From: Nitrosophilus alvini
Lineage (GTDB): Bacteria > Campylobacterota > Campylobacteria > Campylobacterales > Nitratiruptoraceae
Assembly: GCF_015100395.1 (NCBI RefSeq)
Contig: NZ_AP022847.1
Coordinates: 124,001-188,000, forward strand
Direction of reading: 5' to 3'
DNA: 64,000 bases
A model generated the notes under the pieces. The model did not search any database. It saw only the letters and a list, made by a program, of their open reading frames with translations, and was not told the DNA's origin. The translations under genes were made by a program, and so were the position numbers. Positions 1-64,000 of this stretch are shown here, piece by piece; position 1 is the first letter of the stretch; the number at the start of each line of letters is the position of its first letter.

Positions 1-1
1 G

Positions 2-337
2 AGACTTATGAACAAAGGAATCGATAAAGTTCATCAAAGAGAGTCAAACCAGCTCTATGCCGCATATTCCAAAGCCAAAAGAGCGCAGATGCTCTCTTCC
101 ATAGTGGGAGAAGAGGAGATATCCGAAACTGATAAAAAATATCTGGAATTTGGTCGGGCTTTTGAAAAAGAGTTTATTTCGCAGGGAAATTATGAAAACA
201 GAACGTTGGAGGAAACTTTGGATATAGGCTGGAAGCTTTTGGGAATGCTTCCCGATATAGAACTGACCCGTCTAAAACCGGAAGATATTAAAAGATATAT
301 AGATGGCAAGAGAAAACAGCAAAACGGCACTTCTTGA
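2..337 (+). CDS. atpB: V/A-type ATP synthase subunit B, C-terminal part (5' end outside window)
   Basis: Non-catalytic nucleotide-binding B subunit of the V1/A1 head of a rotary ATPase, on the cytoplasmic side of the membrane. The reading frame is open from base 2 and enters as R-L-M-N-K-G. The visible 111 residues carry family signatures of the C-terminal helical domain: ESNQLYAAY, DKKYLEFG, FEKEF, ENRTLEETLDIGW, and LTRLKPEDIKRY, which match archaeal and enterococcal B subunits and not F-type alpha or beta. The last 35 bases overlap the subunit D gene, which fits a B-D order in one operon. The rest of the gene and the operon lie upstream of the window. Confidence 0.9.
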   Translation, partial: RLMNKGIDKVHQRESNQLYAAYSKAKRAQMLSSIVGEEEISETDKKYLEFGRAFEKEFISQGNYENRTLEETLDIGWKLLGMLPDIELTRLKPEDIKRYIDGKRKQQNGTS

Positions 338-920
338 ACTCAAAACCGAACTTGAGGTTGCATCCGGTGGCGAAGAGATACTTGAACAGAAAAGAAATAT
401 CCTTTTAAAAGAGATAATCTCTTTGCTGGATGTAGTGGACGAAAAGCGCAAAATTGCAGACGAAATGGTGGTAAAAAGCTATCGTCATCTTATCAAGGCT
501 TTTATGGAGAGCGGATACGAGAGAGTTGAGAAAGAGAGCGCTCTGGTGAAGTTTGATGCTGAGCTGAGTGTGGTTTCCAAAAGTTTTATAGGCATAGTCG
601 TTCCGGAAGTCTATTTCAAAAAAAAGAAGAAAGAGCTTCCTGTAGGATATGTTTCAGAATCCGTCTATATCGATATTGCACGGAATTCTTTTGCAAAGGC
701 TCTCGAACTTATTCTAGAACTTTCAAGCATAGAGATAAAAGTCTGGAGGCTTGCTGAAGAACTTAAAAAAACGGTTATAAGGGTAAACGCTCTTAAAAAC
801 TACTATCTTCCAAAATACAAAAATGAGATAAAAAGGATAAGTTCTTCTCTTGAAGAGTCTGAAAGAGAGTTTTTGGCAGTTTTAAAAATTTTACAAAAGA
901 GAATCGAACCTTTTGAATAA
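303..920 (+). CDS. atpD: V/A-type ATP synthase subunit D (central stalk)
   Basis: Subunit D forms the long coiled-coil rotor shaft linking the catalytic head to the membrane ring. The 205-residue product has the expected two long helical ends: an N-terminal segment TALLELKTELEVASGGEEILEQK and the C-terminal family signature beginning RVNALKNYYLP and continuing into a Glu/Lys-rich coil ending near residue 205. The ATG at 303 lies inside the subunit B gene, indicating translational coupling. No gene follows on this strand before the convergent minus-strand cluster, so D is the last gene of this operon. Family membership is clear from the C-terminal signature; whether it pumps protons or sodium cannot be told here. 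Confidence 0.88.
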   Translation: MARENSKTALLELKTELEVASGGEEILEQKRNILLKEIISLLDVVDEKRKIADEMVVKSYRHLIKAFMESGYERVEKESALVKFDAELSVVSKSFIGIVVPEVYFKKKKKELPVGYVSESVYIDIARNSFAKALELILELSSIEIKVWRLAEELKKTVIRVNALKNYYLPKYKNEIKRISSSLEESEREFLAVLKILQKRIEPFE

Positions 921-981
921 ATTCAGCTGTTCAGTTTTGTTAAAAAGGATTTTGCAATAGACTTTAATAGAGTAGTGCCAA

Positions 982-1647
982 TCACTGTAAAATCCGGGCT
1001 AATATCTCTTTTTGTTCTTCTATGGTATAGTTGAATTTGAATTCCGCTTCTTTCAAATAATAGAAAAAATTTTCACTCTCTACTCCTTTGAATTTGACTA
1101 TAAACTCTTCGAAAAAATCCCAGAATTCGGTTATGAGGTTAAGTCTTTTTTCAAGTTTTGCGATTTTATTGAATCTTAAAAATTGTGAAAGCTGGTTGTA
1201 GTAGACATCTTCGATACCGTCTTGCAAAAAAGCGCTTTTGTATTTTTTCAGATCCGGCATCAGGAGGTTATAGACTTTGCCGCCGTAGTCGAATGTCAGG
1301 AAATTCTGTGCATCGAAAATATATTTTTTTTCTTTTCTTTTGCTTCTTTCAAGATACATATATTCGTCAAACTCTTTAACCTCTTTTTTTTTCTGGTACT
1401 CCTCTTCAAGAAAAAGTGCTATCTTTTTTCTGAAGAGATCATATCTTTTTTTGACAGTTGCATAATTTGCCCCGATTTTTTTTGAGCATTCATATGCGTT
1501 TAATCCGCTGCAAAAGGCTTCTATGACAGCAGTATCGAGAGCTATTTTTTTTGGGCTCATCTTTTTTTTGCATTTTGAACATTTGAGTTGTCCGCTTTTA
1601 AGCCTGTAAAGCTTTTCATTTTTGCAGTATATGCACTCTTTAATCAT
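982..1647 (-). CDS. Zinc-ribbon/HTH protein derived from an IS1595 (ISXO2)-type transposase
   Basis: Unnamed 221-residue protein. It opens with a four-Cys zinc ribbon (CIYC then CSKC), followed by a helix-turn-helix-like stretch around residues 37-70 (ALDTAVIEAFCSGLNAYECS). The C-terminal end resembles the end of IS1595 transposases: N-x-I-x-x-FW, KFKGV, NFFYYLKEAEFKFNY. The middle is short; an acidic FDEY motif may correspond to the first catalytic Asp, but I cannot find the second. The ATG at 1647 overlaps the stop of the upstream yhbP-like gene as ATGA, so the gene looks built into an operon. A longer start at 1671 is possible but has no better ribosome site. No terminal inverted repeats or target duplication were seen. 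Confidence 0.6.
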   Translation of the reverse strand: MIKECIYCKNEKLYRLKSGQLKCSKCKKKMSPKKIALDTAVIEAFCSGLNAYECSKKIGANYATVKKRYDLFRKKIALFLEEEYQKKKEVKEFDEYMYLERSKRKEKKYIFDAQNFLTFDYGGKVYNLLMPDLKKYKSAFLQDGIEDVYYNQLSQFLRFNKIAKLEKRLNLITEFWDFFEEFIVKFKGVESENFFYYLKEAEFKFNYTIEEQKEILARILQ

Positions 1648-2075
1648 GTTTTTGTGCTGCTTTTTTGCCATACAATTTTTTTGCCAAAACCCATTGTATT
1701 ATCCGTCATCTTTATAAATTCAAGCTCTATTGTCCAAAGTATGGGGTTCGCTACTTTTGCAAAGGGAAATTTTTTAAAATAGCACTCTTTTTGCTCTTTG
1801 GTTATACTGTTTTGCAATTGGCCTGTAAACTGGATACCTTGTATTTTTCCTATATTTTTTGTCTCTTTGGAGATTGTTCCTGCCACATTTGGATTTTTCA
1901 GAGCTTCCTGCATATGCCTCGTCTCTATGTCAGAAGCAAAAACCAAAACAGCGCCGCAACTCTCATATGCATAAAAACAGCTTGCGCAATATGGGCTTTT
2001 TTCACTGCATACTGCAAGTGTGAGCAGGTGATGTTTGGCAAAATATTTTTGGATTTTTTCATCGATTTTTTTCAT
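1644..2075 (-). CDS. yhbP: YhbP-like flavin-binding protein (UPF0306, pyridoxamine-phosphate-oxidase fold)
   Basis: A 143-residue protein aligning along its length with Escherichia coli YhbP (147 residues): HHLLTLAVCSE near the start, CASCFYAYE, ETRHMQEALKNPNVAGTI, IQGIQFTGQ, and the C-terminal KMTDNTMGFGKKIVW signature. The family has the split-barrel fold of FMN-binding oxidases; its substrate is not established. It follows yqaA by 18 bases and is coupled by ATGA to the zinc-ribbon gene, at the tail of the sulfur-assimilation cluster. The position could mean co-transcription with the cys genes, but no functional tie is shown. Confidence 0.8.
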   Translation of the reverse strand: MKKIDEKIQKYFAKHHLLTLAVCSEKSPYCASCFYAYESCGAVLVFASDIETRHMQEALKNPNVAGTISKETKNIGKIQGIQFTGQLQNSITKEQKECYFKKFPFAKVANPILWTIELEFIKMTDNTMGFGKKIVWQKSSTKT

Positions 2076-2093
2076 AGTTGAAATATTATCATA

Positions 2094-2519
2094 TTATCCG
2101 ACTGCAAGATTGTACCCTTGAAGAACAAACCAGTATCTTCCCAATTTCGCTAAAAATACCAGTATCAGGAATTTTTTCAGACTATAGTGCATAACGCCGG
2201 CGATAAATGTTATCGGATCTCCGATAACAGGCGCCCAGGAAAGCAGAAGCGCAAATGGCCCAAATCTGTCAAAATAGCTTTGGGCTTTTTCTATCTGATC
2301 TGCTTTCAGATATTTTTTTCTTACAAGATAGTCTGTTCCTTTGAGTCCTATATAGTAGTTGAGCAGCGAGCCGAGTGTATTTCCTATTGAGGCGCTTAAG
2401 AGCAAAATCCAGGGATTGAGTCCCTGGTGAAGATAATATACCAGCATCCCCTCGCTGTATACGGGAAGAAAAGTTGCCGCAGCAAAAGCTGACAGAAAAA
2501 GCAGAAAATATCCGAGCAT
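2094..2519 (-). CDS. yqaA: YqaA-type inner membrane protein (DedA/VTT superfamily)
   Basis: Small integral membrane protein of 141 residues, close to the usual YqaA length. It has hydrophobic segments at both ends and the family pattern GNTLGSLLNYYIG, then a cytoplasmic stretch with FDRFGPFALLLSWAPVIGDPITFIAG, the reentrant-loop signature of the VTT/DedA group. Members of the wider superfamily act in lipid scrambling or proton-coupled transport; the role of YqaA itself is unclear. I chose ATG 2519. A TTG at 2525 has a better-spaced AAAGG. An apparent longer reading frame from 2576 starts inside a hairpin and is unlikely. Confidence 0.75.
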   Translation of the reverse strand: MLGYFLLFLSAFAAATFLPVYSEGMLVYYLHQGLNPWILLLSASIGNTLGSLLNYYIGLKGTDYLVRKKYLKADQIEKAQSYFDRFGPFALLLSWAPVIGDPITFIAGVMHYSLKKFLILVFLAKLGRYWFVLQGYNLAVG

Positions 2520-2565
2520 AAACAAAAGAGCCTTTGTTTTTTCGGATATGATAACACAGCTGTCA

Positions 2566-2587
2566 CCGAAAAGCAAAAGCTTTTCGG
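2566..2587. other. Perfect 9-bp stem-loop between cysI and yqaA
   Basis: CCGAAAAGC, four-base loop AAAA, GCTTTTCGG. It sits 7 bases past the cysI stop. There is no following T-run on the minus strand, so it may be an mRNA-stabilising or processing hairpin between cysI and yqaA rather than a full terminator. Confidence 0.6.
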
Positions 2588-2593
2588 TTCAGG

Positions 2594-4162
2594 TCATACG
2601 GCAAACTCTATATCAAAGCTTTCACTTGCAAGATATTCGCCAAAGCTTTTGAAACCGCTTTTTTGATAACTTGTTATAAGTTTTTCAATAAAACCGGGTA
2701 TCTCTTCGTGTGTGAGCAAAATTCCTGTTCTTTTTGAAAAACGGCTTGATTTTCCTTCGAGTTTTCCGCCTACCAAAAGCTCAAAACCTCTGACTTTTTT
2801 TTCGCCCCGTGTAAAAGTGGCTCCGCTTAGGCCGATATCTGCAATGCAGGGATGTGCACATGAATTAGGGCATCCGTTTACGCTTATATTGACCGGCTCG
2901 CCAAAAGCCGGGAATCTGTTTTCAAGATAAAGAGCGATTTCTTCAGCAAGGCTTTTTGTCTCGCTTATGGCAAATTTACAAAAATCCAGACCGGTACATG
3001 CCGTTGTCCTTGTCCTGAAAGCTGATGGATAAGGATTGATTTTCATCTTTTCAAGCTCTTCGCAAACTCTGTTTACCGCCTCTTTCGGAACATCCAAAAT
3101 GATGAAATTCTGTTTTGTTGTAGTGCGAATTTCATTTATTTCGTATTTTTCAAGCAGGCTGTATAGCTGCAAGAGTCTGTCTCCTCCCATTTTTCCGCCG
3201 AAAAGTGCACATCCTATGTGACTGGTATCGCTGTTTTTGGATGAAAAGATTCCGCAATGATGTCTCATTTTTGCAGGCGATACCTCAAAGATTTTTCCAT
3301 CTTTGATCCTGACACCTGAGTTTTTTTCAAGAGTCTCTTTGAATTTATGCACACCCCACTCTTTTATCAGATGTCCTAGCCTTGCTCTGTTTCTTTTTTC
3401 TCTGTTTCCAAAATCTCTGAATATGGCAACAGTCGCTTTTGTAAGCGGAACTATATCATCCTTTTGCACATATCCCAGAAAATCTGCAAAGCGTCTGTTG
3501 CTGGCAAGACCGCCGCCGGCAAACAGGGCAAACTCCACACCATTTTCTCTTTTTACGGCTACAAAACTCAAATCCTGTATCTCGTGTGGCATACAGTGCT
3601 GCGCACATCCGCTTACGCCGATTTTAAATTTTCTCGGAAGATTGCTGAACTCTCTGTTTTTGCAAAAAAGTGTGTTTATCTCATCTACCACATCCGAAAC
3701 ATCCGCTATCTCTTCTTCGGCTCTTCCGCTTATAGGACATGTAACGGTGTTTCTTACCACATCTCCGGCTGCCATGCATGTAGTAAGACCGGTTTTTTGA
3801 AGCTGTTCAAAGATATCGGGCAGATCGGCCATTTTTATCCAATGAAACTGCAGATCCTGTCTTGTTGTAAAATCGGCACTGTTTCTTGCATATTTTACCG
3901 CTATCTCACCCAGAGTTTTGATCTGATCTTTGTTCAGGACGCCTTTTTCTATCTTGACTCTGAGCATAAAATACTGTGTCTGGTCGTATTTTGGCTGAAG
4001 CGTTTTGTTTTGCGTATAAAGGCCGTACCATTTAAGACGGTCAATATCTTCCGGATCTACCGGAATATCGGCTTTGGCATATCTGTATATATCATTCAAA
4101 ACATCCAGTCCGTCTTTTTGGCGTTTGATTCTTTCCACACGCGCCGCTTTGCTCTCTTTCAT
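2594..4162 (-). CDS. cysI: Ferredoxin-type assimilatory sulfite reductase (nitrite/sulfite reductase family)
   Basis: Reduces sulfite to sulfide by six electrons with a siroheme coupled to a 4Fe-4S cluster. The 522-residue protein has the two-fold repeat of the family: an N-terminal half with FTTRQDLQFHW and TCPISG, and cluster-ligand cysteines in the C-terminal half within TACTGLDFCKFA and NGCPNSCAHP. It lacks any flavoprotein partner gene (cysJ), and the N-terminal layout fits ferredoxin-dependent enzymes. The family also includes nitrite reductases; placement directly after cysH-cysD-cysN argues for sulfite. ATG 4162 is preceded by GAGGAG and overlaps the cysN stop as ATGA, so translation is coupled. 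Confidence 0.85.
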   Translation of the reverse strand: MKESKAARVERIKRQKDGLDVLNDIYRYAKADIPVDPEDIDRLKWYGLYTQNKTLQPKYDQTQYFMLRVKIEKGVLNKDQIKTLGEIAVKYARNSADFTTRQDLQFHWIKMADLPDIFEQLQKTGLTTCMAAGDVVRNTVTCPISGRAEEEIADVSDVVDEINTLFCKNREFSNLPRKFKIGVSGCAQHCMPHEIQDLSFVAVKRENGVEFALFAGGGLASNRRFADFLGYVQKDDIVPLTKATVAIFRDFGNREKRNRARLGHLIKEWGVHKFKETLEKNSGVRIKDGKIFEVSPAKMRHHCGIFSSKNSDTSHIGCALFGGKMGGDRLLQLYSLLEKYEINEIRTTTKQNFIILDVPKEAVNRVCEELEKMKINPYPSAFRTRTTACTGLDFCKFAISETKSLAEEIALYLENRFPAFGEPVNISVNGCPNSCAHPCIADIGLSGATFTRGEKKVRGFELLVGGKLEGKSSRFSKRTGILLTHEEIPGFIEKLITSYQKSGFKSFGEYLASESFDIEFAV

Positions 4163-5628
4163 TTTATCTCCTCGATATTTGCACATCCCCACTCAGGGAA
4201 GTGTTTTCTGATATAGCGGTTCAGTTCGATCTCCGCTTCGGTGTAGACTCTTTTTTTTCTCTCCCTTTTTGCTGCATCCAGTATCATGCCTGCCGCAACA
4301 GTATGGTTGGTTATCTTGTCAATTACGATAAAACTCCCTGTACCTTTTATTTTGCTGTACGGATCGCACGCTATCGGACGTGTCAGAAGCAGGCGGCATT
4401 TTCCTATCTCGTTCAGCTCAAGGGTATCGGTCTTTATCTCTTCCCAGCTGTTTACATCCTTTTTGAATGCTATCTCTTCAAATATCGCATTCAAAGAGGT
4501 AGTAGCTCTTTTTATTTCATACTCTCTTCCAAGTTCAAGGGCCTTTTCGTCCATCCATACTATCATCGCTTCGATGCTGTCCGAGGTTGTCAGGGAGTTA
4601 TTTGAATGTACTATCAAATCTCCTCTGCTGATATCTATTTCGTCTTCAAGAGTCAAAGTAACCGCCATGGGTGCGAATGCTTCCGGCGTTGTGACAAGCT
4701 CGGAGCCGCTTTCCAAAGAGGGGAGGACTATCTCTTTTATTCTGCTCTTTTTTCCCGAAGGAAGAACGGTTATCTCCTCACCCACTCTTATTCTTCCGCT
4801 TGTAATAGTTCCTGTAAAGCCTCTGAAGTCTAGGTTGGGCCTGTTTACATACTGGACGGGAAATCTGAAATCGCTGAGATTTATATCTTTTGATATCTCT
4901 ATCGTGTCCAGATATTCCAGAAGAGGTTTACCTTCATACCACTGCATGTTTGTACTCTTTTGTACAACATTGTCACCTTTCAGGGCAGAAATAGGGATAA
5001 AATCGACTGTCGGTTTGTGATAGCCGCTTTTTCCGTTTTGGGCGTACTGAAGACTTTCTGAAAGTTTCTCAAACATCTTCAGGTATTCTTCTTTTATACT
5101 CTTATATACATCTTCGCTGTAGCCGACTATATCCATCTTGTTTATCGCAACAACGATATGTCTAATCCCAAGAAGAGAGACTATATATGAGTGTCTTCTT
5201 GTCTGGGTAAGCACCCCTTTTCTTGCATCTATAAGTATCACCGCAAGGTTTGCGGTACTGGCTCCTGTGACCATGTTTCTCGTATACTGTTCGTGACCGG
5301 GAGTGTCCGCTATGATATATTTTCTTCTGTCGGTTGCGAAAAATCTGTATGCAACGTCAATAGTGATCCCCTGTTCTCTTTCGCTTTGAAGACCGTCTAT
5401 CAGAAGAGCAAAATCTATCTCTTCATTTGTGGTTCCGTATTTTCTGCTCTCTCTTTTGACTGCGCTTAACTGATCTTCCAGGACTGTCTTACTGTCGTAC
5501 AAAAGACGTCCTATAAGCGTACTCTTTCCGTCATCAACGCTTCCGCATGTGATGAACCTCAGAAGTTCTTTGTTTTCGTGTTCTTTCAGATATTTTTCTA
5601 TATTTGTGGATATAAGGTTTTTACTCAT
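4159..5628 (-). CDS. cysN: Sulfate adenylyltransferase subunit 1 (GTPase)
   Basis: GTPase subunit of ATP sulfurylase, which drives formation of adenylyl sulfate (APS) from sulfate and ATP. The translation-factor-like G domain shows the P-loop GSVDDGKST at residues 29-37, DTPGH at 108-112 and NKMD at 163-166, followed by two beta-barrel domains. At 489 residues it is CysN alone and carries no fused APS-kinase (CysC) domain, in keeping with the APS-reducing CysH nearby. It starts one base after cysD and its stop overlaps the cysI start, so cysD-cysN-cysI are tightly coupled. Confidence 0.95.
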   Translation of the reverse strand: MSKNLISTNIEKYLKEHENKELLRFITCGSVDDGKSTLIGRLLYDSKTVLEDQLSAVKRESRKYGTTNEEIDFALLIDGLQSEREQGITIDVAYRFFATDRRKYIIADTPGHEQYTRNMVTGASTANLAVILIDARKGVLTQTRRHSYIVSLLGIRHIVVAINKMDIVGYSEDVYKSIKEEYLKMFEKLSESLQYAQNGKSGYHKPTVDFIPISALKGDNVVQKSTNMQWYEGKPLLEYLDTIEISKDINLSDFRFPVQYVNRPNLDFRGFTGTITSGRIRVGEEITVLPSGKKSRIKEIVLPSLESGSELVTTPEAFAPMAVTLTLEDEIDISRGDLIVHSNNSLTTSDSIEAMIVWMDEKALELGREYEIKRATTSLNAIFEEIAFKKDVNSWEEIKTDTLELNEIGKCRLLLTRPIACDPYSKIKGTGSFIVIDKITNHTVAAGMILDAAKRERKKRVYTEAEIELNRYIRKHFPEWGCANIEEIK

Positions 5629-5629
5629 T

Positions 5630-6541
5630 TTAAAAATACCCCTCTATCTTTTTTTTCTCCATACTTCCTTCCTGATCTTTGTCTATAACTCTTCCTTCTC
5701 TTTCACTGGTACGGGAGAGTAGCATCTCCTGTATTATTTCCGGAAGAGTTTCGGCTTCAGATCTTACCGCTCCGGTTAGAGGATAACATCCAAGAGTCCT
5801 GAATCTGACCTTCTGCATCTTCGCTTTGGCTCTTAACTCTTCGGGCATTCTGTCGTCATCAGCCATTATCAGAGCTCCGTCGATTTCCACAACCGGTCTT
5901 TTCTTTGCGAAATAGAGCGGTACAATAGGAATATTTTCCAGATATATATACTGCCAGATATCAAGTTCCGTCCAGTTGGAAAGAGGAAATACTCTTACGC
6001 TTTCGCCCCTGTTTATTCTTGTATTGTATATGTTCCAAAGCTCCGGTCTTTGGTTTTTGGGATCCCATCTGTGGAACTTGTCTCTGAATGAAAAGATTCT
6101 CTCTTTTGCTCTGCTTTTCTCTTCATCTCTTCTGGCTCCTCCGATAACAGCATCGAATTTTCCTTTGTTTAAAGCCTGTTTCAGTGCCTGTGTCTTCATT
6201 ATGTCCGTATGTAGCTTCGAACCATGGATAAAAGGGTTTATATTCATCTCTATCCCTTCCGGATTTGTATGAACTATCAGATCCACTCCAAGCTCTTTTA
6301 CTCTTTTATCCCTAAATTCGATCATCTCTTTGAACTTCCACAATGTATCCACATGCAGAAGAGGAAAAGGCGGTTTTCCGGGATAGAAAGCTTTCATAGC
6401 AAGATGTAGCATTACCGAGCTGTCTTTGCCGATGCTGTACATCATAACCGGATTTTCGAACTGAGCCGCCACCTCTCTTAATATATGTATCGACTCCGCT
6501 TCAAGCTGTTTTAAGTGTGTAAGTCTGTTTTTTTCACTCAT
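5630..6541 (-). CDS. cysD: Sulfate adenylyltransferase subunit 2
   Basis: Catalytic adenylyl-transfer subunit of ATP sulfurylase, partner of CysN. The 303-residue protein has the N-type ATP pyrophosphatase PP-loop SIGKDS at residues 36-41, then [23 protein letters not shown] and the C-terminal [11 protein letters not shown] typical of CysD. It lies 10 bases after cysH and one base before cysN in the minus-strand cluster. The length and motifs leave little doubt. Confidence 0.96.
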
Positions 6542-6551
6542 TTCTACCTCT

Positions 6552-7265
6552 TTATCTTTTTATATGCAGTCCGCACTCTTTATGTTCTGGCTCTTCCCAC
6601 CACCATCGTCCGCTTCTTATATCCTCGCCCTCTTTGACGGCCCTTGTACAGGGCTCGCAACCGATACTTGGAAATCCTCTGTCATGTAAAGAGTTGTACG
6701 GAATATCGTTTTTACGGATGTATTCCCATACCTCATAGGTTTTCCATTCGAAAAGCGGGTTAAGTTTTATTAGGCCAAAGGTCGTATCGTATTCGATCAG
6801 TCTGGCATCGCTTCTGGTAACAGACTGTTCTCGTCTAAGACCTGTAATCCACGCTTTTTTGTCCTTCAGAGCTCTTTTTAGCGGTTCTATTTTTCTTACT
6901 TCGCAACATCGTTTTCTATTCTCTATGCTTTCATAAAAACCGTTGATTCCCTGATCTCTTACAAGCTGTTCCAGGCTGTTATAGTCGGGGTAGTATGCCC
7001 GTATTTTTATACCGTATCTCTTTTCGGTTTTCTCCCATGTTCTGTATGTCTCTTCATGGAGTCTTCCTGTATCGAGCGTGAAGATCTCAGTTTTGGGATC
7101 GATGCTTGCTACCATATGTGTAAGCACCTGGTCTTCGACCCCGAAACTGCTTGCAAGAGCGATATGGCCGGAAAACTCTTTCAGAAAATATTCGAGAACA
7201 TTTTCAGGATTCTCTTTTTCATAAACTTTGTTGAAATTTTCGGCGATTTGTGTCAATCCATTCAT
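6552..7265 (-). CDS. cysH: APS reductase, 4Fe-4S type (assimilatory)
   Basis: Reduces adenylyl sulfate to sulfite and AMP with thiol donors. The 237-residue protein has the PP-loop-like SSFGVEDQ at 39-46 and four iron-sulfur cysteines: the pair C120-C121 (RKRCCEVRK) and C203-x-x-C206 (GCEPCT). The catalytic Cys is C231 in ECGLH near the C terminus. The CC...CxxC pattern marks enzymes that bind a 4Fe-4S cluster and usually act on APS rather than PAPS, consistent with the absence of cysC. It stands between a DUF2061 gene and cysD, with 10-11 base gaps. Confidence 0.93.
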
Positions 7266-7276
7266 TTAAATCTCTC

Positions 7277-7504
7277 CTATATCTGATATTCAGGCTCTTT
7301 TTCTATTCGTCCAAGGGGTATCTTATTCCATGCTCTTTCATGGAAATAGTAAAGAATCATTTTGGTTACAAGTTCGATGCCGCCTATAGAAGCGGCCATT
7401 CCGAAACTGCCGGTTATGAAAAAGGATATGATTATAGTATCGATTGTGCCGAGTGCTCTCCATGATATTGTTTTTATTACACTTCTATAAGGCTTTTCAT
7501 GCAT
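7277..7504 (-). CDS. DUF2061 small membrane protein
   Basis: A 75-residue protein with two predicted membrane helices (about residues 16-34 and 38-55) and the DUF2061 pattern SWRALGTIDT ... VTKMILYYFHERAW. The function is unknown. Genes of this family often sit beside sulfate-assimilation genes, and here it is the first gene of the cysH-D-N-I run, behind a candidate promoter at 7516-7544. A role in sulfate or metabolite transport is a guess from context. Confidence 0.82.
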   Translation of the reverse strand: MHEKPYRSVIKTISWRALGTIDTIIISFFITGSFGMAASIGGIELVTKMILYYFHERAWNKIPLGRIEKEPEYQI

Positions 7505-7515
7505 TCCTTTACTCC

Positions 7516-7544
7516 ATATTTACTAACTCTATCGATTTAGTCAA
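7516..7544 (-). promoter_or_regulatory. Candidate sigma-70 promoter for DUF2061-cysHDNI
   Basis: On the minus strand TTGACT (7539-7544) and AAATAT (7516-7521) are separated by 17 bases. The spacer holds ACTAACTCTATCGA on the plus strand (7522-7535), matching 11 of 14 bases of a sequence at the metY promoter (10249-10262). The -10 is poor, so activity may be conditional. Inferred by eye. Confidence 0.45.
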
Positions 7545-7548
7545 GATT

Positions 7549-7592
7549 AAATATAAAAAAATTGCCTTTTTACTCGGGCTACTCAAAAAGCC
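7549..7592 (-). terminator. Possible terminator overlapping the cysK stop
   Basis: On the minus strand the last codons of cysK form CGGGCT, loop TTTTGAGT, AGCCCG. A run of seven T follows about 12 bases later. The stem is short and the T-run is distant, so termination would be partial at best, allowing some read-through into DUF2061-cysH. Confidence 0.35.
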
Positions 7593-8499
7593 CGCTGCTG
7601 AGGTACCTTTCACCGGTATCGTTCAGCATTGTCACAATCGTTTTGCCTTCATTTCCTGCTCTTCTTGCTATTTTGGCAGCGGCAAAAACGTTTGCGCCAG
7701 ATGATATACCCACAAGAAGACCTTCCTCTTTTGCAAGTTTTTTGGCTGTTGAGACTGCCACTTCGTCACTTACCGTAATAATCTCGTCATATATATGGGT
7801 ATCTAGTACCTTCGGAATAAAACCTGCACCAATTCCTTGTATTTTGTGGGGACCAGGTTTTCCTCCGCTAAGTACGGGTGAGCTTACAGGTTCTACCGCT
7901 ACGATTTGAATTTTCGGGTTGTGTTCTTTCAGAACTTTCCCCACACCTGTTATTGTACCTCCGGTACCCACTCCGGCAACAAAAATATCTATGTTACCCT
8001 CTGTATCTCTTAATATCTCCTGTGCAGTAGTTTTTATATGAATTTCTGGATTTGCAGGATTTTCAAACTGCTGCAAAATTACTGCACCTTCTATCTCCTC
8101 TGCCAGCTCTATCGCCTTTTCGACTGCTCCGGCCATCCCTTTTGCAGGATCTGTCAGAACAAGTTCGGCACCCATAGCCGCAAGGAGTTTTCGTCTCTCT
8201 ATACTCATTGAGCTCGGCATAGTTAATATAAGTTTGATTCCCATAGCCGCCGCTACAGATGCCAGGGCGATACCTGTATTACCGCTTGTGGGCTCTATCA
8301 GGACGCTGTTTTTATCGATTTTGCCGTTTTCGAAGGCTTTAAGAATCATATTTGCACCGATTCTGTCTTTAACCGAATGGGTCGGATTCATAAATTCGCA
8401 TTTTCCCAAAATAAGAGCTCCGGTCTCTTTTGAAAAAGAGTTTATCTTTACAAGCGGCGTATTGCCTATAAGTTCGGTTACATCGTTCGCATATCTCAT
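7579..8499 (-). CDS. cysK: Cysteine synthase A (O-acetylserine sulfhydrylase)
   Basis: PLP enzyme joining sulfide to O-acetylserine to give cysteine. The 306-residue fold-type II protein shows IGNTPLV at 11-17, the PLP lysine K44 in HSVKDR, the phosphate-gripping TSGNTG at 71-76 and the GTGGTITG loop. It lies directly downstream of an Rrf2-family regulator gene (9-base gap). In Bacillus subtilis, CysK forms a repressor complex with the Rrf2 protein CymR, so this adjacency is suggestive. Confidence 0.95.
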
Positions 8500-8508
8500 A
8501 GTCTCTCC

Positions 8509-8925
8509 TTATATGCTGTAAACCAGCCGATTTGAGACCTTTTGCTGATAGAGTTTGAAATCTTCAAGAGCAAGGTCGAAAATCTCTTCCAGTTTCTTCT
8601 GAGCCTCTTCATAAAAAAGTTCCAATACAGGATTTCCTGTAGATGTTTCGGTGATTTTTATATCCCCTTCAAGTGATTTTATGATATCGAGTACTTTTAT
8701 ATTTGACGGATGCGTTGCCAGCATATATCCTCCATGAGCTCCCCTGATACTCTTTACAAAACCGTCCTTTTTGAGTGTATTCAAAAGCTGTTCAAGATAG
8801 TTTTGGGGTATATTTGCTCTTGACGCTATGTCTTTTATCTTTACAGGTTTGGCAAACTGAAACTCTTTAGAGAGTTCGTACATGGCGACAAGGCCGTATG
8901 CACCTTTTGAGGAGAGGAGAGTCAT
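8509..8925 (-). CDS. Rrf2-family transcriptional regulator, CymR-like (no cysteines)
   Basis: Winged-helix repressor of 138 residues. MTLLSSKGAYGLVAMYELS opens the HTH, followed by IPQNYLEQLLNTLKKDGFVKSIRGAHGGYML, the Rrf2 recognition helix and wing. There is no cysteine in the protein, so it cannot hold an iron-sulfur cluster as IscR or NsrR do; that is the state of CymR, the cysteine-metabolism repressor. ATG 8925 is preceded by GGAG; an upstream start at 8988 would run into metY. The gene is wedged between metY (1-base gap) and cysK, so local control of sulfur genes is the obvious inference. Confidence 0.82.
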   Translation of the reverse strand: MTLLSSKGAYGLVAMYELSKEFQFAKPVKIKDIASRANIPQNYLEQLLNTLKKDGFVKSIRGAHGGYMLATHPSNIKVLDIIKSLEGDIKITETSTGNPVLELFYEEAQKKLEEIFDLALEDFKLYQQKVSNRLVYSI

Positions 8926-8926
8926 A

Positions 8927-10192
8927 TCAGCTCTCCATAGCCTGTTTAAGATCCTCGATAAGGTCTTCATACGACTCAAGCCCAACACTTAGTCTTACCA
9001 AACCGGGAGTTACACCCGTCTTTTCAAGCTCTTCGGCACTCAACTGCTGATGCGTTGTGCTTGCCGGATGTGTTATTATAGACTTTGAGTCACCTATATT
9101 TACAACGACTGAAAAGAGTTTTGTATTGTCAAGGATCTTTTTTGCATATTCAAAATCGCCCACTTCAAAACTGACGAGTCCCGAAGCCAATCCCTCTTTG
9201 AAATATTTTTGTGCCTTTTCGTAGTTGGCATCGCTTTTGAGTCCGGGATAGTTTACTTTGAGCACCTTCGGATGGTTTTCAAGAAACTCTGCGACTTTCA
9301 AAGCATTTTTTGAGTGCTCTTTTATTCTTATGGCAAGAGTTTCCAGTCCCTGGATATGCAGCCAAGAGTTATATGGTGCAGGGGCCGCTCCTATATCTCT
9401 TATCAAAGAGAGTCTGACCCTGAGCGTAAAGATAGGAAAGGGAAGGTCTGCATATACAAGCCCGTGGTAACTTTCGTCCGGCTCATTGAACTGCGGATAT
9501 TTACTGTTTCCTATAAGTTTATTATTGAGCTCTTTGTTCTCCACTATAAGGCCGCCTATTGCGGTTCCCTGACCGTTTATATATTTGCTGGCGCTGTGAA
9601 CCACCACATCAACGCCTCTGGTCAGAGGATTGAAAATTATTGGTGTTGCTACGGTGTTGTCGCATATGGTTACCACATTGTGCCTGGAGGCGATCTCAAC
9701 TATTTTATCAACATCAGCAATGCTGATATGCGGGTTTGAAAGCGATTCGAAAAATATCGCTTTTGTTTTATCGTCAATGAGCTCTTCCAGGTCTTCTGCG
9801 TTGTCGCTCTCAAAAAGCCTTGCTTCAATACCGAATCTTTTTATAGTATGCGTAAGAAGCGTAGTCGCTCCGCCGTATATCTTTTTCGCTACAATTATAT
9901 TGTCGCCTGCTTCAGCAAGGTTTGCCACAGCATAAAATATCGCAGCCTGTCCGCTTGAAGTAGCGATAGCTGCAGCACCTTTTTCGAGTGCTGCTATTCT
10001 GTTTTCCAAAACTTCGGTTGTGGGATTGTTCAGCCTGGTATAAATTGGTCCCAGTTCTTTGAGTGCAAAAAGATTTGCAGCCCGCTCGGCTGTTTCAAAA
10101 TCATATGCAGTTGTCTGATAGATTGGTACAGCCATTGTTTTGTATTCATCTTTATTATATCCGTAGTGAAGAGCAATGGTTTGGTCTTTCAT
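8927..10192 (-). CDS. metY: O-acetylhomoserine aminocarboxypropyltransferase / sulfhydrylase
   Basis: Cys/Met-metabolism PLP enzyme that makes homocysteine from O-acetylhomoserine and sulfide. The 421-residue protein has YTRLNNPTTE (51-60), TSSGQAA (78-84), and the PLP lysine K203 in SASKYINGQG. The length and the insertion LPFPIFTLRVRLSLIRDIG are typical of MetY rather than the shorter MetB or MetC. It is the first gene of the minus-strand sulfur cluster and has its own sigma-70-like promoter with an overlapping inverted repeat. Confidence 0.92.
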   Translation of the reverse strand: MKDQTIALHYGYNKDEYKTMAVPIYQTTAYDFETAERAANLFALKELGPIYTRLNNPTTEVLENRIAALEKGAAAIATSSGQAAIFYAVANLAEAGDNIIVAKKIYGGATTLLTHTIKRFGIEARLFESDNAEDLEELIDDKTKAIFFESLSNPHISIADVDKIVEIASRHNVVTICDNTVATPIIFNPLTRGVDVVVHSASKYINGQGTAIGGLIVENKELNNKLIGNSKYPQFNEPDESYHGLVYADLPFPIFTLRVRLSLIRDIGAAPAPYNSWLHIQGLETLAIRIKEHSKNALKVAEFLENHPKVLKVNYPGLKSDANYEKAQKYFKEGLASGLVSFEVGDFEYAKKILDNTKLFSVVVNIGDSKSIITHPASTTHQQLSAEELEKTGVTPGLVRLSVGLESYEDLIEDLKQAMES

Positions 10193-10220
10193 ATTGAGTC
10201 CTTTTTATATGTTTTCGAAA

Positions 10221-10249
10221 ATTATAATGAAAAAAAGTTTTAATGTCAA
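10221..10249 (-). promoter_or_regulatory. Sigma-70 promoter of metY
   Basis: On the minus strand TTGACA (10244-10249), a 17-base spacer, and TATAAT (10221-10226), ending 29 bases before the metY ATG. This is a full consensus promoter, unusual here because most promoters in the window show only a -10 box. Confidence 0.75.
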
Positions 10250-10267
10250 GTAAAACTATCGACATTA
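10241..10267. promoter_or_regulatory. Candidate operator: TAATGTC-N13-GACATTA
   Basis: Perfect 7-bp inverted repeat with a 13-base spacer, lying across the metY -35 box (TTGACA at 10244-10249). A protein bound here would block polymerase. The adjacent Rrf2-family gene is the natural candidate, but binding is inference. Confidence 0.5.
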
Positions 10268-10353
10268 TATAGATTAAAAGTGAAAATATAATTGTCTAGT
10301 CCTGAAAATATATAAGAATAATATTTTTTAACCGTTTTTTCAAAAAAGAAACC

Positions 10354-10359
10354 TATAAT
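10354..10359 (+). promoter_or_regulatory. -10 box of hyp operon
   Basis: TATAAT 31 bases upstream of the hypB ATG, with AAAGGAG at 10378-10384 as ribosome site. No matching -35 and no sigma-54 GG-N10-GC element was found. Confidence 0.5.
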
Positions 10360-10389
10360 TTGAATAGTCATTCACTTAAAGGAGAAAAA

Positions 10390-11139
10390 ATGTGCAAGGA
10401 TTGCGGCTGCAGTATCACTGACCATCATCACCACTCTCATGAACATAAAACTGCCCATGAGCATCTTCATCACAATCCCCAGCTGAACGATACCAAAACG
10501 ATAGAGGTTATTACTAAAATTTTGGATAAAAACGATCATGAAGCAGCCCATAACAGAGCCCATTTTGACAAACTCGGCGTTTTGGCAATCAACCTTATGA
10601 GCAGTCCGGGAAGCGGAAAAACAACTCTTTTGGAAAAATTGGCCGATGTTGCCGGCTTTAGATTTGGTGTTATAGAAGGGGATCTGGAGACTAACAGAGA
10701 TGCAGAGAGGATAAAGGCAAAAGGAATTCCCGCATATCAAATACAGACAGGAAGCGCTTGCCATTTGGATGCATTTATGGTTCATGAAGGGTTGCATCAG
10801 ATGCCTTTGGAAGAGATGGATGTCTGTTTTATAGAAAATGTGGGAAACCTTGTGTGCCCCGCAAGCTATGATGTGGGAAGCCATCTGAATGTGGTTTTGG
10901 TCTCTGTGCCGGAAGGGGAAGACAAAATAGAGAAGTATCCTGTTATGTTCAGGCAGGCGGATCTGGTTTTGATAACGAAAACGGACCTTTTGCCCCATTT
11001 TGATTTTGACGTAAACAGGGCAAAAGAAGCCGCGAGACGACTGAAGCCGAATGTGGATGTATTGGAAGTAAATACAAAAGATATCAAAACTGTTGAAAAA
11101 GTGGCAGAGTGGATTGAGTACAAAAGAAAATTTAGATAG
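10390..11139 (+). CDS. hypB: Hydrogenase nickel-insertion GTPase HypB
   Basis: GTPase that delivers nickel to the large subunit of [NiFe] hydrogenase (and, in relatives, urease). The 249-residue product begins with the high-affinity metal motif MCKDCGC, a His-rich tract at about residues 12-28 for nickel storage, and the SIMIBI GTPase P-loop PGSGKTT around 73-79, then EGDLETNRDA and a TKTDLLP guanine-binding motif. I start at ATG 10390 because it places CxxCGC at the N terminus and follows AAAGGAG; an upstream in-frame start at 10360 overlaps the -10 box. First gene of hypBCDEXA. Confidence 0.95.
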   Translation: MCKDCGCSITDHHHHSHEHKTAHEHLHHNPQLNDTKTIEVITKILDKNDHEAAHNRAHFDKLGVLAINLMSSPGSGKTTLLEKLADVAGFRFGVIEGDLETNRDAERIKAKGIPAYQIQTGSACHLDAFMVHEGLHQMPLEEMDVCFIENVGNLVCPASYDVGSHLNVVLVSVPEGEDKIEKYPVMFRQADLVLITKTDLLPHFDFDVNRAKEAARRLKPNVDVLEVNTKDIKTVEKVAEWIEYKRKFR

Positions 11140-11177
11140 CTGGTAAAAAGCAAAGAGTATAAATAAAAGGAGTCTGT

Positions 11178-11426
11178 ATGTGCCTGTCAATTCCATCACA
11201 GGTAGTAGAGATAAACAGAGACGAGAAGACGGCCGTAGTAGATACTATGGGTGTGAAAAGAAAAGTAGGAATCGATTTTATCGCTGATGAGGTTAAAGTG
11301 GGCGATTATGTCCTTATACATATAGGATATGCCATGAATATTATAGATGAAGAGTATGCAAAAGAGTCGCTTGCTCTATATCAGGAAATCATAAAGAAGA
11401 TGGAAAATGAAGAAAATCAAACATAG
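11178..11426 (+). CDS. hypC: Hydrogenase maturation chaperone HypC
   Basis: Small OB-fold chaperone (82 residues) that carries the Fe(CN)2CO unit with HypD to the hydrogenase large subunit. It starts MCLSIPSQV: the essential Cys follows the initiator Met. The GDYVLIHIGYAMNIIDEEYA stretch is typical. It lies 38 bases after hypB with AAAAGGAG before the ATG, and 33 bases before hypD, its partner. Confidence 0.95.
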   Translation: MCLSIPSQVVEINRDEKTAVVDTMGVKRKVGIDFIADEVKVGDYVLIHIGYAMNIIDEEYAKESLALYQEIIKKMENEENQT

Positions 11427-11459
11427 CCTTTTCTCTACAGGAATATTTACGGGGGAAAT

Positions 11460-12602
11460 ATGGAACTGAAACTAAAAGACCTTTATGACGGATTCAGAGA
11501 CCCAAAAGCGATAAAAAGTTTTGCCTCTCTTATAGAAAAAGAGACAGAAAAACTGGATACTCCCATAAATATTATGGAGGTTTGCGGTGGTCATACGCAC
11601 ACTATTATGAAATACGGCCTGCCTCAGCTTCTGCCCGAAAAGATCAATTTTATCCACGGTCCCGGATGTCCTGTATGTATAATGCCGAAAGAGAGAATCG
11701 ACCACGCATATATTCTTGCTATGCAAGAAGATGTGATATTGGTAACTCTGGGTGATATGATAAAGGTACCGGGTTCAAAAGGCTCTTTGCAAAACGCCAG
11801 GGCAAAAGGGGCGGATGTACGATTTGTCTATTCTCCTTTGGATACTGTCAAAATTGCATTGGACAATCCGGACAAAAAGATTCTGTTTTTTGCGATAGGT
11901 TTTGAGACCACAACTCCCATGACGGCCGCTTTGATAGATACTGCTATAAAAAGAGGGATAAAAAATCTGTTTTTTCATATAAATCATGTGACTGTTCCGG
12001 AGGTGATGAAAGAGCTCATAGATAGCAGAGACATTCATGTGAACAGTTATGACAACCGCATAGACGCTTTTATAGGACCGGCTCATGTCAGCGTCATAGC
12101 AGGCTCCAAAATTTATGAGGTTTTCCCTGAAAGATACAACAAACCGGTAGTGGTAAGCGGTTTTGAACCGGTAGACGTTATGGAGTCTGTTTATATGCTG
12201 GTTAGACAGTTTGTCCAAAATAGATGTGAGCTTGAAATACAGTATAAAAGAAGCGTCACCAAAGAGGGAAATATCGCGGCTCAGAAGATGATAGACAGAT
12301 ATTTCGAAAAAAGAGAGCTTTTCAAATGGAGGGGTATTGGCAACATTCCAAAAAGTGCATTGAAGCTTAAAGAGGAGTTTTCTTATCTGGATGCCGAGAA
12401 AATTTATGAAGATATATTGCCCAAAGATGAGATAGAAGACCATAAACTCTGTATTTGCGGTGATATTTTAAGAGGTATAGCAAAACCGAACGAGTGTTCT
12501 GTTTTCGGAACTGTCTGCAAACCAAGTTCTCCTCTTGGCAGCTGTATGGTGAGCAGCGAAGGGGCTTGTGCAGCATATTACAAATACGGGGGTCTTATAT
12601 GA
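11460..12602 (+). CDS. hypD: Hydrogenase maturation protein HypD
   Basis: Iron-sulfur scaffold on which the Fe(CN)2CO cofactor is assembled. The 380-residue protein has the conserved cysteine motifs CGGHTHTI and HGPGCPVCIMP in the N-terminal third, GFETTTPMTA in the middle, and further cysteines near the C terminus (CICGDILRG, CSVFGTVC) for the 4Fe-4S cluster. The stop overlaps the hypE start as ATGA, so the two are translationally coupled. Confidence 0.96.
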   Translation: MELKLKDLYDGFRDPKAIKSFASLIEKETEKLDTPINIMEVCGGHTHTIMKYGLPQLLPEKINFIHGPGCPVCIMPKERIDHAYILAMQEDVILVTLGDMIKVPGSKGSLQNARAKGADVRFVYSPLDTVKIALDNPDKKILFFAIGFETTTPMTAALIDTAIKRGIKNLFFHINHVTVPEVMKELIDSRDIHVNSYDNRIDAFIGPAHVSVIAGSKIYEVFPERYNKPVVVSGFEPVDVMESVYMLVRQFVQNRCELEIQYKRSVTKEGNIAAQKMIDRYFEKRELFKWRGIGNIPKSALKLKEEFSYLDAEKIYEDILPKDEIEDHKLCICGDILRGIAKPNECSVFGTVCKPSSPLGSCMVSSEGACAAYYKYGGLI

Positions 12603-13618
12603 GCAGAAAAACCGTAACCCTTGCTCAGGGCAATGGCGGAGAAGAGAATGCCGAATTGATAAACAAAATCTTCTACCGTCATCTTAAAAACGAGACTCTA
12701 AAAAGAAATGAAGACGCCGCTATTATAGAACCTTTCAATATGCAGTTGACTTCCAAAATAGCTTTTACGACTGACAGTTTTACCGTAAGCCCGATATTTT
12801 TCAGTGGCGGAGATATCGGCAAACTCAGTATCTGCGGGACCTGCAACGACCTTGCGATGATGGGAGCAAAACCGAAATTTCTGAGTCTTTCTGTTATAGT
12901 CGAAGAGGGTTTTGAAATAAGAGAACTTGAAAAAATAGTGCGCTCTATGAAAAAGGAGCTTGATATAAACGGTGCAAAAATAGTATGCGGTGATACGAAA
13001 GTGGTGCCCAAAGGAAGTGCAGACAAAATATTTGTCAATACCACCGGAATAGGAGAGGTGCAGAAAAACGGACTCTCTTCCTCTTCTATAAAGGCAGGAG
13101 ATGCCATAATTGTTTCAAGAGATATAGGAAGGCATGGAGCGGCGATATTTGCGGATAGGGAAGGCATAGAGCTTAGCAGTTCGCTCAAAAGCGACTGCGC
13201 ATCTTTATGGCCGATAGTTGAAAAACTTATAGAAGCGAATATCGGAATAAGCGCTATGAGAGACGCCACGAGAGGAGGTGTTGCCGCCGTTTTGAATGAG
13301 TGGGCGAGGCAGTCTGAAGTATGTATAGAGATAGAAGAGGCTTCGGTTCCGATAGCCGAAGAGGTGAAAGGTATATGTGAGCTTTTGGGATTTGAAGCCT
13401 ATAATCTGGCAAATGAAGGAACATTTGTTCTTGCCGTAGAAGAAAAAGATATTCAAAAAGCTCTTGAAATCATACAAAGTTTTGAAAACGGCAAAAATGC
13501 GGCTATTATAGGTTCAGTTACAGGTGAATATCCGAAAAAAGTGGTGCTTAAAAGCGAATGGGGCACCAAAAGGTTTCTCGACCTGCCTACCGGTGAACTT
13601 CTGCCAAGAATCTGCTAA
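12599..13618 (+). CDS. hypE: Hydrogenase maturation protein HypE (cyanide-ligand synthesis)
   Basis: PurM-like ATPase that dehydrates a C-terminal thiocarboxamide to thiocyanate, the source of the active-site cyanides. The 339-residue protein starts MSRKTVTLAQGNGG, contains TTDSFTVSPIFFSGGDIG and MRDATRGGVAAVLNE, and ends in PRIC, the obligatory C-terminal cysteine. An upstream in-frame opening reaches into hypD but ATG 12599 overlaps the hypD stop and aligns with the family start. The HypF partner that supplies carbamoyl groups is not in the window. Confidence 0.96.
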   Translation: MSRKTVTLAQGNGGEENAELINKIFYRHLKNETLKRNEDAAIIEPFNMQLTSKIAFTTDSFTVSPIFFSGGDIGKLSICGTCNDLAMMGAKPKFLSLSVIVEEGFEIRELEKIVRSMKKELDINGAKIVCGDTKVVPKGSADKIFVNTTGIGEVQKNGLSSSSIKAGDAIIVSRDIGRHGAAIFADREGIELSSSLKSDCASLWPIVEKLIEANIGISAMRDATRGGVAAVLNEWARQSEVCIEIEEASVPIAEEVKGICELLGFEAYNLANEGTFVLAVEEKDIQKALEIIQSFENGKNAAIIGSVTGEYPKKVVLKSEWGTKRFLDLPTGELLPRIC

Positions 13619-13621
13619 AGG

Positions 13622-15352
13622 GTGAAATTGAAAGAGCGAACTCTTAAAATACTTCTGATAGTGACAGCTTTCAACTCTTTGACGCAGAGAATTTTCTGCG
13701 AACTGAGAGATGCAGGACACGAAGTATCGGTAGAGTATGCTATAAATAACTCCGTTATGGAAGAGGCTGTGGAACTCTTCAAACCGGACTTGATAATATG
13801 CCCCTATCTTACAAAGAAGATTCCGGAGTCCATCTGGAAAAAAATCACGACTATTATCATCCATCCGGGTCCCAAAGGCGACAGAGGACCCTCTTCTTTA
13901 GACTGGGCTGTTATGAAAAATGTGAAAGTATGGGGAGTTACAGCTTTGCAGGCAAACAGTGAGATGGATGCCGGAGATATCTGGGCAAGCGAAACTTTTG
14001 AGATGAGAGATGCTTCCAAAGCCTCTATTTACAGGCGAGAAGTTGCTGCTTTGGCATCCAGACTCGTAAAAGAGGTGTTAAGAAAATTTCGTGATAAAAA
14101 TTTCATTCCCGAAAAACAGGACTTGTCCAAACCGGACTACATAGGAAGGCCGCACTCTGCTATGAAACAGGCCGACAGGCAGATAGACTGGACAAAAGAT
14201 GATACAGATACAGTGATAAAAAAGATAAGGGCATCCGATAGCATACCGGGTGTTTTGGACAACATATTGGGACTTGAATGCTATCTTTACGGAGCCCACA
14301 AAGAGGATATTCTCAGAGGCAGACCGGGAGAAGTTCTGGCAAAGAGGTATGGTGCAATATGTATAGGGACTGTTGATGGTGCTGTCTGGATAACTCATTT
14401 GAAAGAAAAGGCAGTTAAGTCAATGAAACTTCCGGCCACCTTTGTTTTAAAAAGCAGGCTAAAAGGTATAAAAGAGAGTCGTATTCCTCTTGTTTTGGAA
14501 GAGAAGAGAGAGACTTTCAAAGAGATTTGGTTTGAACAAAAAGCAGATGTGGGATATCTCTATTTCAATTTCTACAACGGTGCGATGAGTTCAGAGCAGT
14601 GCATGAGGCTCAAATATGCCATTGAATATCTTAAGGAAAAAGATATAAAACTGCTTGTTTTAATGGGAGGAGAGGACTTTTTTTCAAACGGCATACATCT
14701 GAATATTCTTGAAGATTCACAGAAAAAAGCCGAAGACGGCTGGTCCAATATTCATTCGATGAATGAGCTTGTTAAAACCATTCTTTATACGGAAGAATTT
14801 TTGACTGTTGCTGCGGTAAGAGGCAATGCAGGGGCAGGGGGAGTCTTTTTGGCTTTGGCTTGTGACTTTGTTATAGCAAGAGAGGGTGTTGTTTTAAATC
14901 CCCACTACAAAACGATGGGATTGTACGGCAGCGAATATTGGACATATACGCTACCAAAAAGAGTAGGAGAGAATACGGCTTTAAGGCTGACTGAAGAGTG
15001 TCTGCCGGTGAGTGCTTCAAAGGCTTGTAAGCTTGGCCTTGTGGATAAAGTTTTTGATGAAGATTTCTTGAAATTTCATAATGAGCTTGAAAAATTCTGC
15101 TGCAAATTGGCGGATTCAGATGAATTTTACAATATATTGGATGAAAAAATCGAAAAACTTGAACTCCAGGAATCCATTAAACCTTTGCAGACATACAGAG
15201 ATATGGAACTTGAGAAGATGAGACCCAGTTTTTTTGACGAAACAAGCGAATTTCACAAACTAAGGCACGACTTTGTTTATAAAGTATGTCCAATTAGCAC
15301 GCCAAACAGAATAGCGTTTCACAGGAAAAAATTATGCATGAATACAGTATAG
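13622..15352 (+). CDS. hypX: HypX: CO-ligand synthesis for [NiFe] hydrogenase from formyl-THF
   Basis: Two-domain enzyme known from Ralstonia and Aquifex to turn N10-formyl-tetrahydrofolate into the active-site CO through formyl-CoA, mainly under oxic growth. Residues 1-280 are formyltransferase-like, with H81 in IIHPGPKGDRGPSS and acidic DAGDIWAS at 116-123. The C-terminal half is enoyl-CoA-hydratase-like: GGEDFFSNGIHLN, AGAGGVFLALACDFVIA. The 576-residue length is usual for HypX. The start is uncertain: GTG 13622, or TTG 13628, which has AAAGGG at a better spacing. It overlaps hypA by 19 bases at its end. Its presence suggests that hydrogenase is made when oxygen is present. Confidence 0.92.
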   Translation: MKLKERTLKILLIVTAFNSLTQRIFCELRDAGHEVSVEYAINNSVMEEAVELFKPDLIICPYLTKKIPESIWKKITTIIIHPGPKGDRGPSSLDWAVMKNVKVWGVTALQANSEMDAGDIWASETFEMRDASKASIYRREVAALASRLVKEVLRKFRDKNFIPEKQDLSKPDYIGRPHSAMKQADRQIDWTKDDTDTVIKKIRASDSIPGVLDNILGLECYLYGAHKEDILRGRPGEVLAKRYGAICIGTVDGAVWITHLKEKAVKSMKLPATFVLKSRLKGIKESRIPLVLEEKRETFKEIWFEQKADVGYLYFNFYNGAMSSEQCMRLKYAIEYLKEKDIKLLVLMGGEDFFSNGIHLNILEDSQKKAEDGWSNIHSMNELVKTILYTEEFLTVAAVRGNAGAGGVFLALACDFVIAREGVVLNPHYKTMGLYGSEYWTYTLPKRVGENTALRLTEECLPVSASKACKLGLVDKVFDEDFLKFHNELEKFCCKLADSDEFYNILDEKIEKLELQESIKPLQTYRDMELEKMRPSFFDETSEFHKLRHDFVYKVCPISTPNRIAFHRKKLCMNTV

Positions 15353-15681
15353 TCCAGTCTCTTTTAGATCTGGTAGAAGAAAATGCAAGAAAACATGAGG
15401 CTAAAAAAATAAAAAAAATAGTCGTAAAGATAGGCAGACTCAGCGGTGTAGAGCCTCATCTGCTGGAAATTGCGTTCAATACGTTTAAAGAAGGAACCAT
15501 ATGCGAAGAAGCTGATTTTGTTATGAATATTCAAGAACTCAAAGTCCGCTGCAAAAAGTGTGATGTCGTCAGCGAGATAGAGTCTAAAGATCTGTTATAC
15601 GAATGCCCCTCTTGCAGTTCATGCGAACTAGAAGTTCTCGACGGAGAAGATATGTACCTGATGAGTCTTGAGATGGAGTAA
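15334..15681 (+). CDS. hypA: Hydrogenase nickel chaperone HypA
   Basis: Nickel metallochaperone acting with HypB. The 115-residue protein starts MHEYSIVQ, with nickel bound by the N-terminal amine and His2, and has a zinc site from two Cys pairs, CKKC and CPSC. It starts inside the end of hypX and is the last gene of the hyp operon; its stop codon lies within a rho-independent terminator stem. Confidence 0.95.
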   Translation: MHEYSIVQSLLDLVEENARKHEAKKIKKIVVKIGRLSGVEPHLLEIAFNTFKEGTICEEADFVMNIQELKVRCKKCDVVSEIESKDLLYECPSCSSCELEVLDGEDMYLMSLEME

Positions 15682-15708
15682 AATGCAGAGCGTTTTACTC
15701 TGTTTTTT
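15676..15708 (+). terminator. Rho-independent terminator of hyp operon
   Basis: GAGTAAAA, 9-base loop, TTTTACTC, then TGTTTTTTAT. The 8-bp stem is perfect and the hypA stop codon TAA is within its left arm. The next gene is convergent. Confidence 0.8.
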
Positions 15709-15709
15709 A

Positions 15710-15946
15710 TTATTTAAGCTCTCTGTTTTTGCTGCAACCGCATGGAGTTTTGTTTTCCACTTTTTTTGCTTTGCAGTTGCATTTTTCAAGACCTTTTTCC
15801 TTGCAGTCGCATTTTGATGCTTTGATCTCTTTCATAGAACAACATTTTGTACTGTTACAGTTTCCTCCAGGACAAGCTATTGCGGCAGTAGCGGCAAAAG
15901 CAGTACCTATCAATGCTGTTATTATAAGATTTCTGAATTTTTTCAT
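15710..15946 (-). CDS. Small exported Cys-rich protein, possible metal-binding
   Basis: A 78-residue protein not recognised as a named family. It has a signal peptide (MKKFRNLIITALIGTAFA, cleavage probably after AAIA, residue 24), then a mature part of about 54 residues with ten cysteines in the order CPGGNC, KCC, CDC, CNC, CGC plus many lysines. The spacing resembles metallothionein-like or metal-scavenging proteins, but this is analogy. The A-I-A-C site is not a good lipobox. It is convergent with hypA; the hyp terminator lies in the 28-base gap. A reverse-strand frame here (15729-15962) is judged a shadow. Confidence 0.7.
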   Translation of the reverse strand: MKKFRNLIITALIGTAFAATAAIACPGGNCNSTKCCSMKEIKASKCDCKEKGLEKCNCKAKKVENKTPCGCSKNRELK

Positions 15947-16058
15947 TTTTTCCCTTTTTTGAAATTTTTTACTATTTTATATAAAGTTTTTTAAATAGTC
16001 ATCATAACTGTTATTTAACAAATTAATATAATAAAATTTTATATTATTTTATTTATGA

Positions 16059-16083
16059 TTTTCATAAGGACTGATTATGAAAA
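16059..16083. repeat. Perfect inverted repeat TTTTCATAA-N7-TTATGAAAA
   Basis: Nine-base arms, 7-base spacer. The right arm overlaps the ATG of an 11-codon ORF, and a related TTATGAAAG lies at 16088-16096. It could be an operator, or fold as an mRNA hairpin with AAGGA in its loop region. Confidence 0.55.
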
Positions 16084-16112
16084 AAGCTTATGAAAGCATT
16101 GTTGCAAAATGA
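16077..16112 (+). CDS. Possible 11-codon ORF (leader peptide candidate)
   Basis: ATG AAA AAA GCT TAT GAA AGC ATT GTT GCA AAA TGA, preceded by AAGGA with 7 bases spacing (16066-16070). The start lies in the right arm of a perfect inverted repeat, so its translation could depend on folding. It may be chance; no homolog judgement is possible at this length. Confidence 0.25.
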   Translation: MKKAYESIVAK

Positions 16113-16147
16113 TAAATACAAAGTAATAAAATTTATTAAATTTGATG

Positions 16148-16153
16148 TATAAT
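16148..16153 (+). promoter_or_regulatory. -10 box of DUF2267 gene
   Basis: TATAAT preceded by TG-like bases (GATGTATAAT), 31 bases before the ATG at 16185, which has AAAAGGAGG as ribosome site. No -35 is evident. Confidence 0.55.
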
Positions 16154-16184
16154 GATTTAGAGAAGACAAAAAAAGGAGGCTGAT

Positions 16185-16622
16185 ATGAATTTCGAAAAAA
16201 ATGCACAGGTTGGAAACGAGTTTCTAAAAGAGGTGGCAATTGAACTTGGTCATCCTGGAGATATCAACAGAGGCGGAAGAGTTTTAAGGTCGGTTTTGAG
16301 AGTACTTAGAAGAAAAATATCGCCTGATGAGTATCTGGATCTCATATCGCAGCTTCCTATGTGTATAAAAGCTGTTGCTGTAGATGGGTGGAAGTTGACC
16401 GAATTTCCTGACAAATCCATAAAAAATGTAGACGATTTTATAAAGGCCATTACAGAAGAAGACAAGAGATCGGCCGATAATGACTTTGGTGATGAAAATC
16501 AGGCGAAAGAGGCTGTAAAAGCAGTTTTCAGAGTAATAAAAAAGCATGTATCCGAAGGTGAAATAAAAGACCTTGAAGCTGAATTGCCAAAAGTGATAAA
16601 AGAGTTTATAGAGGAGGCTTAA
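16185..16622 (+). CDS. DUF2267 family protein
   Basis: A 145-residue, all-helical, soluble protein. The repeat of two similar halves is visible: GRVLRSVLRVLRRKISPDEYLDLISQLP (about 26-53) and AKEAVKAVFRVIKKHVSEGEIKDLEAELP (about 106-134), the DUF2267 pattern. Function is unknown. It has a strong ribosome site and its own -10 box, so it is probably monocistronic. Its stop overlaps the convergent mtfA-like gene by 4 bases. Confidence 0.85.
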   Translation: MNFEKNAQVGNEFLKEVAIELGHPGDINRGGRVLRSVLRVLRRKISPDEYLDLISQLPMCIKAVAVDGWKLTEFPDKSIKNVDDFIKAITEEDKRSADNDFGDENQAKEAVKAVFRVIKKHVSEGEIKDLEAELPKVIKEFIEEA

Positions 16623-17455
16623 GCCTCCTTCCATTTGACTGGGTCAAGTCTGTAGAATTCTTTTAAAAGAGTATAGAGTTCTGGTAATTCTTTTTTCATT
16701 TTTTCAGGTTTTTCAAAAAAATTTTCCGTTGCTACAGCAAAAAACTCTGCCGGACTGGTTATGGCATATGAATCCAAAAAAGAGCCTCTATAATCTGCGT
16801 ATATCTCTTCTATTTTTTTGAACTCTTTTGACATTATACGTCTCCATCTGCCGTAAAGCGAAAAAGGCAACAGTGGAGTGCCGTCCGCAAAGCCGTCGGC
16901 CATGTCAAGCTGATGTGCAAATTCGTGCAGCCCTACATTTTTGCCATCGTTTGGATTTATATCTCCATCTGTTAGGTCTTTATATGAAATTACGACCTGT
17001 CCGCTCTGCCATGCTTCTCCCAGCAGAGCGCTCTCTTCTTCGCTTATCACCCATCCGTTTATGATTTTCTCTTTTTTGACAAAAGCTTCCGGGTAGAGTA
17101 TTACGGTTTTTACATCTTTATACATACATCTGTCGATTCCTGCTGTTAAAAGACAGGCATTAGCTGCAACCAAAACTTTTTTCATATCATCTATTACTAT
17201 TCCTTTTACTCCTATAAATTCCTTCTCTTTGATAAAAACCATTATGCATGCATGGAGATTTCTTTTTATATCCGGCGGAAGTCTTTTATAAATAGGGAAT
17301 CGCTGTCTCAAAAAGGACCGGTATTTTTGCGGAAAGGGTTTGAATTTACATAGTTGGTATCTAAAATCGGTTGTTATAAAGATGTAAAACCTATAAATGA
17401 GATATATGAAAATCAGTGAGAGAAAAATTATGAAAAGAGATTGGTAAAAATTCAT
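16619..17455 (-). CDS. mtfA: MtfA-like zinc metallopeptidase (M90 family), membrane-anchored
   Basis: A 278-residue protein with an N-terminal membrane segment (about residues 5-27) and the zinc-binding GLHEFAHQLDMADG, an HExxH site inside the signature of the M90 family (MtfA, formerly DUF980). The downstream glutamate-rich part ends SPAEFFAVATENFFEKP, which supplies a further ligand region. In E. coli MtfA titrates the glucose-PTS repressor Mlc; that pathway is not expected here, so the substrate is unknown. The N-terminal anchor is absent from the E. coli protein. Confidence 0.88.
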   Translation of the reverse strand: MNFYQSLFIIFLSLIFIYLIYRFYIFITTDFRYQLCKFKPFPQKYRSFLRQRFPIYKRLPPDIKRNLHACIMVFIKEKEFIGVKGIVIDDMKKVLVAANACLLTAGIDRCMYKDVKTVILYPEAFVKKEKIINGWVISEEESALLGEAWQSGQVVISYKDLTDGDINPNDGKNVGLHEFAHQLDMADGFADGTPLLPFSLYGRWRRIMSKEFKKIEEIYADYRGSFLDSYAITSPAEFFAVATENFFEKPEKMKKELPELYTLLKEFYRLDPVKWKEA

Positions 17456-17488
17456 TATTGAATCCTCTAAATAAGTATAGTAGCAAAT

Positions 17489-17505
17489 ATTAACAAAATG
17501 TTAAT
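17489..17505. promoter_or_regulatory. Perfect 17-bp palindrome ATTAACA-AAA-TGTTAAT
   Basis: Seven-base arms around AAA, in the space between the divergent mtfA-like gene (start 17455) and a small ORF whose -10 box is at 17533. It sits 28 bases before that box, where a regulator would bind. Candidate operator only. Confidence 0.45.
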
Positions 17506-17532
17506 TTATTATAGAATTGCTTTTAAAAAATC

Positions 17533-17538
17533 TATAAT
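17533..17538 (+). promoter_or_regulatory. -10 box of 31-residue small ORF
   Basis: TATAAT, 23 bases before ATG 17562, with AGGAGAGG at 17551-17558 between them. Confidence 0.5.
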
Positions 17539-17561
17539 TTTTCAAAAATTAGGAGAGGACT

Positions 17562-17657
17562 ATGAGATATATCGCTCTTTATAACAAAAGTTTTTCGAAA
17601 AGATTCTACAAAATCATTAGAGAGCTTTTTGAAAGTTTCGTCAGAAGTTTTGAGTAG
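17562..17657 (+). CDS. Small ORF, 31 residues, amphipathic basic peptide
   Basis: Begins MRYIALYNKSF and ends FVRSFE. It is preceded by a strong ribosome site (AGGAGAGG, 3 bases before ATG) and a TATAAT box. The residue pattern from about 11 to 30 (SKRFYKIIRELFESF) would form an amphipathic helix with basic and aromatic faces, as in small membrane-associated or toxin-like peptides. It is not recognised. It ends 4 bases before the 3' end of the convergent tRNA-Ala gene. The match of promoter, ribosome site and frame makes it likely to be translated. Confidence 0.5.
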   Translation: MRYIALYNKSFSKRFYKIIRELFESFVRSFE

Positions 17658-17661
17658 ACAA

Positions 17662-17737
17662 TGGTGGAGCGTACCGGGATCGAACCGGTGACCTCCACGC
17701 TGCCAGCGTGGCGCTCTCCCAGCTGAGCTAACGCCCC
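17662..17737 (-). tRNA. tRNA-Ala (GGC)
   Basis: 76 nt on the minus strand with encoded CCA. Acceptor GGGGCGT pairs with ACGCTCC by one wobble (G-C/G-U type), the D arm has AGCTCAGCTGGGAGAGC, and the T arm GGTTCGATCC. The anticodon loop CTGGCAG in stem CCACG/CGTGG gives anticodon GGC. Confidence 0.95.
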
Positions 17738-17767
17738 TTTTAAAGCGGTGTAATTATAGCAAAAAAT

Positions 17768-18136
17768 TCAAACTATGCCAAATTCTACCAGAAGAGTAAA
17801 AATCCAGACAAGCGATGTCATGACAAGGCTTATAAGTACAGCTGCTGCTCCTGCGTCTTTAGCGAATTTGGCTAGGGTATTTTTTTCGGGAGAGGCCAGG
17901 TCTACCACTCTTTCTATAGCGCTGTTGAGTATCTCTACAAGAAGCGGAAAGAAAAGAGATACCTGAAGCAGAGCTTTTGATGTAAATCCCACAGGTAAAA
18001 ACCATAGTCCAACGCTCATAATTACAAACAAAAAAACCTCTATTTTAAAAGAGGTCTCATTCAAAAAGACCTCTTTTAGGCCGTCAATTGCATATTTTGC
18101 ATTGGAAAAAAGAGAGTATCCCGGTTTGAAAAGCAT
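17768..18136 (-). CDS. dgkA: Diacylglycerol kinase, DgkA type
   Basis: Integral membrane kinase that recycles diacylglycerol to phosphatidic acid. The 122-residue protein has an N-terminal amphipathic helix, three membrane segments, and the catalytic signature LLVEILNSAIERVVDL followed by AKDAGAAAVLI. Start ATG at 18136 is 3 bases after the upstream PP-loop gene stop; the two are likely co-transcribed from dnaG onwards. Confidence 0.93.
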   Translation of the reverse strand: MLFKPGYSLFSNAKYAIDGLKEVFLNETSFKIEVFLFVIMSVGLWFLPVGFTSKALLQVSLFFPLLVEILNSAIERVVDLASPEKNTLAKFAKDAGAAAVLISLVMTSLVWIFTLLVEFGIV

Positions 18137-18139
18137 CTT

Positions 18140-19129
18140 TTACACCTGTAGGAAATACTGTTTTGCATCCTCTTTGGAAGGAAGAGGACGGGCAGTTATC
18201 TTCTCATCTCCAACAAGCACTTCATGCTCTTTACTTTTATCAGCTTTTGAATATGTGAGTGCCAAAGATGCGGCCAACTCTCTATCTTTTTTGCCGGCAC
18301 TTTTTGAAAGAAGGGACAAGGGACCTACGATTCCGGGAAGTGAAATCTTAACAAATTTTGGATTTTCAATTGCCGCAATTTTTTCATTCTCTTCTTTGTT
18401 TCTGGCAATAACGAGCTTTGCTCCATCCGGAAGTCTGAAATGTCTGCCTACTTTGAGAATGGGAATATCTTCAACCTCAAATGTATCGTATTTTATAAAA
18501 TCTCTGATCTTTTCACTGAAATACTCATCTGTCAACAGGCATCCGCCGGATGGCGAAGGATAATCTTCAATACCCCATTTTTTGGCAAGTTCCATTTGTC
18601 TTTCTCTGCTTCTTCCGCTGATATCGAGCAGTTTTTCTCTATCAACCCATCCCTCTGTTTCAGGAATGGTTGGGGGAAGAAGTTTCGCACTGAGCGGCCT
18701 TAATATCAATCCGTCAGCATCGCTGAACTCGCTTACTATTTTTAAAGCATCCATTCTCTGGCTCATCGGTCTTTGACCGAGAACCTCACCGCTGATGATA
18801 AATTTTGCATCAAGTTTTTCAAGAAGCGCTTTTGCCACTCTTACCATATGTGCATGGCAGTCGATGCAGGGATTGAAGTTTTTTCCGTATCCGTATTTGG
18901 GATCAAAAAGTACTTTTTGTATATATTCATCTCTTACATCAACTATTTCGAGTTTTGCTCCGATTTTATCTGTTAGTTTTCTAAGGTTTTCCTGCTTTTC
19001 ATAGGCATCTTTCGCACCTCCGAATCCTGTTTCAAAATGAAGAGCGATCACTTCGATGCCTTGTTCTATGATAAGTTTCATAGCCAAAAGGCTGTCAAGT
19101 CCCCCGCTAAATAGTGCCAAAGCTCTCAT
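18140..19129 (-). CDS. MnmA/ThiI-like PP-loop ATPase with C-terminal NFACT-R-like domain
   Basis: Probable tRNA thiolation-type enzyme, 329 residues. The PP-loop SGGLDS is at 8-13, a Cys pair CIDC at 88-91 in the position used by thiouridylases, and SGGCLL (194-199) supplies a third Cys. The C-terminal third (from about 215) has ILKVGRHFRLPDGAKLVIARN, the pattern of the RNA-binding NFACT-R_2 domain found attached to such PP-loop proteins. It is distinct from classical MnmA and ThiI, and the target base is not known. It overlaps the end of dnaG by 23 bases. Confidence 0.72.
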   Translation of the reverse strand: MRALALFSGGLDSLLAMKLIIEQGIEVIALHFETGFGGAKDAYEKQENLRKLTDKIGAKLEIVDVRDEYIQKVLFDPKYGYGKNFNPCIDCHAHMVRVAKALLEKLDAKFIISGEVLGQRPMSQRMDALKIVSEFSDADGLILRPLSAKLLPPTIPETEGWVDREKLLDISGRSRERQMELAKKWGIEDYPSPSGGCLLTDEYFSEKIRDFIKYDTFEVEDIPILKVGRHFRLPDGAKLVIARNKEENEKIAAIENPKFVKISLPGIVGPLSLLSKSAGKKDRELAASLALTYSKADKSKEHEVLVGDEKITARPLPSKEDAKQYFLQV

Positions 19130-20768
19130 ATGTTACAAGTTCTCCTTTTTTTAGTTTTTCGATTATTTCTCTATATTTTCTTATTTTGAATGTCTTTTCT
19201 TTGAAATCTATATTTTTATCTTTTGCAAGTTTTTTAAGTTTCTGCGAGTAGTATTTTATCAAAAAAATTAATAGTTCCGATCTTAGCTCCTCTTCGCTGA
19301 AAGTTTTGAGGTCTTCATCGAGTAGAACTCCCAAAAGTTTAGGATGATCGGTTTTTCCCTCTTTAAGGAGTCTGAATTCGTTTTTGTGATATATGAAGTG
19401 CTCTTCGTCTATATAGTCTAAAACCGTGTCTATCAAAGAGGATTCGTTTAAAAGCGTTTTTATAATGCTAAGTTCTTTTGTATCTTTTGTCTGTAGATAG
19501 TCTGATTTTGAATATTTTGTATTGACTGATATCGCTTTTTTGACTTTTGCCGTAGAGATACCAAGTTTTGAGGCAATAGGTTCCAAAAAGCGGATATCTT
19601 CTCTATAAAGAGCCGAAACGGATTTTAGCACTTTTATGCATTCGTTAAACGCTTTCTCTTTCTCTACCGGATTTTCTATATCAAACATGGTAACCGTCTT
19701 TTCTATAACGAAATCGTAAAAAGGTTCTGTTTTATGAAAAATCTTGTTCAGTTCCTCTATTTTGGATTCGTTTACCATATCTGCTGGATCTTTCCCCTCG
19801 CCAAAAAGTACGATTCCTCCTTCTATACCGGAAGATATAAGCAGCTTTGCCGCTTTGATGGCTGCATTTACTCCGGCTTTGTCTCCGTCATATGCAAGAA
19901 TTACTTTGGGTTCTCCTCTTCTTAGGATAGGAAGATGCTGCGGCGTCAGGGCTGTGCCAAGAGTAGCAACCGCTGTATCAAAACCGGCCTGATGAAGCAT
20001 AATGACGTCAAGATAACCTTCCGTAACGATAATCTCTTTTTTTCTGTATATATGCTCTTTTGCAATGTGATATCCATATAGGAGATTTGATTTGTTAAAA
20101 AGCTTAGTCTGCGGCGAGTTTATATATTTTGCAGGATGACCCGTTATGGTTCTGCCTCCAAATCCGACAAGTCGTCCGCTATGCGAATATATGGGGAAGG
20201 TGATTCTCTCTATAAGCCTTGCATATACACGTTTTGAGTCAGTTCCCAAAATCCCGGTTTCCACCGCATCTTTTACGGAAAGAAAATTGGACTTTATGAA
20301 GTTTATAGTCTTTTCTGAAGATGGCGCGTAACCCAACTCAAACTTCTCTATACTTGACTCAAAAACACCTCTTTCTTTGAGATACTTCATAGCATCGGGT
20401 GTGGAGTCTAGCATCTTTTTATAAAATTTGTTCACCTTTTCGAGTATTTTATGAAGGTCATGCCCCTTTTTTTCGTTTGTGTAGTTTAGATGTATATTGT
20501 ACATGGAGGCAAGTTTCTCTATCGCCTCGGGATAGGGGAGTTTTTCGTACTCCATTACGAACTTTATCGCATCTCCTCCGGCTCCGCAGCCGAAACAGTG
20601 ATATATCTGTTTTGAAGGGCTTACTACAAGGCTGGGAGTATCCTCGTTATGAAAAGGACAGAGTGCCTTGAAATTTGCACCGCTTTTTTTAAGCTCTATA
20701 TAATTCCCTACAACATCGACAATATCAAGTCTGTTTTTAAGTTGTTCTATTGAATCTCTCTCTATCAT
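19107..20768 (-). CDS. dnaG: DNA primase
   Basis: Synthesises RNA primers at the replication fork. The 553-residue protein has the CHC2 zinc ribbon (C37, H40, C58, C61 in ALCPFH and YHCFGC), the RNA-polymerase core and TOPRIM with EGYLDVI and YDGDKAG, and a C-terminal helicase-binding region. A TATAAT on the minus strand (20775-20780) lies only 7 bases before the ATG and no ribosome site is visible, so the mRNA may be leaderless. Confidence 0.96.
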   Translation of the reverse strand: MIERDSIEQLKNRLDIVDVVGNYIELKKSGANFKALCPFHNEDTPSLVVSPSKQIYHCFGCGAGGDAIKFVMEYEKLPYPEAIEKLASMYNIHLNYTNEKKGHDLHKILEKVNKFYKKMLDSTPDAMKYLKERGVFESSIEKFELGYAPSSEKTINFIKSNFLSVKDAVETGILGTDSKRVYARLIERITFPIYSHSGRLVGFGGRTITGHPAKYINSPQTKLFNKSNLLYGYHIAKEHIYRKKEIIVTEGYLDVIMLHQAGFDTAVATLGTALTPQHLPILRRGEPKVILAYDGDKAGVNAAIKAAKLLISSGIEGGIVLFGEGKDPADMVNESKIEELNKIFHKTEPFYDFVIEKTVTMFDIENPVEKEKAFNECIKVLKSVSALYREDIRFLEPIASKLGISTAKVKKAISVNTKYSKSDYLQTKDTKELSIIKTLLNESSLIDTVLDYIDEEHFIYHKNEFRLLKEGKTDHPKLLGVLLDEDLKTFSEEELRSELLIFLIKYYSQKLKKLAKDKNIDFKEKTFKIRKYREIIEKLKKGELVTYESFGTI

Positions 20769-20824
20769 ATATTCATTATATCATAATGGCCTCTTTTTGT
20801 CTTTATCCATTTGTCCCTTTATAG

Positions 20825-20830
20825 TATAAT
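20825..20830 (+). promoter_or_regulatory. -10 box of TPR-rnhA operon
   Basis: TATAAT, 26 bases before the TTG start at 20857; GGGAAG follows as ribosome site. Confidence 0.5.
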
Positions 20831-20856
20831 TAAATCAAAAATTAGCAGGGAAGACT

Positions 20857-21888
20857 TTGGATAACTTTTTGCTTGAGTACAGAGACCCGCTTTTCGGAAT
20901 CATCATTTTTTTTTCACTTATATTCATTATCTCTTTTTTTAGCTATTGGTGGGGAATAATGAAATCAAAAGAGGAGGAGAGTGAGCTAGGCAGATTTCTT
21001 TCAAAGTTTGAAGGTAATGCTGACAAAGAGCTATGGAGCCCGGAAAATCTGGACGATACAAAAAAAGCGCTTCTGTTGCTCGCATCCTCTTTTGAAAAGA
21101 GCGGCGATTTTGAAAAAGCTATAGCCATTTATCTGGGAATTCTTGAAAAAACTGTGAATAAAAGTGAAAAACATGATGTTTTAAGACTTCTTGGAAGAGT
21201 CTATTTCAAAGCGGGATTCCTGCAAAGATGTAAAGATATTTTTATCGAAATTCTCAAATTTTTCCCAAGAGACCCATGGTCTCTCAGATATCTTATGGTT
21301 ACATACGAAAGGCTCAGAGACTACAGAAAGGCTCTTGAGATAACAGAATCTCTAGAAGAGCTCGAAGATGTAAAAGAAGAAAGAGGCTATCTTTTGGCCA
21401 GAAACATTATCGAAGAGTCCTCTTTGTCCGATACGGAGAAGATAAGAAGACTTCTTGCTCTTTATGCAGATTTTCCAGGCCATACGAGGCTGATTTTCGA
21501 ATTTATATTCAAAACCAGACCAAATGAAGGTTGGAAGGCGCTAAAAGAGGAGCATTATCCGATTATATGCGATATTTTATGGAACTTGCCTTATCATAGT
21601 GTAGATTTCGGAAGAGTAGAAAAAAACAGATATTTAAAGGAGCTTTATAGTGCAAAAGGTTATGGAAACTATGCTGATGGAAGTACTGTTTTTGAGTTTG
21701 ATGTTTTGATAAACCTTAACAAAGAAGAATACGGTAGAGCCGGTCTGGAATTTGAATATATATGCCGTGAGTGCAAACAGATATTTCCTCTTCCTTTCAA
21801 CAGATGTCCGAACTGTATGAAAACAGGCAGTGCTGAACCAGAAATGCTCATATCAGAGGTTATAAATGAAAAAGATATATCTATATAG
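20857..21888 (+). CDS. LapB/YciM-like membrane-anchored TPR protein with C-terminal zinc ribbon
   Basis: A 343-residue protein with a membrane helix near residues 13-33, a short linker, TPR-like repeats at about 60-200 (KKALLLLASSFEKSGDFEKAIAIYLGIL; KHDVLRLLGRVYFKAGFLQRCKDI), and a C-terminal rubredoxin-like zinc ribbon CREC...CPNC. This domain order is that of LapB, which in E. coli steers FtsH to degrade LpxC and so sets lipopolysaccharide level. Equivalent function here is inferred from architecture. The start is TTG with AGGGAAG upstream. It overlaps rnhA by 23 bases. Confidence 0.75.
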   Translation: MDNFLLEYRDPLFGIIIFFSLIFIISFFSYWWGIMKSKEEESELGRFLSKFEGNADKELWSPENLDDTKKALLLLASSFEKSGDFEKAIAIYLGILEKTVNKSEKHDVLRLLGRVYFKAGFLQRCKDIFIEILKFFPRDPWSLRYLMVTYERLRDYRKALEITESLEELEDVKEERGYLLARNIIEESSLSDTEKIRRLLALYADFPGHTRLIFEFIFKTRPNEGWKALKEEHYPIICDILWNLPYHSVDFGRVEKNRYLKELYSAKGYGNYADGSTVFEFDVLINLNKEEYGRAGLEFEYICRECKQIFPLPFNRCPNCMKTGSAEPEMLISEVINEKDISI

Positions 21889-22294
21889 TGACGGCTCCTC
21901 ATTAGGCAATCCGGGACCTGGAGGTTTTTGTACCATTATAAGATACAAGAAGCATGAAAAGATAATAAAAGGCGCAGAGCCGCATACCACAAACAACAGA
22001 ATGGAACTAAGAGCCGTCATAGAAGGCCTAAAAGCATTGAAAGAGCCCTGTGAGGTTGTTATCTATTCTGATTCGAACTATGTTGTCAAAGCGATAAACG
22101 AATGGCTGCCGGGCTGGATAAAGAAAGATTTTAAAAATGTAAAAAATGTGGATCTTTGGAAAGAGTATCTTGAAATAAGCAAGCCTCACAAAATAAAAGC
22201 CATATGGGTCAAAGGGCATAGCGGGCACAGCGAAAACGAATTATGTGATAAAATAGCAAAAGAGGAAGCGAACAGGATCAAATCGGAGATATGA
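21866..22294 (+). CDS. rnhA: Ribonuclease HI
   Basis: Degrades the RNA strand of RNA-DNA hybrids. The 142-residue protein has the active-site motifs SDGSSLGNPGPGG (Asp9), NNRMELRAV (Glu), YSDSNYVV (Asp) and a C-terminal Asp in ENELCDKIA; the VKGHSGH loop supplies His. It starts inside the TPR gene. The stop opens directly into the intergenic inverted repeat at 22295. Confidence 0.95.
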   Translation: MKKIYLYSDGSSLGNPGPGGFCTIIRYKKHEKIIKGAEPHTTNNRMELRAVIEGLKALKEPCEVVIYSDSNYVVKAINEWLPGWIKKDFKNVKNVDLWKEYLEISKPHKIKAIWVKGHSGHSENELCDKIAKEEANRIKSEI

Positions 22295-22300
22295 GTGTGG

Positions 22301-22329
22301 GTGTGGAACCAATCACCAATCACATTCAC
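22301..22329 (+). repeat. 29-bp repeat, left copy (inverted partner at 24212-24240)
   Basis: These 29 bases are exactly the reverse complement of 24212-24240. They begin GTGTGGAACCAATC. Flanking homology extends further with gaps: the GAATCACGAATCACGAA at 22330-22346 pairs with TTCGTGATTCGTGACTCG at 24181-24198. Together the two copies enclose rnc and aroC. Confidence 0.9.
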
Positions 22330-22350
22330 GAATCACGAATCACGAACAAC

Positions 22351-22414
22351 GAGAGTTGGAAAATTAGAGAGTTAGAGTATGATTGTTTGCTAACTTTCTG
22401 ACTTTCTCACTCTC
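22351..22414 (+). repeat. Long imperfect hairpin before rnc (25-nt arms)
   Basis: Left arm 22351-22375 is purine-rich (GAGAGTTGGAAAATTAG...), right arm 22390-22414 is pyrimidine-rich (CTAACTTTCTGACTTT...). 20 of 25 positions pair as Watson-Crick and three mismatches would be G-U. The loop is 14 bases. The right arm ends 17 bases before the rnc ATG. Confidence 0.7.
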
Positions 22415-22431
22415 CAAAAAGAGGAGAGAAA

Positions 22432-23121
22432 ATGAAAAAAAGGATAGAAGAGCTGGAAAAGATTTTAAACTATCACTTCAAAAACCAGAATCTCATCATA
22501 GAAGCACTTACGCATAAAAGCTACAAAAAACCTTATAATAATGAAAGACTGGAGTTTTTGGGAGATGCTGTTTTGGATCTTGTGATAGGAGAATATCTGT
22601 TTAAAAAATTTCCAAAGGCAAACGAGGGAGAGCTCTCCAAAATGAGAGCGTCACTGGTAAACGAAGAGGGTTTTGCCAAGCTCGCAAAAAAGATAAATCT
22701 GGGAGACTATATTTTTATATCTGTTGCCGAAGAGAATAACAACGGCAGAAACAAACCATCTTTGTTATCCAATGCATTTGAAGCGGTCATGGGTGCTGTA
22801 TATCTTGAAAGCGGTCTTGAAGAGGTAAAAAAAATAGCCTTGAGACTTCTTGAAGAGGTCTATCCGAGGATCGACCTTACCACTCTTTTTAAAGACTATA
22901 AAACCACACTGCAAGAACTTACCCAGGCGCATTATGGCGTGACTCCGGAGTACAGGCTGCTCTACTCATCCGGGCCGGATCATAGAAAAGAGTTTGAAGT
23001 AGCTGTTTTTTTAAATGGAGAAAAGCTGGCAAGCGCCAAAGGCAAAAGCAAAAAAGCCGCACAGCAGGAAGCCGCGAAGATTGCGCTTGATATTTTGAGA
23101 AAAAGGGAAAAAGTTGAATAG
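22432..23121 (+). CDS. rnc: Ribonuclease III
   Basis: Endonuclease for double-stranded RNA, used in rRNA and mRNA processing. The 229-residue protein has the catalytic signature [15 protein letters not shown] at about 38-52, and a C-terminal double-stranded-RNA-binding domain (about 155-225) ending [23 protein letters not shown] precedes the ATG. A long palindrome lies just upstream: in other bacteria RNase III cleaves its own leader hairpin, so self-control is a testable idea. It overlaps aroC by 8 bases. Confidence 0.96.
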
Positions 23122-24187
23122 TTTTGGAAAAAGATTTGTTTTTACCACTTTCGGAGAGTCACACGGAAAAGCTATCGGCTGTGTAATAGACGGTGTTCCT
23201 GCTGGACTCGAAATAGACGAAGAGTTCATACAAAAAGAGCTTGATAAAAGAAAGCCGGGACAGAATGTTTTTTCAACGGCAAGAAAAGAGGCTGATAAAG
23301 TTGAGATTCTAAGTGGGGTTTTCGAAGGCAAAAGTACAGGTACTCCCATAGCGATGGTTATATATAACAAAGATCAGAAAAGCCGGGACTACAGTAATAT
23401 AAAAGATATTTTCAGACCAGGGCATGCCGATTTTACATATTGGTACAAATACGGGATAAGAGACTATCGCGGCGGAGGAAGAAGCAGTGCCAGAGAGACT
23501 GCCGCAAGAGTTGCCGCAGGTGCTGTTGCTAAGCTGATGTTAAAAGAGCTAGGTATCGAAGTAGAGGGCGGTGTATGTGAAATTGCCGGGATAATATCAC
23601 GAAAAAAGGATTTTGAGTATGCGAAAAAAAGTGAAATTTTTGCGCTCGATCCAGATGTAGAGGAGGCTCAAAAAGAGGCTGTTTTGGAAGCTAAAAATGA
23701 ACATGACTCTGTGGGCGGAGCCGTTTGTATAAGGATAAATAACGCTCCGATAGGATTGGGTGAGCCCATATACTATAAACTTGACGCTGTTCTTGCAGAT
23801 GCTATGATGAGTATAAATGCAGCAAAAGCAGTAGAGATAGGACGAGGTATAGAGAGCGCAAGAATCAAAGGAAGCGAGAACAACGACCAGATATCCAAAG
23901 ATGGTTTTCTCTCAAATAACGCAGGTGGAATTTTAGGCGGAATAAGTAACGGGGATACGATAGAATTAAAAGTCTATTTCAAGCCCACTCCTTCAATTTT
24001 TAAACCTCAAAAAACGATCGATATTTACGGCAAAGAGGTGATATGCGAACTCAAAGGCAGACATGATCCGTGTGTGGCTATAAGAGGTGTTGCCGTTGCG
24101 GAGGCTATGGCGGCTCTGGTTATTGCGGATATGCTGCTTCTTAATATGGGCAGAAGAATGGATGGGATCAGGAAGTACTATTCGTGA
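23114..24187 (+). CDS. aroC: Chorismate synthase
   Basis: Last step of the shikimate pathway, converting EPSP to chorismate with reduced FMN. The 357-residue protein begins [22 protein letters not shown] and has [28 protein letters not shown] and [12 protein letters not shown], all family signatures. The start is TTG, inside the end of rnc, with AAAGGG upstream. The last codons TAT TCG TGA are already part of the inverted-repeat region that follows. Confidence 0.96.
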
Positions 24188-24211
24188 TTCGTGACTCGTA
24201 ATTCGTGAATG

Positions 24212-24240
24212 GTGAATGTGATTGGTGATTGGTTCCACAC
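24212..24240 (-). repeat. 29-bp repeat, right copy (inverted partner at 22301-22329)
   Basis: Exact reverse complement of 22301-22329, 25 bases past the aroC stop. The stretch between (24181-24211) is a quasi-tandem of ATTCGTGA-type units. The copy leads straight into the 24-bp tandem repeats. Confidence 0.9.
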
Positions 24241-24308
24241 TCACACTCACACCCACACCAACACTCACACTCACACCCACACCAACACTCACACTCACAC
24301 TCAAACTA
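24237..24308. repeat. 24-bp tandem repeat, three units
   Basis: Units at 24237-24260 and 24261-24284 are identical (ACACTCACACTCACACCCAC then ACCA). The third, 24285-24308, diverges in its last 9 bases. The strand is alternating CA-rich with no G. No gene covers it; a minus-strand frame reading Val-Ser-Val-Gly here is an artefact of the repeat. Confidence 0.92.
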
Positions 24309-24429
24309 CCACACCCCAATATTTGTAAATATTATGCAAATTTATATCATTTCTTATCTAAAACTCAGAAACATTTGGCAATAATAATCTCTACATAAAA
24401 AAATTTTTTGTTAAACACTGGAGGCTGTA

Positions 24430-26172
24430 ATGCTTGAGAGCATAGATCTGTTCCTGGATAATTTTTTGTCTTATTTTATAGAGTTTGTGGAAATTATTCT
24501 TTTTCTTGCTGTTTTTGGATTGGCAAATCTTTTCATATATGATAGATACGTACAGAGAAAACATCAGTTACTTATAAACTATCCTGTAATAGGAAGATTC
24601 AGATATCTTTTTGAAGCCTTGCGAGAACCTCTGAGACAATATTTTGCTGAAGAGAAGTTCTACGAGTCAAGGGATAAGGTAGAGTGGGTATACAAAGCCG
24701 CGAAAAATCTGCCAAATTTTATGTCCTTTTCTGTTTCTCAGCCCTTTTCTGGCTCAAGGTTTATCATCAAACACTCTCCGCAGGTATTAAATGACAGTGA
24801 GGTAGATAACGATTTTAGCGTTGTTTTTGGGAAAAATCGTCCCATTCCGTTTAGATCGAAAAGTCCGATTATCCGTTCTGCAATGAGTGACGGTGCGCTC
24901 AGCCCGGAAGCCGTACGTGCTTTTACGCTTGGGGCAACACTTTCCAATTTTACTATAAATACTGGAGAAGGAGGGCTTACTTCCAACTATTTTTTTACCC
25001 ACAGGCCCGATTTGAAAAATGCCGGATATCTTGAGATAGTAAAAAGTACGCCTTTTGCGCAGCTTGCTTTTAAGCTTGTAACTTTTTTCTTCAACCGTTC
25101 TCTTGCTGTAAAGGTATATAGAAAACTTCTACTTCATAAAAAGACGGAGAATACCTATATTTATGATCCCGTTTCTCACTCTCTTTTTCGTGTAAACTGG
25201 AGTGCTCCCATTGAAGAGTTTCCAAAAGAGGTTCCGGCCGATATGCCTGATCTTATACTTCAAATCGGCTCGGGTCTTTACGGAGTAAGAGATAAAGAGG
25301 GGAATTTTGACGAAAAAAGATATGAAAAAGCGATGCGTTTTTGCAGAATGACCGAGATAAAGATAGCACAGGGGGCTAAACAGACTGGCGGAAAGCTTGT
25401 CGGCTCAAAAGTAACAGCTGATATCGCCTATTATCGCGGTGTAGAAGAGGGAAAAGATCTTATCTCTCCAAACCGTTTCCCCTATGCCAAAACTACTGAA
25501 GAGCTTCTTGATTTTGTAGGAAAACTTCAGGATATCTCAAAAAAACCGGTAGGAATCAAGATAGTTATATCGGATGCAAAAAGTGTGGAGGATCTGGTAT
25601 ATACCATGCATAAAAGAAAAGAAGAGGGGAAGGCGATAGTCGATTTTATAACTGTTGATAGCGGAGATGGAGGAAGTGCAACGGCGCCGCTTGAACTTAT
25701 GGAGTCTGTTGGACTTACAACCCCTAATGCCCTTTATGTCCTTGATACTATATTAAGAAGATACAATCTCAGAGAAGATGTGAGTATAATAGTAAGCGGA
25801 AAAATACTGACACCCGATGATGTGGTAATAGCACTGAGCCTCGGAGCGGATGCCGTTGGAATTGCCAGAGGATTTATGATGAGCGGCGGATGCATAAGGG
25901 CCAGGAAGTGTGCCGGAACCGATTCTCATGTATGTCCCGTGGGTATGGCTACACAGGACCCGAAACGAAGAGCTTCCTATCTTGTCGTAAGAAAAGGAAA
26001 AGAGATAGCGAATTATCATACAAATCTTTTAAAGGGAATTAAAACTCTTTTGGCTGTTATGGGTGTAAAGCATATAAAAGAGCTTGATAAAAAACATCTT
26101 ACCTATAAAAATCGTCTGGGTGAGATATATTTTGATGTAGATAACTATTTTCACCAAAAACTTCATATATAA
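24430..26172 (+). CDS. Membrane-anchored FMN-binding glutamate-synthase-like protein
   Basis: A 580-residue protein with an N-terminal membrane helix (about 15-38) and a domain like the FMN/3Fe-4S half of glutamate synthase: SAMSDGALSPEAVRAFTLGA, GSKVTADIAYYRGV, DFITVDSGDGGSATAPLE, GADAVGIARGFMMSGGC and the cysteine cluster GGCIRARKCAGTDSHVCPVG. It lacks the glutamine amidotransferase domain of true GltB. Such stand-alone domain proteins are widespread, with substrate mostly unassigned. It stands 8 bases ahead of mqo and gltA, so a link to TCA-cycle electron flow is possible. Confidence 0.85.
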   Translation: MLESIDLFLDNFLSYFIEFVEIILFLAVFGLANLFIYDRYVQRKHQLLINYPVIGRFRYLFEALREPLRQYFAEEKFYESRDKVEWVYKAAKNLPNFMSFSVSQPFSGSRFIIKHSPQVLNDSEVDNDFSVVFGKNRPIPFRSKSPIIRSAMSDGALSPEAVRAFTLGATLSNFTINTGEGGLTSNYFFTHRPDLKNAGYLEIVKSTPFAQLAFKLVTFFFNRSLAVKVYRKLLLHKKTENTYIYDPVSHSLFRVNWSAPIEEFPKEVPADMPDLILQIGSGLYGVRDKEGNFDEKRYEKAMRFCRMTEIKIAQGAKQTGGKLVGSKVTADIAYYRGVEEGKDLISPNRFPYAKTTEELLDFVGKLQDISKKPVGIKIVISDAKSVEDLVYTMHKRKEEGKAIVDFITVDSGDGGSATAPLELMESVGLTTPNALYVLDTILRRYNLREDVSIIVSGKILTPDDVVIALSLGADAVGIARGFMMSGGCIRARKCAGTDSHVCPVGMATQDPKRRASYLVVRKGKEIANYHTNLLKGIKTLLAVMGVKHIKELDKKHLTYKNRLGEIYFDVDNYFHQKLHI

Positions 26173-26180
26173 GGATTGGC

Positions 26181-27509
26181 ATGGAGCAGCATTATTACAA
26201 CGTTATAATCGTCGGTGGCGGTATATCTGGTACCGCGCTTTTTTATGAACTCTCAAAATATACAGATATAGAGAGTATGGCACTTTTCGAAAAATATTCG
26301 AGAATTGCACCGCTAAACTCCAACGGGAAAAACAACTCCCAGACTCTGCATTGCGGTGATATTGAGACAAACTATACTATAGAGAAAGCCGAAAAAGTCA
26401 AAAAGACCGCTCAGATGCTCTCAAACTACGCTATCAAAAACGGGTATAAAGATAAATATATTTTCAAATTTCCCAAAATGGTTATTGGAGTAGGAGATGA
26501 AGAGGTCGAATTTATCAAAAAGAGATATGAAAAATTTAGTAGTTTATATGGATATTTAAAACTTTTTACAAAAGAGGAACTGTCAAAAATTGAACCGAAA
26601 CTGATAGAAGGAAGAAAAGAGGATATCGTAGCAATGGGTGCTCTTGACGAGTACTGCGCAATGGATTTCGGAGGAATAGCCGAAACTTTTGTGGAAAATG
26701 CTCAAAAGACCAAAGATAAAGTATGCGATCTTTATCTGAGTACAGAGGTTTACGATATAGAAAAGAAGGGTAATAAATATATGCTAAATACCCCGAGAGG
26801 GCAATTTTTTGCAGACTATGTTGTAGTTGATGCCGGAGCCCATTCGCTTCTGCTTGCCCACAAAATGGGTTATGGAAAAGAGTACTCTTGCCTTCCTATT
26901 GGAGGAAGTTTCTACTATGCTCCCGCTTCCATTCTTGGTTCAAAAGTCTATACAGTTCAAAACGACAAACTCCCCTTTGCTGCTATTCACGGAGATCCCG
27001 ATATTTTGGCAAAAGGCAAAACAAGATTTGGTCCTACGGCTCTTGCCCTGCCTAAACTGGAACGTTATAGAGATACTACGTATATCGATTTTATTGAGGC
27101 ATTCAGTCCGGACAAAAATGTATTGAAAGTCTTTTACGATCTGCTTTCGGATGAAGATATTAGGGACTATATTTTCAAAAATATGATGTTTGAGGTACCG
27201 GGTATCAGAAAAGGGCTCTTTTTAAAAGAGGCAAAGAAAATTGTGCCGACTCTGACAGAAGATGATATTGAGTTTGCTGACCATGTGGGAGGCCTTCGTC
27301 CTCAGATAATAGATAAGAAAAACAGAAAACTGCTTCTGGGCGAAGCGAAAATAGATACGAAAGAGGGGATTGTCTTCAATATGACACCTTCACCAGGGGC
27401 AACAAGTTGTCTGGGAAATGCGCTGAAAGATGTGGAGCTAATATCAACATATCTCAACTGTAGATTCGACCGGGGCAGACTGGAAGAAGAGCTGATGAAA
27501 GGAGCTTGA
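26181..27509 (+). CDS. mqo: Malate:quinone oxidoreductase
   Basis: FAD enzyme passing electrons from malate to quinone, replacing NAD malate dehydrogenase in many Campylobacterota. The 442-residue protein starts with the dinucleotide-binding VIIVGGGISGTALFYEL and matches the Helicobacter pylori enzyme in SQTLHCGDIETNYT, MVIGVGDEEVEF, PIGGSFYY, YTVQNDKLPFAAIHGDPD and KTRFGPTALALPKLERY. Its end overlaps the upstream edge of gltA, placing two consecutive TCA steps in one operon. Confidence 0.92.
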   Translation: MEQHYYNVIIVGGGISGTALFYELSKYTDIESMALFEKYSRIAPLNSNGKNNSQTLHCGDIETNYTIEKAEKVKKTAQMLSNYAIKNGYKDKYIFKFPKMVIGVGDEEVEFIKKRYEKFSSLYGYLKLFTKEELSKIEPKLIEGRKEDIVAMGALDEYCAMDFGGIAETFVENAQKTKDKVCDLYLSTEVYDIEKKGNKYMLNTPRGQFFADYVVVDAGAHSLLLAHKMGYGKEYSCLPIGGSFYYAPASILGSKVYTVQNDKLPFAAIHGDPDILAKGKTRFGPTALALPKLERYRDTTYIDFIEAFSPDKNVLKVFYDLLSDEDIRDYIFKNMMFEVPGIRKGLFLKEAKKIVPTLTEDDIEFADHVGGLRPQIIDKKNRKLLLGEAKIDTKEGIVFNMTPSPGATSCLGNALKDVELISTYLNCRFDRGRLEEELMKGA

Positions 27510-27511
27510 AA

Positions 27512-28783
27512 ATGGCAACTTTTACGATAAAGGATAATCGTACAGGAAGAAGTGCGGAATTTGAAGTTCTTGACTCCACCCTCGGTTCCCCGGTAGTTGA
27601 TATAACCGGCCTGCACAAAGAGCTGGGAGTATATACGTACGATAACGGTCTTGGAATGACTGCAACTTGTCAATCTGAAATAACATTTATAGACGGTGCA
27701 AAAGGAGAACTTCTTTACAGAGGCTATCCTATAGAAGAGCTTGCCGAAAAGAAAAACTATATCGAGGTATGTTATCTGATTTTGCACGGAGAGCTGCCGA
27801 ACAGTGACCAGTATGAGAGTTTCGAAAAAGATATACGTATAAAAAGTTATCCGCATGAAGGTATAAAAAATCTTTTCAGCGCTTTTCCGGACAACGGACA
27901 TCCTATGGCGATACTCTCTTCTGCTGTTTCGGCTCTGAGTGCTTTTCACCATCAGCATCTGAACATCAAAGATGATGAAGAATTTATGGAGATGGCAAGA
28001 AGAATCATAGCGAAAATGCCTACACTTGCCGCTTATACATACAGACACTCTATGGGATATCCTCTTATCTATCCGGATATGGACAGATACTTTACGGAAA
28101 ATTTTCTATATATGCTAAGAGCCTTTCCTACCGGAAAGACCGAAATAAGCGAAGTAGAGACAAGAGCGCTCGATACTATATTCATGCTTCATGCCGACCA
28201 TGAACAGAATGCTTCCACAACTACAGTAAGAGCAGTAGGTTCTACCGGTGCGCACCCTTATGCGGCCGTAGTTGCCGGTATAAATGCTTTGTGGGGCAGA
28301 GCTCACGGAGGAGCGAACGAATCGGTTATAGCTCAGCTTGAGATGATAGGAAGTGTTGAAAATGTGGACAGATTTATCAAAAGAGCAAAAGATCCGAATG
28401 ATCCTTTCAGACTGATGGGATTCGGACACAGAGTCTATAAAAATTTTGATCCCAGAGCCAGGGTTTTAAAGAGACTTAGAGATGAACTCAGAGATACTAT
28501 AGGTATAAATTCAAAACTGATAGAGATAGCGGACAGAGTCGAAGAGATTGCTCTTAATGACGAATACTTTGTGAAAAGAAATCTCTATCCAAATATCGAT
28601 TTTTATTCCGGTACGATTCTTGAGGCTCTTGGAATCAGAAAAAAGATGTTTACTCCCATATTCGTTATAGGCAGAACGGTAGGGTGGATAACGCACCTTA
28701 TCGAGCAGAAAAGAGACCCGAAACAGAAGATATATAGACCGAGACAGAGATACATAGGAAAAAAGAGAAGAAGCGTTCCGTAA
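27512..28783 (+). CDS. gltA: Citrate synthase
   Basis: Condenses acetyl-CoA and oxaloacetate to citrate. The 423-residue type II protein has the active-site regions ILHGELP, SAFHHQHLN, LWGRAHGGANESV and GFGHRVYKNFDPRA, and NVDFYSG-like NIDFYSGTI near the end. ATG 27512 is 2 bases after the mqo stop with AAAGGAG at proper distance; a TTG at 27506 is in frame but less well placed. The gene is convergent with rnhB, with only 12 bases between stops. Confidence 0.96.
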   Translation: MATFTIKDNRTGRSAEFEVLDSTLGSPVVDITGLHKELGVYTYDNGLGMTATCQSEITFIDGAKGELLYRGYPIEELAEKKNYIEVCYLILHGELPNSDQYESFEKDIRIKSYPHEGIKNLFSAFPDNGHPMAILSSAVSALSAFHHQHLNIKDDEEFMEMARRIIAKMPTLAAYTYRHSMGYPLIYPDMDRYFTENFLYMLRAFPTGKTEISEVETRALDTIFMLHADHEQNASTTTVRAVGSTGAHPYAAVVAGINALWGRAHGGANESVIAQLEMIGSVENVDRFIKRAKDPNDPFRLMGFGHRVYKNFDPRARVLKRLRDELRDTIGINSKLIEIADRVEEIALNDEYFVKRNLYPNIDFYSGTILEALGIRKKMFTPIFVIGRTVGWITHLIEQKRDPKQKIYRPRQRYIGKKRRSVP

Positions 28784-28795
28784 GAGTCAAACAGT

Positions 28796-29350
28796 CTAAA
28801 AGAGTGTGGGTTGAAGAGCTTTGGGGCGAAAACTTTTTCTGTGAATTGGGCAAAGCCCCAGCTTTTTTATCGCTTCTATATGCTCTTTTGTGGGATATCC
28901 TTTATGTTTTTCAAAGCCGTATCCGGGATATTTGGACGAAATTTCGGCCATATATCTGTCGCGGCTTACCTTAGCCAAAATACTGGCGGCTTTGACCTCT
29001 TCTATTTTTGTATCTGCTTTTATCATAACTTCAATTTCGCTTACGCCAAATTTCGAATTTCCGTCAAAAAGATATTTTTCTGCATCTATTGCAGAGATAA
29101 TCTGCCTTAAAGCGTAAGAGATAGATTTTGAAAGACCGATATCGTCTATCGTTTTATTGTCGACAAATACTATTTTATACAATGAATTTTCCAAAATCGT
29201 TTCATAAAGCTTTTCTCTTCTCGTTTGGCTGAGAGCTTTGGAATCTGCCAGACCTTCTATCTCTTTTTCTAGAACAACTCCCGCGACCACCAAAGGACCC
29301 GCAAGAGGCCCTCTTCCGGCTTCATCTATTCCGCAAAGATGGTTTCTCAT
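28796..29350 (-). CDS. rnhB: Ribonuclease HII
   Basis: Removes ribonucleotides and RNA primers from DNA. The 184-residue protein has IDEAGRGPLAGP at the start, ADSKALSQTRREKL, and the C-terminal AASILAKVSRDRYM...HKGYPTKEH motifs. ATG 29350 overlaps the stop of the upstream ATPase gene as ATGA. Both RNase HI and HII genes occur in this window. Confidence 0.95.
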   Translation of the reverse strand: MRNHLCGIDEAGRGPLAGPLVVAGVVLEKEIEGLADSKALSQTRREKLYETILENSLYKIVFVDNKTIDDIGLSKSISYALRQIISAIDAEKYLFDGNSKFGVSEIEVMIKADTKIEEVKAASILAKVSRDRYMAEISSKYPGYGFEKHKGYPTKEHIEAIKKLGLCPIHRKSFRPKALQPTLF

Positions 29351-30432
29351 CAGCCCTCCATCTCTATCAAAGCCCATTCATAAAAGGGAAGAACGTGGCA
29401 TCTGATTTGATTTTCTTCGAACTCGAAACTGCTGCCGACCGTAACGATATCTATCTCTTTTATTTTGTGCTCATTCAGACCTTTGAGGGCTTTATGGACT
29501 TTTTTCTGTATCATTACCTCGTTTCCGAAAGGAACACATATAACCGCATGTGAGATATCGGGCAGTAAAAAATCGATATAATCGTAATAAAAAACAGAAC
29601 CCCCTTTTTTGAAAAGCTCCAAAAAAACCATGTTTTCAAACATTTTGGAAAACTCTTTTTCGAAAGTAAGCGCATTTTTTATTGTGAAATCGAAAAGATA
29701 TATCTTTTTTGCCGCATTTGAACTGCCGTATTTTTCAACACTGTATATGTATCCTCTTTTTTTGAGCTCTTCGTAGTTTGAGTAAAATCTGTCTTTTGAT
29801 ATTCTGGTTTTGCTTTTAAGTTTTGTAAAGAGGTGGTAGGGTGAGCTTTTATGTCCCTGGGATAGTGCGGCTTCTCTGAAGGTCAAGAAAAGAGAATCCT
29901 CTTTGAATGCAAGAGTCAAAATTTCCTGTATTCTTGCTATTTTATTGTATTCAGGCTGCTGTATGATCTCCGGAATCGTGCCGTTTTTTAAAAAATTGCT
30001 GAAAATCGCCTTTATATCCTGACTCTTTTTTTCAAAAGCTATATACTCTTCGAAATCGAGATTTCTTATATGTATCGTTTCGAAATTCTCTTTTATCAAC
30101 GGTTTCTCGCTTGAGAGTATCAACTGTTTTGTTTCGGGAAGAGGTATCTGCTCATTGTAGTTTTCTATTGCTACTATCTCGATGCCTTTTTTGTTGATGA
30201 ACTCCTGCAGATTGGATTTTATGGAATGTATATCCATTCTTAAATCCGACATATCGATATATAGACGCTTTTTTTTGGGAAATCTGCTCAGATACTCTTT
30301 TATAAGAAAAGTTTTGCCGCTCCTTTTTGTTCCGAAAAGTATGGCATTCTTTCCTTCGGGTATTTTTATTTTTCTATTTATAAAGGGTAGTTTGCCTATA
30401 TCTTTTTCGTAAAGTATCTCCAGTATCTCCAT
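29350..30432 (-). CDS. AAA-type ATPase of unknown function (COG1373-like)
   Basis: A 360-residue predicted ATPase. The Walker A motif GTKRSGKT lies near residue 33-40; a Walker B-like hydrophobic strand with IVAIENYNEQ follows near 85. The C-terminal half holds a winged-helix-like part (SKDRFYSNYEELKKRGYIYSVEKYG) and a nuclease-fold-like end (KIKEIDIVTVGSSFEF). This resembles stand-alone ATPase/DUF4143 proteins, whose role is unknown. ATG 30432 has GGAAG upstream; an earlier TTG at 30465 lacks one. It is translationally coupled to rnhB. Confidence 0.6.
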   Translation of the reverse strand: MEILEILYEKDIGKLPFINRKIKIPEGKNAILFGTKRSGKTFLIKEYLSRFPKKKRLYIDMSDLRMDIHSIKSNLQEFINKKGIEIVAIENYNEQIPLPETKQLILSSEKPLIKENFETIHIRNLDFEEYIAFEKKSQDIKAIFSNFLKNGTIPEIIQQPEYNKIARIQEILTLAFKEDSLFLTFREAALSQGHKSSPYHLFTKLKSKTRISKDRFYSNYEELKKRGYIYSVEKYGSSNAAKKIYLFDFTIKNALTFEKEFSKMFENMVFLELFKKGGSVFYYDYIDFLLPDISHAVICVPFGNEVMIQKKVHKALKGLNEHKIKEIDIVTVGSSFEFEENQIRCHVLPFYEWALIEMEG

Positions 30433-30512
30433 CAAAACTTCCAAACTGTTGTATTTTCCTTCCAAAAAGGAAACAAATTTGAAAGAATTTTACATCAAGT
30501 ACCCTTAAATTA

Positions 30513-30541
30513 TTGACTGTTAGAGAAAAATCTCATATAAT
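30513..30541 (+). promoter_or_regulatory. Sigma-70 promoter of the S10 ribosomal operon
   Basis: TTGACT (30513-30518), 17-base spacer, TATAAT (30536-30541), 56 bases before the rpsJ ATG. The leader holds a small hairpin GCTAT/ATAGC (30558-30572), far smaller than the E. coli S10 leader targeted by L4. Confidence 0.85.
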
Positions 30542-30597
30542 TTCGACTCCAAATAAGGCTATTTTAGATAGCGAGTTCTTTTCACAAGGGAAAATTG

Positions 30598-30909
30598 ATG
30601 GAAAAAATCAGACTTAAGCTTAGAGCTTATGACCACAGAGTACTGGACAGATCAGTTGCAGCAATTGTCGAAGCTGTCAAAAGAACAGGCGCTGAAATAC
30701 GCGGTCCTATTCCATTGCCTACAAAGATCAGAAGATATACAGTTCTTAGATCGCCTCACATTAACAAAGATTCACGCGAACAATTTGAAATAAGAATTCA
30801 TTCAAGACTTATTGACATCGTTTCAGCTACGCCTGAAACAGTAGATTCGCTAATGAAATTAGACTTGGCTCCTGAAGTGGATGTAGAAGTTAGGTCAATG
30901 GGTCAATAA
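30598..30909 (+). CDS. rpsJ: 30S ribosomal protein S10
   Basis: Head protein of the 30S subunit and, as NusE, a partner of NusB in antitermination. The 103-residue product starts [17 protein letters not shown] and has [18 protein letters not shown] 30598 is chosen over the in-frame TTG 30595 by AAGGG spacing. First gene of the S10 operon. Confidence 0.97.
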
Positions 30910-30920
30910 GGAGAAATTGT

Positions 30921-31499
30921 ATGGAATTTATAGTAGAAAAAATCGGAATGAGCAGAACCATCAGCGTACCGAGCGTGCCTGTAACCCTGCTGAAAATAAA
31001 AGAAGCAAAAGTTTGCGAAATTCTTAACGACGGACGTGCTATCGTAGCGTATAGCATGGGTAAAAGAAAGAACAAAGCAGTGGAAGGTCAGCAGAAAAAA
31101 TATAACCTTTCAGGCGAGTTCAACAGATTTGCTACATTGAAAGTTGCAAACAAAGAGCCGGGAGACATTGATGTTTCTGTTTTGCAAAATGCAAAGAAGA
31201 TAAAAACATCTTTCAACTCCAAAGGAAGAGGTTTTGCCGGTGTTATGAAAAGATGGAATTTTGCTGGTGGACCGGGAAGCCACGGTTCAAGGTTTCATAG
31301 AAGAACAGGTTCTGTCGGTAACTGCGAATTCCCCGGTAGAATTCAGCCTGGACAGAAAATGCCCGGACATTACGGAAACGAAAAGATAACAGTTCAAAAT
31401 GAGATTGTCTCTTTTGATCCTGAGAACAATATACTTGTTGTAAAAGGTTCGATTCCAGGACCAAACGGTGCACTTGGCAAGATAAGGATAGTAAAATGA
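30921..31499 (+). CDS. rplC: 50S ribosomal protein L3
   Basis: L3 organises the 3' domain of 23S rRNA near the peptidyl-transferase centre. The 192-residue protein has the typical extended loop [18 protein letters not shown] and [11 protein letters not shown]. It is a little shorter than E. coli L3 (209). It overlaps rplD by 4 bases. Confidence 0.97.
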
Positions 31500-32110
31500 G
31501 TAAAGCTATAGTACTTAACGAAAAGTTTGAAAAAAGCGATGAGCTTGCGCTTCCTGAGTCTTTTGCGCAGATCAGTCCGCACAATCTCTATCTTTATGTA
31601 AAGAGTTATGCGGCTGAGATGAGAGCAAACAGCGCGCATACAAAAAACAGAAGTGCAGTCAGCGGCGGCGGAAAAAAGCCGTGGCCTCAGAAAGGTAGAG
31701 GGGGAGCCAGAGCCGGTTCTATCAGAAGTCCTTTGTTTGTAGGGGGCGGTGTTGCATTCGGTCCTACAAACAGAAAAAACTATACACAGAAAGTAAACAA
31801 GAAGCAAAAGAGACTTGCTCTTGAATATGCGCTTTTTGAAAAAGCCCAAAACGGTAATCTTTTTGTTGTGGATTCGGTAAATGTAGAGTCCGGAAAGACA
31901 AAAGATGCGGCGGCTATACTTAAAAAACTGAACGTCAGAGACGCTCTTGTGGTCAAAGACCTAGTTGACGAAAAGACGTATATGGCATTTAGAAACCTTC
32001 CAAACGCTTATCTTATAGAGCCAAACGAATTGAATGCTTATTTGGCGGCAGCATACAATGCTATCGTTATAGAAAAAGCTGTTTGGGAAAATTTAGTAAA
32101 AGAGGGCTAA
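31496..32110 (+). CDS. rplD: 50S ribosomal protein L4
   Basis: L4 lines the exit tunnel; in E. coli it also represses the S10 operon. The 204-residue protein has the basic loop [23 protein letters not shown] overlap with rplC. The short operon leader here makes E. coli-like L4 control doubtful. Confidence 0.97.
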
Positions 32111-32111
32111 G

Positions 32112-32393
32112 ATGGCAGATATAACAGATATCAAATCAATACTATACACAGAAAAAACACTGGGCCTTCAAGAAGAGGGATATATAGTAGTTCAGACCTC
32201 TGACAAGATGACAAAAAATCAGCTTAAAGAGGTATTCAAAGAGTATTTCGGCGTAGTTCCTGTCAAAATAAACTCTTTGAAGATGAAGGGAAAAGTTAAG
32301 AGATTCAGAGGAATCGAAGGACAGAGAAACAACTATAAAAAATTCTATGTGAAGCTGCCTGAAGGCGCTCAGATAGAAAGTCTATCGGTGTAA
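32112..32393 (+). CDS. rplW: 50S ribosomal protein L23
   Basis: Tunnel-exit protein that docks trigger factor and SRP. 93 residues, with SILYTEKTL near the start and [21 protein letters not shown] in the rRNA-binding loop. It starts 1 base after rplD. Confidence 0.96.
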
Positions 32394-32402
32394 GGAAAGA
32401 AA

Positions 32403-33233
32403 ATGGCAATAAAAACATATAAACCGTACACACCAAGCAGAAGATTTATGACATCGCTTGATTCAAGCGATATAACAAGCAAACCGAGTGTAAAAAAACT
32501 GCTTAAAAAGCTTCCTGCTCATGCGGGTAGAAACAACAAAGGAAGAGTAACTTCCAGGCATAAAGAGGCAGGAGCCAAAAAACTTTACAGAATCATAGAT
32601 TTTAAAAGAAACAAATTCGGCGTTCCGGGACGTGTTGCCACAATAGAATACGATCCGTACAGAAACTGCAGAATTTCGCTCATCGTGTATAAAGACGGAG
32701 ACAAAAGATATATCATTCAGCCGTCTGGACTTAAAGTAGGCGATACTGTAGAGGCTGCTGAGAGCGGACTCGATATTCTTCCGGGTAACGCTATGAAACT
32801 TAAAAACATACCTGTTGGTACGCTTGTGCACAATATCGAAATGAAGCCAGGGAAAGGCGGACAGATAGCGAGGAGTGCAGGAGCGTATGCACAGATAATG
32901 GGGAGAGAAGGAAAGTATGTAATACTCAGACTCCCAAGCAGTGAAATGAGATACGTGCTTGGTGAGTGCATGGCTACTATAGGTACAGTAGGAAATGAGG
33001 ATTATATAAACATTACTATCGGAAAAGCAGGTAGAAACAGACACAGAGGTATCAGACCGCAGACTAGAGGTAGTGCGATGAACCCTGTGGATCACCCGCA
33101 CGGTGGTGGTGAAGGTAAAACAGGTCCTAGCGGTCATCCTGTTACTCCTTGGGGACAGCCTACAAAAGGCTATAAGACCAGAAAGAAAAAAGCGAGTGAT
33201 AAGCTTATAATTTCCAGAAGAAAAAAGAAATAA
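32403..33233 (+). CDS. rplB: 50S ribosomal protein L2
   Basis: Needed for subunit joining and the peptidyl-transferase centre. 276 residues; [24 protein letters not shown] is the hallmark loop with the critical His. Start ATG follows AAGGAAAG. Confidence 0.98.
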
Positions 33234-33242
33234 GGTAGGAAG

Positions 33243-33524
33243 ATGGCAAGATCAATAAAGAAAGGTCCATTTGTAGATGATCATCTTATGAAAAAAGTGA
33301 TCAAAGCAAAAGAGACCGGTGACAAAAAACCCATTAAAACCTGGTCAAGAAGAAGCACTATCGTTCCTGAAATGATAGGGCTTACATTCAACGTTCACAA
33401 CGGAAGACAGTTTGTGCCTGTCTACGTTACTGAAAACCATGTGGGATTTAAGCTTGGTGAATTTGCGCCGACAAGAACATTCAGGGGGCATAAAGGCTCC
33501 GTTCAGAAAAAGATAGGTAAATAA
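33243..33524 (+). CDS. rpsS: 30S ribosomal protein S19
   Basis: Head protein contacting S13 and the B1 bridges. 93 residues; starts [18 protein letters not shown] and has [23 protein letters not shown]. Confidence 0.97.
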
Positions 33525-33533
33525 GGGTAGGCC

Positions 33534-33866
33534 ATGAGTAAAGCAATATTGAAATTTATCAGGCTATCACCGACCAAAGCAAGACTTATTGCGAGAGAAG
33601 TTCAGGGAATGAATGCAGAACTTGCACTTGCAAGCCTTGAGTTTATGCCGAACAAAGCGGCAAAAGTTATATCAAAAGTTATAGCTTCAGCTGTAGCAAA
33701 CGGTGGCTATGAACCGGAAGAGGTTGTGATAACTTCTTGCAGAGTCGACAAAGGGCCTGTTTTGAAAAGATTTAGACCGAGAGCAAGAGGAAGAGCAAGC
33801 AGAATAATGAAACCGACTTCTCATGTATATGTTGAAGTGGCTGAACAAAAAGGCAAGGAAAGCTAA
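33534..33866 (+). CDS. rplV: 50S ribosomal protein L22
   Basis: Tunnel-constriction protein and site of macrolide resistance changes in other bacteria. 110 residues; [17 protein letters not shown] and the hairpin tip [25 protein letters not shown] overlap with rpsC. Confidence 0.97.
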
Positions 33867-34564
33867 TGGGTCAAAAAGTAAATCCGATAAGTTTGAGACT
33901 GGGAATTAACAGAAATTGGGGTTCAAGATGGTATCCGGATTACAACAGAATGCCGGATTTTGTAGAAGAAGATCATAAAATCAGAACATTTTTGAAAAAA
34001 GAGCTCTATTATGCAGGTGTCAGCGATATTATTATCGAAAGAACCGCTAAAAGGCTCAGAGTTACTATAGTTGCGGCAAGACCCGGTATAATCATCGGGA
34101 AAAAAGGTGCCGACATAGAGAAACTCAAGCAAAAAGTTCAAAAAATAGTACAAAAAGAGGTTTCTGTAAATATAAAAGAGCAGAAGCGTCCTCAGGCGTC
34201 AGCACAGCTTGCGGCAGAAAACGTTGCTACCCAGCTTGAAAGAAGGGTGGCTTTCAGAAGAGCTATGAAAAAAGTTATCCAGTCCGCAATGAAATCCGGC
34301 GCCAAAGGTATAAAGGTACAGGTGGCAGGAAGACTTGGCGGTGCTGAAATGGCAAGAACCGAATGGTATCTTGAAGGAAGAGTTCCTTTGCATACGCTCA
34401 GAGCGAAAATAGATTACGGTTTTGCTGAAGCTCATACAACTTATGGAGTCATCGGCGTAAAAGTATGGATTTTCAAAGGTGAGGTTCTTCAGAAAGGAAT
34501 CCAGCCTGAAAAAGCAGAAAAAAGGCCGAGCAGAAGAAGAGCTCCAAGAAGGAGAGGTAGATAG
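33866..34564 (+). CDS. rpsC: 30S ribosomal protein S3
   Basis: Part of the mRNA entry site with helicase activity. 232 residues: starts [17 protein letters not shown], has the KH-domain loop [15 protein letters not shown], and ends in a basic tail [10 protein letters not shown]. Confidence 0.97.
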
Positions 34565-34566
34565 CC

Positions 34567-34992
34567 ATGTTAATGCCAAAAAGAACAAAATACAGAAAAC
34601 AGCAAAAGGGCAGAAACAGAGGAAAAGCCCAAAGAGGTAACTTCCTTGCATTCGGTACAATAGGCATCAAAGCTGTTGAAGCCGGAAGAATTGATTCAAG
34701 GCAGATAGAAGCTGCAAGGATCGCAATGACAAGAAAAGTAAAAAGAACCGGAAAAGTATGGATCAGGGTGTTCCCTGATAAGCCTCTTACCAAAAAACCA
34801 TTGGAGACAAGGATGGGTAAAGGTAAAGGTTCTGTCGAAAAGTGGGTTATGAATATCAAGCCGGGCAGAATCATTTATGAAATGGCCGGTGTTGAAGAGA
34901 GCTTGGCAAGAGAAGCGCTTGATCTTGCACGATACAAACTTCCTTTCAAAACAAAAATCGTAACGCAAGAGAGTGAAAATGAAATATACTGA
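34567..34992 (+). CDS. rplP: 50S ribosomal protein L16
   Basis: Organises the A-site region of 23S rRNA. 141 residues; starts [19 protein letters not shown] and has [12 protein letters not shown] and [14 protein letters not shown]. The end overlaps rpmC by 14 bases. Confidence 0.97.
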
Positions 34993-35167
34993 GATAAAAG
35001 ATAAGAGCATAGAAGAGCTCGAAGGGATGCTTAGGGAAAAGAGGTTGCTGCTTTTTCAGCTTAGAGCTAAACTGAAAACAATGCAGCTTCAGGACACTAG
35101 CGAGATAAGAAAAACAAGACGCGATATCGCAAGAATTATGACTGCGATAAATGCACAAAAACAATAA
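34979..35167 (+). CDS. rpmC: 50S ribosomal protein L29
   Basis: Small two-helix protein at the tunnel exit. 62 residues, starting [24 protein letters not shown] 34979 preferred over the GTG six bases earlier because it matches the family start. Confidence 0.93.
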
Positions 35168-35179
35168 AAGGTAGCAGGT

Positions 35180-35431
35180 ATGGCATACAAAAGAGAGATA
35201 CAGGGTGTTGTTGTCAAAAAGTCCGGAGACAAGACTGCATCTGTTCTTGTCGAAAGAAAAGTTATGCACCCGCGCTACCACAAAATCGTAAAAAGATTTA
35301 AAAAATATCTTATTCATGACGAAAGAAATGAAACTAACGTCGGTGATGTTGTGGTGGCAATAGAGTGCAGACCAATCTCTAAAAGAAAATCTTTTAGGCT
35401 CAAAAAAGTGGTTTCCACAGGAGTTAAATAA
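35180..35431 (+). CDS. rpsQ: 30S ribosomal protein S17
   Basis: Primary 16S-binding protein of OB fold. 83 residues; [32 protein letters not shown] is diagnostic. TAATG overlap with rplN. Confidence 0.96.
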
Positions 35432-35799
35432 TGATTCAGAGTTTTACAAGATTAAATGTTGCCGACAACAGCGGCGCAAAAGAAATTATGTGTATTAAAG
35501 TTCTGGGCGGCAGCAAAAGAAGGTATGCAAGCGTAGGAGACGTTATCGTTGCATCTGTAAAAAAAGCGCTGCCTAACGGAAAAGTGAAAAAAGGCCAGGT
35601 AGTGAAGGCCGTAATCGTCAGAACAAAAAAAGAGATCCAGAGAGAAAACGGTTCCTTGATAAGATTTGACGATAATGCAGCAGTAATTTTGGACAACAAG
35701 GGTGAACCGATTGGTACCCGTATTTTCGGACCTGTAAGCAGGGAAGTAAGATACGCAAACTTTATGAAAATCGTTTCCCTTGCTCCGGAGGTGCTTTAA
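35431..35799 (+). CDS. rplN: 50S ribosomal protein L14
   Basis: Intersubunit bridge protein. 122 residues; starts [28 protein letters not shown] and ends [12 protein letters not shown]. First gene after rpsQ in the spc section. Confidence 0.97.
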
Positions 35800-36041
35800 T
35801 GGCTAAGAAATTCAAAATCAAAAAAGGTGATACTGTTGAGATTATCACCGGAGATGACAAAGGCAAAAGAGGAGAGGTACTTCAGGTACTGCCTAAAAAA
35901 GATGCGGTTATAGTGGCTGGCTGCAAGATAGTCAAAAAGGCTGTCAAGCCAAGCGAAAAAAATCCTGAAGGTGGATTTATAAACAAAGAGATGCCTATTC
36001 ATATCTCTAATGTTCGAAAAGTAGAAGGTGGCGAATCATGA
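35799..36041 (+). CDS. rplX: 50S ribosomal protein L24
   Basis: Assembly-initiator protein with a KOW motif. 80 residues; [27 protein letters not shown]. Starts at the TAATG of rplN and overlaps rplE by 4 bases. Confidence 0.96.
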
Positions 36042-36592
36042 TAGCGCTTCAAAAAGATTATCAGGAAAAAGTGGTTCCGGCTTTGAGAGAAGCTCTGGAC
36101 ATAAAAAACCCTATGCTTACGCCAAAACTTGAAAAAATTGTTATAAGTGTCGGTTCCGGCGAAGCGAGCAGGGACAGTAAATTGATGCAAAACATTCAAG
36201 ATACAATCAGTCTTATTTCAGGACAGCATGCAGTTGTTACAAAAGCTAGGAAGTCCGAAGCTGGTTTTAAAATCAGAGAAGGAATGCCTGTTGGTGTCAA
36301 AGTAACGCTAAGAGGTGAAAGAATGTGGAATTTCCTTATGAAACTTATCACAATTGCGCTTCCGAGAGTTAAAGATTTCAGAGGACTTCCGAGAAACGGT
36401 TTTGACGGAAGAGGAAACTACAACTTCGGTCTTGACGAGCAGTTGATGTTTCCTGAAGTGGATTATGACAATATCATCAAAACACACGGTATGAATATTA
36501 CGATCGTTACTTCAACCGAGAGCGACAAAGAAGCGTTCAAATTGCTTGAGCTTCTTGGATTACCATTTGCAAAAGGTAGAGAAAATGGCTAA
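36038..36592 (+). CDS. rplE: 50S ribosomal protein L5
   Basis: Binds 5S rRNA and bridges to S13. 184 residues; [31 protein letters not shown], and [14 protein letters not shown]. Its last codons overlap the rpsN start by 8 bases. Confidence 0.97.
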
Positions 36593-36770
36593 AAAATCAA
36601 TGATAGCGAAAGCTAAGAGAAAACCGAAATTCAAAGTTAGAGCCTATACAAGATGCAGAATCTGCGGCAGACCGCATTCTGTTTACAGAGATTTTGGTCT
36701 CTGCAGAGTATGTCTTAGAAAAATGGCGAGCGAAGGTCTGCTTCCAGGTGTCAGAAAAGCCAGCTGGTAA
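36585..36770 (+). CDS. rpsN: 30S ribosomal protein S14, zinc-binding type
   Basis: Head protein of the 30S. 61 residues with four zinc cysteines in CRICGR and CRVCLR, the short C+ form. ATG 36585 gives [21 protein letters not shown]; a longer frame from 36546 runs back into rplE and is rejected. Confidence 0.95.
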
Positions 36771-36776
36771 GTCACG

Positions 36777-36810
36777 GAATCCGGTAGTCGGGCGGCCGAA
36801 ACCCGGTTTC
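36777..36810 (+). other. Imperfect hairpin in rpsN-rpsH spacer
   Basis: Left arm 36777-36791 and right arm 36796-36810 with loop GCGG. Outer GAA/TTC, CCGG/CCGG, then three mismatches, then four inner pairs ending CGG/CCG: 11 of 15 positions pair. It lies in the 65-base spacer before rpsH and is much richer in GC than the area. Confidence 0.5.
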
Positions 36811-36835
36811 ATAATCACGTAACAAGGAGAATAAA

Positions 36836-37231
36836 TTGATTAACGATATGATAGCTGATTCAATAACTAGAATCAGAAATGCGGCGATGAGAAAACAAGA
36901 GGTCACAAAGCTTCTTTATTCGAAAATAGTTGAAGAGATTGTTAAAATTATGCAGGATAAAGGCTATATAGAAAGCTATAAAGTCGTTGAAGACGGAAAC
37001 AAGAAGTTTATAAACGTAGTTTTGAAATATGACGAAAACGGAAACTCTGTAATAAACGAATTGAAAAGAATCTCAAAGCCTGGAAGAAGAATTTATAAAG
37101 GCAGAGACGAAATAAAAAACTTTAAAAACGGATACGGTACCATTATAGTAAGTACGTCAAAAGGTGTGCTGCCGAATGATAAGGCTTTCAAAGAGGGCGT
37201 AGGCGGCGAAGTTCTTTGTAGTATTTGGTAA
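36836..37231 (+). CDS. rpsH: 30S ribosomal protein S8
   Basis: Central-domain 16S-binding protein and, in E. coli, repressor of the spc operon. 131 residues; starts [19 protein letters not shown] and ends [29 protein letters not shown] start with AAGGAG eight bases upstream. Confidence 0.96.
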
Positions 37232-37239
37232 TCGGTTAT

Positions 37240-37274
37240 ACGATATCCATTCGAAGAATTCGTAGAAATATCGT
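37240..37274 (+). other. Symmetric hairpin in rpsH-rplF spacer
   Basis: 16-base arms around a GAA loop: ACGATAT at both outer ends and CGAA/TTCG at the inner ends pair perfectly, while four of the five middle positions do not. It lies between the rpsH stop and the rplF ribosome site. No T-run, so not a plain terminator. Confidence 0.6.
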
Positions 37275-37289
37275 AAAAAAAGGAAAAAA

Positions 37290-37826
37290 ATGTCAAGAAT
37301 AGGAAAACAGCCAGTCGCAATACCAAGTGGTATTGAAGTAAAAGTAGACGGACCTAAATTGATTGTCAAAAAAGGCAATATTACAAAAGAACTCGATACC
37401 GAAGGAAGAGTAGATATTGCTGTGGAAGACAATATGATAAAATTTATGCCAAAAGGCGAAGACAGACAGTCAAGAGCCTTCTGGGGAACATACAGAGCAC
37501 TTGCAAACAATATAATAGAAGGCCTGACAAAAGGTTTTGAAAAAAGGCTTGAAATAAACGGTGTGGGTTACAGAGCGGCGGTAAGTGGTAAAACGCTTGA
37601 GCTTCAGCTTGGATTTTCTCATCCGATAAACTTTGAGATTCCCGAAGGTATCGAAATAAAAGTAGAAAAAAACATTATTATCATAAAAGGTGCCGATAAG
37701 CAACAAGTAGGGCAGGTAGCTGCCAAAATAAGAAGTTTCAGACCGCCTGAGCCATATAAAGGAAAAGGTGTCAAATATGTTGATGAAGTTATCATCAGAA
37801 AAGCTGGTAAGACAGCTAAGAAATAG
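37290..37826 (+). CDS. rplF: 50S ribosomal protein L6
   Basis: Near the factor-binding site. 178 residues of two similar halves; starts [20 protein letters not shown] and ends with [19 protein letters not shown]. Confidence 0.97.
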
Positions 37827-37841
37827 TAAGGGGCGAGTCTT

Positions 37842-38198
37842 ATGAGAGAAACATTGCAAAGAAAGAAAAACCAACTCAGAATAAAAAGAAAAAGAAGAGT
37901 AAGAGGAAAAATAAGAGGTACTGAAACATTGCCTCGTGTTACCGTTTTCAAATCCAACAGACACTTCTACGCTCAGGCAATTGATGATGACAAAAGTCAT
38001 ACTATTGCCTATGCAGACGGAAGCAAAATGGGTTTGAGAGCCAACAAAGAAGATGTCAAAAAAGTCGCTGCAGCTCTTGCTGAGCAGCTAAAAGCCAAAG
38101 GAATAGAGACAATCGTTTTTGACAGAAACGGCTATCTTTACCATGGAGTAGTAGCATCGTTCGCCGATGCGCTAAGAGAAAACGGAATCAAGTTTTAA
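37842..38198 (+). CDS. rplR: 50S ribosomal protein L18
   Basis: 5S rRNA-binding protein. 118 residues; [15 protein letters not shown] and [32 protein letters not shown]. Confidence 0.96.
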
Positions 38199-38207
38199 GG
38201 TGTTGAC

Positions 38208-38651
38208 ATGGAAAAGTGGAATAGAGAAGAGTTTGAAGAAGTAGTTGTAAACATAGGTAGAGTTACAAAGGTTGTAAAGGGTGGTAGAAGATTTAGATTT
38301 ACCGCTTTGGTAGTAGTCGGCGATAAAAAAGGTCATGTTGGTTTCGGAATCGGTAAAGCAAAAGAGGTTCCTGATGCTATAAAAAAAGCTATAGACAACG
38401 CTTTTAAAAACATAACGACCGTTCATATCAAAGGCTCTACCATAGCTCATGATGTAACTCACAAATATAATGCAAGCAAAATTTTGCTGAAGCCTGCAAG
38501 CGAGGGTACGGGTGTTATCGCCGGTGGTGCTGCTAGGCCTGTGATAGAACTTGCGGGAATCAAAGATATATTGACAAAATCTTTGGGTTCAAACAACCCT
38601 GCAAACCTTGTCAGGGCAACAGTTGAAGCACTTGCAAAAATCAAGCATTAA
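38208..38651 (+). CDS. rpsE: 30S ribosomal protein S5
   Basis: Decoding-site fidelity protein. 147 residues; [37 protein letters not shown] and [22 protein letters not shown]. The gene for L30 normally found next is absent; the spacer to rplO is only 32 bases. Confidence 0.97.
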
Positions 38652-38683
38652 GCAAGAGCAAAATTTTGAATTAAGGAATAAAA

Positions 38684-39085
38684 ATGGCGTTGAATAATCT
38701 ACAACCTGCTTGCAACAGCACGCACAAGACCAAAAGAGTCGGACGCGGACAGGGAAGCGGAATGGGTAAAACTGCCACAAGAGGAAACAAAGGGCAGAAA
38801 TCCAGAACGGGATACAAAAGAAAAAGAGGTTTTGAAGGCGGACAGCAGCCGCTTCAAAGAAGACTCCCAAAAATTGGATTTACATCGAATGTTGTCAAGC
38901 CTTATGTGATAAATGTTGATAAAGTAAAAGCGGTTGCCGCTCTTGACGAGATAACAATAGAGACTATAAGAAGTGTTCACAAGATGAACAAAGGTGTCGA
39001 TAAAGTAAAACTTATAGGAAGTTCTGTTAAAGAGATCGTTTCCAAAATCAAAGACGAAAATATTACTTACAGCGGACAAAAATAA
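38684..39085 (+). CDS. rplO: 50S ribosomal protein L15
   Basis: Assembly protein of the 50S. 133 residues, slightly short for the family; [25 protein letters not shown] and [22 protein letters not shown] overlap with secY. Confidence 0.96.
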
Positions 39086-40347
39086 TGAACAAAGCTCTTT
39101 TGAATAAAATATTTATTACACTCGGATTTTTGTTTCTTTATAGAGTTTTGGCATATGTTCCTGTCCCGGGTGTAAATATTGATGTAGTAAAAGAGTTTTT
39201 TGATTCCCAGGCGGGCAACGCCCTGGGCCTTTTTAATATGTTCAGCGGTAATGCCGTAGAGAGACTAAGTATAATTTCTTTGGGTATCATGCCCTATATT
39301 ACTGCTTCTATTATTATGGAACTGCTTGCAGCTACATTTCCTTCGCTTGGACAGATGAAGAAAGAGCGCGACGGTATGGTCAAATATATGCAGATTATCA
39401 GATATGCGACAATTGCCATTACCATCGTGCAGGCAGTCGGTGTTTCCATCGGACTTCAAAGCCTTACTGGAAGAGCCGGTGAAAGTGCGATAATGATCGA
39501 TATGCCTACGTTTGTAACTGTTGCTGCTATTTCTATGCTTGCCGGAACCATGATACTTATGTGGATTGGTGAACAGATAACCCAAAGAGGTATTGGAAAC
39601 GGTATAAGCTTGATAATTTTTGCCGGTATTGTATCGGGTATCCCTTCTGCAATCGCAGGAACGATCAATCTTGTAAATACAGGCGAACTTAACTTTCTTG
39701 TTCTTATAGCAATAGCTGCGATAATACTTCTTACAGTCGGATTTATTATATACGTGGAACTTGGAGAAAGAAGAATACCGATATCTTATTCAAGAAAAAC
39801 CATAATGCAGAATCAAAACAAAAGAGTCATGAATTATATTCCTATAAAAGTGAATCTGAGCGGAGTTATTCCTCCGATTTTTGCTTCAGCACTGTTGATG
39901 TTTCCTACAACCATATTGCAGGCAAGTACTAACCCAATAATACAGAAAATTTCAGACTTTCTTAATCCGAACGGATATTTCTTTAACTTGTTGATGTTCT
40001 TTCTTGTTGTATTTTTTGCTTATTTTTATGCATCGATTGTTTTCAATGCAAAAGATATTGCTGAAAATCTTAAGCGACAGGGTGGCTTTATACCGGGTGT
40101 AAGGCCTGGAGAGCATACAGCGGAATTTCTGAATCAAGTTGCGAGCAGGCTTACGTTCTGGGGTGCGATTTATCTCGGAATCATATCTACACTTCCATGG
40201 ATTTTAGTAAAGGGTATGGGTGTTCCTTTCTATTTCGGAGGAACAGCGGTTCTAATTGTCGTACAGGTTGCACTTGATACGATGAGAAAGATAGAAGCCC
40301 AGATATATATGAGCAAGTATGAAACTCTGAGTGCCGTAGGACTTTGA
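39085..40347 (+). CDS. secY: Preprotein translocase subunit SecY
   Basis: Pore-forming subunit of the Sec translocon in the inner membrane, partner of SecE (54685-54864). 420 residues with ten hydrophobic segments; PVPGVNIDVVKEFF, ALGLFNMFSGNAVERLSIISLGIMPYITASIIMEL (plug region) and GGFIPGVRPGEHTAEFLN. TGATG overlap with map. Confidence 0.97.
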   Translation: MNKALLNKIFITLGFLFLYRVLAYVPVPGVNIDVVKEFFDSQAGNALGLFNMFSGNAVERLSIISLGIMPYITASIIMELLAATFPSLGQMKKERDGMVKYMQIIRYATIAITIVQAVGVSIGLQSLTGRAGESAIMIDMPTFVTVAAISMLAGTMILMWIGEQITQRGIGNGISLIIFAGIVSGIPSAIAGTINLVNTGELNFLVLIAIAAIILLTVGFIIYVELGERRIPISYSRKTIMQNQNKRVMNYIPIKVNLSGVIPPIFASALLMFPTTILQASTNPIIQKISDFLNPNGYFFNLLMFFLVVFFAYFYASIVFNAKDIAENLKRQGGFIPGVRPGEHTAEFLNQVASRLTFWGAIYLGIISTLPWILVKGMGVPFYFGGTAVLIVVQVALDTMRKIEAQIYMSKYETLSAVGL

Positions 40348-41108
40348 TGTCGATAGCCGTAAGGAAACCCAAAGAGATAGAGGCTTTGAGAAGAGCCAAT
40401 ATCATAGTGGCCGAAACTCTTGAACTGCTTGTTAAGGAGTGCAGGCCCGGGGTAACCCTTAAAGAGCTTGACAAAATGGGCGAAGAGTATATAAGAAGCA
40501 GAGGCGCCACCCCTTCATTTAAAGGACTTTACGGTTTTCCGGCCTCGGTCTGCACTTCTGTCAATGAAGTTATCATTCATGGAATACCCAGTGATTACAA
40601 ACTTAAAAACGGCGATATAATAGGACTAGATATCGGTACGCAGCTCGACGGCTGGTATGGTGATGCAGCTATAACAGTCGGTGTGGGAGAGATATCCCAA
40701 AAAGACAAAGATCTCATTGCCTGTGCCAAAGATACATTGATGTTTGCAATTTCAATTATAAAAGCCGGAATGAGATTTAAAGAGCTCAGTTACGAGATAG
40801 AGAAATTTATCAAATCTCGCGGGTTTGTCCCTCTTCACGGTTTTTGCGGGCATGGAATAGGCAGGAAGCCTCATGAAGAGCCGGAAATCCCAAACTACCT
40901 TGAACACGGAACGCCCAAAAGCGGACCGAAAATCAAAGAGGGAATGGTTTTTTGCCTTGAGCCGATGATATGTCAAAAACTAGGAACGCCCAAGATTCTT
41001 GAAGATAAATGGTCGGTTGTATCAGAAGATGGACTCAACGGCAGTCATTATGAGCATACTGTTGCTATCATAGATGGCAGAGCAGAGATACTAAGCAGCG
41101 TCAGTTAA
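40347..41108 (+). CDS. map: Methionine aminopeptidase, type I
   Basis: Removes N-terminal Met from nascent proteins. 253 residues with the pita-bread metal ligands: Asp pair in DIGTQLDGWYGDAAIT, His in GHGIGRKPHEEPEIPNY, Glu in VFCLEPM, and Glu in SHYEHTVAI. No adk gene lies between secY and map, unlike many bacteria. Confidence 0.96.
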   Translation: MSIAVRKPKEIEALRRANIIVAETLELLVKECRPGVTLKELDKMGEEYIRSRGATPSFKGLYGFPASVCTSVNEVIIHGIPSDYKLKNGDIIGLDIGTQLDGWYGDAAITVGVGEISQKDKDLIACAKDTLMFAISIIKAGMRFKELSYEIEKFIKSRGFVPLHGFCGHGIGRKPHEEPEIPNYLEHGTPKSGPKIKEGMVFCLEPMICQKLGTPKILEDKWSVVSEDGLNGSHYEHTVAIIDGRAEILSSVS

Positions 41109-41168
41109 AAAAAGGCGTTAATAAGTAGAAAAGCAATTTAGCTTTCTAATTTAAAAAGAGGAGGATTG

Positions 41169-41387
41169 ATGGCAAAAGATGATGTTATAGAAGTTGACGG
41201 TATAGTCAAAGAAGCGTTGCCGAATGCAACGTTCAGAGTCGAACTCGAAAACGGCCATGTTGTACTTTGTCATATCGCAGGCAAAATGAGGATGCATTAT
41301 ATAAAAATACTGCCTGGAGACAAAGTAAAAGTAGAACTTACACCATACAGCCTGGATAAAGGCAGAATAACTTTCAGATATAAGTAA
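41169..41387 (+). CDS. infA: Translation initiation factor IF-1
   Basis: A-site-blocking OB-fold factor. 72 residues; [43 protein letters not shown] 41169 follows GAGGAGG; the spacer before it holds a small hairpin around TAGAAAAGC/GCTTTCTA. Confidence 0.97.
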
Positions 41388-41406
41388 AGTTTTACGTAAT
41401 TTTTTA

Positions 41407-41412
41407 TATAAT
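41407..41412 (+). promoter_or_regulatory. -10 box upstream of the infA-rpmJ structured region
   Basis: TATAAT, 20 bases past the infA stop. Transcription would begin near 41419, at the first base of the closing helix of the structured region. Confidence 0.55.
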
Positions 41413-41418
41413 AGTGGC

Positions 41419-41600
41419 CTTTTTGGAAACTGCGCGAAGAATCTTTGCATAAATTGCACTGTTTATGCGAGGATTGGTTTAATAGGACTCGTTAAACCTG
41501 TGCGTACCGAAGGATAGTGCAAACAAGGTTGGTCGTACGGCGATATGGTGCTGTTTGGAGCGTAGTAACGAACCGACAGACGTCAGTTTGCCGAAAAACC
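41419..41600 (+). ncRNA. Candidate structured RNA or leader between infA and rpmJ
   Basis: No gene reads through 41388-41699. A TATAAT stands just before it. The ends pair: 41420-41432 (TTTTTGGAAACTG) with 41584-41598, 13 bp with two single-G bulges. Inside are a hairpin 41440-41475 (AATC, GCATAAA / TTTATGC, GATT), a hairpin 41476-41498 (GGTTTAA / TTAAACC, 9-base loop), a CGTAC/GTACG stem (41503-41507 with 41535-41539), and a CTGT/ACAG stem (41551-41554 with 41575-41578). This is not RNase P, tmRNA, SRP or a tRNA by its sequence. It may be a leader for the rpmJ-rpsM-rpsK-rpsD-rpoA part, where S4 control is known in E. coli, or a separate RNA such as 6S. Confidence 0.5.
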
Positions 41601-41607
41601 AAAAAGA

Positions 41608-41676
41608 GGTTGAAGGAGATGAAGGCTGAAGGTTGAAGAGATGTTCTACACCTTCATACCGTATTCTTCTTCCTTC
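41608..41676 (+). repeat. GAAGG-type imperfect palindrome before rpmJ
   Basis: Purine-rich left arm 41608-41640 (GGTTGAAGGAGATGAAGGCT...) and pyrimidine-rich right arm 41645-41676 (…CCTTCATACC...TTCCTTC). Pairing is interrupted; it is the weakest member of the family that also occurs at 43277, 47914 and 54531. Confidence 0.5.
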
Positions 41677-41699
41677 TATAATTCACAGAAGGAGAATAG

Positions 41700-41813
41700 A
41701 TGAAAGTCAGAGCATCTGTAAAGAAAATGTGCGAAAAATGCAAGATTATCAAACGCAAAGGCGTTGTAAGAGTAATCTGCGTAAATCCAAAACACAAACA
41801 GAGACAAGGATAA
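41700..41813 (+). CDS. rpmJ: 50S ribosomal protein L36
   Basis: 37 residues: [19 protein letters not shown], then [16 protein letters not shown]. Three Cys and one His form the zinc site (C-x2-C...C-x4-H). AGAAGGAG precedes the ATG; rpsM follows after 3 bases. Confidence 0.96.
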
Positions 41814-41816
41814 CAA

Positions 41817-42179
41817 ATGGCAAGGATTGCTGGTGTTGATCTACCCAAAAAGAAAAGAATAGAGTATGCACTTCCGTATATATACGGTATAGGACTTACT
41901 ACATCAAGAAAGATTCTTGATGCTATCGGTATATCATATGACAAAAGAGTCTATGAGCTTACCGAAGAAGAAGTTGCAAAAATCAACAAAGAGATCCGCG
42001 AAAACTATATGGTTGAGGGTGATCTTAGAAAAAAAGTGGCTATGGATATAAAAGCGCTCATGGATATAGGGTGCTACAGAGGTTTAAGACACAGAAGAGG
42101 TCTTCCTGTAAGAGGCCAGAGAACAAAAACAAATGCCAGAACAAGAAAAGGCAAAAAGAAAACCGTAGGTTCAAAATAA
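41817..42179 (+). CDS. rpsM: 30S ribosomal protein S13
   Basis: Head protein of the 30S that bridges to L5. 120 residues; [25 protein letters not shown] and [24 protein letters not shown]. Confidence 0.97.
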
Positions 42180-42196
42180 AGGAACAGGGAGAATAG

Positions 42197-42586
42197 ATGG
42201 CTAAGAGAAGAATTAGAAAAAAGGTTGTAAAAAAGAATATAGCAAAAGGTGTAGTCTATATCTCTGCAACCTTTAACAACACTGTTGTTACTGTTACTGA
42301 TGAAATGGGCAACGTCATTGCATGGAGCAGTGCCGGAAGCCTTGGATTCAAAGGAAGCAAGAAATCGACTCCTTTCGCGGCTCAGCAAGCTGTTGAAGAT
42401 GCTATGACAAAAGCAAAAGAGCACGGCATAAAAGAAGTCGGGATTAAAGTACAGGGACCAGGAAGCGGAAGAGACACCGCTGTAAAATCAGTGGGTGCCA
42501 TAGAAGGTATAAGAGTCCTGTTCTTTAAAGATATTACACCGTTACCACACAACGGATGCAGACCTCCAAAAAGAAGAAGAGTATAA
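42197..42586 (+). CDS. rpsK: 30S ribosomal protein S11
   Basis: Platform protein near the E site. 129 residues; [17 protein letters not shown] and [34 protein letters not shown]. Confidence 0.97.
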
Positions 42587-42651
42587 AATAGCCTTTGGTG
42601 CGCTTAAGTCAGAGTCCAAAAAGATAAGAATTTAGAAGGTTAGGAGATAAA

Positions 42652-43278
42652 ATGGCTAGATATAGAGGTCCGGTTGAAAAAATCGAGAGAAGATTGGGTG
42701 TTAGCTTGGCACTTAAAGGCGAAAGAAGGTTGGCCGGTAAAAGTGCTCTTGAAAAGAGACCATATGCTCCGGGTCAACATGGACAAAGAAGAGCAAAAAT
42801 TTCCGAATACGGTTTGCAGCTTAGAGAAAAGCAAAAAGCAAAGTATATGTATGGAGTTTCCGAAAAACAATTTAGAAATCTGTTTAAAGAAGCTGCAAGA
42901 ATGGAAGGAAATACAGGTGCAAACCTGATAACTCTTCTTGAAAGAAGACTTGACAATGTTGTTTACAGAATGGGCTTTGCAAGTACAAGAAGATTTGCAA
43001 GACAGCTTGTAAACCACGGACATGTTCTTGTTGACGGAAGAAGAGTGAATATCCCTTCTTACAGAGTTAAGCCCGGACAAAAAATTGAGATAAGAGAAAA
43101 ATCAAAAAACAATCCTCAGGTACAAAGGTCTTTGGAACTTACTGCTCAGACAGGGATTGTACCTTGGGTTGATGTTGATAAAGATAAAGTATTTGGCATA
43201 TTTACCAGACTTCCCGAAAGAGAAGAGGTTGTAATCCCTGTAGAAGAGCGTCTAATAGTCGAGCTATACTCCAAGTAA
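42652..43278 (+). CDS. rpsD: 30S ribosomal protein S4
   Basis: Initiates 16S assembly and, in E. coli, represses the alpha operon. 208 residues, starting [18 protein letters not shown]; no cysteines, so the zinc-free form. The S4 RNA-binding domain [39 protein letters not shown] is clear. Its stop lies in the arm of a GAAGG-type palindrome. Confidence 0.97.
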
Positions 43279-43355
43279 GGTAGAAGGAGATAAGGCAGAA
43301 GGCAGGAGAGTTTTGTTATATATTCTTCAACCTTCGACCTTCAGCCTTCGACCTT
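43277..43355 (+). repeat. GAAGG-type long palindrome between rpsD and rpoA
   Basis: Left arm 43277-43310 is AAGGTAGAAGGAGATAAGG... ; right arm 43324-43355 is TCTTCAACCTTCGACC... ending CGACCTT. The AAGG, GAAGG, AAGG, GAAGG and AGA blocks of the left arm match the right arm in register with small mismatched joints. Loop about 13 bases. Confidence 0.75.
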
Positions 43356-43388
43356 AAATTTTAAAAATTCAAAAAGAGAGAGTAAGCA

Positions 43389-44387
43389 ATGAAAAAAATA
43401 AAAACTTCGCCATTTATGCCGTCAGAAGTTGAGATTGCAAAAGTATCAGATAATGAAATTAAAATAGAAGCGTATCCTTTTGAAAGCGGATATGCCATAT
43501 CTTTGGCTCATCCGTTAAGAAGACTGCTTCTAAGTAGTACTATAGGATATGCCCCTATAGCCGTCAAAATAGAAGGGGCCTCTCATGAATTTGACAGCAT
43601 CAGAGGAATGCTTGAAGATGTGGCTGTATTTATAATAAATTTAAAAAATATACGCTTCAAGCTTAAAAACGATGCAGAAAAAGTTGAAGTCAACTATGAA
43701 TTCACAGGTCCCAAAGAGATATACGGAAAAGATATGGAAACAGAAGAGGTGGAAGTAGTTACACCTGAAAACTTTCTTGCAACTCTCAACGAGGATGCAG
43801 AGGTAAAATTCTCTCTTATTATTCATAAAGGTATCGGTTATGTACCTAGTGAAGAGATAAGGGAGGAGTTGCCAGAGGGATATATTCCTCTTGATGCATT
43901 CTTTACTCCCGTAAGAAAAGCGGTTTATGAGATAGAAAATATTCTTGTCGAAGACAATCCGAATTTTGAAAAGATTGTATTCAATATTCAGACAGATGGC
44001 CAGATAGACCCGTTGAGTGCATTTAAAGATGCTTTGGGTGTTATGTACAAACAGATGTCTGTTTTCAATAATGAACTCAATATCGATATAGTTCAAAGTG
44101 CGGAAACACAAGAAGAGATACCCGGATTGAAAAAGCTTCTTCAAAAGATCGAAGCGCTCAATCTAAGCGCAAGAAGCCATAACTGTTTGGAAAGAGCGGG
44201 TATAAAATATATAGGTGAGTTGGTCCTTATGACCGAAAATGAACTCAAAAATGTTAAGAATCTCGGAAAAAAATCTCTTGAAGAGATAAAAGAAAAACTT
44301 GAAGAGTTGGGTTTTTCTCCGGAAAAAGGTCTAAGCAGCGAAGAGGCTGAGGCATTGAAAAAAAGAATCGAAAAGATCAAGTCCTAA
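43389..44387 (+). CDS. rpoA: RNA polymerase alpha subunit
   Basis: Assembly platform for beta and beta' with a C-terminal domain for UP elements and activators. 332 residues; N-terminal [30 protein letters not shown] and C-terminal [47 protein letters not shown]. Expected length. Confidence 0.97.
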
Positions 44388-44397
44388 AGGGTGAGAA

Positions 44398-44748
44398 ATG
44401 AGACATAAACACGGATACAGAAAACTTGGAAGAACAAGTTCTCATAGAAAAGCGCTTCTTAAAAATATGGCGATAGCACTTATTATGAATGAAAAGATTG
44501 AAACAACTGTTGCCAAAGCAAAAACACTCAGAAGTTATATTGAAAAACTTATTACAAAAGCAAAAGCAGGTGATTTTAATGCACACAGAGAAGTGTACGC
44601 ATATCTTCAGGACAAAGCTGCTACAAAAAAACTGGTAGAAGAGTTGGCACCAAGATATAATGAGAGAAACGGCGGATACACTAGAATAGTTAGAACTAGA
44701 ATAAGAAGAGGTGATGCTGCTCCTATGGCTTTCATAGAGCTTGTATAG
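44398..44748 (+). CDS. rplQ: 50S ribosomal protein L17
   Basis: Last gene of the alpha operon. 116 residues; [24 protein letters not shown] and [27 protein letters not shown]. Preceded by AAAGGGTGA. Confidence 0.97.
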
Positions 44749-44752
44749 CTAC

Positions 44753-44772
44753 TCAAGGGTCTTCACCCTTGA
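44753..44772 (+). terminator. Hairpin after rplQ, likely end of the ribosomal operon
   Basis: TCAAGGGT, CTTC loop, ACCCTTGA: a perfect 8-bp stem 4 bases past the rplQ stop. There is no T-run, so termination may need Rho, or the hairpin protects the 3' end. Confidence 0.55.
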
Positions 44773-44880
44773 TGGCACCTACACACAAACTCCAAACTAA
44801 TACAATTTATTAATCTTTGTCTAAGCCTTATTTACATATATTCTTGACAATACTTATCATTAACGATTAAAGGATTGCTT

Positions 44881-45159
44881 ATGATGCCATTCAGCGATGA
44901 AGACCTAAAGCCTGCGGTCGAAAACGTAATTGAAAAGATAAGACCCATGCTTGCGCTTGATGGAGGAGATATCAAACTCCTTGGCATAAAAAACGGAAAA
45001 GTTTTTGTTCAGCTGCAGGGAGCCTGTATAGGTTGCAGTGCAAGCGGAAATACTATAAAATACGGGGTCGAAAAACAGCTCAGAGTAGATATACATCCTG
45101 AAATAGAAGTGATCAATGTTCCTATAGGAATGGAAGACAGATGGGAAGAGATGGCATAA
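44881..45159 (+). CDS. nfu: NifU-like iron-sulfur scaffold (Nfu domain)
   Basis: Carries or delivers iron-sulfur clusters to target proteins. 92 residues, essentially only the Nfu domain: RPMLALDGGDIKLLGI and the cluster-binding GACIGCSASGNTIKYGVEKQL (CxxC). It matches the stand-alone nifU of Campylobacter, which also lies next to the TPR gene and murE. ATG 44881 follows AAAGGA; TTG 44875 is in frame but poorly spaced. Confidence 0.9.
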   Translation: MMPFSDEDLKPAVENVIEKIRPMLALDGGDIKLLGIKNGKVFVQLQGACIGCSASGNTIKYGVEKQLRVDIHPEIEVINVPIGMEDRWEEMA

Positions 45160-45169
45160 AGCAGAAGTT

Positions 45170-45784
45170 ATGAAAACTATTGAAACAAAGGGTGAAATGA
45201 AAAGGGAAGAATTATTTAACAAAGCGGTAGAATATTTTATGAACGGCGATTATCAAAATTCGCTTTTTTGCTACTCTTTGATACTGAAAGAGTATCCTGA
45301 GGATAAGGAGGCACGCATCGGTGCTCTTCTTTGTGATATGGCAATGGAGAGTGCTACGGAAGCACATGCACTGTTTGACTATTATACTGTTCTCAAAGAA
45401 GAGGATGAAGAAGGCAATGCGGAAGAGATTATAGAAGATCTTATAGATTCGTTCAATACAGATTCTGAAAAAATAAACAGACTATTGAAAAATACGCAAA
45501 ATTTCGATGTGGATATGGAAGACGGGATAAACTACAATGATTTTAAAATGCTTATAGAGGACAGAGGAAGTTTCAGACGCGCTTTTGAAGATATTATGTT
45601 CAGTACAAGAGTCATAATAGAAGAGAAAAAAGATTTTATAGATTTTCTGGAACAGCTTATAAAAAACGGATTTGACGAGATGGCTTTGAGTTATCTTGAG
45701 GATGCCTATACCATATATCCTGCTGATGAAAAACTTCAGGAGCTTTTTGAAAAAATAAAACCGATGACAAATCATGAGAATTAA
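45170..45784 (+). CDS. TPR-like conserved protein next to murE
   Basis: 204-residue acidic, helical protein of unknown function. A tetratricopeptide-like unit is at the start (NKAVEYFMNGDYQNSLFCYSLILKEYPEDKEARIGALL) and another near the end (LEQLIKNGFDEMALSYLEDAYTIYPADEKLQELF). It holds the same position as a conserved hypothetical between nifU and murE in Campylobacter jejuni. ATG 45197 has a better ribosome site (AAAGGGTG) than ATG 45170. The end overlaps murE by 11 bases. Confidence 0.75.
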   Translation: MKTIETKGEMKREELFNKAVEYFMNGDYQNSLFCYSLILKEYPEDKEARIGALLCDMAMESATEAHALFDYYTVLKEEDEEGNAEEIIEDLIDSFNTDSEKINRLLKNTQNFDVDMEDGINYNDFKMLIEDRGSFRRAFEDIMFSTRVIIEEKKDFIDFLEQLIKNGFDEMALSYLEDAYTIYPADEKLQELFEKIKPMTNHEN

Positions 45785-47078
45785 ACTAGACAGACTCGAC
45801 CGCTATATTACGGATAATAGTAAAGAGATAGAAAAAGGCGATCTTTTTTTAAAAACATGGCAAAATGCAGCTTTTAGCGAAGAAGCAAAAAAAGCGGGAG
45901 CTGATATTGTAACTCCAGCCCAAATTTATGAGAATCTGGAAATCGACAGGCTCAAAATTATAGGAATTACCGGCACCAACGGAAAGACTACTACCGCTGC
46001 GGCGATCTATTCCATCCTTCTGGACCTTGGGTACAAAACTGCTCTTCAAGGAACAAGAGGTTTTTTCATCAATGACGCAAAAGCGGAAGAGAAATCCTTG
46101 ACTACTCCGCCAATACTTCAAAATCTCTACAATATGAACAGAGCTTTGGAAGAAGGGTGCGAGTTTTTTGTTATGGAAGTGAGTTCTCATGCAATAGCAC
46201 AGAAAAGAGTAGAGAGTATAGACTTTACTCTTAAAATATTGACCAACATTACCCAGGATCATCTCGATTTTCATAAATCTCTGGAAAACTACATATATAC
46301 GAAAAACAGCTTTTTTGCGGATGAGTCTTTGAAACTGATAAACAAAGATGAAGAGAAGGCAAAATTTAATATAAAAAATGCGATGACATACGGAGTAGAG
46401 AATCCCGCAACTTTCCAGGTTATGGCTTATACAATGAAAGAGGGTCTTGGCGCTGTTATTAGATTTGGCAGCGAGATAGCCGATTTTCATTCGCAGATAA
46501 CCGGCCTTTTCAATCTGTATAATCTTACAGCTGCAATAGCCGCAGCAAAAATCGTTACAAATAAAGAGCTGAAAGAGATATGCGAGACTGTTGAAAACTT
46601 CGGGGGAGTCAGCGGCAGAATGGAAGTTGTCTGCGGCGAGCCTCTTGTTATTGTAGATTTTGCCCATACGCCTGATGGGATGCAAAAGGTTTTTGAAGCG
46701 TTTCCGGGAAAAGATATAGCTGTTGTTTTTGGTGCAGGCGGCGACAGAGACAGGGGAAAAAGGCCGAAAATGGGAGCGGTTGCTAACAGATATGCAAAAA
46801 AAATATATTTGACTAGTGATAATCCACGAAACGAAAAACCGGAAAAGATTATAGAAGAGATATATGTGGGCATAAATGATAAAGAAAAAGTCAAGATTTT
46901 ACCTGATAGAAAAGAAGCGATAAAAAGGGCAGTAAAAGAGTTGAAAAAAGAGGAGATACTGCTGATTCTCGGCAAGGGAGACGAAGAGTATCAGATAGTG
47001 GGAGATAGGAAAATCCCTTTTGACGACAGGAGAGTGATAAGAGAGATTTTTATGCACCAAGATAAAAACGGTTTTTAA
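45774..47078 (+). CDS. murE: UDP-MurNAc-L-Ala-D-Glu:meso-diaminopimelate ligase
   Basis: Cytoplasmic step of peptidoglycan synthesis adding the third residue. 434 residues; P-loop GTNGKTT at 67-73, EVSSHAIAQKRV, and the DNPRNEKP motif that selects meso-diaminopimelate over lysine. Shorter than E. coli MurE (495), mainly at the N terminus, as in relatives. Starts inside the TPR gene. Confidence 0.96.
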   Translation: MRIKLDRLDRYITDNSKEIEKGDLFLKTWQNAAFSEEAKKAGADIVTPAQIYENLEIDRLKIIGITGTNGKTTTAAAIYSILLDLGYKTALQGTRGFFINDAKAEEKSLTTPPILQNLYNMNRALEEGCEFFVMEVSSHAIAQKRVESIDFTLKILTNITQDHLDFHKSLENYIYTKNSFFADESLKLINKDEEKAKFNIKNAMTYGVENPATFQVMAYTMKEGLGAVIRFGSEIADFHSQITGLFNLYNLTAAIAAAKIVTNKELKEICETVENFGGVSGRMEVVCGEPLVIVDFAHTPDGMQKVFEAFPGKDIAVVFGAGGDRDRGKRPKMGAVANRYAKKIYLTSDNPRNEKPEKIIEEIYVGINDKEKVKILPDRKEAIKRAVKELKKEEILLILGKGDEEYQIVGDRKIPFDDRRVIREIFMHQDKNGF

Positions 47079-47103
47079 ATAAATTTTTGTAATTTAAGAT
47101 TAA

Positions 47104-47122
47104 GAATTTTAAGTTAAAATTC
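47104..47122. promoter_or_regulatory. Perfect 19-bp palindrome before the ferredoxin-like gene
   Basis: GAATTTTAA-G-TTAAAATTC, nine-base arms with one central base, 34 bases before ATG 47157. It probably overlaps the -10 region (TAAAAT at 47115-47120), as a repressor operator would. It is not a standard Fur box by sequence. Confidence 0.5.
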
Positions 47123-47156
47123 GGACAAAAAACGTGTTAATTATCAAGGAGACGAT

Positions 47157-47546
47157 ATGGTAATGCCACAGCCGGCCTTTTATATATTCAAATGCGAACA
47201 GTCAGCACCTCCTGGTTTTCCTAAACCCAGTTGCGTAAATGCGAATGATCCTGAAAGTCAACAACTTTTTCAGCATATGGCGCAGAGACTTATGGAAAAA
47301 GGTATTATTGCAACAGTGCAGCCTGTAAGAACAGGGTGTCTTAACAGATGTAACTACGGGCCTGTTATGCTTGTTGAACCGGGGCATTTTATGTATGTCG
47401 GATTGACTAAGGAAAAAATTGATAGAATTATAGATGAACATATCATAGGCGGTAAACCCGTAGAAGAGTATCTTATACCGAAAGAGGCATGGGGTGAGCC
47501 GGTCTCAGTTACAGATATGATAAATATGGGCGGCGGAGCTGGATAA
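47157..47546 (+). CDS. Thioredoxin-like [2Fe-2S] ferredoxin
   Basis: 129 residues. The four cluster cysteines are C13, C26, C61 and C65 (C-x12-C ... C-x3-C), as in thioredoxin-fold ferredoxins, with [16 protein letters not shown] as hallmark. It acts as a soluble electron carrier; the partner is unknown, though the ferredoxin-type sulfite reductase in the window needs one. GGAGACGAT precedes the ATG and a palindrome lies in the promoter region. TAATG overlap with panD. Confidence 0.85.
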
Positions 47547-47911
47547 TGCAGATCGAAATGCTTTTTAGCAAAATTCATCGGGCAACGGTAACGGATGCGA
47601 ATCTGAACTACGTAGGTTCCATTACTATCGATGAAGAGCTTCTTGAAGCGGCAAGACTAAGAGTCGGGCAGAAGGTAGAGATACTCAACATCAATAACGG
47701 TGAGAGATTTACCACATATGTGATAAAAGGCGAAAGAGGAAAAAGGGATATCTGCTTAAACGGCGCAGCCGCAAGAAAAGTCCATCCCGGTGACAAAATC
47801 ATTATTGTCGCATATGCTCTTTATGATGAAAAAGATCTGGAAAATTACGAACCCACCGTTGTATTGGTAAATGAAAAAAATGATATCGATGAGATATTGA
47901 ACTATATGTAG
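47546..47911 (+). CDS. panD: Aspartate 1-decarboxylase
   Basis: Makes beta-alanine for pantothenate. 121 residues; the pro-enzyme cleaves itself between G24 and S25 (NYVGSITID) to form the pyruvoyl group. Further motifs [28 protein letters not shown]. Starts at the stop of the ferredoxin-like gene. Confidence 0.95.
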
Positions 47912-47913
47912 AA

Positions 47914-47999
47914 GGAAAACAGGTGAAGAGGCAAAAATGCCAAGAGGTTATAAACAGATCCTTTGGCCTTTTAACCTCTCAGCCTTTTAACCTTTTTCC
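47914..47999 (+). repeat. Long imperfect palindrome between panD and ybaB
   Basis: Left part GGAAAACAGGTGAAGAGGC ... AGAGGTTATAA, right part CCTTTTAACCTCTCAGCC...AACCTTTTTCC. GGAAAA/TTTTCC, AGGT/AACCT-type, AGGC/GCCT and AGAGGTTA/TAACCTCT blocks pair in order. It fills the 99-base spacer. Confidence 0.65.
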
Positions 48000-48010
48000 A
48001 AAGGAAAAAA

Positions 48011-48325
48011 ATGTTTGACAAGCTCAATCTTGGCGAATTGGGAAAAGTTTTCGAAGATATTCAGGAAAAAGCGAAAAAGCTTCAGGAAGAGAGCGAAAAT
48101 AGGATATTTACCGCAAAAAGCGGCGGCGGCCTGGTAAAGGTAAGCATAAACGGAAAAGGAGAAGTTGTAGATATCGAAATAGACGATTCGCTTCTTGAAG
48201 ATAAAGAGTCTTTGCAAATTCTTCTAATCAGTGCAGTAAATGATGCTTTGAAAATGGTGGAAGATGAAAAAAAGAGAGTAGCAATGAGCCTTATGGGCGA
48301 TGTAAATCCTTTCGGACAAAAATGA
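48011..48325 (+). CDS. ybaB: YbaB/EbfC nucleoid-associated protein
   Basis: Small dimeric DNA-binding protein, 104 residues; starts [27 protein letters not shown] with the amphipathic helix, then [25 protein letters not shown]. In C. jejuni the corresponding gene also follows murE closely; here two genes intervene. No DnaX or RecR gene is adjacent. Confidence 0.9.
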
Positions 48326-48329
48326 TTTC

Positions 48330-49193
48330 ATGAACCGGCTAAACGAACAGTTTGAAAAGTATCTCCTGGATAATTTACCAAAATCCAAAAGTTTTCATCC
48401 CCATTTTGAAAAAGCGCTTCAGCAGATGCTTGTTGCCGGCGGAAAGAGATTCAGGCCCCTTCTTGTTTTAAGTGTCACTGATGCCTTGCAACCCCTTCTT
48501 CTTAGAAATGCTTTGCCGGTAGCCTATGCTATAGAGCTTCTTCACACATATTCACTTATACATGACGACTTGCCTGTTTTTGACAATGCGGATCTCAGGC
48601 GCGGCATGCCTACACTGCATAAAACATATGATGAAGTTACAGCGATACTTGTAGGCGATGCTTTGAATACGCACGCTTTTTTTCTTTTGGCAGACGCCCC
48701 TTTGCCTGCCGATACAAAAGTTGAAATTGTTAAAGAACTGGCGAGAGAGGGCGGAATAGAGGGGATGATCATAGGGCAGGCGATAGACTGCTGGTTTGAA
48801 AAAAAGAAACTTGCTCTGGATGAACTTAAGTTTCTGCATATCCACAAAACGGCAAAGCTCATAGCCGCAAGTCTTAAAATCGGTGCTATTATATGTAACG
48901 AGAAAGAGATTGCAAAAAAATTGTATGATTTCGGTATAGATTTGGGATTGCTCTTTCAGATCCAGGACGACCTTATAGATGCGCTTCAGGATGATACCAA
49001 GGCCGGAAAAACCACTTCCAACGATGAAAACAAAAACAGTTTTGTAAATCTGCTGGGTATTGACGGTGCGATGAAAAGTGCTGATGAGCTTGTTGAAAAA
49101 CTGGAAACCGGACTCGAAGCTTTTGATACAAAGCTAAAAAACAATCTGAAAAAAATTCTGAATAATTATCTTTACAGACATAAAAATTTATAA
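48330..49193 (+). CDS. ispA: Polyprenyl diphosphate synthase (farnesyl/geranylgeranyl type)
   Basis: Builds C15 or longer prenyl diphosphates for quinones and undecaprenol. 287 residues; first Asp-rich motif DDLPVFDNADLRRG from D79, second motif FQIQDDLIDALQDDTKAGK. The DDx4D insertion is typical of bacterial FPP synthases. It starts 4 bases after ybaB; start 48330 ATG. Confidence 0.9.
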   Translation: MNRLNEQFEKYLLDNLPKSKSFHPHFEKALQQMLVAGGKRFRPLLVLSVTDALQPLLLRNALPVAYAIELLHTYSLIHDDLPVFDNADLRRGMPTLHKTYDEVTAILVGDALNTHAFFLLADAPLPADTKVEIVKELAREGGIEGMIIGQAIDCWFEKKKLALDELKFLHIHKTAKLIAASLKIGAIICNEKEIAKKLYDFGIDLGLLFQIQDDLIDALQDDTKAGKTTSNDENKNSFVNLLGIDGAMKSADELVEKLETGLEAFDTKLKNNLKKILNNYLYRHKNL

Positions 49194-49203
49194 AGGCGGG
49201 TAG

Positions 49204-51147
49204 ATGGACAAAGATATGATGAAAAAGATGGCCGATACTATCAGATTTTTGGCATTGGATATGATACAGGAGGCGAATAGCGGACATCCTGGTGCCCCGC
49301 TTGGGCTCGCCGATATAGCAACGGTTTTGAGTTCACATGTGAGAATCAATCCAAAAAATCCTAAATGGCTTAACCGCGACCGTATAGTTTTCTCAGGAGG
49401 CCATGCCACGGGGCTAATATACTCTTTGCTCTATTTATGGGGTTATGATATATCTATGGAGGATCTGAAAAACTTCAGACAGTACGGCTCAAATACGCCT
49501 GGACATCCGGAATTTGGGCATACTCCGGGAGTTGAAATCACAACCGGCCCGCTGGGACAGGGCGTGGCAAATGCTGTTGGAATGGCAATAGCCGCCAAAT
49601 ATATGTCAAATCTTCTAAATACCGCAAATGCAAAACTTATAGACCATCATGTATATTGTCTGTGTGGAGATGGAGATCTGGAAGAGGGAGTCAGCTATGA
49701 AGCATGTGCCCTGGCCGGACGCCATGAACTTGACAATCTCATAATGATATACGACAGCAACCATATAACGATAGAAGGCGATACTTCCATAGCGTGGAAT
49801 GAAAACGTAAGGCTTAGATTTGAAGCCCAGAACTGGGACGTTATAGAGATAGACGGACACAATTACGAAGATATTGATGCCGCTTTGGCCTGGGCCAAAA
49901 ACAGAAAAAAACCGGTGCTCATCATAGCAAATACGATAATTGCAAAAGGAAGCTGCCATTTCGAGGGAGACCCCCATTCTCACGGTGCGCCACTGGGAGT
50001 TGAAGAGATAGAGTGTTCAAAAGAAAAAGCCGGATTCCCCAGGGATAAAAAATTCTATGTACCCGAGGATGTGCTTGCAAGATTCAGATGTATGGTTGAA
50101 AAAGGCGAAATGTATGAAAAGGAGTGGAAGAAACTTCTTTTGGAACTTCCTTTCAAAGAGCAAAACGAGATGCTCGAAAAACTTGAAAATCCCGATTTTG
50201 ACTCTATCGAGTGGCCGGAGTTTGAAGAAGGCAGCATGGTTGCCACCAGAGACAGCAACGGCAAAATACTGAATGCCATAGCAAAAGCACTTCCGGGATT
50301 TTTAGGAGGAAGTGCTGATCTTGCACCTTCAAATAAAACATATCTGCACAATATGGGTGATTTCCCGAACGGGAAAAATTTACATTTCGGAATTAGAGAG
50401 CACGCTATGGGCGCAATATCCAACGGCATTGCAGCATACGGACTGTTGATGCCGTTTAATGCGACATTTTTTGTATTCAGCGACTATCAGAAGCCGGCTG
50501 TCAGAATTGCCGCGCTTTCGAAACTCAAAAACTTTTTTGTCTGGACGCACGATAGCATAGGAGTGGGAGAAGATGGACCTACGCATCAGCCGATAGAGCA
50601 TCTGAGCCAATTCAGAGCCCTTCCGCAGTTTTATGTTTTTAGGCCGGCTGATGCCAGTGAAAACGTAGAGTGCTGGAAGAGTGCCCTGAAACTAGAAAAC
50701 CCTTGCGCTTTTGTTTTGAGCAGACAGAAGCTGAAAACTTTGAAAAAATCACGAGATTTCGGTGAGCCTGCAAAAGGCGGATATGTTATAAAAAGAAGAG
50801 AGAAAGCCACTGTAACTCTTGTTGCTACCGGAAGCGAAGTTATGCTTGCTCTACAGGCAGGATGCCATCTCGAAGAGAGAGGCATTATGGCAAATGTGGT
50901 TAGTATGCCCTGTATGGAGCTCTTTTTGGATCAGCCAAAAGATTATAGAGATGAGGTAATAGACCCAAATACAAAAACTTTGGCCATAGAGGCAGCAAGT
51001 GGACTGGAATGGTATAGATTTGCAGATGATGTACTCTGTATAGAAAACAGATTCGGTGCAAGCGGTAAAGCGGATGTTATATTTAAAGAATACGGATTTA
51101 CAATAGAAAATATTATAAAAAGAGTCGAAAATCTGATAAATACCTAA
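49204..51147 (+). CDS. tkt: Transketolase
   Basis: Thiamine-diphosphate enzyme of the pentose phosphate route. 647 residues; NSGHPGAPLG, TPP-binding GDGDLEEGVSYEA, GGSADLAPSN, and HDSIGVGEDGPTHQPIEHL. Expected length and domain order (PP, PYR, C-terminal). The stop begins a weak stem-loop. Confidence 0.97.
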   Translation: MDKDMMKKMADTIRFLALDMIQEANSGHPGAPLGLADIATVLSSHVRINPKNPKWLNRDRIVFSGGHATGLIYSLLYLWGYDISMEDLKNFRQYGSNTPGHPEFGHTPGVEITTGPLGQGVANAVGMAIAAKYMSNLLNTANAKLIDHHVYCLCGDGDLEEGVSYEACALAGRHELDNLIMIYDSNHITIEGDTSIAWNENVRLRFEAQNWDVIEIDGHNYEDIDAALAWAKNRKKPVLIIANTIIAKGSCHFEGDPHSHGAPLGVEEIECSKEKAGFPRDKKFYVPEDVLARFRCMVEKGEMYEKEWKKLLLELPFKEQNEMLEKLENPDFDSIEWPEFEEGSMVATRDSNGKILNAIAKALPGFLGGSADLAPSNKTYLHNMGDFPNGKNLHFGIREHAMGAISNGIAAYGLLMPFNATFFVFSDYQKPAVRIAALSKLKNFFVWTHDSIGVGEDGPTHQPIEHLSQFRALPQFYVFRPADASENVECWKSALKLENPCAFVLSRQKLKTLKKSRDFGEPAKGGYVIKRREKATVTLVATGSEVMLALQAGCHLEERGIMANVVSMPCMELFLDQPKDYRDEVIDPNTKTLAIEAASGLEWYRFADDVLCIENRFGASGKADVIFKEYGFTIENIIKRVENLINT

Positions 51148-51161
51148 AGCCGTCAGGCTTT
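51146..51161. terminator. Weak stem-loop between convergent tkt and 51165 gene
   Basis: AAAGCC, GTCA loop, GGCTTT; a 6-bp perfect stem at the tkt stop codon, without T-run on either strand. Possible shared terminator. Confidence 0.35.
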
Positions 51162-51164
51162 GGG

Positions 51165-51560
51165 CTATTTGTCTTCAAACCTGTATATAAAGTAAGTCTG
51201 AAATTTGTTGCCTTTGATTTTCGAGCGAACTTTTATCTTCTTTGGCAGAAAAAATATTTTTTTGATATCTTCGCTAACCTCTTTTTCTATAGCTCTTTGA
51301 GTTTTTTGGATTTTCAATACTCCGATATTGAGCGGATGCATAGGGGCGGTTATATCTTCTTTAAGTAGTATTTGCGTGTCATTTGATTCTTGTTCCAGAT
51401 TATCGGTTATGTCAACAATCGCAATGTCTTTAAGCGGTCTGTACTCTTTTTTTCTCAATGCCTCTTCCAAAGAGTCAGCCTTTGTAAATTTGGCGACTAC
51501 AGCAATCGAGGAGATAAGCAGTATTATAAAAAAAAGATAGAGGTATACTTTTTTAATCAT
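51165..51560 (-). CDS. Hypothetical membrane-anchored protein
   Basis: 131-residue protein, unrecognised. It has an N-terminal membrane segment or uncleaved signal (about residues 4-22, KVYLYLFFIILLISSIAVV), then a periplasmic-looking hydrophilic part with basic end KKIKVRSKIKGNK. The ATG at 51560 follows a TTG that would add one Met. Convergent with tkt. No domain is apparent. Confidence 0.55.
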   Translation of the reverse strand: MIKKVYLYLFFIILLISSIAVVAKFTKADSLEEALRKKEYRPLKDIAIVDITDNLEQESNDTQILLKEDITAPMHPLNIGVLKIQKTQRAIEKEVSEDIKKIFFLPKKIKVRSKIKGNKFQTYFIYRFEDK

Positions 51561-51672
51561 CAAATGTCCGATTATTATATTTGTTGAGATTATTTAGTCC
51601 GATTATCAAACAGTGTTTTGTAAATTTTATCTTTTTTTGTTTTTATAAATTCTAAAAGCTATCAGGAGATTG

Positions 51673-52410
51673 CTATGATATTGAATATATTATTTTCATG
51701 CAATTTTTTGTTTCAATAATTTCTTTGACCACAAGACCTTCTATATGAAGTGCCAATAGATCCCTTTGTGTCTCTATCCTGTTTTTAGCCACTTCTCTAA
51801 GCACAATTCCGCGATACGCCTTTGCCCAGTGGCTTACGGTTTTACCGTTTTTTAAAAATTTCATAGTAATGTAGGGCTGATTGAGAGCATAGAATTTTTC
51901 GTAAAAGCCTGCTCTAAGATCCAAAATAGGTTCATTTTTTAAATACTCTTCTAGCGTTTTTGAAAAATTTTTTTTGTAATATGCTTCCGGTGCAGTATTG
52001 CCTATTTTGGAACCTTGCTTAAGTTTGTACCGAGGGATTTTGTCTTTAGCCAGTATCGGGCCGAAGAGATTGGAAAATATGATGAGGTTGTTATCCAGAT
52101 ATCTTTGGCTAGCTTTATCCAAAGAGCTGTAGTCAAGATACTCATACGCTATACCATTATATCTTTCGACGGCTTTTGCTGTAGGAAGAGTTGCAATATC
52201 TTTTGTATATTTTTGTATGTCAGACTCCTTTTTAAGACCAAACAGCTTTTGTAACTCTTCCGAAGAAGCCTTATTTACATACTTCCTGTAGAGATTTAAA
52301 AGATAAACTCTTTTATCAAAAAGGTCGGGAAGAAAAAATGAATTTTTGTCATAAGCAGAAAATTGGGATTTACAGCTTTTGCTTTCACTTGGCGAAAAAA
52401 GGATTTTCAT
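51673..52410 (-). CDS. yaaA: YaaA-family peroxide-stress protein (DUF328)
   Basis: 245 residues. E. coli YaaA lowers free iron under peroxide stress and has a DNA-binding fold. The family features are here: MKILFSPSESK at the start, YNGIAYEYLDY, FGPILAKDKIPRYKL, LDLRAGFYEKFY, and SHWAKAYRGIVLREVAKN. It stands alone; upstream 52411-52557 shows no obvious promoter besides AT-rich sequence. Confidence 0.88.
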   Translation of the reverse strand: MKILFSPSESKSCKSQFSAYDKNSFFLPDLFDKRVYLLNLYRKYVNKASSEELQKLFGLKKESDIQKYTKDIATLPTAKAVERYNGIAYEYLDYSSLDKASQRYLDNNLIIFSNLFGPILAKDKIPRYKLKQGSKIGNTAPEAYYKKNFSKTLEEYLKNEPILDLRAGFYEKFYALNQPYITMKFLKNGKTVSHWAKAYRGIVLREVAKNRIETQRDLLALHIEGLVVKEIIETKNCMKIIYSIS

Positions 52411-52498
52411 CTATTTCCTTTGAAATATGTCAATCAAATAAATATATATTTTATATCGAAAAACTTCTTGTATGATTCTTAGCATTTATGGGCAGTTT

Positions 52499-52530
52499 GT
52501 CCGGAAAACGAAATATTTTTCGATTATTCG
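52499..52530. other. Imperfect palindrome upstream of tRNA cluster
   Basis: CCGGAAAACGAAA and TTTTTCGATTATTCGG: outer CCG/CGG and inner CGAAA/TTTCG pair, with mismatches between. It is in the 193-base gap between the yaaA start and tRNA-Thr, and may separate the two units. Otherwise the gap holds only the tRNA promoter. Confidence 0.35.
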
Positions 52531-52557
52531 GCGCTGGATCTTCTTTTTGAAAAAATA

Positions 52558-52586
52558 TTGACAAATCAGAAAAAAGTTTGTATAAT
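52558..52586 (+). promoter_or_regulatory. Sigma-70 promoter of tRNA-tuf operon
   Basis: TTGACA (52558-52563), 17-base spacer, TATAAT (52581-52586), 17 bases before tRNA-Thr. Full consensus. Confidence 0.88.
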
Positions 52587-52603
52587 TCCAGTCCGTTTTC
52601 AAT

Positions 52604-52680
52604 GCCGGTGTAGCTCAGTTGGCTAGAGCAGCTGATTTGTAATCAGCAGGTCGGGGGTTCGAGTCCCTTCACCGGCTCCA
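52604..52680 (+). tRNA. tRNA-Thr (TGT)
   Basis: 77 nt with encoded CCA. Acceptor GCCGGTG/CACCGGC, anticodon loop TTTGTAA in stem CTGAT/ATCAG. First of four tRNAs before tuf. Confidence 0.96.
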
Positions 52681-52713
52681 TGATTTATCAGTGTTTGACC
52701 AGTAGTGACATCG

Positions 52714-52799
<86 letters not shown>

Positions 52800-52815
52800 T
52801 TGCGTCACAAGAGAT

Positions 52816-52892
52816 GCGGGAGTAGCTCAGTTGGCTAGAGCATCAGCCTTCCAAGCTGAGGGTCGCGGGTTCGAGTCCCGTCTCCCGCTCCA
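52816..52892 (+). tRNA. tRNA-Gly (TCC)
   Basis: 77 nt with encoded CCA. Acceptor GCGGGAG/CTCCCGC, anticodon loop CTTCCAA. Confidence 0.96.
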
Positions 52893-52974
52893 TAACTGGG
52901 AGCTGAACTATAGAGACCTCAGTATTCTGCTTAGTTTTGCTTCCGAAAATGTATTGTAACTGTTTTGTAACTAT

Positions 52975-53049
52975 GCCCAGATAGCTCAGTGGCAGAGCAC
53001 TTCCTTGGTAAGGAAGAGGTCGGCGGTTCAATCCCGCTTCTGGGCTCCA
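52975..53049 (+). tRNA. tRNA-Thr (GGT)
   Basis: 75 nt with encoded CCA. Acceptor GCCCAGA/TCTGGGC, anticodon loop TTGGTAA in stem CTTCC/GGAAG. Lies 86 bases before the tuf start. Confidence 0.96.
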
Positions 53050-53093
53050 TTCATTTTTATGCAGCAAAAAGCACAAATTTGGGTTTTTTTTGG

Positions 53094-53099
53094 TATAAT
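53094..53099 (+). promoter_or_regulatory. -10 box of tuf
   Basis: TATAAT preceded by TGG, 36 bases before the tuf ATG; no -35. It gives tuf a promoter besides the tRNA promoter. Confidence 0.6.
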
Positions 53100-53135
53100 T
53101 AGCCCGATTTAATTTAATTCAAAATGGAGGAAAGT

Positions 53136-54335
53136 ATGGCTAAAGAAAAGTTTGTTAAAACCAAGCCGCACGTTAACATAGGTACTATCGGTCACGTTGA
53201 CCATGGTAAAACTACTTTGACAGCAGCAATTACTGCTGTTTTGGCTGAAAAAGGTTTCGCTGAGAAGAGAGATTATGATCAGATAGACAATGCACCTGAA
53301 GAGAGAGAAAGAGGTATTACTATTGCTACTTCTCACGTAGAGTATGAAACTGAAAAAAGACACTATGCGCACGTTGACTGCCCGGGTCACGCTGACTACG
53401 TTAAAAACATGATTACCGGTGCTGCGCAAATGGATGGAGCTATATTGGTTGTTTCTGCTGCTGACGGCCCAATGCCACAAACAAGAGAGCACATCCTTCT
53501 TGCAAGACAGGTCGGTGTTCCTTATATCGTAGTATTTTTGAACAAAGAAGATATGGTCGATGACCCTGAGCTTCTTGAGCTTGTTGAGATGGAAGTTAGA
53601 GAGCTTCTAAATGAGTATGATTTCCCTGGTGATGACGTTCCTGTTGTTGCAGGTTCTGCTCTTAAAGCTCTTGAAGAGGTAAAAGAAGGAAAACTTGGAC
53701 CTTGGTCTGAAAAGATAATCGCTCTTATGGATGCGGTAGATGAGTATATCCCGACTCCTGAGAGAGATATAGACAAGCCTTTCTTGATGCCTATCGAAGA
53801 CGTATTCTCTATTTCAGGTAGGGGTACTGTTGTTACAGGTAGAATCGAAAGAGGCGTTGTAAGCGTTGGTGACGAAGTAGAAATCGTTGGTATCAGACCA
53901 ACTCAGAAAACTACTGTTACCGGTGTTGAAATGTTTAGAAAAGAGCTTGACAAAGGTGAAGCCGGAGATAACGTAGGTGTACTTCTAAGAGGTACAAAAA
54001 AAGAAGATGTTGAAAGAGGTATGGTTCTTTGCCAGCCTGGTTCAATTACGCCTCATAGAAAATTCGAAGCTGAAATTTATGTTCTTACAAAAGAGGAAGG
54101 CGGAAGACATACACCTTTCTTCAGCGGATATAGACCGCAGTTCTATGTTAGAACAACTGACGTAACTGGTAGCGTAACATTGCCTGAAGGCACAGAAATG
54201 GTTATGCCTGGAGATAATGTAAAAATTACTGCTGAGCTGATTGCTCCTATCGCGCTTGAAGAAGGAACGAGATTTGCTATCAGAGAGGGCGGTAGAACTG
54301 TCGGCGCTGGTGTCGTTACAAAAATAATAGAGTAA
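53136..54335 (+). CDS. tuf: Elongation factor Tu
   Basis: Brings aminoacyl-tRNA to the ribosome. 399 residues; G1 GHVDHGKT, switch region [32 protein letters not shown] 53136 follows GGAGG; an earlier in-frame ATG (53124) precedes that site. It is the only tuf in the window. Confidence 0.98.
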
Positions 54336-54336
54336 T

Positions 54337-54365
54337 TTCAAGGGGCCTTGCCCCTTTATTGAAAG
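54337..54365 (+). terminator. Stem-loop after tuf
   Basis: AAGGGGC, CTT loop, GCCCCTT (54340-54356), with outer TTTCA/TGAAA. A strong GC stem 4 bases past tuf, followed by TATTG rather than a T-run. It may lower read-through to rpmG. Confidence 0.6.
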
Positions 54366-54377
54366 AAGGCAGTAACA

Positions 54378-54530
54378 ATGAGAGAGATTATACATCTTGC
54401 TTGTGAGAAGTGTGGAAGAAGAAATTACCATACGACAAAAAACAAGAAAACACATACGGAAAAATTTCAGATTAAAAAATATTGCAAATTCTGCAAAGAG
54501 CATACTTTACATAAAGAAGCAAAACTGTAA
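54378..54530 (+). CDS. rpmG: 50S ribosomal protein L33, zinc-binding type
   Basis: 50 residues: [23 protein letters not shown] ... KYCKFCKEH. The two CxxC pairs mark the zinc (C+) form. Start ATG 54378; the stop leads into a GAAGG-type palindrome. Confidence 0.95.
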
Positions 54531-54587
54531 AAGGGAAGAAGGTAGAAGGCAGAAGAAAAATTCTTCATCCTTCGTCCTTCATCCTTT
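54531..54587 (+). repeat. GAAGG-type palindrome between rpmG and tRNA-Trp
   Basis: Left arm 54531-54557 is AAGGGAAGAAGGTAGAAGG..., loop AAA, right arm 54561-54587 ends CTTCATCCTTT. 27-base arms in register with about 20 pairs; each GAAGG block pairs and the two-base joints between blocks mismatch. The clearest member of the family. Confidence 0.85.
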
Positions 54588-54592
54588 AATAC

Positions 54593-54668
54593 AGGGCAGT
54601 AGCTCCAATGGTAGAGCGGCGGTCTCCAAAACCGCGTGTTGGGGGTTCGAGTCCCTCCTGCCCTGCCA
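54593..54668 (+). tRNA. tRNA-Trp (CCA)
   Basis: 76 nt with encoded CCA tail. Acceptor AGGGCAG/CTGCCCT, anticodon loop CTCCAAA in stem GCGGT/ACCGC. It lies between rpmG and secE, a common bacterial order. Confidence 0.96.
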
Positions 54669-54684
54669 TAACAAGGACATTGAG

Positions 54685-54864
54685 ATGGACAAATTTTTAG
54701 AATATTTTCACCATTCGAAATTAGAGTTGCAAAAAGTCATTTTTCCCACAAAAGATCAGGTAAAAAATGCATATATTGCTGTTTTTATAGTTGTATTGAT
54801 TGTATCGCTCTTTCTGGCCTTGATAGATGCAACAATGTCATTTACTCTTTCACACATAATGTAA
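54685..54864 (+). CDS. secE: Preprotein translocase subunit SecE
   Basis: 59 residues, single membrane helix (about 29-50). LELQKVIFPTKDQVKNAYIAVFIVV has the amphipathic helix and the conserved Lys-rich start of the family. Short form, as in most bacteria other than E. coli. Confidence 0.93.
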   Translation: MDKFLEYFHHSKLELQKVIFPTKDQVKNAYIAVFIVVLIVSLFLALIDATMSFTLSHIM

Positions 54865-54877
54865 GCTAAGGAAATCG

Positions 54878-55408
54878 ATGGCACACAAATGGTATGCGAT
54901 TCAGACATATGCCGGCAGTGAGCAGGCAGTCAAAAGGGCAATAGAAAATCTTGTCAAAGAGCTAGGAATTCAAGAGAGGCTAAAAGATATTATAGTTCCT
55001 ACTGAAGATGTAATTGAGGTTAAAAACGGCAAGAAGAAGATTACGCAAAGATGTCTGTATCCCGGATATGTTTTTGCAAATATCGATCTTGATACTGACC
55101 TTTGGCATAAAATTCAATCGTTGCCGAAAGTGTCAAGATTCATAGGCGAATCAAAAAAACCTACCCCCCTATCTGAGGAGGACGTAAAAGTTATCCTTGA
55201 AAAAGCGGAACACAAAGGTGCGCCAAAACCGAAGATTTCGTTTGAACCGGGCGAAATCGTCAGAATCATAGAAGGTCCTTTCGCAAACTTTACCGGTGTT
55301 GTGGAAGAGTATGATCTTGAACACGGAAAGCTTAAACTGAATGTTTCTATTTTTGGAAGAAGCACCCCTGTAGAAATTCTCTACTCACAGGTAGAAAAAA
55401 TTATATAA
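54878..55408 (+). CDS. nusG: Transcription antitermination factor NusG
   Basis: Links RNA polymerase to Rho or the ribosome. 176 residues; N-terminal NGN domain with KWYAIQTYAGSEQAVKRAIEN, and C-terminal KOW domain FEPGEIVRIIEGPFANFTGVVEEYD. Confidence 0.97.
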   Translation: MAHKWYAIQTYAGSEQAVKRAIENLVKELGIQERLKDIIVPTEDVIEVKNGKKKITQRCLYPGYVFANIDLDTDLWHKIQSLPKVSRFIGESKKPTPLSEEDVKVILEKAEHKGAPKPKISFEPGEIVRIIEGPFANFTGVVEEYDLEHGKLKLNVSIFGRSTPVEILYSQVEKII

Positions 55409-55449
55409 ATTCTGAAATATATATTTAAATAATCAAGAAAGGAAAAAAG

Positions 55450-55875
55450 ATGGCTAAAAAAGTTGTTGGTGAAATAAAGCTGCAAATTCCAGCCGGAAAA
55501 GCAAACCCCTCCCCTCCTGTTGGACCTGCATTGGGACAAAGAGGCGTAAACATAATGGAGTTCTGTAAAGCGTTTAATGAAAAAACAAAAGATATGATGG
55601 GATTTAATATTCCTGTTATCATTACTGTTTATGCTGACAGAAGCTTCACATTTATTACAAAACAGCCTCCTGCGAGTGACCTTATCAAAAAGGCGGCAGG
55701 CATTCAAAAAGGTAGTGACAACCCTTTGAAAAACAAAGTCGGAAAAATAACTACTGCTCAGCTTGAAGATATTGCAAAAATGAAAATGCCGGATCTAAAT
55801 ACAAAAGATATTGAAGCTGCAAAAAAAATCATTGCAGGTAGCGCAAGAAGCATGGGCGTTGAAATAGTAGATTAA
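55450..55875 (+). CDS. rplK: 50S ribosomal protein L11
   Basis: GTPase-centre protein. 141 residues; [43 protein letters not shown]. It heads rplK-rplA-rplJ-rplL. Confidence 0.97.
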
Positions 55876-55881
55876 AAAAGT

Positions 55882-55935
55882 GATCTTCACCGCAGAGATC
55901 TAAAATAAGTGCGGTAGCAAAAAAAATGCGGAGAG
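55882..55935 (+). promoter_or_regulatory. Candidate pseudoknot / switch in front of rplA
   Basis: GATCT (55882-55886) pairs with AGATC (55896-55900). ACCGCA in its loop (55889-55894) can pair with TGCGGT (55910-55915), giving an H-type pseudoknot, or with TGCGG (55927-55931), which overlaps the rplA ribosome site GGAGAG. Both options are by eye. Confidence 0.4.
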
Positions 55936-55940
55936 AAAAA

Positions 55941-56645
55941 ATGGCAAAGAAACTAAGTAAAAGATATAAACAACTGTTGGAAAAAATAGATTCTGACAAA
56001 AAATATTCTGTAGATGAGGCTGCTCAGAAAATAAAAGAGCTACAATCTGCGAAATTTGACGAAACTGTTGAGTTGGCACTAAGGCTTGGTGTTGATCCAA
56101 GACATGCCGATCAGATGATAAGAGGCTCAGTAGTTCTTCCTCACGGAACAGGTAAAAAAGTAAGAGTGGCAGTGTTTGCCAAGGGCGTAAAAGCAGATGA
56201 AGCAAAAGAGGCCGGTGCAGATATCGTAGGCGCTGAAGATTTAGTAGAAAAGATTCAAAACGGCGAAATCGATTTTGATATTGCTATTGCCACACCTGAT
56301 ATGATGGGTCTTGTGGGTAAAATAGGTAGAATCTTGGGTCCAAAAGGGCTTATGCCAAACCCTAAAACCGGAACAGTAACTATGGATGTTGCAAAAGCCG
56401 TTCAAAATGCTAAAAGTGGACAGGTTAATTTCAGGGTTGACAAAAAAGGTAATATTCATGTCGGAATCGGCAAAGCGAGCTTTCCGGCAGAACACATTGC
56501 TGAAAACTTAAGAGAGTTTGTAAGAACAATAAACAAACTTAAACCTGCTTCTGCAAAAGGAAGATATATAAGACATGCAGCTCTATCTTTGACGATGAGT
56601 CCCTCTTTAGAGCTTGATACAAATGAACTTATGGATTTGAAATAG
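55941..56645 (+). CDS. rplA: 50S ribosomal protein L1
   Basis: L1-stalk protein and, in E. coli, repressor of its own operon. 234 residues; [36 protein letters not shown] and [19 protein letters not shown] 55941 preferred; an earlier in-frame ATG (55926) lies before the GGAGAG. Confidence 0.97.
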
Positions 56646-56666
56646 TATTGAAGTTTTTTATCTTAG

Positions 56667-56709
56667 ACTGAAGATAGCGGGCATCCAATAAGACCTGCTT
56701 GAAGTCTTC
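56667..56709 (+). promoter_or_regulatory. Candidate L10 leader element before rplJ
   Basis: Stem AGCGGG (56676-56681) with CCTGCT (56694-56699), one G-U pair, 12-base loop, and lower stem GAAGA/TCTTC (56670-56674 with 56705-56709). L10 leaders regulate rplJL in many bacteria; whether this fits the Rfam model is unknown. Confidence 0.4.
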
Positions 56710-56727
56710 CGTCGGAAAGGAGGAAAA

Positions 56728-57219
56728 GTGAACAGAGAACAAAAGGCCCAGGTTATAGATTACCTGCAAAATGAGTTCGCCAACTCAAATACGATAATCA
56801 TTTGTGATTATAAAGGTCTTAAACACAGAGAGTTGGAAGAGCTCAGAGATGCTGCCAGAGAAAAAGAGGCCAAAGTAAGAGTCGTTAAAAATACCTTGGC
56901 TTCAATAGCGCTTAAGGGCGCCAATATCGAAGGCATAGAGCTAAAAGACACCAACTTGGCCGTTTGGGGTGATGATCCCATTTCAGTTTCAAAAGTTGTT
57001 TTTGATTATGCAAAAGAGCATAAAGACAATTTCAAAATCAAAAGCGCTTACATTGACGGCGAAGTTACAGGTGTTGAAAAAGTTGAGTCTTTTGCGAATC
57101 TTCCAAGTCGCGAAGAGCTTCTTGGTATGCTTCTTTCTGTCTGGACAGCACCGGTCAGAAATTTTGCAATCGGCTTAGATGCGCTTAGAAAGAAAAAAGA
57201 AGAAGAAGGTGCTGCTTAA
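56728..57219 (+). CDS. rplJ: 50S ribosomal protein L10
   Basis: Base of the L7/L12 stalk. 163 residues; starts NREQKAQVIDYLQNEFANS, IICDYKGLKHRELEELRDAAREK, ending with the L12-binding helix LSVWTAPVRNFAIGLDALRKKKE. GTG start after AAGGAGG. Confidence 0.96.
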   Translation: MNREQKAQVIDYLQNEFANSNTIIICDYKGLKHRELEELRDAAREKEAKVRVVKNTLASIALKGANIEGIELKDTNLAVWGDDPISVSKVVFDYAKEHKDNFKIKSAYIDGEVTGVEKVESFANLPSREELLGMLLSVWTAPVRNFAIGLDALRKKKEEEGAA

Positions 57220-57256
57220 TAGCGGCGAATAAAAAAGATAAGAGAAAGGAGAAAAA

Positions 57257-57628
57257 ATGGCTATCACTAAAGAAGAGCTGTTTGAATATATAGAGAATTT
57301 GTCAGTTCTTGAACTGTCAGAGCTTGTTAAAGAGTTTGAAGAGAAGTTTGGCGTATCTGCAACACCTATGGTTGTAGCAGGTGGAGCTGCAGGTGGTGCT
57401 GCCGCTGCAGAAGAGAAAACAGAATTTGATGTAGTACTTACTGATCCTGGTGCTAAGAAAATCAATGCGATCAAAGTTGTAAGAGCAGTTACCGGTCTTG
57501 GTCTAAAAGAGGCTAAAGAAGCGGTAGAAAGTGCACCGACAACTATCAAAGAAGGTGTTAGCAAAGAGGAAGCTGAAGAGATCAAAAAACAGTTCGAAGA
57601 AGCTGGTGCAAAAGTAGAGATAAAATAA
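57257..57628 (+). CDS. rplL: 50S ribosomal protein L7/L12
   Basis: Flexible stalk protein recruiting GTPase factors. 123 residues; acidic N-terminal dimer helix, Ala/Gly hinge ([14 protein letters not shown]), and globular [32 protein letters not shown]. Confidence 0.98.
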
Positions 57629-57646
57629 TTCTACCTTTAAAAATTA

Positions 57647-57669
57647 AAAGAGAGGATTTTCCTCTCTTT
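57647..57669 (+). terminator. Attenuator-like hairpin between rplL and rpoB
   Basis: AAAGAGAGGA, TTT loop, TCCTCTCTTT: a perfect 10-bp stem. T-run is short (TTTAATG), so it may act as a partial terminator or an RNase III site, as at the same place in E. coli. A second hairpin, AAGCGG-AGAA-CCGCTT, lies at 57708-57723. Confidence 0.65.
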
Positions 57670-57725
57670 AATGTAAAATTAGTTAAGATAAAATCTTACC
57701 CCCTTCAAAGCGGAGAACCGCTTAA

Positions 57726-64000
<6,275 letters not shown>

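Follow-up and report, generated by a model that had tools for sequence, protein, structure and literature searches.

A conserved structured RNA upstream of rpmJ is a probable S4-responsive leader of the alpha-type operon in Campylobacterota

Genes and promoter at the locus

We analysed a 64,000-nucleotide stretch of Nitrosophilus alvini contig NZ_AP022847.1 (positions 124,001 to 188,000; hereafter, the window), in which infA and rpmJ are separated by a gap of 312 bases (41388-41699). The first-pass annotation of this DNA had given the same gap size, which was confirmed, and had described the gap as free of open reading frames; those present are small and chance-like. It had also placed a TATAAT at the start of the gap, where it is indeed found (41407-41412, forward strand), and we read this box as the -10 element of the leader's own promoter, with an expected transcription start at ~41418-41420. 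A TANAAT box occurs in 50 of 70 homologs within 32 nt upstream of a conserved ACUG motif, most often at a distance of 21-24 nt across the 70 aligned members.

Downstream on the same strand lie the Shine-Dalgarno sequence of rpmJ (AAGGAG, 41689-41694) and an operon with the order rpmJ-rpsM-rpsK-rpsD-rpoA-rplQ, as assigned with Pfam. Its genes are rpmJ (L36; 41700-41813; PF00444, 3.3e-20), rpsM (S13; 41817-42179; PF00416), rpsK (S11; 42197-42586; PF00411), rpsD (S4, the proposed ligand of the leader; 42652-43278; PF00163 and PF01479), rpoA (43389-44387; PF01000 and PF03118) and rplQ (L17; 44398-44748; PF01196). The presence of rpsD agrees with Epsilonproteobacteria generally, whose alpha operon is E. 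coli-like and retains this gene (PMC10931766). In the S4 protein encoded in the window, an N-terminal ExxE..RxxxxS pattern replaces the zinc-binding cysteines; the C-(II) form of S4, which is without these cysteines, is said to be exclusive to Epsilonproteobacteria (PMC3087516).

A covarying junction with a pseudoknot

The region 41407-41610 folds with an energy of -65.3 kcal/mol compared to -49.8 +/- 4.1 kcal/mol for dinucleotide shuffles (z = -3.75; none of the 200 shuffles reached this energy). For the conserved core (41418-41523, forward strand; covariance-model match at 41413-41529, 107 bits), z was -3.54 and again 0 of 200 shuffles were equally good. The core is predicted to form a three-way junction in which a helix, P1, closes two others, P2 and P3, and to which the loop of P2 adds a pseudoknot that was missed in the first reading. 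On the forward strand of the window, the 5' strand of P1 (41429-41436, AC-U-GCGCG) pairs with 41499-41505 in the minimum free energy (MFE) structure of the core and is followed by GAAGA (41436-41440), which is 93-99% conserved. P2 (41440-41452 with 41463-41475) carries double compensatory changes in 12 of its 13 pairs with 96.7% of cells paired, and P3 (GGUUUAAU at 41476-41483 with GUUAAACC at 41491-41498) in 6 of 8 pairs with 94.4% paired; the 3' strands of both were assigned by covariation in homologs. The 5' strand of the pseudoknot, UUGCACUGU, lies in the P2 loop (41454-41462) and forms 9 bp with AUAGUGCAA (41514-41522), a partner recognized from the complementarity of loop and 3' region in 65 homologs. 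The conserved unpaired motif in the consensus of homologs is CUNNNNGAAGA. In the window, a lineage-specific hairpin (41499-41538) holds the 3' strand of the pseudoknot in its loop, so the contact would be of the loop-loop type there.

These boundaries differ from those of the first-pass annotation, which had drawn a closed shape reaching 41600, held together by a 13-bp helix with two bulges (41420-41432 with 41584-41598) around internal hairpins. The closing helix is present in the letters but is not conserved, and we rejected it because its 3' half falls in an insertion (41523-41601, forward strand) that is absent from homologs and because the MFE structure closes elsewhere. Among the hairpins, those at 41440-41475 and 41476-41498 stood as present and conserved, but the third region lies inside the insertion, so that the conserved RNA stops at ~41522. 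When DNA from 60 relatives was searched, related genomes had the 5' half of the element at the corresponding position, but the 3' half was not found there.

Covariation in the core is strong. For P2, P3 and the pseudoknot together, 95.0% of pair cells were standard and double changes occurred in 21 of 26 pairs; doubly changed cells numbered 292 compared to 73 in shuffles, and slid controls were paired at <=48%. Compensatory changes in P2 and P3 were already present in the first 15 aligned sequences. The letters of the pseudoknot covary among homologs (GCAC/GUGC, CCAC/GUGG, UACAC/GUGUA, CCGC/GCGG, GCACC/GGUGC and GGGA/UCCC), and its complementarity in 65 homologs reached 976 compared to 816 +/- 19 for permuted partners (maximum 876; >8 s.d.), a score to be read as supportive and not as a probability, given that the permutation leaves relatedness in. 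Across families, complementarity of the P1 strands was 816 compared to 738 +/- 19 when permuted; this helix is clear in Sulfurimonas-like, Sulfurospirillum-like and Campylobacter-like members (UGCGU/ACGCA, AAACUGU/ACAGUUU and GCUGUAU/AUGCAGC) and weaker in the window's own family. On this comparative evidence, we take the structured leader RNA to be real and its predicted fold to be evolutionarily kept across much of Campylobacterota.

Distribution and genomic context

The annotation had proposed searching Campylobacterota for covarying homologs, and such homologs, with compensatory changes in their stems, were found widely. A first covariance model, based on 15 aligned sequences and two helices, matched 207 of 399 genomes of the order, representing 54 of 87 genera, while a second model (R2), built from 70 sequences, matched 193 in a set of 397 genomes from the phylum. 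Named loci with the leader include those of Nitratiruptor, Hydrogenimonas, Sulfurospirillum diekertiae, Campylobacter concisus and several Campylobacteraceae MAGs, and the genome of the window has a single copy. Arcobacteraceae-like genomes (f9; family name inferred) have a divergent member (L208 and L209). R2 gave no convincing match in named Helicobacter loci or in the tested genomes of families f2, f8, f14, f15, f17, f18 and f23, and a match in family f16 (L211, E = 0.04) was set aside, as rpmJ was not nearby.

In all of the 76 loci examined, the leader is directly upstream of rpmJ and on the same strand. Upstream of the leader, infA is present in 67 loci and was not found in 9; because rpmJ adjoins the leader even in these 9, the leader tracks rpmJ, not infA. 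Between the end of the pseudoknot's 3' strand and the rpmJ start codon there are 18-27 nt in 51 of 70 members (mode 20-22), and the distance is mostly larger in the rest. Two general hallmarks of ribosomal-protein leaders are found here, namely a constant sense-strand site before ribosomal-protein genes and a covarying structure.

Comparison with known leaders

An Rfam scan, also proposed in the annotation, gave no match on the leader at gathering score: with Rfam 15, the only matches in the window at this threshold were tRNAs. When 41380-41720 was searched at E up to 10, only chance-level matches appeared, and the weak ones to sR52, microRNAs and U2, all below gathering scores, were rejected as chance.

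Like the E. coli alpha-operon leader (Alpha_RBS), the Campylobacterota leader precedes the rpsM-rpsK-rpsD-rpoA-rplQ core and has a pseudoknot near the first ribosome-binding site. The annotation's view that the fold is not the known alpha pseudoknot nonetheless holds, with no sequence or structure match to Alpha_RBS at gathering score or at E up to 10 (41380-41720). In E. coli, the rpsM ribosome-binding site is part of the pseudoknot (PMC10931766), whereas the Campylobacterota pseudoknot ends ~21 nt upstream of rpmJ, and the P1/P2/P3 junction is a feature of the Campylobacterota leader, unlike Alpha_RBS. The S4 leader candidates of Fusobacteriales and Clostridia (Eckert and Weinberg 2020, PMC7247131) are likewise predicted, from comparative genomics, to be autoregulatory leaders of rpsM-rpsK-rpsD-rpoA-rplQ, but they belong to other taxa, and the Campylobacterota leader has no Rfam match. 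Their GUAA (Fusobacteriales) and GAAA (Clostridia) are not conserved unpaired in the Campylobacterota leader, in contrast to CUNNNNGAAGA; a conserved unpaired GUAA, which imitates 16S rRNA, is absent from the leader consensus, and GUAA occurs only within the covarying P2 stem of some members. GAAGA and GCACC/GGUGC resemble elements of 16S h16/h18, but the longest words in common with 16S (9 nt) map elsewhere in that molecule. For the Bacillus rpsD leader, S4 autoregulation through a 5' UTR has also been proposed, but this leader precedes rpsD alone and is without a pseudoknot (PMC10931766).

Our literature search covered main texts and found in them no published description of this leader, no leader for the epsilonproteobacterial alpha operon and no transcription starts upstream of rpmJ in Campylobacter. 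Within that literature, the leader is a new ribosomal-leader class: regulators of this kind are known, whereas its structure and its phylum are new. The suggestion of a novel ribosomal leader in the annotation is thus borne out by the compensatory changes, the invariable position upstream of rpmJ and the lack of a matching Rfam family. Regulation of the alpha operon outside Gammaproteobacteria and Firmicutes is largely open, and this RNA would be a structured cis-regulator across a large part of Campylobacterota, including Campylobacter and Sulfurospirillum, offering a testable S4 target and adding an independent solution for RNA recognition by S4.

Proposed function and rival explanations

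We consider it rather likely that this RNA is a cis-acting leader of the alpha-type rpmJ-rpsM-rpsK-rpsD-rpoA-rplQ operon of Campylobacterota with S4 as the likely ligand, and it is probably a switch that tunes the amount of ribosome parts made. S4 is the most likely ligand to judge from other phyla, since regulation of this operon by S4 is known or predicted in Gammaproteobacteria, Clostridia and Fusobacteriales (PMC7247131). In Gammaproteobacteria, excess S4 represses the alpha operon through its leader; for Clostridia, Fusobacteriales and Bacteroidia, S4 leaders have been predicted (PMC7247131, PMC10931766).

From the fold, covariation, location and spread computed here, we infer the following direction of control and translational step. 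The promoter between infA and rpmJ would yield a leader transcript that folds into the three-way junction, with P1 closing P2 and P3. The P2 loop would then pair with the strand ending ~21 nt before the rpmJ start, which in most species is just upstream of the Shine-Dalgarno sequence, and this placement points to control at the step where ribosomes load on rpmJ. Free S4 in excess, translated from this same mRNA, would bind the junction or pseudoknot and stabilize the fold, ribosomes would be unable to load on rpmJ or would be trapped there, and translational coupling would then reduce expression of the downstream genes. We also considered whether the 5' CCCUUUUU end of the leader might sequester the Shine-Dalgarno sequence, which the permutation test did not support (566 compared to 604 +/- 14 permuted).

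The same cis leader could instead respond to a ligand other than S4 (for example, S13, S11, L36, L17 or the 30S subunit/S1), or be a constitutive element that enhances translation or stabilizes the RNA, an option that we judge doubtful while granting it a real share of the probability. A different ligand would suit an operon whose first gene is rpmJ and not rpsM and a leader that does not clearly mimic the S4 site of 16S rRNA, and pseudoknots upstream of ribosome-binding sites can be targets of S1 or the 30S subunit (PMC10931766); against it, S4 is known or predicted to regulate operons of this type in several other phyla (PMC7247131). As for a mere enhancing element, such long covarying helices need not be kept.

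An independent small RNA with its own promoter, located by chance between infA and rpmJ, seems unlikely, because most species keep an almost constant spacing to the start codon of rpmJ (mode 20-22 nt), rpmJ is always downstream, even where infA was not found upstream, and no terminator-like site follows the leader on its strand in the window. It would account for the -10 box, the large spacers of some lineages and a terminator-like hairpin that we saw by eye after the pseudoknot in three Hydrogenimonas genomes. That same arrangement of A-tract, hairpin and U-tract right after the pseudoknot (L055, L058 and L061; the pattern scan is without it) could alternatively mark a transcription attenuator, in which formation of a terminator beside the pseudoknot would depend on S4, which also acts in antitermination (PMC10931766), or on the ribosome. 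We give this reading very little weight, as we saw no such terminator in the window or genus g2, nor in the compact majority, whose pseudoknot directly adjoins the Shine-Dalgarno region. A divergent 6S RNA, which the annotation had offered on the strength of its long closed shape, can be practically discounted: the leader resembles 6S RNA (RF00013) in length class only, differing in architecture and genomic context, its supposed closing helix is not conserved and its conserved structure is tied to rpmJ. No RF00013 match was found in the genome, nor any Rfam 6S match at the locus even at E up to 10, and the 6S RNA of C. jejuni is a separate 185-nt RNA (PMC3847290).

The infA-rpmJ gap in Helicobacter

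In gastric Helicobacter, infA and rpmJ are only 57-77 nt apart and the leader RNA is absent. The H. pullorum/rodentium group has a 207-261 nt gap with a different conserved RNA, possibly a second leader at this position that is unrelated to the first. This enterohepatic Helicobacter RNA was located at L115:3612-3735 and L116:3530-3655, with equivalents in L123, L125, L127-L131, L134 and L136; its consensus is AUAGUCGUUURGGUG..GACUAUAAACUCAAUGCCUA..UAGGAAG, and it has no Rfam match. It may contain a covarying loop pseudoknot (UUUGGAA/UUCCAAA vs UGAAU/AUUCA), for which 45 of 1000 permutations were as good, weaker support than for the main leader.

A bolder proposal, which we advance tentatively and think somewhat more apt to be wrong than right, is that Campylobacterota possess an alpha-leader class of their own, made of the junction and P2-loop pseudoknot, that would recognize the zinc-less S4 by a novel route, and that this class was lost in gastric Helicobacter and swapped in enterohepatic Helicobacter for an unrelated leader with a similar pseudoknot plan. 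If true, the RNA switch of one operon would have been exchanged within one order, making the turnover in Helicobacter a natural case of switch loss and replacement.

Insertions and repeats between leader and rpmJ

The insertion that parts the leader from rpmJ in the window recurs just once in the rest of the genome, as a partial copy (G000:C1:27684-27730, 85% over 47 nt). Upstream of the rpmJ ribosome-binding site lies a dispersed AAGGTTGAAGG-type inverted repeat (41603-41690, no strand assigned), with similar repeats in the window and genome. Repeats of this type, often in inverted pairs, are found at 41606-41639, 43277-43355 and 54539-54586 of the window, in intergenic sites before rpmJ, between rpsD and rpoA and near a tRNA (11 matches compared to 1.6 expected). 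Copies resembling AAGGTTGAAGG also occur beyond the 3' ends of 16S genes and in relatives.

Leader and rpmJ are parted by 100-450 nt of repeats in Hydrogenimonas and the genus-g2 relatives, and the window's genome is likewise spaced. With such spacers, simple occlusion of the ribosome-binding site does not fit, and the regulatory step in this organism and a few relatives may differ, acting on RNA stability or transcription. The terminator-like element directly 3' of the pseudoknot in the three Hydrogenimonas-family loci (for example, AAAAACCGCTTTCAGCGGTTTTT), which was read by eye and is absent from the pattern-scan list, hints at attenuation or a free leader RNA in Hydrogenimonas.

Directly before rpmJ, four Hydrogenimonas loci (L055, L057, L060 and L061) have in common GCGCGGTT..CTGCGCGTGAGCCCTCCGCTGAGGAGAACTCAGCGTTAGCGTAGTT..AACGTATTAAGGAG, which is duplicated in L057, and further GGGCCCGCTGCCGAAGCGGAC-type repeats lie within the Hydrogenimonas spacers. 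Elsewhere in the window, a perfect 24-bp tandem repeat (ACACTCACACTCACACCCACACCA) occupies 24236-24307, and further short tandem arrays are located at 22311 and 24180.
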